This document shows positions 1-50,871 of a stretch of 50,871 nucleotides of DNA, in pieces. Both the position numbers and the translations under genes were made by a program. This DNA is from Candidatus Gastranaerophilales bacterium (GTDB taxonomy: Bacteria; Cyanobacteriota; Vampirovibrionia; Gastranaerophilales; Gastranaerophilaceae), in contig CALUPV010000012.1 of NCBI GenBank assembly GCA_944322745.1, forward strand, positions 1 through 50,871, in the 5' to 3' direction. The notes under the pieces were generated by a model. That model made no database searches, had not been told where the DNA came from, and saw only the letters and a program-made list of their open reading frames with translations. The stretch's first letter is position 1, and each line of letters starts with the position of its first letter.

Positions 1-354
1 TGAAATGGCGGAGGTGTTGAACCTTCGCCATAAAATGCCGTTTAATGCGAACGAGCAAGACAGTCCCGCCATCGACACCATAAAAAAGACGATGACTTTT
101 GTTATCGTATTTTTATATGTGGATTGAAGAGGGGTTTAATTCGTTTTTTGCGGGTTGCGGATTTTACGTAAGAGTGAAATCGAGCAAAGCGAGCGAACTC
201 GAGTAAGTGAGGGCGAAATTTGTGACAACGAAGTGAAACAAATTACTCGCCCGAGAAACAGTAAAATCAAAGAAGTAAGTTCCGCCCAATTAACTTTTTT
301 AGAACCTTCTATATTTGGCTCTATTTATATTCAAGGGACTTTGCCGGATTCCAA
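1..354. other. G+C-richer edge region with structured repeats, no convincing gene
   Basis: Compared with the rest of the window, the first 260 bases are visibly richer in G+C. A short frame (5-127, 40 codons, running into a hairpin) and a TTG-started frame (155-358, 67 codons) are open, but neither has a recognisable domain or ribosome-binding site. Positions 211-223 (GGGCGAAATTTGT) pair with 238-252 to form a long imperfect hairpin. A smaller one (CGAG/CTCG) lies at 181-202. I read this as non-coding repeat or the tail of a transferred element, not as genes. Confidence 0.4.
81..140 (+). repeat. Hairpin repeat, copy 1
   Basis: Positions 82-96 pair with 101-114 to form an A-tract/T-tract hairpin like a rho-independent terminator usable in both directions. 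The hairpin and about 25 bases after it resemble 1721-1780 in the same orientation, so the two are diverged copies of one element that bracket the Fic gene. Confidence 0.5.
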
Positions 355-1482
355 TTAGTCTATAAATAAAAGCACATAATCTTTAAAAAAGTATTTTTTA
401 TTTCGCATTTTTTCTTTGCTTAATTCTGCTAAAATTCCGAGTTTACAAAAATCATTTATAATCCTATTGGCTCTGGGATAAGTTAAATTAAGCTTTTTAG
501 CTACAAAATTTGTATCAATAATTAAGTTTGAGTATAAAATGGATAATAATTCTTTACCTATCTTTGCTCTTGAGCCTATGTTCAACAATTTCTTTTCAGA
601 ATCTTCTTTAATTCGAATAATTTCTTTGAATTTATCAATAGAAGACTGAGAAGTTATTAAAACTCCATTTAAAAAGAACTTAATCCAATGTTCCATGTCG
701 CCATTTTCTCTAACGGAACTTAAGGAGCTGTAATATAATTCTTTATTTTTTGCAAAAAAGTTTGAAATATATAATGTAGGTTTATCTAAAAAACCATTTT
801 CTATAAGTTGTAAAGTAATTAACAATCGTCCAATTCTGCCATTTCCGTCGCAGAATGGGTGAATTGTTTCAAATTGGTAATGGGTTATAGCAATTTTAAT
901 TAATTCTGGCATTTCCAAATTAGGATTATTTATAAATTTTTCTAAATCTGAAAGTAAAACAGGTAAATCATCAGGATGCGGAGGGATATATTTTGCATCC
1001 ATTATCGAAGAACCTCCAACCCAGTTTTGACTTTTTCTAACTTCTCCCGGTAATTTATTTTTACCTCTAACACCCTTTAAAAGAGTTTTATGAGTGTTAC
1101 AAATTAACCGTATACTTATTGGTAATTTTTTTAATGCATTAATTGCTTCATCCATTGAAAGTATATAATTCTGAATTTCATGCCAATCGTCTTTTTTCTC
1201 TGGTGCAACATCTTCTATTGGCAATAACGCATCTTCTATTTCTGTCTGAGTTCCTTCAATTTTATTTGAATCAGTAGCCTCTTTTGTTATATGCATTTTT
1301 ATAAAAAAATCTATATCAGGAATTAATTTAGAAAATGCATTTAATTCGCCCAATGCACCACGAGCACTTTCTAATAATACATTTATTTTACTATCATTCC
1401 ACATAAAAGGTTTATTTACTAAAGATGGATAAAAACTTTTATATTTATATTGCTGTTTATATATTCCTGAATTATACTTCAT
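355..1482 (-). CDS. Fic family protein (class II, autoinhibited) with C-terminal winged helix
   Basis: This 375-residue protein is a Fic AMP-transferase of the Fic_N plus Fic type. The catalytic loop HPFCDGNGRIGR is at residues 208-219. An upstream S-N-K-I-E-G (72-77) fits the inhibitory-helix motif [S/T]xxxE[G/N]; because it precedes the Fic core, the protein belongs to the self-inhibited class II rather than the toxin-antitoxin class. The last ~65 residues look like a DNA-binding winged helix (VAKKLNLTYPRANRI). The ATG at 1482 has AAGGTG about 6 nt upstream. Two palindromes start right behind that ribosome-binding site, so self-repression is likely. The target protein is unknown. Confidence 0.9.
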   Translation of the reverse strand: MKYNSGIYKQQYKYKSFYPSLVNKPFMWNDSKINVLLESARGALGELNAFSKLIPDIDFFIKMHITKEATDSNKIEGTQTEIEDALLPIEDVAPEKKDDWHEIQNYILSMDEAINALKKLPISIRLICNTHKTLLKGVRGKNKLPGEVRKSQNWVGGSSIMDAKYIPPHPDDLPVLLSDLEKFINNPNLEMPELIKIAITHYQFETIHPFCDGNGRIGRLLITLQLIENGFLDKPTLYISNFFAKNKELYYSSLSSVRENGDMEHWIKFFLNGVLITSQSSIDKFKEIIRIKEDSEKKLLNIGSRAKIGKELLSILYSNLIIDTNFVAKKLNLTYPRANRIINDFCKLGILAELSKEKMRNKKYFFKDYVLLFID

Positions 1483-1490
1483 TTACACCT

Positions 1491-1567
1491 TAAAATGTTA
1501 ATAAAAAACTCGTTATTAACATTTTAGCATACAAAATGTTAATAAGCAAATATCTTATTAACGAAAT
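1491..1567. promoter_or_regulatory. Tandem palindromic operator of the Fic gene
   Basis: TAAAATGTTAATAA (1491-1504) and TTATTAACATTTTA (1513-1526) form a perfect 14-bp inverted repeat with an 8-nt spacer. A second one, AAAATGTTAATAAG (1533-1546) with CTTATTAAC (1554-1562), has a 7-nt spacer. Equivalent half-sites repeat about 41 bp apart, near four helical turns. They begin at the ribosome-binding site of the Fic gene. Binding by the Fic protein's own winged helix is an inference. Confidence 0.65.
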
Positions 1568-1660
1568 TTAAATTTTATATTTTACATGCACTCCAATTCT
1601 AATGCCATTTTCATATTGCAATACTCTTGAGTTGACTGTTTCAAGATTGATATTAATTAA
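1568..1660 (-). pseudogene. Possible C-terminal remnant of a lost protein
   Basis: On the minus strand a 30-codon frame with no start codon ends at 1568. It closes with alternating hydrophobic residues (RIGVHVKYKI) that look like a last beta strand. A stop lies directly upstream, and another frame upstream stays open for about 18 codons. A frameshifted gene tail is possible; chance reading is not excluded. Confidence 0.22.
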
Positions 1661-1720
1661 CTATACAATGTCTTGGCACTGTAGTTAAAATATTCCAAAT
1701 TAGTAACCTTGTTAGTACTA

Positions 1721-1780
1721 TAAAAAAAGACGGTAACATTTGTCATCGCCTTTTTTATTTGTGAATAGGACGGATTTGTT
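1721..1780 (+). repeat. Hairpin repeat, copy 2
   Basis: Positions 1722-1736 pair with 1741-1756 (A-tract, then GACGGTAAC against GTCATCGCC, then a T-tract). The sequence and its 3' flank (GTGAATAGGACGG) match the copy at 81-140. It may terminate transcription toward the right. Confidence 0.5.
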
Positions 1781-1819
1781 TGCTAACGATAACTAATTGT
1801 ATCTTCTTAGCGAACAAAT
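1774..1819. repeat. 13-bp inverted repeat downstream of the small tagged gene
   Basis: ATTTGTTTGCTAA (1774-1786) and TTAGCGAACAAAT (1807-1819) are complementary at 12 of 13 positions around a 20-nt loop. The repeat lies just past the stop of the gene ending at 1827, so it could stabilise or end that transcript, although no T-run follows on that strand. Confidence 0.4.
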
Positions 1820-1826
1820 TTGTATC

Positions 1827-2021
1827 TTACGCCATATAATTTAAAATCTTCTGAACTCCATTATTATCAAAGTGATAAACCTTGTTTGTACCTTCCGGAG
1901 TCTTTTGTCCACTTATAGATTGTGCTTCCCAGTGATCTTCAGAAATTTGTTCAATATTTGCAATATCATTAATGTTTACATAACTCTGTTTTGTACCATA
2001 ATTTGAGCCTGTACCTTCCAT
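1827..2021 (-). CDS. Small unknown protein with an uncertain start
   Basis: I do not recognise this 64-residue product; it is polar with no membrane segment. The ATG at 2021 has no ribosome-binding site. In the same frame 17 more codons are open upstream (reading QPTQAIQRPTFVKE), up to an ATA at 2072. AGGAGA sits about 8-9 nt before that ATA. The natural product is therefore probably 81 residues (1827-2072), started from a non-ATG codon, or from an ATG lost by one base change. An alternative is that only the shorter form is made. Confidence 0.6.
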   Translation of the reverse strand: MEGTGSNYGTKQSYVNINDIANIEQISEDHWEAQSISGQKTPEGTNKVYHFDNNGVQKILNYMA

Positions 2022-2275
2022 TTCTTTTACAAAAGTTGGTCTTTGAATAGCTTGAGTTGGTTGAATATTTATCTATATATTCTCCTTTCCTTATTAATTT
2101 ATAATTTTGCTACCACACTTCTATCTAAAGAATAATATTTAATAAAAATTGTTAAATTGGTGGTTGAAAACTGATTTTTCTTAACATTTATATATAATCC
2201 GCTTTACAAACTGGCAATTTTATTTATGTTTATGCGATATTATAATTGTGTTTCACTATGTAAGAGGAATTCTAA

Positions 2276-2623
2276 GTGTCAGTAAATGGTGTATCTTTTG
2301 GAAGTGTAGTCGCTGTATCCGGAAAGCATAGTAAAATAAACAAGATTAATAATAGGTTGCGTCCGCAGGCAAAAATGGGTAATGTGATAATGAAAGATGT
2401 TACAGAACATTATAAACATGCTTCTTCTTCCGGTTTAATGGCTCAGTCTGCTCAACAGGGTAATAAAGTTGAAATATATATTACCGGTAAAGATGTAGAA
2501 AAAGTAAAAACAAGGCAATCTGGTTGGGATACATTAGATGGTATTTTATCAAACTTAAGTTTTTATTTGCATGTTGATAAAATGTCTGTAAGTGCTGTTG
2601 TAGATAAAATTTTTAAAGTATAG
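2276..2623 (+). CDS. Small unknown protein with N-terminal SVNGVSFG tag
   Basis: 115 residues from a GTG start with AGAGG about 9 nt upstream. The first residues (MSVNGVSFGSVVAV) closely match those of the gene at 41937 (MSINSVSFGRTIKV), while the rest is unrelated. The body is lysine-rich and mixed alpha/beta (VEIYITGKDVEKV), with no signal peptide or membrane helix. Three bases separate it from mscL, so the two are probably cotranscribed. Function unknown. Confidence 0.7.
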   Translation: MSVNGVSFGSVVAVSGKHSKINKINNRLRPQAKMGNVIMKDVTEHYKHASSSGLMAQSAQQGNKVEIYITGKDVEKVKTRQSGWDTLDGILSNLSFYLHVDKMSVSAVVDKIFKV

Positions 2624-2626
2624 TTA

Positions 2627-3097
2627 ATGAAAAGTATGTTTGAAGGTTTTATTAAGGAATTCAAAGAGTTTGCAATTAAAGGCAATGTTATTGATATGGC
2701 TGTTGGTATAATTATAGGCGGAGCTTTCTCTCCAATTGTTAATTCTTTAGTTAAAGATATAATTATGCCTCCTATTGGATTTATACTTGGTAAAGTTGAT
2801 TTCTCAAATTTATATTTATCTATTACTCCTTCCGTAAAGAAATATCAGACTCTTGCTGAGGCTAATGAGGCGGGTTTGGTCACAATTAATTACGGACTTT
2901 TTATAAATACGTTGATTAGCTTTTTAATAGTTTCGTTTGCTGTGTTTTTGCTTGTAAAAATAATAAATAAACTTAAAGCTGAAAAAAAAGAAGAAACTTG
3001 TGTTGCTCTTGAGGTTGTAACTAAAGAATGTCCTTTCTGCTGTTCAATAATAAATATTAATGCTAAAAGATGTCCCAATTGTACTTCTGAATTATAA
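2627..3097 (+). CDS. mscL: Large-conductance mechanosensitive channel with C-terminal zinc ribbon
   Basis: MscL forms a pentameric inner-membrane pore that opens under membrane tension and releases solutes during hypo-osmotic shock. The family signature [20 protein letters not shown] occupies about residues 15-35 as TM1. A second membrane helix ([18 protein letters not shown]) follows at about 88-108. The protein is 156 residues, longer than the usual ~130-150, because it ends in CPFC...CPNC, a four-cysteine zinc-ribbon pattern. Such ribbons are seen in some MscL proteins. The start is 3 nt after the preceding small gene, which implies coupling. A second ATG at 2636 is a possible alternative start. 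Confidence 0.93.
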
Positions 3098-3140
3098 TTT
3101 TAAATAGCAATTCCTTGTAAAATTTATTTTTATATTAAAT

Positions 3141-3314
3141 ATGAATGAAGATAAAATATTAAAAATTAATACTGAAATAAATAAAAATAAAGAGTCTATT
3201 CAAAAAAAGACATGTAGTATGGATTTGCAAACAAATCCAATTATTCAAAAAATGCTATTCTTTAATTTAAATAATAAAAAAGGTAAATTTAAGTTTAAAG
3301 ATTTATTTAGATAA
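3141..3314 (+). CDS. Possible small basic protein
   Basis: A 57-codon ATG frame lies in the gap between mscL and prmC. The product is lysine/asparagine-rich (ending KGKFKFKDLFR) without recognisable domains. No ribosome-binding site is visible and the composition is what AT-rich random sequence gives, so this is tentative. The same stretch (TTGTAA, then TATATTAAAT near 3115-3140) could instead carry a promoter for prmC. Confidence 0.25.
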   Translation: MNEDKILKINTEINKNKESIQKKTCSMDLQTNPIIQKMLFFNLNNKKGKFKFKDLFR

Positions 3315-3324
3315 TTATATTTTA

Positions 3325-4182
3325 TTGGACATGTTGTACAATGAAATTATGTATAGAAAAGCTTTTATTAATACTTATTTGAAGAATAAATTTTCTTTTG
3401 ATGATGCAAAATCAGAAGTTGATTTCGCTTTGGAAACTCTGTTTAATTTTACATATAAAGATTTTATGCTTGGGAAAGCACTTGAATCGTGGCAAATAAT
3501 AAAGCTTGAAAAGGTGATTGAAGAAAGAACAAAAACTCATAGGCCTATACAGCAAATAATTGGACAAGCTTATTTTTATGGTCGACGTTTTTTTGTTGAT
3601 GAATATACTTTGATTCCGCGTCCTGAAACAGAGTTGTTAGTCAATAAAGTTCTTGAAATTTCAAAAGAAATCGAAAAACCTAAAATATTGGATATTGGTA
3701 CAGGTTCAGGCTGTATTCCGTTAACATTAATTCTTGAAAATCAACAAATAATAGCGCATGCTGTTGATATTTCCTCTGAAGCACTTGAAACGGCAAAAAG
3801 AAATGCTCTTTTTCACAATGTATTAAATAATATTAGTTTCTTTAAATCTGATTTATTTGAGAATGTTATTGAAAAATATGACATTATCGTGTCTAATCCG
3901 CCATACATACCTTTAAAAGATAAAGAAAGTCTGCAGATTGAAGTAAAAAATTATGATCCCGAATTGGCTTTATTTACAAAAGATGGTTTGGGGATTGAAT
4001 TTTATGACAAAATCGTTACAAAAGCAAAAGAATATTTATTACCAGATGGATATCTTGCTTTTGAACTTGGAATTAATCAAGCTTCTTTAGTTTCAGACCT
4101 TTTACAAAAACATAATTTCTCTTCGATTGAGATATATAAAGACTACAATTCAATAGAAAGAGTTATAATTTGTAAAAAATGA
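3325..4182 (+). CDS. prmC: Release factor glutamine methyltransferase PrmC (HemK)
   Basis: PrmC transfers a methyl group from S-adenosylmethionine to the glutamine of the GGQ motif in release factors 1 and 2, raising termination efficiency. Visible features are the helical N-terminal domain (to ~residue 80), RPETE (99-103), the SAM-binding loop DIGTGSG (123-129) and the catalytic NPPY (191-194). The 285-residue length is normal. The start is TTG at 3325 or ATG at 3331; neither has a clear ribosome-binding site. Its substrate gene prfA is on the same strand about 17 kb away rather than adjacent, as in many genomes. Confidence 0.93.
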   Translation: MDMLYNEIMYRKAFINTYLKNKFSFDDAKSEVDFALETLFNFTYKDFMLGKALESWQIIKLEKVIEERTKTHRPIQQIIGQAYFYGRRFFVDEYTLIPRPETELLVNKVLEISKEIEKPKILDIGTGSGCIPLTLILENQQIIAHAVDISSEALETAKRNALFHNVLNNISFFKSDLFENVIEKYDIIVSNPPYIPLKDKESLQIEVKNYDPELALFTKDGLGIEFYDKIVTKAKEYLLPDGYLAFELGINQASLVSDLLQKHNFSSIEIYKDYNSIERVIICKK

Positions 4183-4218
4183 TATTAATTATCACTTTTC
4201 TTTTTTATAATGATATAG

Positions 4219-4224
4219 TATAAT
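4219..4224 (+). promoter_or_regulatory. -10 element of the rubrerythrin gene
   Basis: TATAAT lies 47 nt before the ATG at 4272, in a 90-nt gap. No good -35 is seen. A ribosome-binding site (GAGG) precedes the ATG. Confidence 0.4.
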
Positions 4225-4271
4225 AAATTTATAAAAAAGTTATAAGACAAAAAGGAAAGACGAGGTAAATT

Positions 4272-4817
4272 ATGTCAAAATTTGTATGTAGCGTATGCGG
4301 ATATACAGTAGAAGCCGATAAAGCACCTGAAAAATGTCCATTATGCGGAGTTGGTGCTGAAAAATTTAATAAAGTTGATGAAGCACAAGGTTTAACTTGG
4401 GTTACAGAACATGTAATCGGAGTTGCTAAAGGTGTTGATGAGCAAGTATTACAAGGTTTAAAAGATCACTTTGCAGGTGAATGTACTGAAGTTGGTATGT
4501 ATCTTGCAATGAGCAGGCAAGCTGAAAGAGAAGGATATCCTGAAGTTGCTGAAGCATTTAAAAGATATGCATTTGAAGAAGCTGAACATGCTGCTAAATT
4601 TGCTGAATTGTTAGGGGAAGTTGTAACTTCTTCAACTAAGAAGAATCTTGAAATGAGAGCTGAAGCTGAATCAGGTGCTTGTTCTTCAAAAATGGAAATT
4701 GCTAAAAGAGCTAAAGAACTGGGTTATGATGCAATCCATGATACAGTTCATGAAATGGCTAAAGATGAAGCTCGTCACGGACAAGGTTTCCAAGGGCTAT
4801 TAAAAAGATTATTTTAG
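4272..4817 (+). CDS. Reverse rubrerythrin (NADH peroxidase type)
   Basis: This cytoplasmic non-haem iron peroxidase reduces H2O2 with electrons from NAD(P)H via a reductase, and protects anaerobes. Domain order is reversed relative to classical rubrerythrin. The rubredoxin-like iron site comes first (C6-x2-C9, C22-x2-C25). The ferritin-like four-helix domain follows (~45-181), with diiron motifs [16 protein letters not shown] and DEARHG. The 181-residue length and order match the clostridial reverse rubrerythrins. It appears monocistronic, with a promoter element upstream and a strong terminator directly after. The call is secure; the electron donor is not in the window. Confidence 0.93.
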
Positions 4818-4831
4818 TAATATCTAAAATT

Positions 4832-4868
4832 ATGCGGCGAGGAGTTCCTCGCCGCATTTTATTTTTTC
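4832..4868 (+). terminator. Rho-independent terminator of the rubrerythrin gene
   Basis: ATGCGGCGAGGA (4832-4843) pairs perfectly with TCCTCGCCGCAT (4846-4857), then comes a T-rich run. This is one of the most G+C-rich stems in the window. Confidence 0.9.
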
Positions 4869-4871
4869 TTA

Positions 4872-4900
4872 GATATAAAAAAAAAGAGCTTTTCAGCTCT
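4872..4900 (-). terminator. Terminator of tRNA-Glu
   Basis: On the minus strand AGAGCT-GAAA-AGCTCT is followed by nine T residues, starting 4 nt after the tRNA 3' end. Confidence 0.85.
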
Positions 4901-4904
4901 AAAA

Positions 4905-4980
4905 TGGTACTCCCAAGGGGATTTGAACCCCTGTCGCATCCGTGAAAGGGATGTGTCCTAGGCCTCTAGACGATGGGAGC
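4905..4980 (-). tRNA. tRNA-Glu (UUC)
   Basis: The minus strand folds into a 76-nt cloverleaf. The acceptor GCTCCCA pairs with TGGGAGT (one G-T). The D arm is GTCTAGAGGCCTAGGAC, the anticodon loop CTTTCAC (anticodon TTC), and the T arm AGGGGTTCAAATCCCCT. An encoded CCA is at 4905-4907. The sequence closely follows known bacterial tRNA-Glu. Confidence 0.97.
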
Positions 4981-5044
4981 CTATCGACAATTATTAGTTT
5001 ATCTAAAGCATAAAATAGAGTCAAGCTTTTTCTTTAAAATATTT

Positions 5045-5515
5045 TTATAATTTTTTGCACTTCCCCAAAATGAAAAATGGCAGCTCTGTATGTGCATTTA
5101 TTTCTTTGTCAAATATTAGAAAATCGGCTCCTTTTTTTTCTGCTTCTTCTATTTCTTCTTTAGTTGATACAACTTTGCCTATGATTGTTTTATCATTTGT
5201 TAATTCTCTTGCATATAAAATGTCAATGGAAAATTTGTTTAGAAGAATACCATCTGCTTGTATGACCTGAGCAATATCTATTCTGTCATTAATGATAAAT
5301 AATGTATTAAATATAGAGCATAGTTCTCTGATTTTTTTCCCTATTTCTACTATTCTATCAGGTTTTGAGTTTGTTTCTCTTAGTTCAATTATATCTATTC
5401 CTCTCTTAAGTTCATTTGCTACTGAGTCCAGAAAGTTATTTTCATTATCGAATAATTCTGAATTAATAATCAGGTATTTTTTTTTATTTTTTAATCTAAG
5501 TTGATTTATATTCAT
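5045..5515 (-). CDS. ThiE/TenI-like protein, short and degenerate
   Basis: The 156 residues resemble the first three quarters of the thiamine-phosphate synthase/TenI TIM barrel. YLIINSEL is the first strand, IIELRETN stands where ThiE has its LR-E/D-K motif, and LFIINDRIDIAQVIQADGI matches the following strand and helix. The HLGQ-D motif expected next reads LLNKFS. The chain then stops about 50 residues short, without the C-terminal glycine-rich phosphate loop. It is therefore doubtful as a ThiE enzyme. It could be a repurposed binding protein or a decaying gene. The frame is intact and no other thi gene is nearby. It starts at ATG 5515, divergent from the sigma-factor gene. Confidence 0.65.
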   Translation of the reverse strand: MNINQLRLKNKKKYLIINSELFDNENNFLDSVANELKRGIDIIELRETNSKPDRIVEIGKKIRELCSIFNTLFIINDRIDIAQVIQADGILLNKFSIDILYARELTNDKTIIGKVVSTKEEIEEAEKKGADFLIFDKEINAHTELPFFILGKCKKL

Positions 5516-5629
5516 ATTTATTCCATATATAGCTGGTTGTTTAGGTCGGTTAGGTCATAGTCTGTATTCTAAGTTTCGCTTATTTTAAATTATATAAAAA
5601 ATATTTTTGGTTTTATAGGGGTATATTCA

Positions 5630-6238
5630 TTGAAAGGGTTAGCTAAAAGAAAATACAAAGAAATGAATTTGTATGATTTAATCTGTACTGTTCAGGAAGA
5701 TAATTATGATGCGCTTGAAGAACTTATTAAGCGTGAACAGAAAAATGTTTATGCTTCCTTCTGCTATTTGGGTGCTTCTAAGGAAAATATTTCTGATTTA
5801 ACTCAAGAAGCTCTATTCCGTATGACGAAAAATATAAAAGCATTAAAAAATCCTAAGTTATTTAAGTCTTGGCTGGGACAAATTATTACTAATCTTTTTT
5901 ATGATGAATTGAGGAAAAAACAAAGAGTCCCGAATTATGTTTCCATTGATACTTTTTGGCAAAATGATGAACTAAATGATAACTGTGCGCTCCATGTTTG
6001 TGATAATAACTTAAAACCTGATGAAACAACTCTTGGTAATGAACTTACAGATATAATTAGGGAAATGATTTGTAAGTTACCGGAACACTTTAGAATTGTA
6101 ATTATTTTGAGAGAATTACAAGGACTCAGTTATGAAGAAATAGCCAAGATTACGAATACAAACGTCGGGACCGTTAAATCCAGAATATCACGAGCCAGAA
6201 ATAAATTACAAGAATGTTTGAAACCGTATATAACATAA
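5630..6238 (+). CDS. ECF-type RNA polymerase sigma factor
   Basis: 202 residues. Sigma-70 region 2 spans about 30-98 (FCYLGASKENISDLTQEALF, then SWLGQIITNLFYDELRKKQR for -10 recognition). Region 4 spans about 145-196, with the helix-turn-helix GLSYEEIAKITNTNVGTVKS. There is no region 3, which defines the extracytoplasmic-function group. Start is TTG at 5630 with AGGGG 7-9 nt upstream. The next gene, 13 nt downstream, encodes its probable membrane anti-sigma factor. The signal and target promoters are unknown. Confidence 0.93.
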   Translation: MKGLAKRKYKEMNLYDLICTVQEDNYDALEELIKREQKNVYASFCYLGASKENISDLTQEALFRMTKNIKALKNPKLFKSWLGQIITNLFYDELRKKQRVPNYVSIDTFWQNDELNDNCALHVCDNNLKPDETTLGNELTDIIREMICKLPEHFRIVIILRELQGLSYEEIAKITNTNVGTVKSRISRARNKLQECLKPYIT

Positions 6239-6251
6239 AAGGAGATAAGAA

Positions 6252-6932
6252 TTGGATAATCCAATATGTAAAAAAGTAGTGTCTATGCTTTCTTTATACA
6301 TCGAAAATAAGCTTGATGATGTTGACAGAAAATTTATTGAACATCATTTTTCTAAATGCAGTGAATGTTATCAAAAATATTTAGAAATGCATGAAATTAT
6401 TACTAATCTTCATTTTGAATATGAAAAACTGCTTGCAGAGTTTGAGCGTATTGAAGCTAATAAGATGTTTAATATAAGGGAATATGAACAATTTTATAAA
6501 AATATTTCGCCTTATATTGATGATGAATTGTGTTATGACGATTGTATTAAATTCAGAAAATATTTATTAAAATCAAAGCCGGCAAGAGCTGAACTTGCAA
6601 GTGCTTATGGACTTAAAAATAATATTAAAAATTCAGTTGCTATGTTTAAAGATAAGATAAATGTTAATTTTTCAAAAAAAGTAATAAACCGCTTGCAAAG
6701 TGAAAATAAAGATTCATTTGAAAATGTTTATAGAAGAGCAGCTGTTGTTCTTGGCTTCATGATTTCTACTTTAATTATAGTTTCTTTGTATATGGGATTT
6801 AGCTATTTGAATAAGTCTTTTGCACAAGATACAAAACAAGATATTGTCCGGTGTATTAATTTCCCTAAAGATGATGAACTTGTCGAATTTTATTTTGATG
6901 AAAATAATGAAGCTCTTTTAACTGCCAAATAG
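6252..6932 (+). CDS. Membrane anti-sigma factor with zinc-finger (ZAS) domain
   Basis: 226 residues from a TTG start preceded by AAGGAG. Residues 5-45 are a putative zinc-finger anti-sigma domain with H32-x3-C36-x2-C39. A second, similar helical segment at about 84-118 (NISPYIDDELCYDD) lacks the H-x3-C-x2-C ligands. One membrane helix (~163-184) leaves about 40 residues outside. By position and family it should hold the upstream sigma factor at the membrane until a signal releases it. No site-1-protease gene is adjacent. Confidence 0.85.
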   Translation: MDNPICKKVVSMLSLYIENKLDDVDRKFIEHHFSKCSECYQKYLEMHEIITNLHFEYEKLLAEFERIEANKMFNIREYEQFYKNISPYIDDELCYDDCIKFRKYLLKSKPARAELASAYGLKNNIKNSVAMFKDKINVNFSKKVINRLQSENKDSFENVYRRAAVVLGFMISTLIIVSLYMGFSYLNKSFAQDTKQDIVRCINFPKDDELVEFYFDENNEALLTAK

Positions 6933-6978
6933 TTTATTATATAATATAATTAATTTTTATAGGGAGGGAGCTTTAAAT

Positions 6979-7374
6979 ATGAAATTTCTACATTCAATGA
7001 TTAGGGTTAAAAATATACAACAGTCCTTAAAATTTTATAGTGATTTTCTTGGGTTAAATGTAGTTGAAAAAAAATCACTAGAAGATTGTGATCTATATTT
7101 TTTAGGAGAAGATGAAAATTCTTGTCAGATTGAACTTACATATAATTACGATACCCCAACAAAGGGTTATAAAAATGGTAATGCTTTCGGGCATTTTGCA
7201 TTTGCTGTTGATAATATGAATTTGATTTGTGAAAAAGTAAGAGAATTTGGTTATGAATTTTTGTGGGAGCCTTTTGAACTTTCTTTGAAGAATGAAAAAG
7301 GTGAAACATCAAAAAAGTTGATAGCCTTTATAAAAGATCCTGATGGAAATGAAATAGAATTAATTCAGGAATAA
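6979..7374 (+). CDS. gloA: Glyoxalase I-like VOC family protein
   Basis: Glyoxalase I isomerises the methylglyoxal-glutathione (or other thiol) hemithioacetal. The 131-residue vicinal-oxygen-chelate fold is evident: MIRVKNIQQSLKFYSDFLGL at the start, and candidate metal ligands H5, the E of CQIELTY, H of FGHFAF and E of NEIELIQ. A strong ribosome-binding site (GGGAGG) precedes ATG 6979. LipA follows 5 nt after its stop, so the two are cotranscribed. Substrate assignment is by family only; related VOC enzymes share these motifs. Confidence 0.83.
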   Translation: MKFLHSMIRVKNIQQSLKFYSDFLGLNVVEKKSLEDCDLYFLGEDENSCQIELTYNYDTPTKGYKNGNAFGHFAFAVDNMNLICEKVREFGYEFLWEPFELSLKNEKGETSKKLIAFIKDPDGNEIELIQE

Positions 7375-7379
7375 TTAAA

Positions 7380-8228
7380 ATGCTAAGACTTCCTCAATAT
7401 TTGAAACGCGGTATTATTGATACTGAAAAGACTAAAACAGTAAGGCATATACTTAAATCTAATTGTTTGAATACAGTATGTGAAGCTGCAAGGTGTCCGA
7501 ATAAAAGTGAATGTTATTCTAAAAATACAGCTACTTTTCTTATAATGGGAAATAATTGTACTAGAAATTGCAGGTTCTGCAATATTAACTGTGCAATTCC
7601 CGAGCCCTTGGATGCAGATGAACCAAAAAAAATCGCAGATGCAGTTAAAAAGTTGGGACTTAATTATGTTGTTGTGACTTCTGTTACACGTGATGATTTG
7701 CCTGATGGTGGAGCAAATCATTTCGCAAATGTTATTGATGAAATCAGAAATATTGATAAGAATATAAAAATAGAAGTTCTAACTCCTGATTTTAAGGGGA
7801 TTGAATCTAGTATTGATACTGTTATTAATGCTCAACCTGATGTTTTTAATCATAATATAGAAACTGTTCAATCTTTGTATAAAAAAGCAAGACCACAAGC
7901 TAATTACTTGCGTTCATTAAGCTTCTTAGAATATATAAAGAAGAATTCTAATATTCTTACTAAAACAGGTTTAATGGTTGGACTTGGAGAAACAAAAGAA
8001 GAACTAATTAAAACATTTGAAGATTTGGCAAAAGCTCAATGTGATATCGTAACAATAGGACAATATATCGCTCCTACCAAAAATCATCTGGAAGTAGCTC
8101 GCTATTACGAACTATCTGAATACGAAGAACTTTCTTCTATTGCAAAGAAAATCGGAATTAAACACACTTTCTTTTCTCCACTTACAAGAAGTTCTTATAA
8201 AGCTTATGAAGTTTTTAATGAAGATTAA
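7380..8228 (+). CDS. lipA: Lipoyl synthase
   Basis: LipA inserts two sulfurs into octanoyl groups on lipoyl-domain proteins by radical-SAM chemistry. The auxiliary cluster motif is C34-x4-C39-x5-C45, the radical-SAM motif C60-x3-C64-x2-C67 and the C-terminal RSSY is present, all as required. The 282-residue length is typical. The start is 5 nt after gloA. The last 4 bases overlap the end of a convergent gene. No lipB or lipoyl-dependent dehydrogenase gene is in the window. Confidence 0.95.
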   Translation: MLRLPQYLKRGIIDTEKTKTVRHILKSNCLNTVCEAARCPNKSECYSKNTATFLIMGNNCTRNCRFCNINCAIPEPLDADEPKKIADAVKKLGLNYVVVTSVTRDDLPDGGANHFANVIDEIRNIDKNIKIEVLTPDFKGIESSIDTVINAQPDVFNHNIETVQSLYKKARPQANYLRSLSFLEYIKKNSNILTKTGLMVGLGETKEELIKTFEDLAKAQCDIVTIGQYIAPTKNHLEVARYYELSEYEELSSIAKKIGIKHTFFSPLTRSSYKAYEVFNED

Positions 8229-8452
8229 ATTTGTTTTTCTCTTCTGTAGTTTTGGATATATTGGATGATTCTTTCTTTAAACATTAAGAAAAATATTCCT
8301 ACGCCAACAAGCATAACTGAGTTTAAAAATACAAATAAAACAATTCTGTTACCGCTTACTAATTGTGGCATATTAAAATATAAAACACCAATAAGCATCA
8401 TAAACGAGAGTAATAAAAATATTACTGAAAAACACGTAGCAAACTTTTGCAT
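8225..8452 (-). CDS. Small unknown membrane protein
   Basis: 75 residues with two predicted membrane helices (about 7-28 and 37-57) and a positively charged C-terminal tail (YIQNYRREKQI), which suggests both ends face the cytoplasm. ATG 8452 has AAGGCGG about 6 nt upstream, supporting a real gene. It is convergent with lipA, overlapping by 4 nt. An imperfect palindrome lies about 40-70 nt upstream. No family recognised. Confidence 0.6.
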   Translation of the reverse strand: MQKFATCFSVIFLLLSFMMLIGVLYFNMPQLVSGNRIVLFVFLNSVMLVGVGIFFLMFKERIIQYIQNYRREKQI

Positions 8453-8488
8453 ACAATACCGCCTTTTCTTCTTTTAAAAATTAAAATG

Positions 8489-8524
8489 TGACACTTAAAG
8501 TAAAGCCACTCACTTCAGGTGTCA
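8489..8524. promoter_or_regulatory. Long imperfect palindrome upstream of the small membrane gene
   Basis: TGACACTTAAAGT (8489-8501) and ACTTCAGGTGTCA (8512-8524) match at 11 of 13 positions across a 10-nt spacer. Placed between the clpC terminator and the start at 8452, it could be an operator or a leader hairpin for that gene. Confidence 0.4.
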
Positions 8525-8591
8525 GATGAATAAGAAGATAAACAGTTTAATAATATTTTTATCATGCCTCTATTATATCATTTTCTTTTCG

Positions 8592-8624
8592 AAAAAAAAA
8601 GCCCCCCATCATGAGGGACTTTTT
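8592..8624 (-). terminator. Rho-independent terminator of clpC
   Basis: On the minus strand AAAGTCCCTC pairs with GGGGGCTTT, followed by a run of T residues, 13 nt after the clpC stop. Confidence 0.85.
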
Positions 8625-8636
8625 GTGTTAATTAAT

Positions 8637-11078
8637 TTATTTCTCTTCACATTCAAAAACAATTTTTTCATCCTTTAATTTTAGAACAATTTTGTTTCCT
8701 GATGTGTATTTGCCGGATAGAATTTCTTCAGCTAAGCCATCTTCTATTCGTTTTTGTATTAGACGTCTTAATGGTCTTGCTCCGTATGCTTCAGAGTATC
8801 CGGCTTCACCTAAGTAGTCTTTAACTTCATCCGTTACTTCAATTGTTAGATTTTGTGATTCTAAACGTTTGAATAAATCATTTAGCATCAAGTCAACAAT
8901 TTGTCTTATTTCCGGTTTAGACAGATGAGCAAATACGATAATATCATCAATTCTGTTTAAGAACTCAGGACGGAATGCTTTTTTCATTTCTTCCATAACG
9001 GTATCTTTTAATCTTTCGTATTTATCTTTTTGTTCATCATCGGCAACAGAGAAGCCAAGCTTGCTTGTAGTTGTAATCATACTTGCACCGACATTGCTAG
9101 TCATAATGATGATAGTATTTTTGAAGTTAATGTGTCTTCCTTTTGAATCTGTCAAACGACCGTCATCCAATATTTGCAACATAATATTGAACACATCAGG
9201 ATGAGCCTTTTCAATTTCATCGAAAAGAATTACACAATATGGTTTTTTTCTGACTAATTCAGTTAAATGACCGCCATCGTCATAGCCTACATATCCGGGA
9301 GGTGAACCAATCAATTTTGCAGTTGAATGTTTTTCCATAAATTCAGACATATCAACACGAATCATGTTGTCTTCACTTCCAAACACAGCTTCAGCTAATG
9401 CTTTTGCAAGTTCCGTTTTACCTACGCCTGTTGGTCCTGAAAATATAAAACTTCCGATTGGTCTGTTTGGCGCTTTGAGTCCTACTCTTGCACGTCTTAT
9501 CGCTTTTGATAATGCAACAACGGCTTGATCTTGACCAATGACCCTATTATGAAGAGTTTCTTCTAATTTCAGAAGTCTTTCGCTTTCACCTTCAGTTATT
9601 TTTGTTGTAGGTATACCAGTCATCATACTAACAACTTGTGCAACTTGTTCTGCTGTAACTGTTGGTTTGTTTTCTTCATTATCTTCTCGCCATTTTACAG
9701 ACATTTCTCGAATTTTTTCTTTTAAATCAGCTTCATCATCACGAAGGTTTGATGCTGTTTCAAACTCTTGATTTCTTATTGCTTCTTCTTTTTGTTTGAT
9801 TACTGCTTTTAATTGTTTCTCAAGCTCTTTCCCTTCCGGAGGAAGTGCGCTTGTTTGTATTCTTAATTTAGAAGCGGCTTCATCTATAATATCAATTGCT
9901 TTATCCGGTAAAAATCTATCTGTAATATATTTATACGATAACTCAGTTGCTGCAACAATTGCTTCATCTGAGATTGTTAATTTATGATGTTCTTCGTATT
10001 TCGGTTTTAAACCTTTTATTATTTCTATTGTATCATCTACAGATGGTTCTTCTATTATTATTGATTGAAAACGTCTTTCAAGTGCAGGGTCTTTTTCTAC
10101 GTACTTTCTATATTCATCTAATGTAGTAGCACCGATAACTTGAATTTCACCTCTTGATAGAGCCGGTTTAAGTATATTGGCAGCATCAATTGCACCTTCT
10201 GCCGCTCCGGCACCAATAAGTGTATGCATTTCATCTATAATAAGAATAATATTTCCTGCCTGACGAATTTCATCCATTATTTTTTTAAGACGTTCTTCAA
10301 ATTCGCCTCTATATTTTGTACCAGCAACAAGTAAACCCATATCCAGCTGTATTACTTTCTTGCCTTCTAAAATATCAGGAACTTCAGAATTTACAATTCT
10401 CGCTGCCAAACCTTCAACGACCGCTGTTTTACCGACACCGGGTTCTCCTAATAATACAGGATTGTTTTTGGTTCTTCTTGCAAGAATTTGTATAACACGC
10501 TCTATTTCTTTTTCTCTTCCTACAACAGGATCAAGACGTTGCTCCTGTGCTGCAAGTGTTAAATCTGTTCCAAATTCATCCAAACTTGGTGTTTTTGTCT
10601 TACCCGAAGATGATCCGGTTGCAGCAGTGGCTTGTGTTGGTTTTGTTTCTCCAAGCATTTTTATTACATTACTTCGTACTTTATTTAAGTCTACACCTAA
10701 ATTTTCCAATACTCTTGCTGCAACACCTTCTCCTTCTCGGATTAATCCCAAAAGAAGATGTTCTGTTCCTATATAATTGTGTCCAAGTTGTCTTGCTTCA
10801 TCCCAAGACAATTCTAATACTCGTTTAGCTCTGGGCGTAAAAGGAATTTCTACCGCAACAAAGCCTGAACCTCTGCCTATAATTTTCTCAACTTCTACTC
10901 TTGCATCCTTTAGTGTTACTCCCATTGCCTTTAATGTTTTTGCTGCAACACCTGTTCCTTCACCTATTAAACCGAGCAGAACCTGTTCTGTACCTACAAA
11001 ATTATGACCTAGTCTTCTTGCTTCTTCTTGTGCAAGCATTATTACTTTTATAGCCTTTTCCGTAAAACGTTCAAACAT
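8637..11078 (-). CDS. clpC: ATP-dependent Clp protease ATPase subunit ClpC
   Basis: ClpC is a hexameric AAA+ unfoldase that feeds substrates to ClpP. The 813 residues contain two N-terminal Clp repeats (~1-70 and 78-143), AAA-1 with Walker A GEPGVGKT (211-218) and Walker B ILIIDE (278-283), a middle UVR region (~430-460), AAA-2 with Walker A GPTGVGKT (548-555), and the ClpB-D2 small domain. The UVR segment and length separate it from ClpA and ClpB. ATG 11078 has TAGGAGAAG upstream. The usual Firmicute partners ctsR, mcsA and mcsB are absent and no CtsR-type heptad repeats are seen upstream, as in cyanobacterial clpC. Confidence 0.96.
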
Positions 11079-11141
11079 TGCTTTACTTCTCCTAATAAGA
11101 CTCTATATTATCTATTTTACACCATAATTCAAATTATACAA

Positions 11142-11822
11142 TTAGTTAGTTTTTAAAACTTTCAGCTTTTTTATTGCCGGAAAATAGCCTCTGTTAACTT
11201 CATTTGCCAACTCATATGACTTTTGGGCATTAAATAGTCTTTTTTCTCTTTCGTATATTTCTCCTAACATAAAGTGAGTTTCAGGGTCTTTATAAAATAT
11301 ATCTAAACTTTTTTGTAAAAATTTTTCTGCCAGCTCTAATTGATTATTATTTAATAATACTCTGCCACTATATTTGTATATCTCTTTATTGAAATGCTCC
11401 ATGTATTTATTTTCACTGATTATTTTTTTTATATAGTCTGTTTTCTTGTATTTGAACAACATATTTAAATCTTGTTCATAAAAGTTTCTTATTTGGAAAT
11501 ATGTTGGTATCTCACTATAGTTATCTTCTAATATATTTATCAGAAAAATTAGCCATTTCGCTGCAGAAGAAGACTCTCTTATCAGGTTTAAAAGGGTTTT
11601 TGCTTCATCTGTTTTACCCATTAAAAAATTACAATAACAGCATCCATATATTAGTTTGGCTTTATTAAAGTAATTATATGCATTTTTTACGTTCCCAGTG
11701 TATAGTTCAATTTTCCCCAGAATACTAAAACTCCAGAAATTAGAAGAATCTTTTTGCAATTTTCTTATTCCGGAGTAATCTTTATCTATATAAAATAATT
11801 TTTCTATTTCATATTTTAACAT
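11142..11822 (-). CDS. TPR-repeat protein, cytoplasmic
   Basis: 226 residues of helical repeats; the clearest TPR units are in the last 80 residues (LAEKFLQKSLDIFYKDPETH, then AQKSYELANEVN). There is no signal peptide. ATG 11822 lies 1 nt after the stop of the exported TPR protein upstream, so the two are translationally coupled. clpC follows 63 nt downstream on the same strand. TPRs bind proteins; partners are unknown. Confidence 0.7.
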   Translation of the reverse strand: MLKYEIEKLFYIDKDYSGIRKLQKDSSNFWSFSILGKIELYTGNVKNAYNYFNKAKLIYGCCYCNFLMGKTDEAKTLLNLIRESSSAAKWLIFLINILEDNYSEIPTYFQIRNFYEQDLNMLFKYKKTDYIKKIISENKYMEHFNKEIYKYSGRVLLNNNQLELAEKFLQKSLDIFYKDPETHFMLGEIYEREKRLFNAQKSYELANEVNRGYFPAIKKLKVLKTN

Positions 11823-11823
11823 T

Positions 11824-12618
11824 TTAGAATGTAGTAGGCATCATATTTGACATCATCATCATTTGTACCATTTCGGGAGTGATAGTTTTATTTTCATTAT
11901 GATATTGTCTTATTACTTCTGCATAATTACTATTATTCTCTTGTGAATTTGAGTCCATCATCATTGCAAAACTTGATATATTATTATTTTGCTCTTTTAA
12001 TAGTTTAACAGCTTGTGCTAATTTATCAGTAGATTGTATATATGCTTGATTTGTATTAATTTCGTTTTGTTTCATTTTGGTTTTTTCTTGTCTTATGAAC
12101 TCTCTGGCTTGAGGGTGCAAATTTTGCGGATATGAACCATTAATTAAATTTTCTATTTCAACTGTATCTGCATCTTTATTTGTATTATTTAAATTTGCAA
12201 AATATTGGTCTAAAAATCCAGCCGGATCTGCTTTTAGCTTTTTTATTTCATCATATGTAAAATCTTGATATTCACACTTAACAGGATTCTCCATGCATAT
12301 TTGTGCTTGTATTGAGTATGACGTTAGTTTTGGGACTGTATTTAAATTAATAACTTTTTCGAAAGCAGCATGTGCTTCTTGTTTCATTGCAATATTCATA
12401 TATGCATTACCTAAGTAATACCAGCCAATCGTACTTGTTGGATCTTTTTCTGTTAGCATTCTTAAATCAGAAATACAACCAACATAATTTTTGTTTTTAT
12501 ATTTTGTAATTGCTTCTTTTATAATTTTTGCATCATCGCCTTGTGCAAATACTTTTTGAACACTGCCAAAACTTAATATTAAAGCTAAAACTATACCCAG
12601 TATGAATATTTTTTTCAT
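11824..12618 (-). CDS. Exported TPR-repeat protein
   Basis: 264 residues. A signal peptide is clear (MKKIFILGIVLALILSFGSV, then KVFA-QG, cleavage near residue 26). Two TPR motifs follow (~30-95; IGWYYLGNAYMNIAMKQEAH). The rest is helical and glutamine/asparagine-rich, with an unusual methionine-rich end (MVQMMMMSNMMPTTF). ATG 12618 has AAAAGGAT upstream. It should act in the periplasm, perhaps as a scaffold. First gene of the unit 12618 -> 11142. Confidence 0.75.
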   Translation of the reverse strand: MKKIFILGIVLALILSFGSVQKVFAQGDDAKIIKEAITKYKNKNYVGCISDLRMLTEKDPTSTIGWYYLGNAYMNIAMKQEAHAAFEKVINLNTVPKLTSYSIQAQICMENPVKCEYQDFTYDEIKKLKADPAGFLDQYFANLNNTNKDADTVEIENLINGSYPQNLHPQAREFIRQEKTKMKQNEINTNQAYIQSTDKLAQAVKLLKEQNNNISSFAMMMDSNSQENNSNYAEVIRQYHNENKTITPEMVQMMMMSNMMPTTF

Positions 12619-12925
12619 ATACTATCCTTTTTATGTTGTTTTAATTTATAACTTGTTTAGAAAAACAACTAAACCTATTATAGATTATATACCCAAATTG
12701 GTAAAAATTCCTAATTCATTTATATTATATATGTTACAACTCTTTGTATAATTTCTATAATATATTTATTGATTGCTAATAATTCTATTATTTACTTATT
12801 TTATAGGAATTATATTGTCTTATTTCATATAAAAGAATGAAATATTATAAAAATGGTATGTTAATATTTGTAACATATGTATAATATTATATATGTTTGT
12901 TGAATAAACTGCTTGTGGAGGAAAA
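12619..12925. promoter_or_regulatory. AT-rich divergent intergenic region with inverted ATGTTACAA sites
   Basis: This 307-nt gap separates the exported TPR gene from the XRE regulator. ATGTTACAA (12731-12739) and its exact complement TTGTAACAT (12868-12876) stand about 130 bp apart. A -10 element TATAAT (12880-12885) overlaps the edge of the right site and fits transcription of the regulator at 12926. The sites could be operators of that regulator. Nothing else is recognisable. Confidence 0.4.
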
Positions 12926-13156
12926 ATGAAAATTAAAATAAAAGAGACTATTAAAATAAAAAAAGGATGGAGCTTATATAAATTGGCTCAAGTCTTGAAT
13001 TTGCCTCAGCAGACAGTATATTCTTGGGCTAGTGGCAGAACTCAACCTTCCTATGAAAATATGGATAAATTATGTGAAACAATCGGTTGCAGTGTCGGTG
13101 ATTTATTTGAGGCAGAACCTGTTCAGCAAAAGTTAAATCTTGCAGTTAATCAGTAA
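12926..13156 (+). CDS. XRE-family transcriptional regulator, single HTH
   Basis: 76 residues, almost entirely a Cro/C1-type helix-turn-helix (WSLYKLAQVLNLPQQTVYSW, then GRTQPSYENMDKLCETIGCS and VGDLF). It has no effector domain. Ribosome-binding site GTGGAGG lies 5-6 nt before ATG 12926. Matching inverted sites in its own promoter region suggest autoregulation. No toxin gene is adjacent (tlyA converges 1 nt away), so an antitoxin role is not supported. Confidence 0.88.
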   Translation: MKIKIKETIKIKKGWSLYKLAQVLNLPQQTVYSWASGRTQPSYENMDKLCETIGCSVGDLFEAEPVQQKLNLAVNQ

Positions 13157-13157
13157 A

Positions 13158-13964
13158 TTAAATTTCATTATGTGCTATTGTAACAACATCTTCTATCGAG
13201 ATGTTGTTTTCTGTTTCTTGACTTGTTAAATATATTAGATATTCAATATTGCCTGCCGGACCTTTTATTGGTGAAAAAGTTAATCCATTTACATATAAAT
13301 TTATTGTTTTGCAGTATTCCATTATATCTTTTATTACAGCAATATGTACCGTTTTATCTCGTACTACACCATTTTTGCCAACTTGTTCTTTTCCTGCCTC
13401 AAATTGCGGTTTTATTAGAGATACTATTTCAAAGTTATCTTTGTCAGCCAGTTCCAGTATATTCTTTATGACTTTTTTTATTGATATAAATGATAGATCC
13501 ATTGTCAGAAAATTTGCTTTTTCATCTCCATCAGAATAAATATCTGAAAAATTGCAGTTTTTAATATTCGTTTTTTCAATTACTTTTACTCTTTCATCTG
13601 TTCTTAATTTCCAAGCAATTTGACCATAACCTACGTCAACGCTATATACTTTTTTTGCTCCGTTTTGAAGCATGCAGTCTGTAAATCCGCCTGTTGATGC
13701 TCCTGCATCTAGACAAATTTTATCTTTTAAATTTATATTAAAGGTTTTAATTGCTTTATCCAGTTTAAAACCGCCCCTTGATACAAATGGCATTGATTTT
13801 ATTTCAAAAGTTGTATTTTCTTTAAGTTCAAGCTGAAATCCTGCTTTTGTTATTGTGATTCCGTCAACTTTAACGTCTCCAGCCATTATTGCAGCTTGAG
13901 CTTTGCTTTTTGTTTCAAAAAAACCTTTATCTGTTAGTATTTTATCCAGTCTTTCTTTTTGCAT
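13158..13964 (-). CDS. tlyA: TlyA family rRNA 2'-O-methyltransferase
   Basis: TlyA enzymes 2'-O-methylate cytidines in 16S/23S rRNA. An N-terminal S4 RNA-binding domain (RLDKILTDKGFFETKSKAQA) is followed by an FtsJ-like methyltransferase with the SAM motif LDAGASTGGFTDCML and LTMDLSFISI. The open frame begins at 13991, but family members start at M-x-K-x-R-LD, so I use ATG 13964, 1 nt after the tatD stop, giving 268 residues. Cotranscribed with tatD. Older 'hemolysin' names for this family are misleading. Confidence 0.9.
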   Translation of the reverse strand: MQKERLDKILTDKGFFETKSKAQAAIMAGDVKVDGITITKAGFQLELKENTTFEIKSMPFVSRGGFKLDKAIKTFNINLKDKICLDAGASTGGFTDCMLQNGAKKVYSVDVGYGQIAWKLRTDERVKVIEKTNIKNCNFSDIYSDGDEKANFLTMDLSFISIKKVIKNILELADKDNFEIVSLIKPQFEAGKEQVGKNGVVRDKTVHIAVIKDIMEYCKTINLYVNGLTFSPIKGPAGNIEYLIYLTSQETENNISIEDVVTIAHNEI

Positions 13965-13965
13965 A

Positions 13966-14721
13966 TTAAAAATTAAATATCCTTTTTGCATTTATTGTTG
14001 TTTGTTTTTTTACTTCTTCTATATTTATTTCTTTTATATTTGCTATTTCTTGGGCTATATATTTTAAATAAGCAGGAGAATTGGTCTTTCCCCTAAATGG
14101 AACAGGTGCTAAGTATGGTGCATCTGTTTCAAGTAATATTCTGTCTATAGGAATAATTTTTGTGCTTTCTTTTAAGTCTTTTGCATTTTTAAATGTTACT
14201 ACTCCGCCTAGACCTATATAGTATCCTTTGTCTATACATCTTTTTGCAAATTCTGAATTGCCAGAAAAACAATGAAAGATAACATTACTTAATTTATATT
14301 CTTGCAAAATTTCAAAAACATCTTCATGAGATTCTCTATCATGAATTACAACAGGTAGTTTGGTTTCCTCTGCTATTTTTAACTGCTTTCTGAGTATATT
14401 TTTTTGTTCTTCCTTTGAATCATTTCCATAATGATAGTCGAGTCCAATCTCTCCTATAGCAACAATCTTACTATTTTCTATAAGTCTATATATTATTGCT
14501 TCAACTTTTTGATTATATGTTTGAAATTCTGACGGATGTACACCTATTGCACCGTATATCATTTCGTATTTATTGCATAAAGAAATAATCTCATTGAAAC
14601 TTGAAGGTTCTACTCCAGGTATTATTACTTTTTCTACTTCATTATGTTTTATTTCTGACAAAAATTCTTCAAAATTCAGCTTATAATCTTCAAAATTTAT
14701 GTGAGAATGTGTATCAATCAT
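13966..14721 (-). CDS. tatD: TatD family metal-dependent hydrolase
   Basis: 251 residues of an amidohydrolase-fold TIM barrel. Metal ligands are visible as THSHINF at the start, GEIGLDYH, VIHDRESHED, IFHCFSG and LETDAPYL. TatD proteins act as 3'-5' DNA/RNA exonucleases and D-aminoacyl hydrolases have been proposed. An upstream AGAGG and a TATATT element support the start at 14721. The gene overlaps the long form of tlyA. Confidence 0.9.
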   Translation of the reverse strand: MIDTHSHINFEDYKLNFEEFLSEIKHNEVEKVIIPGVEPSSFNEIISLCNKYEMIYGAIGVHPSEFQTYNQKVEAIIYRLIENSKIVAIGEIGLDYHYGNDSKEEQKNILRKQLKIAEETKLPVVIHDRESHEDVFEILQEYKLSNVIFHCFSGNSEFAKRCIDKGYYIGLGGVVTFKNAKDLKESTKIIPIDRILLETDAPYLAPVPFRGKTNSPAYLKYIAQEIANIKEINIEEVKKQTTINAKRIFNF

Positions 14722-14860
14722 TTCAGTTATTGCCTCTTAACTTTTTTTATTTTAATATAACACTTGCAGATAATTCTTATATGTAAATAAGAATTAACAA
14801 AATGACAAATTTTTTTTTGTTGATGTTTATTATAATTGAAAAACTAGGGGAATAAATACC

Positions 14861-15571
14861 GTGAATGTAGTCGATACAATATCAACGCCGAAAACTAATA
14901 TAAATGATAAAAATTATAAAAGGAAAGTAGTAGCTGCCTCAATAGCTGGTAGTGCAATCGGTATAGCAGGGGCTGTTGCCGGTATCTATGCAATGGCAAA
15001 GAAAGGAAACCCTGCTGCCGGATTGAAAAATTTATCTTATAATGAAAAAGATGTTCTATTGATTGGTGCTGGTTCTGTTATTGGTGGTTTGGCAGGAGGC
15101 TTGGCTGCTGATGGAAAAAAAGAAAATGTAAAACCTAAATTAAGAGAAGCTTCTCAACAATTTTTGGGTAATATGCTTTGCCCTATAGGTTTATTGGCTG
15201 CTGGAAATAAAATTCTTGAAAAAACAAATTTTAAATTACCAAAAATTAATTCTAATTCAAAACCGGCACAAATTATTAATGGTGTGACTTCTGTTCTTCC
15301 TAAAGTTGTTGTTACTGTGGCATCATTAGTTGGTGGTATGGAAATCGGCAACAAAGTTATGAATAAAGTTAATAATAAAATCTTTAAGGAAGATGTTAAA
15401 CATGATGTGAATGTGGAAGATTATTTTGTTCACGCTGATGATTTATGTTTAACTGCTAATATGTTATTAAAAGACGCAAGAGTTATATCAAGGCTTACTT
15501 CCAGAGTTTTACCCGCTACATTTATTGTGGCAGGTTCTAAAACCGGAATGCAAGGTATAAAAGAAGATTAG
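14861..15571 (+). CDS. Unknown glycine-rich multi-pass membrane protein
   Basis: 236 residues from a GTG start with AGGGGAA about 9 nt upstream. Three to four small-residue-rich hydrophobic stretches are seen at about 24-46 (AGSAIGIAGAVAGIYAMA), 63-82 (LLIGAGSVIGGLAGGLAA), 100-115 and 143-165. Glycine spacing in these helices suggests tight helix packing or oligomers. The first 20 residues are polar without a cleavable signal. No family recognised; the gene is convergent with hemW. Confidence 0.6.
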   Translation: MNVVDTISTPKTNINDKNYKRKVVAASIAGSAIGIAGAVAGIYAMAKKGNPAAGLKNLSYNEKDVLLIGAGSVIGGLAGGLAADGKKENVKPKLREASQQFLGNMLCPIGLLAAGNKILEKTNFKLPKINSNSKPAQIINGVTSVLPKVVVTVASLVGGMEIGNKVMNKVNNKIFKEDVKHDVNVEDYFVHADDLCLTANMLLKDARVISRLTSRVLPATFIVAGSKTGMQGIKED

Positions 15572-15584
15572 TTAATTAACTAAT
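15567..15584. terminator. Perfect palindrome spanning two convergent stop codons
   Basis: ATTAGTTAATTAACTAAT (15567-15584) is an 18-bp perfect palindrome that contains the stop of the membrane gene (15569-15571) and of hemW (15576-15578). It is A+T-only apart from one G-C pair per arm, so terminator strength is uncertain. Confidence 0.4.
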
Positions 15585-16664
15585 AAATTCTGACATTATC
15601 TCATTACTCAGAAGAAACCCTTCTTCTGTTAGTCTTATATTATTGTTAATTTTTTCCAATAATTTGAGTTCACTGTATTTTTTTATTATTTCTTTATAAT
15701 CTTCTAAAAAGTTAATATTGAATTTGTTATTTATTTCTTCAATATTGATACCTTCTTTTAATCTTAGCGCTAAGAAAATTTCTTCCTCCATTATTTCTGA
15801 ACTTGATAGTTCTGTTTCTTCTGTTTTTAGATTTGGATTCTTTATGTAATCATAAAAATTATCTGTATTATGATATCTTTTATTCCCCTCATAACCGCTT
15901 GCACTTAGTCCAAATCCATAGTAGTTTTCATTCTTCCAATAAGAGCAATTATGTTTTGATTCATAATTATGTTTTGCAAAATTACTTATTTCATAGTGTT
16001 CAAAACCATTTCTTGACAATTCTGAAGATAGTTCTATATACATTTCTGCTTGTTGTTCATCATTAGGGAGCTCTTTCGGAGGATTTATTCCAAAAAATGA
16101 ATTTTTCTCTATCTTTAGACCATATGTAGAAATATGTTGTATTTCAAGTTTTAAGCTTTTTTTTATATCATCTTTTAGTGTATTTAAATTTTGCTCCGGT
16201 AATCCATATATTAAGTCTATACTAATATTATTAAAATCGCAGTCCTTAATAATTTGGTAAGATTTTAAAATATCTTCTTCCGAATGATTTCTACCTATAT
16301 TTTTTAATATATTATTATTGAAACTTTGTATACCTACTGAGAGTCGGTTTATTCCGATGTCTTTTATTCCCCTAAATTTATTTTTTTCTACAGTTTCAGG
16401 ATTAACTTCAAGTGTTATTTCTGCATTATTTGTTAGATTAAAGCATTCTACAATTTTTTTTATATTTCTTATATCCAGTAATGAAGGAGTTCCGCCACCT
16501 ATATATAATGTTTCAATATTTTCATTGCGGTAAGTACTATTTATCTGTTTGATTAATGCCTCTATATAAATATCTTTATATCTTATATCTATTCCGGATA
16601 CAAAAGAACAATAATGGCATTTTCTTAAACAAAAAGGTATGTGTATATATACGTGTTTAATCAT
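15576..16664 (-). CDS. hemW: HemW-like radical SAM protein
   Basis: 362 residues. The radical-SAM motif C13-x3-C17-x2-C20 (IPFCLRKCHYCSF) is at the N-terminus, followed by the family strands LYIGGGTPSL, EVNPETV and RLSVGIQSF, and by a C-terminal HemN_C-type domain. Length and the missing N-terminal extension favour HemW (haem chaperone) over true HemN coproporphyrinogen dehydrogenase; many annotations confuse these. There is no ribosome-binding site, and TGATATAAT ends 6 nt before ATG 16664, so the mRNA may be leaderless. Confidence 0.88.
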   Translation of the reverse strand: MIKHVYIHIPFCLRKCHYCSFVSGIDIRYKDIYIEALIKQINSTYRNENIETLYIGGGTPSLLDIRNIKKIVECFNLTNNAEITLEVNPETVEKNKFRGIKDIGINRLSVGIQSFNNNILKNIGRNHSEEDILKSYQIIKDCDFNNISIDLIYGLPEQNLNTLKDDIKKSLKLEIQHISTYGLKIEKNSFFGINPPKELPNDEQQAEMYIELSSELSRNGFEHYEISNFAKHNYESKHNCSYWKNENYYGFGLSASGYEGNKRYHNTDNFYDYIKNPNLKTEETELSSSEIMEEEIFLALRLKEGINIEEINNKFNINFLEDYKEIIKKYSELKLLEKINNNIRLTEEGFLLSNEIMSEFIS

Positions 16665-16670
16665 AAAAAA

Positions 16671-16679
16671 ATTATATCA
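16671..16679 (-). promoter_or_regulatory. Extended -10 promoter of hemW, probably leaderless
   Basis: On the minus strand TGATATAAT fits TGnTATAAT and is separated from the ATG by exactly 6 nt (all T), putting the expected transcription start at or next to the A of ATG. Confidence 0.6.
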
Positions 16680-16730
16680 TCTTGAAAAACAGACAATATA
16701 ATTTTTTATTATAATTTCTGATGATATTGA

Positions 16731-17261
16731 CTACATGTATAAGAAATTATCTCTTAATACAGTGAGACACTCTTCTTTATTTCCCGTAATATTTTGTTTT
16801 TTCCCGTCTTTATCAAGAAAAACCATATTATATCTGCCTTTTGCTATTTCTTTAATTGCGCCGCGTGTTAAAGATCTGTTTTTCAATAAATTTTCCTCAC
16901 TAATATATCTTGTTCTTTTTTCAGAACTTAATTCATCTGATTGTTGGTTAATAATATAAACTTTATCTAAATTTTTCACAGGTCTGATATCGACAGTGCC
17001 CAGACTTAATATAACAGGACGAATAAGAACAGCACCATTAGATAATTTTGTACCTGAATGGAACTGAATATCAAACAAATCTTCAGGTGATAATTTTCTT
17101 ATACTGGAAATACCAGGAAGAGGTGTAACAATTGTGACTCCCTTGGGTAAATCAAAGGAATCTCTCAAACTATATTGATGTTTTTCTGATACATTTTTTT
17201 GTGGATTTATATGACTTTTGAGTTGGCTTGCACATCCACTGTTTATTTGTGAAATAGACAT
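16731..17261 (-). CDS. Unknown cytoplasmic protein
   Basis: The open frame extends to 17309, but GGGAG lies 8 nt before the ATG at 17261, so I place the start there (176 residues, beginning MSISQINSG). That start resembles the M-S-[IV]-N tag of other unknown genes here, without the F-G. The middle is hydrophobic/beta-rich (GAVLIRPVILSLGTVDIRPV) and the end is basic. No known domain, signal peptide or membrane helix. It lies between hemW and rimI, on the hemW strand. Confidence 0.6.
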   Translation of the reverse strand: MSISQINSGCASQLKSHINPQKNVSEKHQYSLRDSFDLPKGVTIVTPLPGISSIRKLSPEDLFDIQFHSGTKLSNGAVLIRPVILSLGTVDIRPVKNLDKVYIINQQSDELSSEKRTRYISEENLLKNRSLTRGAIKEIAKGRYNMVFLDKDGKKQNITGNKEECLTVLRDNFLYM

Positions 17262-17390
17262 TCGGGTTTCTCCCATAATTAGAACACTTATGTAAGCAGA
17301 AAATATCAAACATAAAATTTTTTGCTAAAAATATATGCTATTTGAAACTTTTATTACTCTCTGTTACAATTCACAAGGGATAGTTTTTAT

Positions 17391-17918
17391 ATGAAAAAAT
17401 GTAAAGTTATAAAAATGACAACAGATGATATTGATGCGGTTTTTCATATTGAAGAACTCGTTCATCCGAATCATCATTGGTCAAAAGATTCCTTTTATAA
17501 TGAATTAAATAATAACCTTGCTTATTATTATTGTGTAAAAGATGAAAATGAAACAATACTTGCATATATAGGATTTTGGCAAATTATAGATGAAGCACAT
17601 ATAACTACATTGGCGGTCCATCCAGATTATAGAAGAAAACAGTTAGCACAAGTGCTTCTTATACAAGCAATAAAAGATTGTTATAAAAATATGGTGAAAT
17701 ATATTACATTAGAAGTCAGAGAAAGTAATCTCCCCGCTATTTTACTATATGAAAAATTTTTATTTGAATCAATTGGCATGAGAAAAAATTACTATCAGGA
17801 TAATGGTGAAAATGCTATTATTATGTTTACGCAGAATATTTGGTATGATAAGTTTAAAAATAATTTTGAACAGATAAAAGAAGGGATTAATAAAATATTA
17901 GTTTCTTATGATGAATAA
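17391..17918 (+). CDS. rimI: RimI-like GNAT acetyltransferase
   Basis: 175 residues with the GNAT fold: acetyl-CoA-binding strand and loop ITTLAVHPDYRRKQLAQVLL (~72-91), then ITLEVRESNLPAILLYEKF, the typical RimI signature, and a C-terminal beta strand. RimI acetylates the N-terminus of ribosomal protein S18 and related proteins. It carries about 25 extra residues after the domain. Ribosome-binding site AAGGGA is upstream. It overlaps the next gene (bioY) by 11 nt, a tight operon. Substrate is inferred from family. Confidence 0.83.
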   Translation: MKKCKVIKMTTDDIDAVFHIEELVHPNHHWSKDSFYNELNNNLAYYYCVKDENETILAYIGFWQIIDEAHITTLAVHPDYRRKQLAQVLLIQAIKDCYKNMVKYITLEVRESNLPAILLYEKFLFESIGMRKNYYQDNGENAIIMFTQNIWYDKFKNNFEQIKEGINKILVSYDE

Positions 17919-18546
17919 AAGATTAAAAGCCGGTATTAAAAAATTTCATAAATCGAATCCTCGTATAAGATTTTGTCTTGGTACATTGGCGCTTATTGCT
18001 GCAAGTATAATGTTATTAATTATTGCAACTTTTACTCAGATTAAAATTAGTTTTAATATTCCGGAATCAGGTATTACTTCATATTTAAAATTTGAATATA
18101 TACCACAAATTCCTGTGGTATTGTTTATAGCTTCTATTCTAGGTGAATGTTGGGGATTGTTGGCTATTCTTGTATATATATTAATTGGTCTTTTTATTTT
18201 CCCTTTATTTGCTTTGGGCGGAGGGTTGTCTTATGTTTTTCAATATAATTTCGGTTATATTTTTGGATATATCTTTGCTGTTTTATTGGTATCTAAAGAA
18301 TTAAAGAATGGTAATTCCGTAGCACATATATTATTGTCTGTTCTATACGGAGTATTTATAATTCATTTAATTGGTATTCTTTATCTTTCAATAATTGCAT
18401 TGTTAAAACAAGATGGGTTTGATTTTATAAGAAATGTAATTTATTTCCAATCTTTTTCTAAAATGCTCTATGATATAGTTTTTGGCTTTCTTGCAATATT
18501 ATTAGCAAAAGTATTAAGGAAATTTCTATGGATAATAATGGGGTAA
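17908..18546 (+). CDS. bioY: BioY-like biotin transporter, ECF S-component
   Basis: 212 residues with about six membrane helices. The segment VVLFIASILGECWGLLAILV, then the glycine-rich ALGGGLSYVFQYNFGYIFGY, follows the BioY pattern (helix, loop with GGG, conserved Y-G-Y). BioY captures biotin with or without the shared ECF ATPase module, which is not in this window. Start is ATG 17908 or the adjacent 17911, inside rimI. bioD lies 15 kb away on the other strand. The S-component call is good; biotin specificity is by resemblance. Confidence 0.75.
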   Translation: MMNKRLKAGIKKFHKSNPRIRFCLGTLALIAASIMLLIIATFTQIKISFNIPESGITSYLKFEYIPQIPVVLFIASILGECWGLLAILVYILIGLFIFPLFALGGGLSYVFQYNFGYIFGYIFAVLLVSKELKNGNSVAHILLSVLYGVFIIHLIGILYLSIIALLKQDGFDFIRNVIYFQSFSKMLYDIVFGFLAILLAKVLRKFLWIIMG

Positions 18547-18813
18547 TTAAAGACCAAAGTTAATTAATGCCCTTACAATTATTTGTTCTGCTATTTGTAA
18601 AACAATAAAAGCTACTAAAGGCGATATATCAATCATTCCAATGGGCGGGATAATTGCTTTAAAAGGCGCCATAATATAATTGTATATCTTAATCAATGAT
18701 GCTAAAGGTTCTTTTCTTGAATCAAAAATTGGAGGAAACCAGCTTAATAAAACAACAATAAGTATAATAAGGTAAATTATTTTAAATAAAATTGATACAA
18801 TATAAGAAATCAT
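18547..18813 (-). CDS. YggT family membrane protein
   Basis: 88 residues with two membrane helices (about 3-25 and 62-85) separated by the family loop (VVLLSWFPPIFDSRKEPLAS, then LIKIYNYIMAPFKAIIPPIG). YggT proteins occur beside division genes in Gram-positives and cyanobacteria (YlmG) and affect envelope or nucleoid morphology; the precise role is unsettled. Ribosome-binding site AAGGACAT precedes ATG 18813. It follows mtnP by 11 nt. Its stop directly abuts that of bioY. Confidence 0.85.
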   Translation of the reverse strand: MISYIVSILFKIIYLIILIVVLLSWFPPIFDSRKEPLASLIKIYNYIMAPFKAIIPPIGMIDISPLVAFIVLQIAEQIIVRALINFGL

Positions 18814-18824
18814 TATATGTCCTT

Positions 18825-19634
18825 TTACGAAGTGTGCGATACGTTATAACAGTCACAATTATTTCTTTCAATCGGAATGTTTTCTATAATTGCGATTAAT
18901 AATTTTTTTAAATTTGCAATGTTAGATTTAAAGACCTGCATAACTTCTTGATGAGTTACAGGCGGAACATCACCAACTAACCCAGCATCATAATCCGTAA
19001 TTAATGCTATGGTTATTGGACACATATCAAGTTCATGAACAAGGTGAACTTCAGGATATTGGCTCATATTTATAACTTCCCAACCTTGGTTAGTGAAAAA
19101 TTTAGATTCTGATTTTGTAGAAAATCTTGGTCCGTTTATTATAACAACAGTACCTGTTTCGTGGACTGTTATACCTAATCTTTTTGCTTGCTCAATCGCA
19201 ATTTGACGTAGTTCCGGACAATATGGATCTGCAGCACTTGGGTGAATACATTTTGGACCTTCAAAAAAAGTATTTTTTCTTCCATCAGTCCAGTCTACAT
19301 ATTGGTCACATATTACAAAATCGCCTGGTTTTACATTTTTTTGGAGACTTCCTGCCGCACAAGGAGAAATTATTCTGGTGCAACCTAATGATTTTAAAGA
19401 CCATACATTAGCTCTATAATTAACAGTATGAGGTAAAAATCTATGATCTCTTCCATGTCTTGGTATAAAGGCAACTTTCTTCCCGAATAATTCTCCTATT
19501 GTAATAGAATCTGAAGGTTTTCCATATGGCGTATCAATTGTTACCTCTTGAACATTTGCTCCGGATTCTTCAAAAAAACTATAAAATCCGCTTCCGCCTA
19601 TAATACCAATTTGAGCATTTATTTTTTCACCCAT
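18825..19634 (-). CDS. mtnP: S-methyl-5'-thioadenosine phosphorylase
   Basis: 269 residues of the MTAP/PNP family. The start IGIIGGSGFY, the phosphate-binding PRHGRDH and NYRANVW, and the substrate segment EVINMSQYPEVHLVHELDM with ITDYDAG are all family hallmarks. It cleaves methylthioadenosine with phosphate, recycling the by-product of polyamine and related synthesis. TAGGAG precedes ATG 19634. Some homologues prefer inosine or deoxyadenosine, which the sequence alone cannot exclude. Confidence 0.92.
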   Translation of the reverse strand: MGEKINAQIGIIGGSGFYSFFEESGANVQEVTIDTPYGKPSDSITIGELFGKKVAFIPRHGRDHRFLPHTVNYRANVWSLKSLGCTRIISPCAAGSLQKNVKPGDFVICDQYVDWTDGRKNTFFEGPKCIHPSAADPYCPELRQIAIEQAKRLGITVHETGTVVIINGPRFSTKSESKFFTNQGWEVINMSQYPEVHLVHELDMCPITIALITDYDAGLVGDVPPVTHQEVMQVFKSNIANLKKLLIAIIENIPIERNNCDCYNVSHTS

Positions 19635-19696
19635 ACGATTCTCCTATAAATAATTTATAACTATTTGTATCATAGAAATTTTGAATATACAAGCAA

Positions 19697-19730
19697 ACAA
19701 AAAAGGAACTAATTTCTTTGTTCCCTTTTT
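19697..19730 (-). terminator. Terminator of the pilin-like gene
   Basis: On the minus strand AAAAAGGGAAC pairs with GTTCCTTTT and runs into a T-rich tract; the arms are 19720-19730 and 19701-19709. Confidence 0.75.
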
Positions 19731-19732
19731 GT

Positions 19733-19757
19733 TTTTATTTTATTTTATTTTATTTTA
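19733..19757 (+). repeat. (TTTTA)5 microsatellite
   Basis: Five perfect TTTTA units lie between the pilin stop codon and its terminator hairpin. The repeat is non-coding and could vary in copy number. Confidence 0.8.
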
Positions 19758-19764
19758 TGTTTCC

Positions 19765-20355
19765 TTATTGCATTTTACCTGCAGTTACTTGTAATGAATT
19801 TTCAATTAATTCATTTTCAAAATCAAAGTTTTCGCTGTCAGTACTTTCCGGAGTATCAACTTTACCGTCATATCTGACTCTGATTTGTAAACCTGTTCCG
19901 TCTCCGATTTTACCTCTTTTTGCTGCAATGGTTTGTAATTCTTTTGTACCTAAACCACGGTCAACGTAGATAGTACGAGTATCACCAGTGAATTTACCTT
20001 CTAACCCCCAGTATCTGATACCATCTGTTGTTATAAAGTTAGGATTAACATATGATGAAGGACCAATACAGTCAACTCTTCCTGCTGTATTTAATGCATC
20101 GGCTATAGCTTCACAAAAATCATCATCTCCAATATTATCATCTTTCCAATATGCAGAGGAATTTGCAGCCATTGAATATAATGTTGAGTCCATTGCATTT
20201 GAAATGGCACTTTGCATACTATATAGAGCTTTTTTGTAGGTAATTTTATCTTTATCCGGTCTTACGTTGTCAATTACCGGAATTAATATTGCTGCCAAAA
20301 CACCTATGATTGCCAGTGTAATAAGTGCTTCCGAAAGAGTAAATGCTTTTCTCAT
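19765..20355 (-). CDS. Type IV pilin-like (prepilin N-terminal) protein
   Basis: 196 residues. The N-terminus MRKA-FTLSEALITLAIIGVL is a class III prepilin/pseudopilin signal: short basic leader, F at +1, E at +5, then a hydrophobic helix. Position -1 is alanine rather than the usual glycine. The globular part has two cysteines (in DDFCEA and RVDCIG) that could form a disulfide, and a C-terminal charged tail. AAGGGA precedes ATG 20355. No pilus assembly gene is adjacent. Type IV pilin or type II-like pseudopilin cannot be told apart. Confidence 0.85.
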   Translation of the reverse strand: MRKAFTLSEALITLAIIGVLAAILIPVIDNVRPDKDKITYKKALYSMQSAISNAMDSTLYSMAANSSAYWKDDNIGDDDFCEAIADALNTAGRVDCIGPSSYVNPNFITTDGIRYWGLEGKFTGDTRTIYVDRGLGTKELQTIAAKRGKIGDGTGLQIRVRYDGKVDTPESTDSENFDFENELIENSLQVTAGKMQ

Positions 20356-20517
20356 TTATTTTTCCCTTATACTCACATAAAGTGACTTATTGTATATACT
20401 ATTAATATAATACCACATTTTTGTATTTTCAACTCATTTATTTTCTCTAAATTAAGAAAATTTATAATCTTATTTTATCAATTGTTACATTTTTGAAGAT
20501 AAAAATCAAAACATTAC

Positions 20518-20546
20518 TTGATATAAAATTTTTAGGTGTATATAAT
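20518..20546 (+). promoter_or_regulatory. Sigma-70 type promoter of rpmE
   Basis: TTGATA (20518-20523), a 17-nt spacer, then TATAAT (20541-20546) lie 36 nt before the ATG of rpmE. It is the closest match to the consensus promoter that I found in the window. Confidence 0.75.
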
Positions 20547-20582
20547 TCAATAGCTGATAATAATTTATAGAGGTATATAGAA

Positions 20583-20783
20583 ATGAAAAAAGAAATACAT
20601 CCTGAATACAAAAAAACAGTTATAAAATGCGTATGTGGTAATGAAATTGAAACAGGTTCCGTTGTTGAAAATCTAACAGTTGAAATTTGTAATAATTGTC
20701 ATCCGTTTTATACCGGCAATCAGAAGGTTGTTGATACAGAAGGAAGAATTGAAAAATTCAAAAAACGTTACCAACAAAAATAA
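20583..20783 (+). CDS. rpmE: 50S ribosomal protein bL31
   Basis: 66 residues with the L31 pattern: [11 protein letters not shown] at the start, C-x-C in KCVCGNE, and C-x2[10 protein letters not shown]. The cysteines mark the zinc-binding (C+) form rather than the zinc-free paralogue induced under zinc starvation. Ribosome-binding site AGAGGT is upstream, a near-consensus promoter lies 36 nt away, and a terminator follows immediately. Confidence 0.96.
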
Positions 20784-20789
20784 CTTACG

Positions 20790-20824
20790 CTGTGCTTGTT
20801 TTATTACAAGCACAGATTTTTTAT
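20790..20824 (+). terminator. Terminator of rpmE, followed by a second small hairpin
   Basis: CTGTGCTTG (20790-20798) pairs with CAAGCACAG and is followed by a T-run. A second stem, ACCCGC (20825-20830) with GTGGGT (20837-20842) plus TTTT, follows directly before the thyX ribosome-binding site and might act as an attenuator. Confidence 0.85.
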
Positions 20825-20866
20825 ACCCGCTGCAAAGTGGGTTTTTGTATATAACGGAGGAAATGT

Positions 20867-21565
20867 ATGGAAAAGGATAGATTCGCACAAGTAAGATTAA
20901 TTTCTAAGCCTCAAAATATGCTTAAAACTATTTATACGGCTTGCCGAACTTGTTATAGTGCTGATTCTCCGTTAAATATATACGATTGTGATTCTGCTCA
21001 AGATGAAGAAAAAATGTTAAAACTTATTAATAGAGTCGTATCTTCGGGGCATTATTCTACGATAGAGCATATTCAGGTTAGTTTTGCAATAAGCAATATA
21101 TCAAGAGCTTGCTCTCATCAACTTGTCAGACACAGGCATATGTCTTTTTCTCAAAAATCTCAAAGATATGTTAAAGAGAAAGGTCAATTTGACTATCTAA
21201 CACCGGATACTATTGAAAATAATCAGGAATTAAAACAAAAATTTGATGAATTTATGGGGAAAATATCAGAATTTTATTTAGAACTTACACAGGCTGGAAT
21301 ACCTGCTGAGGATGCTAGAGCGGTATTGCCAAATGCAACATCAACATCAATGGTTGCTAGTTTGAATTTACGAGAACTTATTCATCTTGCAAATTTAAGA
21401 TTGTGTACAAGAGCTCAAAAAGAAATTCGAATTCTTGTTAAAAGAATGTGTGATGCATTAATTGAAGAAGAACCTTGGCTAAAAGATTATCTCGTTCCGA
21501 AATGTGAAAGATTTGGTTTCTGTGATGAAGATAAATCTTGCGGAAGAATGCCAACTAGAGGATAG
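20867..21565 (+). CDS. thyX: Flavin-dependent thymidylate synthase
   Basis: ThyX makes dTMP from dUMP using methylene-tetrahydrofolate and FAD/NADPH; it is unrelated to ThyA. The signature [14 protein letters not shown] corresponds to the ThyX motif RHRxxSxxxxSxRY. Other parts are HYSTIEHIQ and the C-terminal [12 protein letters not shown]. The 232-residue length is normal. GGAGG lies before ATG 20867. prfA follows 5 nt after the stop. Confidence 0.95.
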
Positions 21566-21570
21566 TTATT

Positions 21571-22653
21571 ATGAAAGACATGCTAGATAAAATCTTACAA
21601 ATTGAAAGTAAGTATATTGAATTGGGGCAAATATTATCAGACCCTGAAGTTATACAAGATTATAACAGATTTAAGACTCTTTCTAAACAGAGAAAGGCAA
21701 TGGAAGAAACTGTAGAAACATATCACGCTTGGAAAGATGCTGATACTGCTGTTAAAGATGCGCAAGAACTATTAAAGAATGAATCAGATGAATCAATGCG
21801 TCAATTTTTGCACGATGAAATTTCCGCAAATGAAAAGAAAATGGAAGAACTGAAAGAAAAGATGAAAGTTCTTTTATTGCCTCGAGATCCGATGGATGAT
21901 AAAGATATTATGCTTGAAATTAGAGGGTCAGCTGGCGGAGATGAAGCAAATATATTTGCAGGTGATTTAATGAGAATGTATTTGAGATATGCTGATAAAC
22001 AAGGTTGGCAGACACAGATACTTTCTAAAACTGATTGTGAAGCAGGTGGTGTTTCTGAAGTTATTATTTCAATTAAAGGAGATAGTATTTATTCTAAGTT
22101 GAAATATGAGTCAGGTGTTCATAGAGTGCAAAGAGTTCCTGCAACAGAATCTCAAGGAAGAGTTCATACCTCAACAGCAACAGTTGCTGTTATGCCTGAA
22201 GTTGATGATGTTGAAGTTGAATTAAATATGAATGATATTGAAATTACAACTGCAAGAAGTGGTGGAGCAGGCGGTCAAAATGTAAATAAAGTTGAAACAG
22301 CAGCCAGAGTTTTCCATAAACCGACAGGAATTATGATTTTTTGTACAGAAGAACGTTCTCAACTTCAAAATAAAGAACGTGCTCTTCAAATATTGAAAGC
22401 AAAGCTTTATGATATGGAAGTTCAAAAACAAATGAAAGAAGTTACTGACTTAAGACGTTCTCAAGTCGGTACAGGAGATAGAAGTGAACGTATAAGAACA
22501 TATAACTTCCCTCAAGGACGACTTACTGATCACAGAATTGGACAGAACCTTAATGTTTGGACTGTAATTGATGGAGATTTGGATGAATTAATAGGGCTAT
22601 TAATGGCTCATGATCAAAAACTTAAATTAGAAAAATTAGCAGAGATTAATTAA
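21571..22653 (+). CDS. prfA: Peptide chain release factor 1
   Basis: RF1 reads UAA and UAG and triggers hydrolysis of peptidyl-tRNA. The codon-reading tripeptide P-A-T occurs in [14 protein letters not shown] and the catalytic GGQ in [13 protein letters not shown]. The PAT distinguishes it from RF2 (SPF). 360 residues, normal length. It is the expected substrate of PrmC (3325-4182). Cotranscribed with thyX. Its stop lies inside a palindromic terminator. Confidence 0.97.
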
Positions 22654-22668
22654 TCTCTGCTAATTTTT
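22631..22668. terminator. 38-bp perfect palindromic bidirectional terminator
   Basis: AAAAATTAGCAGAGATTAA (22631-22649) is followed directly by its exact complement TTAATCTCTGCTAATTTTT (22650-22668). It includes the prfA stop codon and touches the stop of the convergent gene, with T-runs on both strands. Confidence 0.9.
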
Positions 22669-23366
22669 TATTTGTAGCTTGCTTCTGCTTGAATTCTATT
22701 TAATTGTTCAGTTTGTTGTATTGGTAAAGAGTAAAATTCGCCTGAATAAATTCCCCAAGGTCTTGTTGTAACTACTCCATTTCTTAATGCTTGAGGATTA
22801 ATATTTAATTTTTTGATTACACTTTTGGTATCTTCAAGATTTTCTGCGTTGCATATTATGTTTCCATTAAGTTGTTGTAACCCGTTTAAATCTTTTAATT
22901 TAGTGAATAATGGGATGACTAAATCTCCTCTTATTTTTTTGACACTACAAAGATTTTCCAAATTTGAACCGGTTAAATCACAATAGCCTTTAATCTCTGT
23001 TACTCCGTCTAAAAGTTTTTCTTCGTCAATTCCGGCTATATCAAATGAAAAACTGCTAAATGGCCATCTATAATGGCTTATTGATTTACTTCCATTTTCA
23101 TTATATTCAACTTCTATTCCTAATATATCGAATATTTCATCATTAGATTTACCTTTTATTAAAGTTTGAAACTCTTGTAAATCTTCCTTTGTGCATAATA
23201 TACGTTTATGTGGTGGAGTTGGTTTAGTATGATATTCGATAGTGAGATTATTTTCCCTTAGAAATTTTGCCTTTTGTTCTTCTTCAGCTAATGTTGGTAA
23301 AGTTTTGCTTTTCATTGCTCTTTGTATTATGTGTCTTGTATCGCATGCCGGATGAATTAAACTCAT
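22668..23366 (-). CDS. Unknown protein with leucine-rich-like repeats
   Basis: 232 residues; no family recognised. The second half holds degenerate repeats of about 20 residues (TEIKGYCDLTGSNLENLCSV, KKIRGDLVIPLFTKLKDLNG, LQQLNGNIICNAENLED), which resemble leucine-rich or receptor-L-type solenoids. No signal peptide, so cytoplasmic as it stands. AAGGAG lies before ATG 23366. Four cysteines are scattered. Possibly protein-binding. Confidence 0.6.
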   Translation of the reverse strand: MSLIHPACDTRHIIQRAMKSKTLPTLAEEEQKAKFLRENNLTIEYHTKPTPPHKRILCTKEDLQEFQTLIKGKSNDEIFDILGIEVEYNENGSKSISHYRWPFSSFSFDIAGIDEEKLLDGVTEIKGYCDLTGSNLENLCSVKKIRGDLVIPLFTKLKDLNGLQQLNGNIICNAENLEDTKSVIKKLNINPQALRNGVVTTRPWGIYSGEFYSLPIQQTEQLNRIQAEASYK

Positions 23367-23529
23367 TTTATGACTCCTTTTCTCTGTATGGATAAGGAAT
23401 ATGAAGGTAGAAAATTGATGAAATTATTATTAATAGAAATATATTGTTACAAATACTTTTTAATAATTTGTTTATATTATTTGTTTTATATGTAAAATAT
23501 GTTCAGAAGAATTTTGAATTGGGGAAAAA

Positions 23530-24468
23530 ATGCAGGGATTTAAACATTATCCTGTAATGGCGAAAGAGGCTGTCGGTGCTTTGGAATGTCAGAATGGGAA
23601 ACTATATATTGATGCCACACTTGGCGGAGGTGGTTATAGTGAATTGATTTTACAAAAAATTTGTCCGAATGGCAGATTGATTTCTTTTGATGTGGATTGC
23701 GATGCGATTTCTGCGGCTACAGAAAGACTAAAACATTACGAAAATTTAACGATTGTAAATGATTCTTATACAAACATTAAGAAATATTTAGATGAAAATA
23801 ATATAGAAGAAATTACCGGCGGAATTGTTTTTGATTTGGGCGCTTCTACTCCGCAATTGACTTCAAAAACGAGAGGTTTCAGCTTTTTAAATGATTCAAA
23901 ATTAGACATGCGGTTTAATCAATCGGCTAATTTTACAGCTTATGATGTTGTTAATGATTATAAAGAGGATGAACTTGTCCGTATATTCAGTGAATATGGA
24001 GAAGAACGGTTTTCAAAAAGGATTGCTAAAAAAATAATAGAGATGAGAAAAATAAAGGTAATCGAAACGACTAAAGACTTAGTAAATATTATATTTGAGG
24101 CAACTCCAAGAATAAAATCCAAAATTCATCCTGCAACTAGAGTTTTTCAAGCAATTAGAATCGAAGTTAACCATGAACTTGACAACATTAAAAATACATT
24201 AAATGATGTGCTTACATTATTGGGAAATAATGCTATACTTTCAATAGTGACTTTCCATTCTTTGGAGGACAGAATAGTTAAGAATTTTTTTAGGTACTAT
24301 TCTAGAGAATGGCAGGGAGCAGATGGGATGTTTGATTATAATCCGCCTTTACTTGAACTTGTAAATAAAAAACCTATTATAGCAAGTGAAGACGAAATTA
24401 AAATCAATCCGCCTTCGAGGTCGGCAAAGCTTAGAATTGCCAGAAGGATAAATAAAAATAATAATTAA
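23530..24468 (+). CDS. rsmH: 16S rRNA (cytosine1402-N4)-methyltransferase
   Basis: RsmH (MraW) methylates C1402 in the ribosomal P site. Motifs: HYPVMAKEAV near the start, the SAM loop DATLGGGGYSE, FDLGASTPQL, SFLNDSKLDMRF, and the end segment INPPSRSAKLR. 312 residues, normal length. It opens the division/cell-wall operon here; mraZ, which often precedes it, is absent. GGGG precedes ATG 23530. Confidence 0.96.
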   Translation: MQGFKHYPVMAKEAVGALECQNGKLYIDATLGGGGYSELILQKICPNGRLISFDVDCDAISAATERLKHYENLTIVNDSYTNIKKYLDENNIEEITGGIVFDLGASTPQLTSKTRGFSFLNDSKLDMRFNQSANFTAYDVVNDYKEDELVRIFSEYGEERFSKRIAKKIIEMRKIKVIETTKDLVNIIFEATPRIKSKIHPATRVFQAIRIEVNHELDNIKNTLNDVLTLLGNNAILSIVTFHSLEDRIVKNFFRYYSREWQGADGMFDYNPPLLELVNKKPIIASEDEIKINPPSRSAKLRIARRINKNNN

Positions 24469-24484
24469 AAAGGGGAGACATTAA

Positions 24485-24931
24485 TTGAGCAGAAGTTCAA
24501 TAAGATATATAGATAGAACATATATCTACGGTCAACAGGTAATGCCTGAGACTGTTACAAATCCTGTTATATATGGTCGTTTCCCTAAAGTTATAAATAC
24601 GAAGTCTCCGATTGAAAAAATAAACAAACTTTTAAGTTCTGTATTATTGCTTTTAGTTCTTTTATCTCTGGTAAGTTATTATTTTGTTTCTGATGGGCAG
24701 AAGACTATGAATAATCTAACAAGAGAAATAGTTTCTTTGAGTAACGAAAATATTGAACTTCAAAATAAAATAGATAATTTGCATTCTTTTAATAGAATAG
24801 ATACGATAATAAAAGAAAATTCAACATTAGATACAGCTAAAAAAGTTATTGAAATTCCTGCAGTCAGTGTTGTATCTGTTCCAAAGCTCAAACCGATACC
24901 TGTTAATTATAATTGGTCTATTGGTTATTAG
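24485..24931 (+). CDS. ftsL: FtsL-like division protein
   Basis: 148 residues. The layout is a cytoplasmic N-terminus of about 50 residues, one membrane helix (~50-70, LLLLVLLSLVSYYFV), a heptad-like coiled coil (NLTREIVSLSNENIELQNKI), then a proline-rich tail. FtsL has little sequence conservation; the call rests on this layout and on the position between rsmH and ftsI, where ftsL normally is. FtsL joins FtsB and FtsQ to activate FtsWI. Start is TTG 24485 with AGGGGAG upstream. Confidence 0.75.
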   Translation: MSRSSIRYIDRTYIYGQQVMPETVTNPVIYGRFPKVINTKSPIEKINKLLSSVLLLLVLLSLVSYYFVSDGQKTMNNLTREIVSLSNENIELQNKIDNLHSFNRIDTIIKENSTLDTAKKVIEIPAVSVVSVPKLKPIPVNYNWSIGY

Positions 24932-24945
24932 ATTAAGTTAAGTTA

Positions 24946-24961
24946 AATTGTTTAAACAATT
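24946..24961. repeat. 16-bp perfect palindrome between ftsL and ftsI
   Basis: AATTGTTTAAACAATT is followed by CCCTG-TTTTT-AGGG and a T-run (24976-24995). Together they form a small leader structure directly before ftsI, which lacks an obvious ribosome-binding site. Attenuation or an operator are both possible. Confidence 0.35.
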
Positions 24962-25000
24962 ATTATATTGTGATACCCTGTTTTTAGGGATTTTTGTTAC

Positions 25001-26722
25001 ATGAAAGAAAGAGATGAAAAGGACAAGATAAAACAAGTAGAGATGCGGATTAAAATAGCCCATGTCTTCTTGTTGGGAATATTTTTAATTGCTGTTATAT
25101 ATCTTTTCTTATTGCAAATAGTAGATATAAGACATTATAAAGCAAAAGCAAATAGTCAAAGATTTAGTAAAAGTTTTATAATGAGAGGTCAAATTGTTGA
25201 CAGAAACGGTGTTCGTTTGGCAACTGACCAAAGTTCTTATAATGTATATGCTCATAGAGAATATTTCGATAATACTCCTGAAGAACTGGCTGAAAAATTG
25301 TCACCATATTTAAATTTGGATAAAAAATCGATAATTAATAGTATAACCAGAGGCTCAACCGTTATTCTTTTAAAAAAAGATGTTGATAGACAGACAGCTG
25401 AAAAAATAAAAAAGCTTGGTTTAAGAGAGATAAGTTTAGATAAAAAGAATGAAAGAGTATATCCGCAAGATGAACTTGCTGCTCATATTATAGGATATTA
25501 TAATCCTGATGCTGATACTGCTTCAGGTGTTGAATTAACAGCGAAGGATAAGCTTGAAAAGGTAGATAATAAGATAAAGGTTCAAAGAACTCCACGTGGT
25601 GATATTATTTATGATACAGATACAGATCCTGTTTTAGCTTCTACTCCTCAAGTAGGGGAAACTGTCACTTTAACAATTGATTCAGCTATTCAACATGTTT
25701 GTGAGCGTGAACTATTAAATATGATAAATGAGAAAAAAGCATCTCGTGGTTCTGTAATAGTTATGAATCCAAAAAATGGTGAAATTCTTGGTTATGCTGT
25801 TTATCCAAGATATAATCCAAATAACTATAAAAAAACTTCTGCTATAACATTAAAAAATTGGACATTATCTGATGTATATCCTCCCGGTTCAACATTTAAA
25901 ACATTAACTGTTGCTGCAGGTATTGAAACCGGGAGAATAAAACCATGGTCTAAAATATTAGATACGGGTAAGATGAAGCTTGGCAATTGGACTATACAAA
26001 ATTATGATTACAATAAACATCCAAATCCGGGTATGATTAGTTTGGTTTATTTGCTGGAACACTCCAGCAATGTAGGAAGTGCTAATATAGCATTAATGAT
26101 GACCCCCGGTGAATTTTATACTGTTTTATCAAAGTTAGGAATTGGTAAAAAAAGCGGGATAGATTTAAATGGTGAATCATCAGGTTTATTACCAAAACCA
26201 TTTAAGTGGGATAAATCAAGACAGGCAACTATGGGCTATGGCTATGGGGCTTCTGTTACTGCAATGCAAATGGTCAGTGCCGTAAGTGCATTAGCTAATG
26301 ATGGGGTTAGAGTTACTCCTCATGTAATAAAATATTCACCTGAAGAAGAAACAGAGAAAATTGAGAGAATTCAAGCTGTTAGTCCCGAAACAGCAAGAAT
26401 AGTAACTCAACTTTTGGCTCAAAGTGTTGCTAATTCAAAATCTTATATTAACTTAGAAAAGTATACTGTAGCAGGTAAAACCGGAACATCTAAAAAACCT
26501 ATGGAAAATAAAAAAGGCTATTCGGATGCTTTATATGCGTCTGTTATAGGGTATTTACCGGCAAGTAATCCTCAAATTTTGATATATGTGGTTGTTGATT
26601 CAGCCAGTGCGGGTGGTCCTGTCTGGGGTAATACAGTTGCAGCTCCTATATTTAAAGAAGTTGCAAATCAATGTGCAAGAATTTTGAATATTGCACCTGA
26701 TAAGAAAATTATGGAAGAATAG
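25001..26722 (+). CDS. ftsI: Division-specific transpeptidase FtsI (PBP2/3 type)
   Basis: 573 residues. One membrane helix (~20-42), the PBP dimer domain (~58-200, MRGQIVDRNGVRLA), and the transpeptidase with the active-site motifs S297-T-F-K300, S355-S-N357 and K493-T-G495. It crosslinks septal peptidoglycan with FtsW. The position after ftsL and before murE supports the division role over elongation PBP2. No PASTA domains are present, unlike many Gram-positive versions. No ribosome-binding site is visible at 25001. Confidence 0.94.
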   Translation: MKERDEKDKIKQVEMRIKIAHVFLLGIFLIAVIYLFLLQIVDIRHYKAKANSQRFSKSFIMRGQIVDRNGVRLATDQSSYNVYAHREYFDNTPEELAEKLSPYLNLDKKSIINSITRGSTVILLKKDVDRQTAEKIKKLGLREISLDKKNERVYPQDELAAHIIGYYNPDADTASGVELTAKDKLEKVDNKIKVQRTPRGDIIYDTDTDPVLASTPQVGETVTLTIDSAIQHVCERELLNMINEKKASRGSVIVMNPKNGEILGYAVYPRYNPNNYKKTSAITLKNWTLSDVYPPGSTFKTLTVAAGIETGRIKPWSKILDTGKMKLGNWTIQNYDYNKHPNPGMISLVYLLEHSSNVGSANIALMMTPGEFYTVLSKLGIGKKSGIDLNGESSGLLPKPFKWDKSRQATMGYGYGASVTAMQMVSAVSALANDGVRVTPHVIKYSPEEETEKIERIQAVSPETARIVTQLLAQSVANSKSYINLEKYTVAGKTGTSKKPMENKKGYSDALYASVIGYLPASNPQILIYVVVDSASAGGPVWGNTVAAPIFKEVANQCARILNIAPDKKIMEE

Positions 26723-26736
26723 AAGAGGTATTAGAT

Positions 26737-28200
26737 ATGTTGTTAAGTAAAGTAATAAGACTTCTTGATGAATATAAAACAAAAAATTTTAAGGATGTAG
26801 AAATTGAAGGACTTTCATATAATTCTCTTTTAACAAAAGCGAGAGACTTGTTTATTTGTATAAGAGGAGAAGTCTCAGATGGGCATAAATATGCAAAATC
26901 TGCTGTTGAGAAAGGAGCTTTAGCTTTATTTTGTGAGGAAGAACTTGACATTGATGTTCCCCAAATTATTGTATCGGATACAAAGAGGACTATGGCTCAA
27001 ATTGCTGCTGCATTTTATAATGAACCTTCAAATGAATTAAATTTGATTGGTGTTACAGGTACAAACGGGAAGACAACAGTAACTCATTTAATTCAGAAAA
27101 TAATTGAAGAAAATAATGAACAATGTGCCTTAATTGGTACTTTGGGTTATAAGCTTTCAAGTGCTGACAGTTATAAAGAAGCAAAACATACAACTCCTCA
27201 ACCACCCGAACTTCAGCGAGATTTACGTCTAATGGCTGATAAAGGAATAAAAAATGTAGTAATGGAAGTAAGTTCGCATTCTTTGGAACAAAAAAGGGTT
27301 GGCTGTTGTGATTTCGATGGTGCTGTATTTACGAATTTGACTCAAGATCATTTGGATTACCATATAACAATGAAGAATTATTTTAAAGCAAAAGCAATTT
27401 TATTTGAAAATTTAAAAGAGGGTGCTTTTGCTGTAATAAATGCTGATGATGAATATGCTTCTGATTTTATTACAGTAGTTCCTAAAAATGTAAAAATATT
27501 AACTTATGGAGTTAAAAAAGATGCTGATGTAAGAGCTGAAGATATTGATTTTTCTGTAGATGGTGCAAAATTGACGGTGGTTTTTGCAGATAAAAAAGAA
27601 AAACTGAACTTGCATTTGAATGGTATGTTCAGTGTATATAATGCTTTAGCTGCATTTGCAGCAGCTATTGCTATGGGAATAGATTATAGGATTATAATAA
27701 AAGCATTGGAAAATACAAAAAGTGTAGCTGGCAGATTTGAAATTGTTAGTAAAAAACCATTGGTAATTGTTGATTATGCACATACTCCCGATGGATTGGA
27801 AAATGTTTTGAAAGCAGCAAGAGAACTTACACCAAAAACATCTAAGTTAATTTGTTTGTTTGGTTGTGGTGGTGACAGAGATACTACGAAAAGGCCCAAA
27901 ATGGGTAAAATTGCAGATGAATTATCAGATAAGGTTGTAGTAACTTCAGATAATCCCAGAAGTGAGGATCCTCAACTGATTATATCTGATATAATGACTG
28001 GTATTAGAACAGTAGATACACAAAGAATATTTGTTGAACCTGACAGAGGTCTTGCAATTAAATTTTTAAAATCTATTTCAAATCCTGAGGATGTAATAGT
28101 TATTGCAGGTAAAGGACACGAAGATTATCAAATTCTAAAAAATGAGACTATCCATTTTGATGACAGGGAAGAGGCAAGAAAAGTTTTTGCTTTAGCCTAG
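26737..28200 (+). CDS. murE: UDP-MurNAc-tripeptide ligase (meso-diaminopimelate-adding)
   Basis: MurE adds the third residue of the stem peptide. The ATP loop GTNGKTT is at 108-114; the DNPR motif (405-408), followed by SEDP, marks the meso-diaminopimelate type rather than the lysine type. 487 residues with all three Mur ligase domains. GAGGT precedes ATG 26737, 14 nt after ftsI. The other Mur ligases, mraY, murG and ftsW do not follow, so the cluster is split in this genome. Confidence 0.96.
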   Translation: MLLSKVIRLLDEYKTKNFKDVEIEGLSYNSLLTKARDLFICIRGEVSDGHKYAKSAVEKGALALFCEEELDIDVPQIIVSDTKRTMAQIAAAFYNEPSNELNLIGVTGTNGKTTVTHLIQKIIEENNEQCALIGTLGYKLSSADSYKEAKHTTPQPPELQRDLRLMADKGIKNVVMEVSSHSLEQKRVGCCDFDGAVFTNLTQDHLDYHITMKNYFKAKAILFENLKEGAFAVINADDEYASDFITVVPKNVKILTYGVKKDADVRAEDIDFSVDGAKLTVVFADKKEKLNLHLNGMFSVYNALAAFAAAIAMGIDYRIIIKALENTKSVAGRFEIVSKKPLVIVDYAHTPDGLENVLKAARELTPKTSKLICLFGCGGDRDTTKRPKMGKIADELSDKVVVTSDNPRSEDPQLIISDIMTGIRTVDTQRIFVEPDRGLAIKFLKSISNPEDVIVIAGKGHEDYQILKNETIHFDDREEARKVFALA

Positions 28201-28242
28201 TGTATAATATTTATAGTTTATAAGTTTAATCGGAGGTAATGT

Positions 28243-29256
28243 ATGAAGTTAACTGTTTTGGGACCAGGATGCTGGGGATTAACGATTGCTTGGCTTCTTA
28301 ATAATAATTTTGATGAAATATGTATATGGGGGCGGAGTCAGGATTTATCCGATGAGTTAAAAGAATATAAAAGAGCGACAAAACCTTTAACAGTTCAATT
28401 GGATAAAAAAGTTGACATTACCGACGATTTACAAAAGGCTGTGGATGGCGCCGAAATAATATTACTTGTTGTTGCAACATCGGGTATTCGTAATGTATGT
28501 CAGCAGTTAAAATCGGTTGGATTAAAAAACAATCAAATTTTAGTAAACCTGTCAAAGGGTTTAGAATTACCTTCATTAAAGAGAATGTCAGAAGTTATAA
28601 AAGATGAGCTTCCGGATTCTAAACTTGTTATTTTATCCGGTCCAACATTGGCAAAAGAAATATTGAACGGATGTCCGACGGCTGCTTCCGTTGCAAGTGA
28701 TGATATTAAAGCGGCAGAATTTGTACAGAAATACTGTAGTGTTCCGTCTAAGTTCAGATTGTATACAAATTCTGATGTGATAGGTGTTGAACTGGGCGGC
28801 AGTTTGAAAAATGTAATAGCTATTGCTTCAGGTTTCGCCGATGCGATGAAATTGGGTGATAATTGCAGAGGTTCTCTTTTGACTAGAGGTATGGCTGAAA
28901 TCGTAAGAGTCAGTGTTGCACTTGGGGCTAAACCTTCTACTTTATACGGTTTATCAGGCATGGGTGATTTAATTGCTACATGTTCAAGCCCTTTTAGCAG
29001 AAATTTTACAGTTGGTTCTATGCTTGGGCAAGGTAAAAAGATAGATGACATTTTGAGTGAATTAGGTTCTGTTGCAGAAGGTGTAAAAACCTCAAAAGCA
29101 CTCTGTGAATTGGCTCAAAAACTTGGTGTTGAAGTACCTGTATCCTCGGCAATATATGAGGCTGTTTATACTGATATTACTCCTGAAGAAGTTCTGAATA
29201 AATTAATGAATAGAAAATTAAAACAAGAAGAAGAATATAACTTAAGTTCTAGATAA
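28243..29256 (+). CDS. gpsA: Glycerol-3-phosphate dehydrogenase [NAD(P)+]
   Basis: GpsA reduces dihydroxyacetone phosphate to sn-glycerol 3-phosphate for phospholipids. The Rossmann start is VLGPGCWGLTIAWLL (GxGxxG with C in place of A/S), then VNLSKGLE, LSGPTLAKEI, the catalytic-lysine region GVELGGSLKNVIAIASGF, and SRNFTVG. 337 residues, normal. CGGAGG precedes ATG 28243. Its place behind murE is not a standard arrangement but the strand and spacing suggest one operon. Confidence 0.95.
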   Translation: MKLTVLGPGCWGLTIAWLLNNNFDEICIWGRSQDLSDELKEYKRATKPLTVQLDKKVDITDDLQKAVDGAEIILLVVATSGIRNVCQQLKSVGLKNNQILVNLSKGLELPSLKRMSEVIKDELPDSKLVILSGPTLAKEILNGCPTAASVASDDIKAAEFVQKYCSVPSKFRLYTNSDVIGVELGGSLKNVIAIASGFADAMKLGDNCRGSLLTRGMAEIVRVSVALGAKPSTLYGLSGMGDLIATCSSPFSRNFTVGSMLGQGKKIDDILSELGSVAEGVKTSKALCELAQKLGVEVPVSSAIYEAVYTDITPEEVLNKLMNRKLKQEEEYNLSSR

Positions 29257-29268
29257 AAGGATAAAAAT

Positions 29269-30858
29269 TTGGCAAACGAAGAAAAAAAGACATCATTTCA
29301 AGAGCTTATGGATGAGGGACTGGCTCTTTATGAAAAGAATGAAATAGTAGAAGCTATAAAGGTCTATAAGATAGCGCTTATAATGTCTAAAAAACTTGAT
29401 CCCAATTCCATTGCAGGATTATACATAAGGCTTGCTAATGCTTATTATAAGTTGGAAGATAAAGATAAATCTACTTATTATTATGAAGAGTATTTAAAAT
29501 TGTTTCCACAGGGGCAAGTTAGTGTTTTCTCACGTTTAGCTCATTCATATTATTATATTGATACTGATAAAAGTATAGATTATCATAACAAAGCTTTAAA
29601 TATAGAGTTAAATAAATATGATTCTGCCTGTAAACTTTTTGCTATGACAAAATCATCATTCTATGATCAGCAAGATATAAAAGATGAATCTGAATATGAA
29701 GTTGAGCAGATTAGGACTAATTTATTTAAAAATATAGTTCAATATAACCATAATGATAAAAAGAAAGAACCAAATAAAAAGTTAAATATTGGCTATTTCT
29801 CATCTGATTGTCATGCACATACAATGATGAATTATATTCTACCTATTTGGGAAAATCATAATAAAGAGGAATTTAATTTTTTTATTTTTAATGGTTCAGA
29901 AAAAAATGATTCTACAACTGAAAAAATAAGAAATCTTGGTTTTGAGATGATAGATATTTCAAAAGCAGATGAAAAAAGAATCGCAAAATTGATATATGAT
30001 AAGCAGATAGATATTCTTATTGATTTAGGAGGGTATACACATTTAAAAACATATGCAATGCTGTATAAGCCGGCACCAATAATAATATCATATCTTGGTT
30101 ATCTCAATACTCTTGGTATGAAAGAAGTAGATTATATTTTGACTGATCGTTATACAATACCTGAAGATAAAGCTTATCTTTATACAGAAAAACCTTTGTA
30201 TTTGGACAAAGGCTATCAAATTTTTACGGAAAAAAATCTTCCAGACATACAGGAATGTCCATTTAAAACAAATGGATATATTACATTTGGTAGTTTTAAT
30301 TGTACTTCAAAATTTAATGATACAAATTTTTATATATGGTCTAAAATCCTTGAAAAAATGCCTGATGCTAAATTATTAATTTATAGGACTCGTCTTTCTA
30401 AAAAAATGATTAAGTATTTTAAATCCAAACTTGTAAAAAGAGGGGTTTCTTTGGATAGGGTTATATTTAGTTCTAAAAATTATAGTCCGCATTTTAAAGC
30501 ATATTCATTGGTTGATATTTCTTTGGATCCATATCCTTTTAGTGGAATGTCTATAACAATAGAGACTGCTTTAATGGGAGTTCCGACAATAACATTAGTT
30601 GGGGAAGGAATGCAATCAAGAGGTGCCGGAAGAATAAATCATATAATAGGATTGGATGAACTCAATGCTTCTTATGGTGATGAGTATATTGAAAAGGCAG
30701 TTAATTTAGCAAATGATAAATCTAAACTTGAAAAATTAAGAAAAGAGTTAAGAGAAAAAATTAATACTTCGGATTTAAGGCAAAGTGCAGTTGAATTTAC
30801 TCGCGATTTAGAAAATAAATATAGAAAAGTATGGACTGATTTTATAAATAGTCCTTAA
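29269..30858 (+). CDS. TPR-containing GT41 (SPINDLY/O-GlcNAc transferase-like) glycosyltransferase
   Basis: 529 residues, probably cytoplasmic. Residues ~10-120 are TPR-like helices (IAGLYIRLANAYYKLEDKDK). From ~165 a GT41 catalytic part follows: NIGYFSSDCHAHTM (with the conserved His region), DILIDLGGYTH, IISYLGYLNTLGM, DYILTDRYTIP, ITFGSFNCTSKFN, then LDPYPFSGMSITIETALMGV for the nucleotide-sugar. The family adds GlcNAc, fucose or other sugars to Ser/Thr of proteins. Start is TTG 29269 with AAAAGGA; it follows gpsA by 12 nt. The sugar and target are unknown. Confidence 0.85.
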   Translation: MANEEKKTSFQELMDEGLALYEKNEIVEAIKVYKIALIMSKKLDPNSIAGLYIRLANAYYKLEDKDKSTYYYEEYLKLFPQGQVSVFSRLAHSYYYIDTDKSIDYHNKALNIELNKYDSACKLFAMTKSSFYDQQDIKDESEYEVEQIRTNLFKNIVQYNHNDKKKEPNKKLNIGYFSSDCHAHTMMNYILPIWENHNKEEFNFFIFNGSEKNDSTTEKIRNLGFEMIDISKADEKRIAKLIYDKQIDILIDLGGYTHLKTYAMLYKPAPIIISYLGYLNTLGMKEVDYILTDRYTIPEDKAYLYTEKPLYLDKGYQIFTEKNLPDIQECPFKTNGYITFGSFNCTSKFNDTNFYIWSKILEKMPDAKLLIYRTRLSKKMIKYFKSKLVKRGVSLDRVIFSSKNYSPHFKAYSLVDISLDPYPFSGMSITIETALMGVPTITLVGEGMQSRGAGRINHIIGLDELNASYGDEYIEKAVNLANDKSKLEKLRKELREKINTSDLRQSAVEFTRDLENKYRKVWTDFINSP

Positions 30859-31231
30859 AATTTTTACGTAAAATTTTAAATCCGCAGCCTTCAAGTAATT
30901 CACCTTGAAAATGATTTGATTTTTCGGGATAGTTTTTGCAAATTAATGGGCGGGTTTTATATTTTCCACATAGTCCACTATCAAGAAGGAATTTGCAGCT
31001 TAGTATAATGTTATTATTTTCATCTGTCCCGGTTATATAAAAACGTTTGTAATATGGCAGGAAAAATTGCATAATTTTTAGTTCTTTTTCATTCTTCAAT
31101 CCATATGAACGTATTTCTTTACAGCATTTCCCACATTTTTTGCATTCTCCAATTACTTTGTATTCTATTTTTTGCGGAATAAAGTAAGACAGAATTTCAT
31201 AATATAGTGACTTTATAAAATCTATAGACAT
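30842..31231 (-). CDS. YkgJ-type cysteine-cluster protein
   Basis: 129 residues with the metal-chelating CxxCGxCC pattern (GECKKCGKCCKEIR), then SCKFLL, GLCGKY, PLICKNYP and a late cysteine. These are the hallmarks of the YkgJ/Fe-S or zinc cluster family of unknown function. The final 17 bases overlap the convergent glycosyltransferase gene. No ribosome-binding site is obvious at ATG 31231. Confidence 0.85.
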   Translation of the reverse strand: MSIDFIKSLYYEILSYFIPQKIEYKVIGECKKCGKCCKEIRSYGLKNEKELKIMQFFLPYYKRFYITGTDENNNIILSCKFLLDSGLCGKYKTRPLICKNYPEKSNHFQGELLEGCGFKILRKNFKDYL

Positions 31232-31310
31232 TTGTTTACAATCCAGTTTTCATATTTATTTATTTGGTAAAATATAATCACAAATATATAATAAAAAACC
31301 GAGGAATAAA

Positions 31311-33464
31311 ATGAGTCCAAAGAAGAAAAAAAAGAGCAATGTATTTTTATCTTTTATAAAAGGTGTATTTATTATTGGGATTGCAGTAATATTAGCTGGT
31401 TATGTTGCTGTTAAAATGTATTTGAATGATTTGGCTCCGATTCCTAATTTAGAAAACTATAATAGAAATATTGTTACACAGGTATATTCTTCGGATGAAC
31501 ATGTAATTAAAACATTTCAGACATTTCATTATGAACAAGTTTCTATTGATGAAATTCCGAAGTATCTCAAAGATGCTATTATTTCAACAGAAGATAAAAA
31601 CTTTTATAATCATGATGGTTATGATATTTGGGGTATTGCCCGTTCTATTCTTGTTAATATTATTAATAAAAGTGCGCGTCAAGGTGCCAGTACTATTACA
31701 CAACAACTTGCAAGGCTGTTATTTCTTTCTAACGAAAAAACATTAGTAAGAAAAGTTAAGGAGATAAAAATCGCAGCCAGAATTGAAAAATCAATTTCTA
31801 AAGATAAGATTTTGGAAATGTATTTAAATAATGTATATCTTGGTTCCGGTTCATATGGTGTAGGGGCAGCTGCTTCTACATACTTTAATAAAGAGTTGTC
31901 TCAATTAACATTGGCAGAGTGTGCTTTAATTGCTGGGTTGCCACAGGCTCCTTCTCAGTATTCTCCCTATAAAAATATTAAATTGGCTGAAAAAAGAAGA
32001 AATAAAGTTCTAAAAAGAATGTATATAATGAAGACTATTACGAAAACTCAATATGAAGCTGCGTTAAAAGAGAAGATAGTATTAAATAAAAAGCCAAGTT
32101 TACACAGAACAAATATTGCACCTTATTTTATTGATTATGTACTAAAAGAGCTTGAAGAATTGGGTTTTGATGAAACTGAAATTTCTCAAGGCGGATATAA
32201 AATAATTACTACTTTGGATTATGATGCACAAGTAGCAGCAAATGAAGCTATTGATAAAAATATGAGAGCTTGGCATTTGACAAAACCAAATCAACAAGCA
32301 GCATTATTTTCATTTTCTCCAATGACAGGTGCAATTATTGCATATTGTGGTGGTAAGGATTATACTCAAAGCCAATATGACCGTGTTACTCAAGCAGTAA
32401 GACCACCGGGATCTTCATTTAAACCTATAGTATATGCAGCTGCTATACACAAAGGTTGGACACCTACTGATATGGTAGAGGATTCTCCTATAACAATAGG
32501 TGATTGGAGTCCAAGAAATTATGGAAATAAGTATAAAGGTAAGATGCCATTATATAAAGCTTTGGTTATATCTTCCAATGTAATTGCCGTTAAACTTATT
32601 AAAGATATTGGTATCGCACCGGTTATAGATATGGCAAGAGCATTAGGAATAACAACACCTTTAACTCATGATTATACAATTGCACTTGGTTCAAACGGGG
32701 TCAAACTTTATGATATGGTTATAGTCTACGGTAATTTCGCAAATGGCGGATATAAGGTTAAACCGTATGCTATTGAAAGAATTGAAACACAAAGAGGAAA
32801 AGTTATATATCAAGCAAAAAGAACAAAAATTACAAAAGTTTTAGACAGAGATACAGCCGGAATTATGACGGCTATGCTAAGAAAAGTAATAACATCAGGA
32901 ACCGGTCGTGGAGCAAATATTGGTAAACCTATGGGTGGTAAAACAGGTACTACTAATGAGAATAAAGATGCTTGGTTCATTGGTTATACTCCGGATTTGG
33001 TTACAGGTGTATTTATCGGAAATGATAATAATAAAAGTATTGGTTTAACAGGTGGTAGTGCTCCTGCCAGAATATGGAAGGATATGATGATAGTTGCTAC
33101 TAAAAAATATGGTAGTCCTGAGTTTGATTATCCTGAAGTCAATTTGAATGTTGAATATGATGACATACCAATAGATCCGAATGTAGATTTGGAAAGTGAT
33201 AATCAAGGTGAGGATACACAAGTAGAAAAAGAAAGAAAGTTTTGGAAATTCGGTAAAGATAAAGAAGAGGAAAAGAAAGAAACAGTCAAAGATAATAGTT
33301 CTCAGTCGGGAGAAAGTTTTAAGTCTATTCCCGTTCAGGTTACAGTGCCTTTAGATATTGCAAAATTAAAAGCAGAGAAAGAACAAAAAAAACAAGAAGA
33401 AAAGAATGCTCCCAATATTCAAATTCAGCAAAAGGCTATTAATATCGGATATCCACAACAATAA
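31311..33464 (+). CDS. Class A penicillin-binding protein (PBP1A)
   Basis: 717 residues: a lysine-rich cytoplasmic start, one membrane helix (~15-36), a GT51 glycosyltransferase (~60-235, with catalytic E94 in STEDKNFYNH and RQGASTITQQLAR), then the transpeptidase with S368-S-F-K371, S421-S-N423 and K544-T-G546. The last ~110 residues are charged and glutamine-rich, an unstructured tail. It polymerises and crosslinks peptidoglycan. GAGGAAT precedes ATG 31311, and two TATAAT elements are just upstream. It appears monocistronic. Confidence 0.95.
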   Translation: MSPKKKKKSNVFLSFIKGVFIIGIAVILAGYVAVKMYLNDLAPIPNLENYNRNIVTQVYSSDEHVIKTFQTFHYEQVSIDEIPKYLKDAIISTEDKNFYNHDGYDIWGIARSILVNIINKSARQGASTITQQLARLLFLSNEKTLVRKVKEIKIAARIEKSISKDKILEMYLNNVYLGSGSYGVGAAASTYFNKELSQLTLAECALIAGLPQAPSQYSPYKNIKLAEKRRNKVLKRMYIMKTITKTQYEAALKEKIVLNKKPSLHRTNIAPYFIDYVLKELEELGFDETEISQGGYKIITTLDYDAQVAANEAIDKNMRAWHLTKPNQQAALFSFSPMTGAIIAYCGGKDYTQSQYDRVTQAVRPPGSSFKPIVYAAAIHKGWTPTDMVEDSPITIGDWSPRNYGNKYKGKMPLYKALVISSNVIAVKLIKDIGIAPVIDMARALGITTPLTHDYTIALGSNGVKLYDMVIVYGNFANGGYKVKPYAIERIETQRGKVIYQAKRTKITKVLDRDTAGIMTAMLRKVITSGTGRGANIGKPMGGKTGTTNENKDAWFIGYTPDLVTGVFIGNDNNKSIGLTGGSAPARIWKDMMIVATKKYGSPEFDYPEVNLNVEYDDIPIDPNVDLESDNQGEDTQVEKERKFWKFGKDKEEEKKETVKDNSSQSGESFKSIPVQVTVPLDIAKLKAEKEQKKQEEKNAPNIQIQQKAINIGYPQQ

Positions 33465-33469
33465 TTATG

Positions 33470-34186
33470 CTAGAATTTACTTAGTTTCGGTATTCTCATT
33501 TGAAATACATCTTCTAAATCTATTCCGTTTAGTATTTCATTAAAAAGTATATTAGCTTGTACGCTTTTTTCTTTGAAATTTCTAATCAAACCAATTACCT
33601 TTACATCTGTATATTTTTCAATTAATGAAGGAAATTCTTTAATATCGGGATTATCAGAATATACAGGGAATTTATTGATTATAACACCCGAAATATTAAT
33701 GTTTGCGCTTTTTGCAGTATTTATTTCATTTAAGTAATTATTTATTGTGTTTTCAGCCGGGTTAACAATAAATAATACAGGCAATTTAAGAGTTAATGGA
33801 ATTTGTATTGAAAATGTATTTTCATTTAAAGGCGTCATAAGCCCACCAGCTGACTCAACTATAGTTATGTCTGTTTTTTGTTTAAGAATATTATAATCTC
33901 TTTCTATTTCATCTAACTTAATTTTAACAGCTTCAATTTTAGAAGCGACAATAGGCATTGTTTTAGAAACCATCATATATGTTGAGTGAGTTGTAATATA
34001 TGGATCTAACATTTTCACAAAAGATAAGTCCGGAGAAATAAGATACTTACCTTTGTCTATTGCTCCGGTTTGTATTGGTTTATATACTCCTGATTTATAT
34101 CCTAACGATTGCATAACAGCAGCAATGCCTGCAGATATTACTGTTTTACCGCTTTTATTATTTATTCCTGTTACGAATATATTCAT
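33470..34186 (-). CDS. bioD: Dethiobiotin synthetase
   Basis: BioD forms the ureido ring of dethiobiotin from DAPA, CO2 and ATP. 238 residues of the P-loop fold: IFVTGINNKSGKTVIS (the family usually has G-T-D-T-x-V-G-K-T), YKPIQTGA, the magnesium/DAPA strand VESAGGLMTPL, and VIINKFP for the adenine. The P-loop differs from the norm at D/T but keeps GKT. No bioA, bioB or bioF is adjacent. There is no ribosome-binding site; TGATATAAT ends 6 nt before the ATG. Confidence 0.85.
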   Translation of the reverse strand: MNIFVTGINNKSGKTVISAGIAAVMQSLGYKSGVYKPIQTGAIDKGKYLISPDLSFVKMLDPYITTHSTYMMVSKTMPIVASKIEAVKIKLDEIERDYNILKQKTDITIVESAGGLMTPLNENTFSIQIPLTLKLPVLFIVNPAENTINNYLNEINTAKSANINISGVIINKFPVYSDNPDIKEFPSLIEKYTDVKVIGLIRNFKEKSVQANILFNEILNGIDLEDVFQMRIPKLSKF

Positions 34187-34192
34187 AATTGA

Positions 34193-34225
34193 ATTATATC
34201 AGTATGTTATATTAATAGAACATAC
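34193..34225 (-). promoter_or_regulatory. bioD promoter (extended -10, leaderless) with overlapping operator-like palindrome
   Basis: On the minus strand TGATATAAT (34201-34193) is 6 nt from the ATG. Right behind it lies GTATGTT (34202-34208) with AACATAC (34219-34225), a perfect 7-bp inverted repeat with a 10-nt spacer, located where a repressor would block the -35 region. The binding protein is unknown. Confidence 0.55.
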
Positions 34226-34309
34226 ATAAGGTGGATAAATTGTAATATTAACGAAATACATGTAAAATAATATATAGACTTATCAATAGAAAGAATTAAT
34301 ATTTAAAAC

Positions 34310-34864
34310 ATGAGAAAATTTATAATTATAATATTAATCTTATTATGTTATTTCGTTTTTATAGATAAAATAAAAGCGGACGATTCAGAACATCAAGTTT
34401 TAAAAATAAGAGAAGGCACTTTTGCAAAGGTAATGACTCGTGATGAGTTTTCAACTTTAACAGCTGACATAGGTGATGAAGTCACATTTATCAATACGCA
34501 GGATATGTACGTTTATGAAACTAATGCAATTCCGGAAAATACTATTTTTTACGGTGAAATAGAAGATGTAAGAGAACCGGTTGAAGGAAGAGACGGAGCA
34601 TTAAAGATTTCTATATATAAAATGATAACACCGGATAAAAAGGTCTATCGTTTGTCAGGACATATATATGGTGAAAATGATAATTATATTGGCGGAAGAA
34701 ATACACCGAGTATTTATTACCATAAAGTTCCGCATTATAATCAAAGGCTGAAACCCATGCTGAAAGCAGTACCTTTGAATGTATATGAAATGGGTAAACA
34801 TACTGTTGTCAAACCGGGGGCTGAACTTTTTGTTATTTTTGAAAAAGATATTATATTAAAATGA
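34310..34864 (+). CDS. Exported protein sharing a domain with the next gene
   Basis: 184 residues with an N-terminal hydrophobic segment (FIIIILILLCYFVFIDKIKA) that reads as signal peptide or anchor. Residues ~50-120 (IGDEVTF, then GRDGALKISIYKMITPDKK) align with the next gene's ~100-170 (LGDNVSF, then NRNGQLQVRFTNIITPTGQ). The two therefore contain the same beta-rich domain, which I cannot name. It ends without a glycine-rich region. Neighbours are the TonB-Exb genes, so an envelope role is likely. Confidence 0.65.
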   Translation: MRKFIIIILILLCYFVFIDKIKADDSEHQVLKIREGTFAKVMTRDEFSTLTADIGDEVTFINTQDMYVYETNAIPENTIFYGEIEDVREPVEGRDGALKISIYKMITPDKKVYRLSGHIYGENDNYIGGRNTPSIYYHKVPHYNQRLKPMLKAVPLNVYEMGKHTVVKPGAELFVIFEKDIILK

Positions 34865-34931
34865 ACTTTTTTTTAATTTTCTCGTTAAAATTAATATGTA
34901 ATATAGTAAAAGTAGTATAAAGGAGAAATAC

Positions 34932-35735
34932 ATGAGGAAAGAATTATTTGCATTATCAGTTATTATTTCAATGGCTTCTGCCCCATGTCTGTGTTTTGCC
35001 GATTCTAATTATAATGTTATAACACCTGCTGTTCAGGAAATACCTTCATCATCTGGCAATTATCAAACACAATATCCATTGCCAGTCAATTCATATCAGT
35101 CTCAAGGATATAATTATAATAATTATAACTATGGTAATTACAACAATAGTCAGTTACAAGGAAATGTAGTTATGGTTCCGGCAAACACTTCATTTTCAGC
35201 TACATCAATGACTTCTATATCTTCTGAAACTGCAAAACTAGGTGATAATGTTTCATTTTATCTGGGGTCAGACTTTTATTACGGTAATAAGTTAATTGCA
35301 GCAGCAGGAAGCAAAGTTAACGGCACTGTTATTAAAGCTAAAAAAGGTGGTTTAGGCAACCGTAACGGACAGTTACAAGTTCGATTCACAAATATTATTA
35401 CCCCGACAGGTCAAATGATTCCTATTAGTGCAAGTATACAAACAAACGATGGTTCAGGAATCCTTAAAGCCGGAACAGCAAAAGATGTATCCAAAGAATA
35501 TGCAAAAGATGCAGCAATAGGTGCGGCTGCAGGAGCTGTTCTTGGTACTGCTATGGGTGCATTGTCCGGTGGAAGTGTTGGCAGAGGTGCTATATACGGA
35601 ACAGCTGTTGGTGGTGGTATGGGTATGGCTCAAAATTTATTTGAACGTGGAGGTAATGTTGAAATTCCTCAAAATGCACAAATGAATATTGTTTTAGACC
35701 AACCCGTAACAGTTTCTTCTAATACTCCATATTAG
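34932..35735 (+). CDS. Exported protein with beta domain and glycine zipper
   Basis: 267 residues. A signal peptide (residues 1-23, cleavage after CFA) is followed by a tyrosine/asparagine/glutamine-rich linker (~40-75), then the beta domain shared with the preceding gene (~80-175). A glycine-zipper segment (~195-232, AAIGAAAGAVLGTAMGALSG) comes next and could insert in or coat a membrane. AAGGAG precedes ATG 34932. The arrangement resembles periplasmic glycine-zipper lipoproteins but lacks a lipobox. Function unknown. Confidence 0.7.
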   Translation: MRKELFALSVIISMASAPCLCFADSNYNVITPAVQEIPSSSGNYQTQYPLPVNSYQSQGYNYNNYNYGNYNNSQLQGNVVMVPANTSFSATSMTSISSETAKLGDNVSFYLGSDFYYGNKLIAAAGSKVNGTVIKAKKGGLGNRNGQLQVRFTNIITPTGQMIPISASIQTNDGSGILKAGTAKDVSKEYAKDAAIGAAAGAVLGTAMGALSGGSVGRGAIYGTAVGGGMGMAQNLFERGGNVEIPQNAQMNIVLDQPVTVSSNTPY

Positions 35736-35803
35736 TAGGTAAACAGGCTATTTGTTTTATCGTCGTTTTTTTGATAAAATAACTAGCAAATGGGAATTTA
35801 GGG

Positions 35804-36970
35804 ATGTCAGTTATAAAAAACGATGATAATATAAAATCAAAAAATATGAGGAATAAAGCACCTGTATATGAAATTCCTGCTGTTATAAGAAAAGAAAAAG
35901 AGGAAATTTCTTTTGAAAAGGCTTTAGTTTGGGCTTTCATTTTACATCCTGCTATTATTCTTATATTGTTGCTTTTTTCGATTGTACTAAAATTTTTAGG
36001 AATTGATTTTAATTTATTCAATAAACCTGAACTAAAACCAAAAGATATAGAATTTGTACTTGTTGAGAAAGAAGCTCCGCCAATCAATAAAAATACGAAA
36101 AATAGAGCGGATAAAAATTCACAGGCAGGTGGGAAACATGATCCAAAACGTCCTGTTTCGTTGCCTCAAACTGCAGCGCCAAAGGCTCCGGCAAAGAAGC
36201 CTTCATCGCCTGCACCAAAGAAACCGGTTGCACAAAAACCAAAACCGCAGGTTAAACCACAACCTGCTGTAAAACCTCAAGTGCAGAAGCCTGCGGCTCC
36301 GAAACCTCAACAGCAAGCTCCGCAAAAGCCTGCTCCAAAACCTCAGGCTCCAAAACCAACGGTAACGCCATCTGTTCCAAAGCCTGCGGTTAATCCGTCA
36401 TCTAATTTTAATATTCCAATACCAAAATCTGCAATTCCGCAGATAGCACAACCAACGACAGCTCCTGTTACTTCTGCACCTAAAATTGGCGGTGGTTCAA
36501 CAGGTGCTGCAGGTAAATCAGGTTCTGCTGCTCCGAGCTTTTCACCAACTACATCAAGTAGAGGGGGCTCAGGTGGTGGCGGAAGATTTTCTAATTCTAC
36601 CGGTTCCGGTCGTGGAAATATAGGAAATCCGGGACCGGGAAATCCAAACGGTGCACCCGGTATTGATGCTATAAAAGAACCTGATTTTGGCCCTTATATG
36701 AAGGAACTTCAAAGACGTATAAAAATGAATTGGGATCCGCCAAAGGGTAATGAAAGTAAACGTGTAATACTTTTATTCTCAATTGCAAGAGACGGTAGAC
36801 TTCTAAATGTTAAAGTACATCGTTCATCCGGACTTGAGGCGGCAGATAGAGCAGCTATAGATGCTGTTAAATTGACAGCTCCATTCAGACCTTTACCTCC
36901 TGAATTTAAAGGAAACAGTGTAGATATCCAATTTACATTTGACTATAATGTATTCGGAATATCCGGCTAA
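35804..36970 (+). CDS. tonB: TonB-like energy transducer
   Basis: 388 residues. A membrane helix (~41-66) contains a histidine (FILHPAII), as TonB/TolA helices do. Then comes a ~110-residue Pro/Lys/Ala/Gln linker, a glycine/serine-rich stretch (~228-285), and a C-terminal TonB domain (~293-385: MKELQRRIKMNWDPP, FSIARDGRLLNVKV, AAIDAVKLTAPFRPLP). TonB passes proton-motive energy from ExbBD to outer-membrane receptors. It is long for TonB (about 240). A TolA role with TolQR is possible. exbB follows 31 nt downstream. Confidence 0.85.
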   Translation: MSVIKNDDNIKSKNMRNKAPVYEIPAVIRKEKEEISFEKALVWAFILHPAIILILLLFSIVLKFLGIDFNLFNKPELKPKDIEFVLVEKEAPPINKNTKNRADKNSQAGGKHDPKRPVSLPQTAAPKAPAKKPSSPAPKKPVAQKPKPQVKPQPAVKPQVQKPAAPKPQQQAPQKPAPKPQAPKPTVTPSVPKPAVNPSSNFNIPIPKSAIPQIAQPTTAPVTSAPKIGGGSTGAAGKSGSAAPSFSPTTSSRGGSGGGGRFSNSTGSGRGNIGNPGPGNPNGAPGIDAIKEPDFGPYMKELQRRIKMNWDPPKGNESKRVILLFSIARDGRLLNVKVHRSSGLEAADRAAIDAVKLTAPFRPLPPEFKGNSVDIQFTFDYNVFGISG

Positions 36971-37001
36971 GAAATTATAATAAGAAAAGAGGAAATAAAT
37001 T

Positions 37002-37637
37002 ATGGAATTACTATTACATTCAATTAAACTGGACTGGCCCGTATTATTGCCAATTCTTGTTTGTTCAATTTTAACTGTTGCCGTTGCTATTAACAGATTT
37101 AGTTTTTATAACAAAAATAAACGTGATGTTGTTAGATTTATTAGAGCTTTAAAAACAGAATTAGTTAATAACAGGCTTGATGCGGCAAAAAATCTTAGTA
37201 TTCAATTAGGCGGCGTAATTGGAGAGGTTGCAGAAGAAGCTGTAAGAATTTTTTCTGAACAAAAAGTTGGATTTTCTCGTTCTTTTGATATTTCTGCTAA
37301 TTTGGCTACAAGAAAATTGGAAAAATATTTAACTATTTTAGGTACAGTAGGCGGTGTTTGTCCTTTCTTAGGTTTATTTGGTACTGTAGTCAGAATCCTT
37401 TATACTTTCCAAGATTTAGCTTCACAAGGTAATCAATCCGCTGCAGTTGCTATGGGTATCGGTTCAGCATTAATTGCTACTGCTTTCGGTCTTGGTGTTG
37501 CTATTGTTGCTGTTGTTCTTTATAACTTATTCCAATCTACAGTTAAAAGATATGAAGATGATTTTCAGCTTATTAAATTATTATTCTTAAGTTTTACTGA
37601 TTCAGAAGAAAAAACTCAAGCAAAAGCATTAGTATAG
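37002..37637 (+). CDS. exbB: ExbB/TolQ proton channel subunit
   Basis: 211 residues of the MotA/TolQ/ExbB family with three membrane helices (~10-28, ~112-135, ~150-175). The signature region ILGTVGGVCPFLGLFGTVVR and MGIGSALIATAFGLGVAIVA are the pore helices. It forms a pentamer around an ExbD pair. AGAGGAAAT precedes ATG 37002. Tight operon with tonB and both exbD genes. Confidence 0.92.
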   Translation: MELLLHSIKLDWPVLLPILVCSILTVAVAINRFSFYNKNKRDVVRFIRALKTELVNNRLDAAKNLSIQLGGVIGEVAEEAVRIFSEQKVGFSRSFDISANLATRKLEKYLTILGTVGGVCPFLGLFGTVVRILYTFQDLASQGNQSAAVAMGIGSALIATAFGLGVAIVAVVLYNLFQSTVKRYEDDFQLIKLLFLSFTDSEEKTQAKALV

Positions 37638-37646
37638 GAAAATAAA

Positions 37647-38162
37647 ATGTCTTTTTCAACAAATTCAGATGATAAAAAAGGTTTATTCACCGAAATTAAT
37701 ATAACTCCGTTAACAGATATTTTCTTAGTATTGTTAATTATCATGATGGTAATTGCACCCTCTTTTCAATCTATTGATACGGATATAAATATACCTGAAA
37801 TTAATAGCGGAGTTTCTGTTGAACAAAAAAATGCGGAAATTTCAGTGACTAAACAAGGTAGGTACTATATAAACGGAAGGCCGATATCTTCAGATAATCT
37901 TGTTAGTGAACTTACAAATTTGAAACCTTCTTTAGAAAAGGCTGAGGTTGTTGTTAAAGCTGATACTGAAACTAAAAGCAGTGAGATTCAAAAAATTATG
38001 AAAGCTGCTCAAGAGGCTCAATATGTTAAGTTGGTGCTAGCGGGTGAACCGCTTACGAAGAAAGAACAACGAAATCTTGAGCAACAAGCAAACATGGAAA
38101 ATTTGCAAAAAGATAATAATACTAAATCAGTTAATACTAGTGATTACAACTGGGATGAGTAA
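37647..38162 (+). CDS. exbD: ExbD/TolR family protein, first copy
   Basis: 171 residues. N-terminal helix NITPLTDIFLVLLIIMMVIA contains the proton-carrying aspartate D24. A periplasmic domain follows (~50-135), then about 30 extra polar residues (LEQQANMENLQKDNNTKSVN) not present in the second copy. Ribosome-binding site TAGGA, 9 nt after exbB. Confidence 0.9.
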   Translation: MSFSTNSDDKKGLFTEINITPLTDIFLVLLIIMMVIAPSFQSIDTDINIPEINSGVSVEQKNAEISVTKQGRYYINGRPISSDNLVSELTNLKPSLEKAEVVVKADTETKSSEIQKIMKAAQEAQYVKLVLAGEPLTKKEQRNLEQQANMENLQKDNNTKSVNTSDYNWDE

Positions 38163-38173
38163 GGTAGATCAAT

Positions 38174-38563
38174 ATGGCAGGACAAAGAAAAACATTCAAT
38201 GAAATTAATATAACTCCGTTAACGGATATTTTCCTTGTTTTACTTATTATTATGATGGTTATCGCACCATTGTTAGATCAACAAGGTTTGAATTTGGCAG
38301 TGCCTAATATGATTGAAGTTCAGGATGAAATTAAAGACTCTAAATTGATTAAAGTTCTTGTTACTGACGAAGATAAATATATGCTTGATGATACTGAAAT
38401 TCCCGTTAGCGAACTGTCCAATATGATATCAGAACAAGCAAAAGTTAATGCTGATGGGCTTTTAATAATGACTCAAGATAATGCCACACACGGTGCTGTT
38501 GTTAAATTGATGGATGAAGCTCGCAATTCCGGTGTTACAAATATTTCTATTACGGAATACTAA
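38174..38563 (+). CDS. exbD: ExbD/TolR family protein, second copy
   Basis: 129 residues. The helix INITPLTDIFLVLLIIMMVI, with D18, is nearly identical to the first copy's, but the periplasmic part has diverged (GLNLAVPNMIEVQDEIKDS). AAGG precedes ATG 38174. One ExbB serving two ExbD proteins suggests a hetero-dimeric ExbD pair in the pore. It ends 6 nt before the convergent ispF. Confidence 0.9.
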   Translation: MAGQRKTFNEINITPLTDIFLVLLIIMMVIAPLLDQQGLNLAVPNMIEVQDEIKDSKLIKVLVTDEDKYMLDDTEIPVSELSNMISEQAKVNADGLLIMTQDNATHGAVVKLMDEARNSGVTNISITEY

Positions 38564-38569
38564 TTATTA

Positions 38570-39046
38570 TTATTCTTTAATAAGTAATACAATACTTTGT
38601 GTGGCTATGGATTTTTTCTCACCAACGGAGTCTTGTTCTTCCATTGTTTTTGCTTTTATTGATATTAAATTTTTATCAATTTCAAGTATTTGAGATAATC
38701 TCTCTTGTATTAACGGAATGTATGGTTTCATTTTCGGTTCTTGAGCAAAGATTGTATTATCCAAATTATTTATTTTATAGCCTTTTTCTTCAATAAGTTT
38801 TTTTGTCTCTTTTAAAAGTATAGCGCTATCTATGTTTTTATATTGAGGGTCCTTATCAGGGAAATGAGTTCCTATATCACCAAGTGCTAATGCACCTAAA
38901 AGGGCATCTATGATTGAATGAATTAATACATCAGCATCAGAATGTCCTAAAAGACCTTTTGCGTAACCAATTTCAATACCGCCAATTATTAATTTCCTTC
39001 CCTCAACAAGTTTGTGAATATCAAATCCTTGACCGATTCTAAACAT
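38570..39046 (-). CDS. ispF: 2-C-methyl-D-erythritol 2,4-cyclodiphosphate synthase
   Basis: IspF closes the cyclodiphosphate ring in the MEP isoprenoid pathway. Zinc ligands in GQGFDIHKL and LGHSDADVLIHS, then GDIGTHFPD and the C-terminal KAKTMEE are all present. 158 residues, normal. It starts inside the end of the HAD gene (8-nt overlap) and is the last gene of a three-gene operon. Confidence 0.96.
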   Translation of the reverse strand: MFRIGQGFDIHKLVEGRKLIIGGIEIGYAKGLLGHSDADVLIHSIIDALLGALALGDIGTHFPDKDPQYKNIDSAILLKETKKLIEEKGYKINNLDNTIFAQEPKMKPYIPLIQERLSQILEIDKNLISIKAKTMEEQDSVGEKKSIATQSIVLLIKE

Positions 39047-39842
39047 TTTCTTTTCCCCATACGAATTTATTTATTGCTTTTACAAAGCCTTCATTATCAA
39101 CTGTATCTGTAATATAATTTGCTTTCGCTTTTATTTCGTCGGTGCCATTTCCCATTGCTACACCTATTCCTGCTGTTTCAACCATCTCTATGTCATTATT
39201 TTGGTCGCCTATGGCTAGAACTTCTTTCTCCGTAAAGCCTAATTTATTTGCTAAAAACTTTATAGCATTGCCTTTTGTTGCCTCTTTATTTGCTATTTCG
39301 CAGAATATATCCGTTGATTTTACTACATATATTTCAGGGTATTTTGTTTGAAGTTCTTTGATTAAATCTTCAATTAATTTTGGATCTTTATCAATTGCAA
39401 GAATTTTGTTTAGTTTTGAAAAATCAAGGTCATCAAACGAATTTACCTTAAAGTAATCTATCCCCTTGTTTCCAACATAGGCTTTTATATAATCATTGTC
39501 ATTTTCTACATATAGAACATCTTCTATATAAACATTCATATGAATGTTTCTGTCTCTAAGTTCTGTAACAATTTTTCTTGCAATATCTTGAGGCAAATAT
39601 TTAACATCTAAAATTTTACCGTCATAGGTATTTATTAATCCGCCTTGGTAACATATTAAAGGACATTCAATTCCAATTTCATCCGCAACATATTTTGCAC
39701 TTGCGTATGTTCTTCCTGTTGCAATTGCAACGTGAATTCCATTCTTGATTAAGTTCTGCATGCAGGCTTTGACATTGTGTGTTAAACCGTTTTTTTCGGA
39801 ATAAATGGTTCCATCTATGTCGGTTACAACCATTTTTATCAT
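39039..39842 (-). CDS. Cof-type HAD-superfamily phosphatase
   Basis: 267 residues. HAD motif I is DIDGTIY, motif II AIATGRTYA, and motifs III/IV KATKGNAI... and AIGDQNNDIEM (one residue-run each as in Cof/YidA sugar phosphatases); a C2B-type cap lies between. Substrates in this group are sugar phosphates or flavin/pyridoxal phosphates and cannot be read from sequence. It overlaps the NUDIX gene by 4 nt and ispF by 8 nt. Confidence 0.9.
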   Translation of the reverse strand: MIKMVVTDIDGTIYSEKNGLTHNVKACMQNLIKNGIHVAIATGRTYASAKYVADEIGIECPLICYQGGLINTYDGKILDVKYLPQDIARKIVTELRDRNIHMNVYIEDVLYVENDNDYIKAYVGNKGIDYFKVNSFDDLDFSKLNKILAIDKDPKLIEDLIKELQTKYPEIYVVKSTDIFCEIANKEATKGNAIKFLANKLGFTEKEVLAIGDQNNDIEMVETAGIGVAMGNGTDEIKAKANYITDTVDNEGFVKAINKFVWGKENV

Positions 39843-40369
39843 AATTTATATGCCCTCATTAATGTAGCAATGGTCTTTGCATCATTTATTTTACCTGTTT
39901 TTACCATATCAAAAACTTTGTCTTTATCTATTGCAATATAATTAAGTATTTCACCTTCATCAAGATGTTGTCCTTTATATGTTAAATCGATAGCTTTAAA
40001 TAAGTATAATTTTTCATTGCAAAATCCGGGGCTTGTCCATATAAAGCCTAGTGATTCCCAATCTTTTGCAATAAATCCTGTTTCTTCTTCCAGTTCTCTT
40101 TTGGCAGCGGATAAAATATCCTCATTACCTTTATCCAGTTTCCCTGCGGGAAGTTCATATAAAATTTCTTTTGTCGGATACCTGAATTGTTGTACCATCA
40201 GAATTTGTTCATTTTTTTCTGCAACTATAACAACACCGCCTGAATGATGAACAACTTCTCTTATTGTTTTGTAACCATCAGATAATTCAACATCATCTTT
40301 TGTTATATTAAATACTTTTCCTTCGTATATATTTTTTGAATTGATTGTTTTTTCGTATAATTTTTCCAT
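39839..40369 (-). CDS. nudF: NUDIX hydrolase, ADP-ribose pyrophosphatase type
   Basis: 176 residues. The Nudix box G-x5-E-x7-REUxEE-x2-G is seen as GKLDKGNEDILSAAKRELEE, followed by ETG. FRYPTKEILYELPAGK before it is typical of ADP-ribose pyrophosphatases. It probably hydrolyses ADP-ribose or similar. First gene of the operon with the HAD and ispF genes. No ribosome-binding site; TATAAT ends 6 nt before the ATG. Confidence 0.9.
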   Translation of the reverse strand: MEKLYEKTINSKNIYEGKVFNITKDDVELSDGYKTIREVVHHSGGVVIVAEKNEQILMVQQFRYPTKEILYELPAGKLDKGNEDILSAAKRELEEETGFIAKDWESLGFIWTSPGFCNEKLYLFKAIDLTYKGQHLDEGEILNYIAIDKDKVFDMVKTGKINDAKTIATLMRAYKL

Positions 40370-40375
40370 AAGTCA

Positions 40376-40381
40376 ATTATA
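40376..40381 (-). promoter_or_regulatory. Leaderless -10 of the NUDIX operon
   Basis: TATAAT on the minus strand, then TGACTT (6 nt), then ATG. CTGAAA lies 17 nt upstream as a partial -35. Confidence 0.6.
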
Positions 40382-40447
40382 CAATGTTAATGAATAATTT
40401 TCAGTATTAATTTATTTTATATATATCAAAATAAGAAAATTTGCCTG

Positions 40448-40456
40448 TGTTATAAT
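40448..40456 (+). promoter_or_regulatory. Extended -10, leaderless promoter of the 40463 gene
   Basis: TGTTATAAT fits TGnTATAAT; TGACCT (6 nt) separates it from the ATG at 40463. There is no ribosome-binding site. Confidence 0.65.
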
Positions 40457-40462
40457 TGACCT

Positions 40463-41188
40463 ATGAGCACAAGAAATATAATAGGTTTTTGGGGTTATCC
40501 TAATCCTGACTTGATAGATAAATATAAAAAATTATATCCAAATGCAATATGGATTGATTTTGATATTGATTATGGACTAACAAAACAAGATATATTGCCT
40601 GAATCATATTGTGCGATAATTAAGAACATTATTAACTGTGCGTTTTATTATAAAAATCAATTATTGGTTATTTTAGCACCTATAGGTAAAGATAAATGTG
40701 ATAGCGGTTGGTTCGCATATGAGATTTTGAAAGATATGGGATATCCTGTTGTTTCTTCTGTTTTTGAAGAAACAAAATATAAAAAAGAAGTTAAGATATC
40801 TACTTCAACTCTTCCTTTAAGACAAAAAGTTGAACTGATTACAAAAGGAATATATGAACCGCAAGTATTAGAACTTGAACAATGCCGTGCAAAATTTGGC
40901 TTTTGGGGGGTACCGCCTAATGATTTATCGATATTAGAGTTGTTTCCCGATGAAACTCATTTATATGGCTGGACAAGATGTGTTGAAGCTATGGCTCCTG
41001 CTGATATTGAACTTGAAATGTATATAGATATTAATGTTCCCACTGTATTTTATTCGCAGTCTTTTTGCTCAAAGGCACAGATGGCAAAATATTTGGCTGA
41101 TAAATATAATGGATTATATATTGATATTGATGATACTGTTACTAATTCTACAAAAGCAAAGATTGAGGCCTTTTTGAGGTTGCGATGA
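40463..41188 (+). CDS. Unknown cysteine-containing partner of an ASKHA activator-like ATPase
   Basis: 241 residues; not recognised. Cysteines are at 50, 59, 79, 141, 173 and 202. The start (IGFWGYPNPDL) recurs at ~145-155 (FGFWGVPPNDL), so the protein is probably an internal duplication. SYCAIIKNIINCAF, then LLVILAPIGKDKCDSG, faintly recalls the cluster-binding segments of 2-hydroxyacyl-CoA dehydratase D-component proteins, but this is weak. Its stop overlaps the next ATG by 4 nt, so the two proteins are made together and may form a complex. Transcribed from a leaderless promoter. Confidence 0.6.
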   Translation: MSTRNIIGFWGYPNPDLIDKYKKLYPNAIWIDFDIDYGLTKQDILPESYCAIIKNIINCAFYYKNQLLVILAPIGKDKCDSGWFAYEILKDMGYPVVSSVFEETKYKKEVKISTSTLPLRQKVELITKGIYEPQVLELEQCRAKFGFWGVPPNDLSILELFPDETHLYGWTRCVEAMAPADIELEMYIDINVPTVFYSQSFCSKAQMAKYLADKYNGLYIDIDDTVTNSTKAKIEAFLRLR

Positions 41189-41889
41189 ATAAAACAGATA
41201 TAGTATTAGATGCCGGTACAACTTGGTCAAAAATAATAGAAAGAAATTCATCTGATTTAATGAATGGATATAAGAATTTTATTGTTAAATCAGAAAATGG
41301 GTTTAATTATTATGTGTTGCCATCTTCAAAATTAAAAGAAATGAAAATTAAATTTGATAAAGCGACGGGGCATATGTCTTTAAGTATGCTAAAAAATAAA
41401 GAAGACTATGAAAATGAAGTTATTGCATTGATTCAGGGATTTAGAAAAAAAATTACAGAAGATGCAATTATCTTGGATATGGGAAGTCGAGATTCTAAAT
41501 GGGCACAATATAAAGATGGTAATTTTAAAGATTTGGATTGGAATAATTCATGTTCCAGTTCAACAGGTGCAACGATTGAAATGCTTTTAAAATTTTATAA
41601 TATAAAACTAGAAAATTTAAAAGTATCTGATGAAAAATATGTTATAACTTGCGGTATTTTCGGCTTAGAAAAAATAATGGACGATATTGCAAAAGGTGTA
41701 AACTCCGAAATGGCAGTTTCAAAGTTTATCCATGGTATTGCTTTTAATGCTTGGAATTTTGCTAAAAAACCGGCTAAATTATATTTATCGGGCGGATTTT
41801 GTGAAAATAAATGTTTCATTGATTCTTTAAGTAAATACTGTGAAGTAATTCCATTGGGGCGGTTTTTACTTTGTGAAGGCTTGTTTTAA
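41185..41889 (+). CDS. BadF/HgdC-like ASKHA ATPase (dehydratase-activator family)
   Basis: 234 residues with the ASKHA ATP site: phosphate-1 LDAGTTWSK (8-16), ATGH (60-63), phosphate-2 LDMGSRDSK (97-105) and adenosine LSGGF (201-205). C123 (NNSCSSSTG) and C156 (VITCGIFG) match the positions of the two cysteines that hold the bridging 4Fe-4S cluster in HgdC-type activators (CAAGTG; SSTC). Those enzymes inject an electron into a dehydratase at ATP cost. No recognisable dehydratase is nearby, and the protein is a little short. Overlaps the preceding gene by 4 nt. Confidence 0.75.
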   Translation: MNKTDIVLDAGTTWSKIIERNSSDLMNGYKNFIVKSENGFNYYVLPSSKLKEMKIKFDKATGHMSLSMLKNKEDYENEVIALIQGFRKKITEDAIILDMGSRDSKWAQYKDGNFKDLDWNNSCSSSTGATIEMLLKFYNIKLENLKVSDEKYVITCGIFGLEKIMDDIAKGVNSEMAVSKFIHGIAFNAWNFAKKPAKLYLSGGFCENKCFIDSLSKYCEVIPLGRFLLCEGLF

Positions 41890-41936
41890 TTCCTTAAGAA
41901 TGTTATTCTATCGATATTAGATAATAGGAGAAAAAC

Positions 41937-42389
41937 ATGAGTATAAATTCTGTAAGTTTTGGTCGTACTATAAAAGTTAATGCACCATTATCTGTTGCAA
42001 AACATGCTGTTGATTTGATTAATACTATTCCGCAAAGAAGAGGGGAATCAAGAGTTCAACAACAATTAAAAGATATATTCTATGATACAGATAAAGGCAG
42101 AGCAAGAGCTGTAGCTACTAATGGTGAATCAGGAGATGTATATATAGTTAGCGGTATGGCTGCTAATGATGTTGGTTTACTTATTAAAGATAGAAACTTC
42201 CATATAGATGAGGCCAAAAAGACATATGGAGAAGACTGTTACACATATGAATGTATTAAAGAAGCTGAAGATGAACGTTATACGGATTTGTTAACGCTTG
42301 TATTATTTGAAACAGAAGAACCGATTGAGCTAGATATTAATTACTCTGGCAGAAAAAATCGTATTAAATCTATTGATATCAAAATATAA
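41937..42389 (+). CDS. Unknown protein with N-terminal SINSVSFG tag
   Basis: 150 residues. The tag MSINSVSFGRTIKV matches that of the gene at 2276. The rest is charged, with DVYIVSGMAANDVGLLI resembling VEIYITGKDVEKVKT of that gene, so a distant common fold is possible. No signal or membrane helix. TAGGAG lies 6 nt before ATG 41937; a terminator follows at once. Confidence 0.7.
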   Translation: MSINSVSFGRTIKVNAPLSVAKHAVDLINTIPQRRGESRVQQQLKDIFYDTDKGRARAVATNGESGDVYIVSGMAANDVGLLIKDRNFHIDEAKKTYGEDCYTYECIKEAEDERYTDLLTLVLFETEEPIELDINYSGRKNRIKSIDIKI

Positions 42390-42390
42390 A

Positions 42391-42420
42391 AATAGGAGGT
42401 TTAAAAACCTCCTATTTTAT
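42391..42420. terminator. Bidirectional terminator between the tagged gene and alaS
   Basis: AATAGGAGGTTT (42391-42402) pairs with AAACCTCCTATT (42405-42416) and ends in T-runs for both directions. Confidence 0.9.
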
Positions 42421-45035
42421 TATAAAGATTGTTTTATTTCCTTTTCTATTTTAGATAAGACAGATATCAGGTTCGATTTGTCTTTTCCTGCGCCTTGAGC
42501 GTATTGTGGTCTGCCTCCGCCTTTACCACCTGTTTGTGAAGCCAGTTTGTTTACAATTTGTCCTGCATTTATTCCTTTCTTTACAAACGAGTCGCTTACC
42601 TTAACAACATATGTTATTTTATCTTCATCAACAGATGCTAAAATGATTATGGATTCACCCAGTTTTGAAGCTAGAAGTTCACTTCCGAGTTTTATAAGGT
42701 TTGCGGGATATGCTTCCATTTGAGTGATAAATAATTTACCGCCATTGACGTCTTGAGCTTTTGAAACAAATGATTGGAATTTTGTTTTTGCTTGTTCTGC
42801 TTTTAAATTCTCAATTTCCAATTGAAGATTCTTATTATCAACAGCAAGTTTCATTATTCTTTCACCAAGTTCTGATACAGGACATTTAAAGGCTTGTGTC
42901 ATTTTATCTATGATATCAGATTTTTCACCTAAGAATTTTAATGCAGTATTTCCGCAAACGGCTTCAATTCTTCTTGTGCCTGCCGCAACTGCACTTTCTG
43001 ATACGATTTTTGTAAGTCTTATTTTTCCTGTTGAACTTACATGTGTACCACCGCATAGTTCTGAAGATATATTCCCAAATTTAACAACTCTTACGTTATC
43101 ATCATATTTTTCTCCGAACAAAGCCATGGCTCCTGATTTTTTTGCCATTTCTATATTCATGACTTCTGTATTTTGATTAATATCTTCATTTATCCAATTG
43201 TTGATAATATCTTCAACTTCCTGAACTTCTTCTTTTGTCATGGCTCTTGGGAAAGTGAAGTCAAAACGAGTTCTGTTCTCTTCAACAAAAGAACCTGCTT
43301 GGTGTACTTCATCACCTAATACTTTTCTTAATGCAGCTTGAATTAAATGTGCATTAGAGTGATGTATAGTTATTTCTTTTCTTCTTTTGGTATTGATAGA
43401 AGCTTTAACTGAATCTCCAACTTTTGCTTCTCCGTTAACCATTTGTACTCTGTGAACAAATAGTTTATTAACTTTAAAAGTATTTAAAACTTCAGCTTTA
43501 AAGTCTTTTCCTTCAATTATACCTGTATCACCGATTTGACCCCCTGATTCTGCATAAAACGGTGTTTTATCAAGCATAATATCTATAAAGTCACCTGCTT
43601 CTATAATTGCTATAATTTTTGCTTCTGCTTCTGTTTGATTGTAGCCTACAAAGTTAGTTGAACCAAATTTATTTTCTACATCAACATAAACTAAATCATC
43701 AGTAAGACTGATTTTGTGTGCTGCTGATTTTGCTTTTTCTTTTTGTTTTTGCATTTCTTCTTTATAACCGTCGGTATCAACGCTTACGCCTTTTTCAGCG
43801 GCTATTTCTATTGTTAATTCAAGCGGGAAACCGAATGTATCATATAGTTTAAATGCATTTTCTCCGTCAATTCTGTTTGAGTTTTGGATTAAATCTTCTA
43901 ATAATTTATAACCTCTGTCTAAAGTTATCTTAAATCTTTCTTCTTCTTGTTTTATTGTAGATTTAATTTTTTCAGCATTTTTCTCTAAATCAGGATATGT
44001 TTCTTTATATTGACTGATTACGGTATCTACTATTTCGCTTAAGAAAGGAAGTTCTAATCCTAGTAATTTACCATGTCTTAAAGCGCGGCGTAAAATCATT
44101 CTTAAAACATAGCTTCTTCCTTCATTACCGGGAGTTACGCCGTCGTTAATCATAAAAGTTACACATCTTGCGTGGTCTGTTATTATTCTTAAAGAAATAT
44201 CTGTTTTTGAATCTTTTTTATATGGTATTTTTGACATCTCGGAAACTTTATCCAAAATTGGTTTTAAAAGGTCTGTTTCAAAAGTTGAATCTTTGCCTTG
44301 TACAACCATTGCAATACGTTCCAGACCCATTCCGGTATCTACGTTTTTCTTTTCTAATGGAGTTTGGTTTCCTTCTTCGTCTTGGAATAATTCAGTGAAT
44401 ACTAAGTTCCAAATTTCAATCCAACGATCGCATTCACATGTTGCTATAGAACAATCATCGCTGCATTTTAAGTGTTCACCTAAATCGTAGTGAATTTCAC
44501 TACAAGGACCGCAAGAACCTGTAGCCCCGGGAGGACCCCAGAAATTGTCTTTTTTGCCTTTTCTTATTACACGTTCAGGTGCTACTCCAACATCTTTTGT
44601 CCATATATCATATGCTTCATCATCTGTTTCATATATAGTAATCCATAAACGTTTAGGATCTAATTTTAAGTAATTTGTTACAAAATCCCAACTCCAAGGA
44701 ATAACTTCTTTTTTGTAATAGTCACCAAAAGCAAAATTTCCAAGCATTTCAAAAAACGTATGATGTCTTGGGGTTCTTCCTACATTTTCTATATCTGAAT
44801 CTTTTCCGCCGGCTCTTGCACATTTTTGACAAGATACTGCTCTTGCAGGTTCAAATGGTGGCTTCTCTAAACCAAGATAATATGGTAAAAATTGCAACAT
44901 ACCTGCAGTTGTCAATAAAACTGTTGGATTATCCGGAACCAAGCTTGAACTTGGTACTTCTGTTGATTGATGTTTATCTCTGAAAAATTCAATAAATGCT
45001 TTTCTTATTTCATTCCCTGTTAATGGAGTTGTCAT
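42420..45035 (-). CDS. alaS: Alanyl-tRNA synthetase
   Basis: 871 residues, normal for AlaS. Class II catalytic part at the start (RKAFIEFFRDKHQ, TTAGMLQF, RTPRHHTFFEMLGNFAFGDY), tRNA-recognition helices, editing domain with HHSNAHLIQAA and the zinc-type CGGTH, and the C-terminal C-Ala domain ending GGKGGGRPQYAQG. AAAAAGGAA precedes ATG 45035. Monocistronic. Confidence 0.98.
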   Translation of the reverse strand: MTTPLTGNEIRKAFIEFFRDKHQSTEVPSSSLVPDNPTVLLTTAGMLQFLPYYLGLEKPPFEPARAVSCQKCARAGGKDSDIENVGRTPRHHTFFEMLGNFAFGDYYKKEVIPWSWDFVTNYLKLDPKRLWITIYETDDEAYDIWTKDVGVAPERVIRKGKKDNFWGPPGATGSCGPCSEIHYDLGEHLKCSDDCSIATCECDRWIEIWNLVFTELFQDEEGNQTPLEKKNVDTGMGLERIAMVVQGKDSTFETDLLKPILDKVSEMSKIPYKKDSKTDISLRIITDHARCVTFMINDGVTPGNEGRSYVLRMILRRALRHGKLLGLELPFLSEIVDTVISQYKETYPDLEKNAEKIKSTIKQEEERFKITLDRGYKLLEDLIQNSNRIDGENAFKLYDTFGFPLELTIEIAAEKGVSVDTDGYKEEMQKQKEKAKSAAHKISLTDDLVYVDVENKFGSTNFVGYNQTEAEAKIIAIIEAGDFIDIMLDKTPFYAESGGQIGDTGIIEGKDFKAEVLNTFKVNKLFVHRVQMVNGEAKVGDSVKASINTKRRKEITIHHSNAHLIQAALRKVLGDEVHQAGSFVEENRTRFDFTFPRAMTKEEVQEVEDIINNWINEDINQNTEVMNIEMAKKSGAMALFGEKYDDNVRVVKFGNISSELCGGTHVSSTGKIRLTKIVSESAVAAGTRRIEAVCGNTALKFLGEKSDIIDKMTQAFKCPVSELGERIMKLAVDNKNLQLEIENLKAEQAKTKFQSFVSKAQDVNGGKLFITQMEAYPANLIKLGSELLASKLGESIIILASVDEDKITYVVKVSDSFVKKGINAGQIVNKLASQTGGKGGGRPQYAQGAGKDKSNLISVLSKIEKEIKQSL

Positions 45036-45125
45036 TTTATATTCCTTTTTTATTCTTTATAGGAATATTTTACAACAAACAATTACAGCGTGATTAAATA
45101 ATCTGGAATAAAACCATTTAAGTGT

Positions 45126-45155
45126 AAAAAAGGCTTACTTTATGTAAGCCTTTTT
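45126..45155. terminator. Terminator downstream of the ribbon-helix-helix gene
   Basis: AAAAAAGGCTTAC (45126-45138) pairs with GTAAGCC (45144-45150) plus TTTTT. It is symmetric and faces the minus-strand gene ending at 45205, while also insulating alaS upstream. Confidence 0.8.
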
Positions 45156-45204
45156 ATGTTCCCCAATTCTTTTCCCTAGTCTGTAGTACGCTCTTTAGTC
45201 AATT

Positions 45205-45393
45205 CTAATCCAGCAAAGTTTCTAATAAATTTGCGTTCTTTATTGCCAGTGCATTTTCCTTAACTTTTTGTTTATGTATATATGTTCTTAAAGCTTCACG
45301 AATCAATTCACTTCTTGTACGATTTTCACCTTCGGCAACTTCATCAATTCTTGTTAAAAACTCTTCGGGCATTGAAATTAAAACTCTAGCCAT
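45205..45393 (-). CDS. Ribbon-helix-helix (CopG/MazE-like) regulator
   Basis: 62 residues. ARVLISMPEEFLTRIDEVAE provides the DNA-binding strand and first helix; RTRSELIREALRTYI is the second helix. Such proteins are CopG-type repressors or MazE-type antitoxins. AGAGGAAT precedes ATG 45393. No toxin gene is adjacent on either side, so it may be an orphan antitoxin or an independent repressor. Confidence 0.88.
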   Translation of the reverse strand: MARVLISMPEEFLTRIDEVAEGENRTRSELIREALRTYIHKQKVKENALAIKNANLLETLLD

Positions 45394-45475
45394 TTTATAT
45401 TCCTCTTATTTATTGCTCTCGTACTTATATAAAAACAATTCAGAAATAAAAATTGCATATTTTGTATATAAAAAA

Positions 45476-45505
45476 GAAAAACCCTATATATTGCAAGGGT
45501 TTTTC
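45476..45505 (-). terminator. Terminator of the HExxH protein gene
   Basis: GAAAAACCCT (45476-45485) and AGGGTTTTTC (45496-45505) are exact complements around a 10-nt loop. Confidence 0.85.
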
Positions 45506-45525
45506 ATGTTTACATTTGTTTACAA

Positions 45526-46233
45526 TTATAAATCTTCGTCTTCAAATCCGGGAGAACGTGTGGGTAATTTTTTGTATCCGGGGTTGGTGTATACTGCTTT
45601 CTTTATGTATTTGTTAGTATAATCACCTTTTTCAAATAATTTCATTAGCATATTTTCTCTTGTTACCAAAGAAGAAACGCTATTTCTTGCGGACGGATTT
45701 TTTTCTGTAAGTTTCATCCAAGTTGCAGCTTCCAGAGTCCAAGCATAAGTTTCTTCATTTAATGATGCAAATTCATCTTGATGAATAGCTTCGTGGGCTA
45801 ATAATGCGGCAATTGCTTCAGGTGGGGCATTGCGGTGTTTTTCATTAATGTAAATATATAATCTGCCTTTTTTCTTCCAGCCTAAGGCATCAAAAGATGC
45901 ATATTCAGGATTTATTTCCGAAATATTCTTGAATTCAATTTTAACCGGTTTTTCTGTTAAATTATTACCCATTAGCGCATTGTATGAGTATTTTGATATA
46001 TTTACTGTTTGCATTAATTCCATTGCTTGCATGACTGCCCCGTCTTTAGTAACCTTTTTATATTTTTTTGCGTGGGCATCAGTATCGAATTCCGGTTTGT
46101 TAACACTCATACCATCGGCAATTTGAGCTTCTCTTAGTCGATTTTCATCTATACCTGCAGTATTCTCCGCAAATGAAAAAGATTGTACTAATATTGTAAA
46201 TATAAATGAATAGAATATTATTTTATTTTTCAT
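45526..46233 (-). CDS. Exported HExxH putative zinc peptidase
   Basis: 235 residues. Signal peptide 1-22 (FSFA-EN). HEAIH at 147-151, followed by E160/E161 in LNEETYAW, fits a gluzincin/zincin site with glutamate as third ligand. The strand RLYIYINEKHRN precedes it, as the edge strand does in zincins. The C-terminal ~40 residues are polar. AGGGGAT precedes ATG 46233. It probably acts in the periplasm; substrates are unknown. Monocistronic. Confidence 0.75.
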   Translation of the reverse strand: MKNKIIFYSFIFTILVQSFSFAENTAGIDENRLREAQIADGMSVNKPEFDTDAHAKKYKKVTKDGAVMQAMELMQTVNISKYSYNALMGNNLTEKPVKIEFKNISEINPEYASFDALGWKKKGRLYIYINEKHRNAPPEAIAALLAHEAIHQDEFASLNEETYAWTLEAATWMKLTEKNPSARNSVSSLVTRENMLMKLFEKGDYTNKYIKKAVYTNPGYKKLPTRSPGFEDEDL

Positions 46234-46510
46234 GTATCCCCTATCTTTTTTCGCTATATTAATAATATTATGTCTTATTTAATTTTTAAGGACAAATTTT
46301 TTTAAGGCAAATTTTATTAATTATATAAAATTTCTTATGAATAAAAGCTTTTGTCATCTTTGTAAATTTAGATGAAGTTTATTTGGTTATAAAAGTATAC
46401 ATATTTTTTATATTTATTTGAAATCATGTCTGATTTAGTATATTCTTTTTATGTAGATTATGGGTTAACGACGTATTTTAATAAGCCTTGAGAGAAGAAA
46501 AGAGAAAAAA

Positions 46511-47626
46511 ATGGAACAATTTCTCAATGATAATATGTATGTGATAGACTTAGGTGAACTTAATACTGCGCCTGAGATTATATTTGAGCTAAGTTCTATT
46601 CTTGATAAAGATGAAGTTAAAAATAAAAGAATTTGTTTAAAACTTGGAAATGTAGACTTAAATCAAGCACAGCTCTTAAGTATAAAATCTTTAATTACAG
46701 GTATTGATTCTACATTATCTTGTGTTGATACCAAATCTGTTGAAACAGAGAAAGTTGCTTTATCTTTAGGAATAATAGTTTCGAATATTTCAGCAGAAAA
46801 TTCTATGGAAGTAGCACCTACAATGCCTTATAAAATGGCTGAAGAATTAAAAGAAGATATTACTAATACAGAAACGGAAGAGAATGAAGATATTGTTGAA
46901 GAATCTGATATAAGTGAAGAAAATTTAAATGATGTAATTGTTGAAGATAACGAAAATTTGACATCTGAAAAAATTGAAGGTGCTTCCGAAAATAAAGAAG
47001 ACAATGAATTTATACAGCAAAATTCCCAGATAGAAAAAGAAGTTTTAAGCGAAGAACCCAAAGAAACGATTAATTCTGTAATAGATAATAAAATTATTAC
47101 TGAAGCAACAAAAGAAGAAATACAGGATGAGTTGGACGTAATTTTTGGTTCAACTCCATCTCAAACTGTATTTTATGATATGGAAAATCCATCGGAAGTT
47201 TATGAAGAACGCGAAGAATTAACAGATATTATTGTTCCTGAACAAGAATATACAAAGGAGGATATAGAACTTGAGTCATTTCCGACAAAGTATATAAAAC
47301 AGACAATTCGTTCAGGTCAAGTTATTAATTATGAAGGTAATATAGTTATAATTGGAGATTGCCACCCCGGGTGTGAGGTAACTGCATTCGGTGATATTAC
47401 TGTATGGGGTATTTTGAGCGGAATTGCACATGCTGGTGCAGGTGGTAATCAAAAAGCGAGAGTTCGTGCATTAAAAATGAATGCGATACAATTAAGAATC
47501 GCAAATTGTTATTCAAGAAGACCGGATTCTTTGAATACAGTATATGTAGAAAAAACAAATTCTTTTACACCGGAAGAAGCAAGAATTGTAAATGGTGAAA
47601 TAGTAGTATTTAAGATGAATGATTAA
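46511..47626 (+). CDS. minC: Septum-site-determining protein MinC with long acidic linker
   Basis: MinC blocks FtsZ assembly away from midcell. The C-terminal beta-helix domain (~262-365: TIRSGQVINYEGNIVIIGDC, then HPGCEVTAFGDITVWG, GIAHAGAGG) is clear and the N-terminal ~95 residues fit the FtsZ-binding domain. Between them lies an acidic linker of about 165 residues (~96-258), making 371 residues instead of the usual ~220-270. A promoter-like TTGAAA ... TATATT is at 46418-46444. AGAGAAAAGAG precedes ATG 46511. minD follows 12 nt later. Confidence 0.93.
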   Translation: MEQFLNDNMYVIDLGELNTAPEIIFELSSILDKDEVKNKRICLKLGNVDLNQAQLLSIKSLITGIDSTLSCVDTKSVETEKVALSLGIIVSNISAENSMEVAPTMPYKMAEELKEDITNTETEENEDIVEESDISEENLNDVIVEDNENLTSEKIEGASENKEDNEFIQQNSQIEKEVLSEEPKETINSVIDNKIITEATKEEIQDELDVIFGSTPSQTVFYDMENPSEVYEEREELTDIIVPEQEYTKEDIELESFPTKYIKQTIRSGQVINYEGNIVIIGDCHPGCEVTAFGDITVWGILSGIAHAGAGGNQKARVRALKMNAIQLRIANCYSRRPDSLNTVYVEKTNSFTPEEARIVNGEIVVFKMND

Positions 47627-47638
47627 GGAGCAGATTAA

Positions 47639-48457
47639 ATGGCAGGGAGAGTTATAGTAATCACATCCGGTAAAGGCGGGGTAGGGAAAACTACAACAAG
47701 CGCAAATATCGGTACTGCACTTGCTAAAAACGGACATAGTGTTGTTCTTGTAGATACAGATATCGGTCTTAGAAATTTGGATTTATTATTAGGGCTTGAA
47801 AATAGGATAGTATATACACTGGTTGATGTTGTAGAAGAACGTTGCAAGCTAAAACAGGCTTTAGTAAAAGATAAAAAAAATCCAAATTTATGTTTGTTAG
47901 CAGCAGCTCAAACAAGAGATAAATCTTCTGTGAGTGCGGAACAATTAAAGAAGATAACCGAAAAATTAAAAAAAGATTATGATTATATTTTAATTGATTG
48001 TCCGGCAGGAATAGAACAGGGTTTTCAAACTGCTATCGCCGGAGCTACTGAAGCGATTGTTGTTACGACTCCTGAAATGTCTGCGGTTAGAGATGCTGAT
48101 AGAATTATTGGTCTTTTAGAAGCTGCTGACGGGATAGAAAGTTATAAGCTTTTATTGAATCGTGTAAGACCTAATATGATTAAGTCTAAAGATATGATGA
48201 GTGTAGAAGATGTTGAAAATATTCTTTCTTGCCAGAAAATTGGTGTAATACCTGAAGATACAGGTATTATTACTTCGACAAATAGAGGTGAACCTATTGT
48301 TAATAATGAGAAGTCTCTTGCCGGTAAAGCATATATTAATGTAGCAAGAAGAATAGATGGTGAAGATGTTCCTTTCTTAGATATAGATGAGCCGAAAGAT
48401 ATAGTTGGAAAATTAAAAAAGTTTCTTTCAGGCTTGAAGAAACAGGGAAAGGAGTAG
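47639..48457 (+). CDS. minD: Septum-site-determining ATPase MinD
   Basis: 272 residues. Deviant Walker A SGKGGVGKTT near the start, VLVDTDIGLRNLDLLLGLEN, and DYILIDCPAGIEQGF as Walker B region. The C-terminus (VGKLKKFLSGLKKQGKE) is the amphipathic membrane-targeting helix. MinD recruits MinC to the membrane and is released by MinE. AAGGAG precedes ATG 47639. Confidence 0.97.
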   Translation: MAGRVIVITSGKGGVGKTTTSANIGTALAKNGHSVVLVDTDIGLRNLDLLLGLENRIVYTLVDVVEERCKLKQALVKDKKNPNLCLLAAAQTRDKSSVSAEQLKKITEKLKKDYDYILIDCPAGIEQGFQTAIAGATEAIVVTTPEMSAVRDADRIIGLLEAADGIESYKLLLNRVRPNMIKSKDMMSVEDVENILSCQKIGVIPEDTGIITSTNRGEPIVNNEKSLAGKAYINVARRIDGEDVPFLDIDEPKDIVGKLKKFLSGLKKQGKE

Positions 48458-48460
48458 AAA

Positions 48461-48940
48461 ATGAAAACACTTTTTTCTGATATTTACAATAAAATAATGG
48501 AATTATTTCAGATAGAACGTTCTGAAAATACCAGTGAATGTGCTGCAAATAGACTTCAAGTTATTTTAATGCATGATAGAACAAAGCTAGATCCTCTTAT
48601 TATGAATAAAATGAGAGAAGAATTGATTGATGTTTTTTCAAAGTATGTTGTTATAGATAAGGAAGAACTTGAAATCGGTTTGAAACAAGAAGGTGATGCT
48701 GCTGCTTTAATGTTAAATATTCCAATTATCCGTGCTAAAACAGAAGAAGAACTTGAAGAATTAAGGAAGAAACTTCAAGAAGAAGAAGAAAAGGTTTTAG
48801 ATGACGATGAAGAAGATGATGATGAAGTAACTGAATCGGAAATAGTAGAGGGTGAAGTGACTGAAGTTATAGAGGAAACAGCGGTAGAATCACCTTCAGT
48901 AGAAGATATAATTGTTGAAGAAGATGATATAAAAGAATAA
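48461..48940 (+). CDS. minE: Cell-division topological factor MinE with acidic tail
   Basis: 159 residues against the usual ~80-95. Residues 1-95 are normal MinE: amphipathic start, RLQVILMHDR (MinD-contact strand), then VFSKYVVIDKEELEIGL and the end of the dimer domain. From ~95 a coiled-coil-like EELEELRKKLQEEEE leads into an almost wholly acidic tail to the end. minD is 3 nt upstream. The tail echoes the acidic linker in MinC. Confidence 0.93.
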   Translation: MKTLFSDIYNKIMELFQIERSENTSECAANRLQVILMHDRTKLDPLIMNKMREELIDVFSKYVVIDKEELEIGLKQEGDAAALMLNIPIIRAKTEEELEELRKKLQEEEEKVLDDDEEDDDEVTESEIVEGEVTEVIEETAVESPSVEDIIVEEDDIKE

Positions 48941-48958
48941 TAGTCTTCTATGTTTTTT

Positions 48959-48988
48959 AAAAAAGAGGGATTAATATCCCTCTTTTTT
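48959..48988. terminator. Bidirectional terminator after minE
   Basis: AAAAAAGAGGGAT (48959-48971) and ATCCCTCTTTTTT (48976-48988) are exact complements around TAAT. The stop of the convergent small gene (48971-48973) is inside the hairpin. Confidence 0.9.
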
Positions 48989-49174
48989 AATTTCTCTTAA
49001 TAAAATATCTTGAGAATTTATATTATTCATTATTGGAATTGTTTTATTCGTATTTATTTCCTCTTTTGTTTTATTTATTGGACTTTTTTGCGTATTTAAT
49101 GCCATTTTTACATCACCAATAATTGCAATTACTAGTAATATACTAACAAAAATGTTCCAGATGATTTTTTTCAT
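48971..49174 (-). CDS. Small unknown membrane-anchored protein
   Basis: 67 residues. A hydrophobic N-terminal helix (~4-22, IIWNIFVSILLVIAIIG) is followed by a polar lysine/asparagine-rich part, consistent with a signal anchor. AAAAGGTC precedes ATG 49174, which supports translation. Its stop lies inside the minE terminator. It follows the 49236 gene by 61 nt on the same strand. No family recognised. Confidence 0.55.
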   Translation of the reverse strand: MKKIIWNIFVSILLVIAIIGDVKMALNTQKSPINKTKEEINTNKTIPIMNNINSQDILLREIKKEGY

Positions 49175-49235
49175 AAATGACCTTTTATTATTTGACTAAC
49201 AAAATTATATCATTTTGTATGCTTTCTGTAAAAAG

Positions 49236-50531
49236 TTAATTGTTAATATATTGTCTGATGTATTCTTCTGGAGAGATAGAATTTTGTTTTATTTCTCCTG
49301 TTTCTTCGTTTCTAATTATTTTAAAATAATCTATTATTAGGTCTCTTTGTTTTTGTAGATATCTTGAATAATCTTCTTTTGTTTCGATAGGAAGACTTTC
49401 TGTTGCATCTTTAACAAGTGGAGCTAATTCAAGAAGTAATTCTGCTGCTTTTTCATCAAAATTACCAGTTATTGGATTGAAAATTTGAACAAGAGCTGTT
49501 TCAAAGTCATTATTTGTATCATCGACTTCCAATACTGATGATAATTTAACAATTACATCTGTAATTTCGTTTTGTTTATTGGAATCCATCGCAGAAAATA
49601 TGTTTATTATGTCACTTCTATGTTTCACAAGTTTATCCGGTATAAAAGAGTTAGAATTTTTAATTAATTCAATAAGTGCTTGAGCAAAACCAATATTAAA
49701 TTTTCCGGTTTTATCTTTTGAATGTTGAATAATATCAGATGTTAAATCTTCTTCAATATCAATTACGCCATAATTTCTTTTTATATCTTCAAGTTTTATT
49801 GCAATTTGTATTTTTTGTTCAATATTGCTGAAATCGTATCCTTCTTGAGTTTCGCAAATTTCGAAAACGCAGGATGTTCTTTGCATTGCTTTGTCAAATC
49901 TACTTTGAGGTGCTTGATTGTATTGGGACAGGAATTTTTTTGCAAAATTTTGTCTAAGTTTATCGTCTTTTATTCCATTGAAAAATGAATAAATAAAATT
50001 ATCAGAAGGTTCAGATAAAGAAGATAGTATAGAATTTCTCAAATCATCTTGTGGATTCAGATAAGAAACATTGTTTACTGGCGTTCTTGGACTTTCACCT
50101 TTTGCAACAGCTTCGAGAAATTGCTTTTCTTTATTTTCTTGAGTTGTTATTTCTTGCAAAATAATTTTATATATCGATAAAAATTTTTGAATTGAATCTT
50201 TATCTAATTCACCATCATTCTGGGTAAGAAATTTTTCAATTATACTTTCATTAAGAGTAATTGGAACTTTTTCTCCTGAATCTATAGTGAGTATACTTAT
50301 AATTTTGATTGAGCAACCTTTGTTATTCTTTAATATTAAATAAGTTGGCTGTTCCGGAATTTCATGAGATTGTCCAAATGATATATTATTGTATGATTGG
50401 TAAAAATATGGATTACAAATAGCTGGTGTACTATTTTTAATAATATCCTGATTATTATGGGAAGAGTTATCTTTATGATGTATTTGGGTAAAACTATTTC
50501 GTAAAGAAATTAAATTATTAGAAATATTCAT
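49236..50531 (-). CDS. Unknown large protein with internal NNISFGQ tag
   Basis: 431 residues. A disordered N-terminal ~50 residues leads to NNISFGQ, which recalls the VSFG tag of two smaller unknown genes here. A helical body follows (EKFLTQNDGELDKDSIQKFL, then FAKKFLSQYNQAP), ending ISPEEYIRQYINN. No signal peptide or membrane helix. TTAGGAG lies before ATG 50531. Its length and helical repeats suggest a scaffold or an effector-like role, but nothing specific is recognisable. Confidence 0.6.
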   Translation of the reverse strand: MNISNNLISLRNSFTQIHHKDNSSHNNQDIIKNSTPAICNPYFYQSYNNISFGQSHEIPEQPTYLILKNNKGCSIKIISILTIDSGEKVPITLNESIIEKFLTQNDGELDKDSIQKFLSIYKIILQEITTQENKEKQFLEAVAKGESPRTPVNNVSYLNPQDDLRNSILSSLSEPSDNFIYSFFNGIKDDKLRQNFAKKFLSQYNQAPQSRFDKAMQRTSCVFEICETQEGYDFSNIEQKIQIAIKLEDIKRNYGVIDIEEDLTSDIIQHSKDKTGKFNIGFAQALIELIKNSNSFIPDKLVKHRSDIINIFSAMDSNKQNEITDVIVKLSSVLEVDDTNNDFETALVQIFNPITGNFDEKAAELLLELAPLVKDATESLPIETKEDYSRYLQKQRDLIIDYFKIIRNEETGEIKQNSISPEEYIRQYINN

Positions 50532-50648
50532 TTTTATGTCTCCTAAGTTTTTCTTTTATAAAAGGAGTGAAAAGATTATATTGCTGAAACTTAGTCTAAT
50601 ATTAAAAAAAAATTAATTTCCCCTAGGGTTGATTTTTTGTTTTCAGCA

Positions 50649-50654
50649 TATAAT
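50649..50654 (+). promoter_or_regulatory. -10 element of the initiator tRNA
   Basis: TATAAT ends 13 nt before the mature tRNA start. The best -35 (TTGATT, 50629-50634) is only 14 nt away, so the exact pairing is unsure. Confidence 0.5.
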
Positions 50655-50667
50655 AATAAATATGTAG

Positions 50668-50744
<77 letters not shown>

Positions 50745-50752
50745 TTTGAAAT

Positions 50753-50786
50753 AAAGGGTTTCAGACATTTGACTGAAGCCTTTTTT
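50753..50786 (+). terminator. Terminator of tRNA-fMet
   Basis: AAAGGGTTTCAG pairs with CTGAAGCC (G-T pairs allowed) and is followed by TTTTTT, 8 nt after the tRNA. Confidence 0.75.
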
Positions 50787-50802
50787 AATGCAATAATGAG
50801 CA

Positions 50803-50822
50803 AAAGTTGCAAAAAAGTTGCA
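50803..50822 (+). repeat. Tandem AAAGTTGCA, 11-bp period
   Basis: AAAGTTGCA occurs at 50803-50811 and again at 50814-50822, just past the tRNA terminator. The spacing is about one DNA turn. The sequence runs off the window, so its role is unknown. Confidence 0.4.
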
Positions 50823-50871
50823 TTTTTAATTTTTTAATGCATTTAAACATTAATTTTTTGTTTATTTTTTT

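Follow-up and report, generated by a model that had tools for sequence, protein, structure and literature searches.

Two small overlapping genes of a Gastranaerophilales genome, here called A and B, raise the question of whether they encode an ATP-driven electron-injection system and, if so, what kind of protein the activator-like B would serve. Few systems are known to inject electrons at very low potential at the expense of ATP. The genes lie in the window, which is the whole stretch of 50,871 nucleotides that was analysed (contig C12 of genome G000, 2.04 Mb), and form a co-directional two-gene unit on the + strand with 475 residues in total (Table 1). Both open reading frames and their 4-nt ATGA overlap were found where a preliminary description of the locus had put them. 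That description called A and B fused, whereas the genes overlap and are separate open reading frames. The exact overlap varies among relatives, with an estimated A-B gap of -10 to +49 in 62 linked loci. The closest named records to A, at 95-98% identity, are Candidatus Gastranaerophilales MAGs, including Candidatus Avigastranaerophilus faecigallinarum, which places the genome among the gut-living relatives of cyanobacteria. A literature search, which had most subscription papers outside its reach, returned no description of the pair. One paper contained both '2-hydroxyglutaryl-CoA dehydratase' and 'Melainabacteria' (PMC5972617) and, in the portion of its text that was available, was unrelated to A/B.

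Table 1. Features of the A/B locus, in window positions; BzdN counterparts are given by order of structural elements.
Feature	Position	Strand	Description	Conservation or basis
Protein A ORF	40463..41188	+	241 aa; predicted compact two-domain alpha/beta protein	ORF list, AF2, Foldseek, conservation
GFWG motif, first copy	40484..40495	+	strand 1 and loop of N-terminal half	half-half hhalign
A Cys50	40610..40612	+	between strand 2 and helix 51-62; candidate counterpart of BzdN C73	114/114
A Cys79	40697..40699	+	between strand 3 and helix 80-91; candidate counterpart of BzdN C100	114/114
GFWG motif, second copy	40898..40909	+	C-terminal half	half-half hhalign
A Cys173	40979..40981	+	short helix after strand 2, C-terminal half; candidate counterpart of BzdN C263, C293 as alternative	112/114
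A Cys202	41066..41068	+	after strand 3, C-terminal half; candidate counterpart of BzdN C327	114/114
ATGA overlap	41185..41188	+	stop of A, start of B	sequence
Protein B ORF	41185..41889	+	234 aa; diverged HgdC/HadI/DCCP-R-type activator ATPase, ASKHA fold	TIGR00241, AF2, Foldseek
B motif DAGTTWSK	41209..41232	+	B9-16	conservation
B motif ATGH	41362..41373	+	B60-63	conservation
B motif DMGSRDSK	41476..41499	+	B98-105	conservation
B Cys123	41551..41553	+	aligned with HgdC C127	89/89
B Cys156	41650..41652	+	aligned with HgdC C166	89/89
B LSGGF (201-205), then C-x3-C pair Cys206/Cys210	41785..41814	+		C206 89/89, C210 88/89

Protein B belongs to the activator ATPases

The conservation of B was assessed on 89 distinct sequences, which were obtained from 145 matches by removing duplicates and fragments shorter than 180 aa. 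The ASKHA motifs listed in the preliminary description, DAGTTWSK (which we take to be of the phosphate-1 type), ATGH, DMGSRDSK and LSGGF, were present as written. D9, G11, T12, K16, G62, H63, D98, G100-D103 and S202-G204 were each identical in 89/89 sequences, indicating that the ATP-binding motifs have been kept. C123 and C156, which had been said to occupy the places of the bridging-cluster cysteines, aligned with C127 and C166 of HgdC (1hux), as counted from the printed chain positions. These two HgdC residues are presumably the ligands of its bridging [4Fe-4S] cluster. Neither cysteine was lost in any of the 89 sequences, a loss that had been named in advance as speaking against an electron-transfer role. 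In archerases, the interface cluster is bound by two cysteines per monomer, as stated in the accessible part of a review (PMC11574389).

Profile searches and the structural model led to the same family. B of the window matched TIGR00241 (acyl-CoA dehydratase activase) at an E-value of 3.2e-12 and 46.5 bits, which is below the curated cut-off of 125.4, and gave a weak match to PF01869 (18.4 bits, below the curated cut-off of 31.5). All of the 23 B-family members scanned, window B among them, matched TIGR00241 at E<=0.001, and the PF01869 cut-off was passed by B of 6/38 relatives. When the B-family profile was compared with the PDB, the matches included 1hux (HgdC) at 3e-12, 4eht at 6e-10, 9gai_D at 4e-6 and 7yyl_E at 9e-6. 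Those at E<=0.01 comprised five distinct sequences (HgdC, HadI, MbdQ, DCCP-R and MbdP). B was predicted by AF2 with a pLDDT of 89.3, and the ten best Foldseek matches of this model in the PDB were activator chains, with 7yyl_E (DCCP-R) at the top (1.7e-14). Two of these ten, 9gba_D and 9gai_O, were counted as activators by title and length. Collectively, the TIGR00241 profile, the Foldseek matches and the bridging cysteines agree, and they identify B as a diverged member of the HgdC/DCCP-R-type activator ("archerase") family, in keeping with the HgdC/FldI-type assignment made earlier.

A weak match of B to a beta-lactamase model (NCBIfam) was judged to be due to chance. B also carries the C206-x3-C210 pair (41800-41814), which is absent from the printed alignments of solved activators and may be a second metal site or a redox switch.

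Predicted fold and conserved cysteines of protein A

Sequence methods gave no family for A. In the Pfam and NCBIfam models, A of the window had no match, including PF06050 (HGD-D), PF09989 (DUF2229) and NF040772 (DCCP). Comparison of A with HGD-D and DUF2229 by hhalign gave probabilities of 0.1-3.3%, none of them significant, and when 615 proteins were ranked with A by hmmsearch the best HGD-D/DUF2229 protein came only 20th. The A-family profile returned chance matches only from the PDB and no structure of the HGD-D family. PF06050 appeared at an E-value of 0.054 in 1/20 A members scanned; in a second set of 36 members neither PF06050 nor DUF2229 was listed, and unrelated families scored better there. 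NF040772, the model for the double-cubane anaerobic reductase, matched none of the A members scanned. Two other candidates were judged to be due to chance, namely shikimate kinase (weak matches in 13/36 members, best 0.0058) and PUB (weak match, best 0.00037, 36 members scanned). PADLOC gave no match for A or B, and there is thus no sign of a defence system. The viral contigs searched held no relative of A and none of YjiM, and the plasmids searched held no relative of one HGD-D protein of genome G003.

The predicted structure was more informative. The AF2 model of A (pLDDT 88.1, pTM 0.84) was compared by Foldseek with 350,542 PDB chains, and five matches were obtained at E<=0.001, all of them proteins that are served by activators. 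The top match was 9g87_B, a subunit of 3-methylbenzoyl-CoA reductase, and the others were 9gai_B of the same enzyme and 7yyl_A, 7yyl_B and 7yzm_A of DCCP:DCCP-R. The sixth match dropped to a probability of 0.35 and a TM score of 0.18. The superpositions of the five were loose (TM 0.53-0.58, rmsd 9.5-10.3), and the 50 Foldseek matches listed for A included no HadBC or BzdNO chain. A and B, each modelled on its own, thus resembled DCCP and DCCP-R, respectively, whose structure has been solved as a complex (7yyl). A partner with a known non-redox fold had been named beforehand as evidence against the redox reading; the strong PDB fold matches of A were all redox partners of activators.

The model of A consists of two halves with four strands each and with four and five helices of at least 4 residues. 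According to the available text of PMC11971306, BzdN and BzdO each have an N-terminal and a C-terminal domain in which four parallel strands are flanked on each side by two helices, and a middle helical domain that contributes to the CoA channel. The halves of A are similar to the two terminal domains. In the model of A, a single helix (119-128) separates the strands of the first half from those of the second, and there is no room for a middle domain of this kind in 241 aa. As modelled, A therefore lacks the CoA-channel domain. Its predicted fold resembles, in a loose superposition, the HGD-D / DCCP / benzoyl-CoA reductase subunit fold minus the middle helical domain. Because none of the sequence methods was significant, homology of A to the HGD-D family is argued from the fold; with no match to the HGD-D sequence model and no middle domain, A was not filed as HGD-D. 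The internal duplication proposed earlier (GFWGYP/GFWGVP) is real, with four strands per half and an E-value of 3.6e-5 (probability 71%) when one half was compared with the other by hhalign, but in sequence it is only local, covering 27 columns.

We then considered the cysteines of A across 114 distinct sequences, which remained from 172 matches after duplicates and fragments shorter than 200 aa had been removed. The six cysteines counted in the preliminary description are present (50, 59, 79, 141, 173 and 202), but only four of them are conserved. C50, C79 and C202 were invariant and C173 was missing in two sequences (L020 and L182), while C141 was found in 58/114 and C59 in 10/114. The conserved cysteines are spaced by 29 residues in both halves (C50-C79 and C173-C202). 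According to the part of PMC11971306 that was available, the [8Fe-9S] cluster of BzdN is bound by C36, C73, C100, C263, C293 and C327, and the [4Fe-4S]-OH2 cluster of BzdO by C95, C128 and C380. We placed the published BzdN ligand numbers on the printed BzdN sequence, and the assignment of A to BzdN is our own. By order of elements, the four conserved cysteines of A correspond to four of the six double-cubane ligands, and no counterpart of BzdN C36 or C293 was found in A. Among six HGD-D proteins compared, three cysteines and no others were invariant. Local hhalign pairings, all non-significant, put C50/C79 and C202 of A on invariant HGD-D cysteines. One non-significant alignment that pairs C202 sets C173 beside the place of BzdN C293, not C263.

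Distribution and genomic setting of the pair

A was found in 36/38 relatives. B was reported in 38/38 and was present in its own form in 37, as the sole match in G036 is a canonical activator; G026, which is without A, has B at a contig end. In a phylum sample of 292 genomes, including that of the window (thresholds E<=0.001 for A and E<=1e-20 for B), A and B were each found in 49, and these were the same 49 genomes. Of the 16 g20 genomes among the DUF2229 matches listed, six had both A and B and ten had neither. Within this sample, A and B were present or absent together. The preliminary description had asked whether the pair is also kept as neighbours, and this holds in part. In a species collection, of which 80 of 419 confirmed loci were covered, A was followed by B on one strand at 62 loci and stood alone at 18, two of these being at contig ends. 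Of the 49 phylum genomes with the pair, on the other hand, 14 (all from genera g20 and g28) carry the two genes on separate contigs. Pairwise distances of A and B were correlated (r=0.93 over 88 loci, with 0/999 permutations as high), which reflects joint inheritance, as for any two vertically inherited genes, and does not show contact. G050, a genome outside the order, has both genes, so the pair either predates the order or has been transferred. Beyond the phylum, the survey was based on two peptide patterns only.

The locus had been described as being without a known dehydratase. This is true of the window and of most relatives, since full PF06050 (E<=1e-15) was found in 0/49 A/B genomes and, over the phylum sample, in 1/292 (G053, which is without A/B). 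It is not true of G003, one of the 38 relatives, which has A/B and also a true HGD-D gene pair beside an activator; nor does it take account of the diverged DUF2229/HGD-D-like proteins in 49/49 A/B genomes. DUF2229 was found in 135/292 phylum genomes, including all 49 with A/B, and it thus persists in 86 genomes without A/B. A separate canonical activator was present in 37/38 relatives, one of them truncated by a contig end. In the genome of the window, the canonical activator is on contig C2 and four DUF2229/HGD-D-like proteins are on C1, C5 and C10.

For the gene neighbourhood, 98 A loci were reduced to 42 representatives at 80% identity, and 41 of these were used (L178 was left out as its A had been missed by gene calling). 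A cluster of sodium:dicarboxylate symporters adjoined A in 9/41 loci, eight of them co-directional and upstream, and the five of nine members that were tested by Pfam were all PF00375. A YraN-like gene followed A in 7/41 loci, and the one of these seven that was tested was UPF0102. The remaining neighbours of A were assorted genes. For relocated B, ten loci were taken from the 14 genomes concerned, with B recognised by gene calling in nine, and the sole repeated direct neighbour noted was a YraN-like gene in four loci, as judged by its N-terminus. The neighbours of A at the 41 loci and of relocated B indicated no pathway or substrate and included no conserved third gene.

Several features of the surroundings can be added. 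The symporter lies directly upstream of A and co-directional with it at L133, L112, L060, L138, L145, L179, L120 and L113, and on the other strand at L117; it perhaps hints at a dicarboxylate or amino-acid substrate. In several genomes, A or B is followed by a small protein with a similar-looking N-terminus, made up of a short start and then an FxA/FxG-like motif (window 41937-42389, L143:4805-5218, L135:4779-5177 and L114:4763-5158), and that of the window had no family match above cut-off in Pfam or NCBIfam. The 62-residue protein at 45205-45393 of the window presumably resembles a ribbon-helix-helix (CopG-type) regulator.

A candidate mechanism and its alternatives

The preliminary description had suggested a minimal low-potential reductase. 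In favour of this, B is an activator-type ATPase, the strong fold matches of A are proteins that activators reduce, and the genes are present or absent together. Against it, the fold match of A is loose and its sequence link to HGD-D is not significant. On balance, we favour the reading that the pair is an ATP-driven redox system of low potential with two components, a miniature DCCP:DCCP-R or HgdC:HgdAB, to which we give a probability of roughly 0.6. From the family, motifs, cysteines and fold of B, the predicted fold and conserved cysteines of A, and the joint presence of the two genes, we infer how such a system would work. B would form a homodimer in which the C123/C156 pairs of both subunits hold a single [4Fe-4S] cluster between them, and ATP would be bound in the ASKHA cleft. 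In a complex with A, ATP hydrolysis would bend B and drive electrons singly onto A, which would take each electron on an Fe-S cluster located where its two alpha/beta domains form a cleft. The ligands of this cluster would be C50, C79 and C202, and C173 would be either the fourth ligand or a close neighbour. With no CoA-channel helical domain and only four of the six double-cubane ligands, A probably has a single [4Fe-4S]-type cluster and either a non-CoA substrate or a role as electron relay. A would then reduce the non-CoA substrate or pass the electron on. By analogy, the working principle would be like that of DCCP:DCCP-R and HgdC:HgdAB.

A more specific form of this proposal is put forward tentatively. 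A may be a minimal electron acceptor of archerases, smaller than any met in this work and pseudo-symmetric, with two cysteines of each half round one [4Fe-4S] cluster in a stripped-down or ancestor-like HGD-D/benzoyl-CoA reductase/DCCP fold. Together with its dedicated mini-archerase B, it would possibly be a separate class of ATP-driven reductase that acts on a non-CoA substrate and is widespread in Gastranaerophilales. If this is true, ATP-driven electron injection would here be carried out by a very simple machine, with two genes, 475 residues and no CoA-channel domain. It would reveal the minimum required of the fold, and it would point to low-potential chemistry, so far unrecorded, in gut bacteria. 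Both proteins are small enough to express, and the reading predicts the exact residues to mutate.

The pair could instead be an ATP-driven reactivation or maturation module, in which A is a docking or relay protein that hands the low-potential electron of B to another metalloenzyme and is not an enzyme with a small substrate of its own. With four near-invariant cysteines, a cluster in A could be fully ligated, with no site left open; the CoA-channel domain is absent, and the A/B genes travel without a pathway, all of which would suit a relay. However, no conserved third gene marks a target at the loci surveyed, and C173 is lost in 2/114 sequences while C50, C79 and C202 never are, which is what one would expect were C173 dispensable as a ligand. 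We consider this module unlikely.

It is improbable that B is an ordinary ASKHA kinase (e.g. type II pantothenate kinase-like) and no electron donor, with A as an unrelated Rossmann-type protein whose cysteines are structural or bind zinc. Pantothenate kinases do appear in the Foldseek list of B and A has no significant sequence link to any redox family, but the kinases come after the activators in that list, activator families and structures rank first for B by both sequence and fold, its bridging cysteines are invariant, and the only strong fold matches of A are activator partners. Slightly less probable again is that B serves as an additional activator of the genome's own DUF2229/HGD-D-like proteins, with A as an accessory. 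The presence of DUF2229 proteins in every A/B genome of the phylum sample would fit, but 86 of the 135 genomes with DUF2229 are without A/B, a separate canonical activator is nearly always at hand in the relatives, and A and B are absent together. That A is a diverged DCCP with a full [8Fe-9S] double cubane is very improbable, for although 3/5 of its strong fold matches are DCCP chains, it has four conserved cysteines against the six ligands of BzdN and is not matched by NF040772.

The favoured redox reading can be set against the known systems. DCCP:DCCP-R (7yyl/7yzm) is similar in that DCCP-R is the best fold match of B, the fold of A matches DCCP and the bridging cysteines are kept in B. 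It differs in that A has 241 aa compared with about 420 in DCCP, no middle helical domain and four instead of six conserved cysteines, with no significant sequence similarity. The physiological role of DCCP is described as unclear in the available text of PMC11971306, which names acetylene, azide and hydrazine among its reported small substrates. With the dehydratases and their activators (HgdC/HgdAB and HadI/HadBC), the likeness is in B, whose alignments with HgdC and HadI take in the ATP motifs and the two bridging cysteines. A, in contrast, is one small protein that has no CoA-channel domain, and HadBC was not among its 50 listed fold matches. Class I benzoyl-CoA reductases (Bzd/Mbd) supplied the top fold match of A, and its four cysteines are at corresponding places by element order, but the A/B pair has a single partner protein where these enzymes have two kinds of subunit, makes do with one activator where they use two, and has no CoA-channel domain. 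TudS desulfidase, according to the part of PMC11971306 that was available, is a reduced offshoot of this fold family with a single cluster, as A may be; it has one domain of the family subunit whereas A has two, and A comes with an activator. The DUF2229/HGD-D-like proteins of the same genome are HGD-D-related too, and the models that match them do not name their function. They are different proteins from A/B, have loci and a canonical activator of their own, and in 86/292 genomes occur without A/B. In the genome of the window, the loci of this activator (L049, on C2) and of these proteins (L050, L051 and L052, on C1, C5 and C10) are possibly a second, separate archerase-type system.
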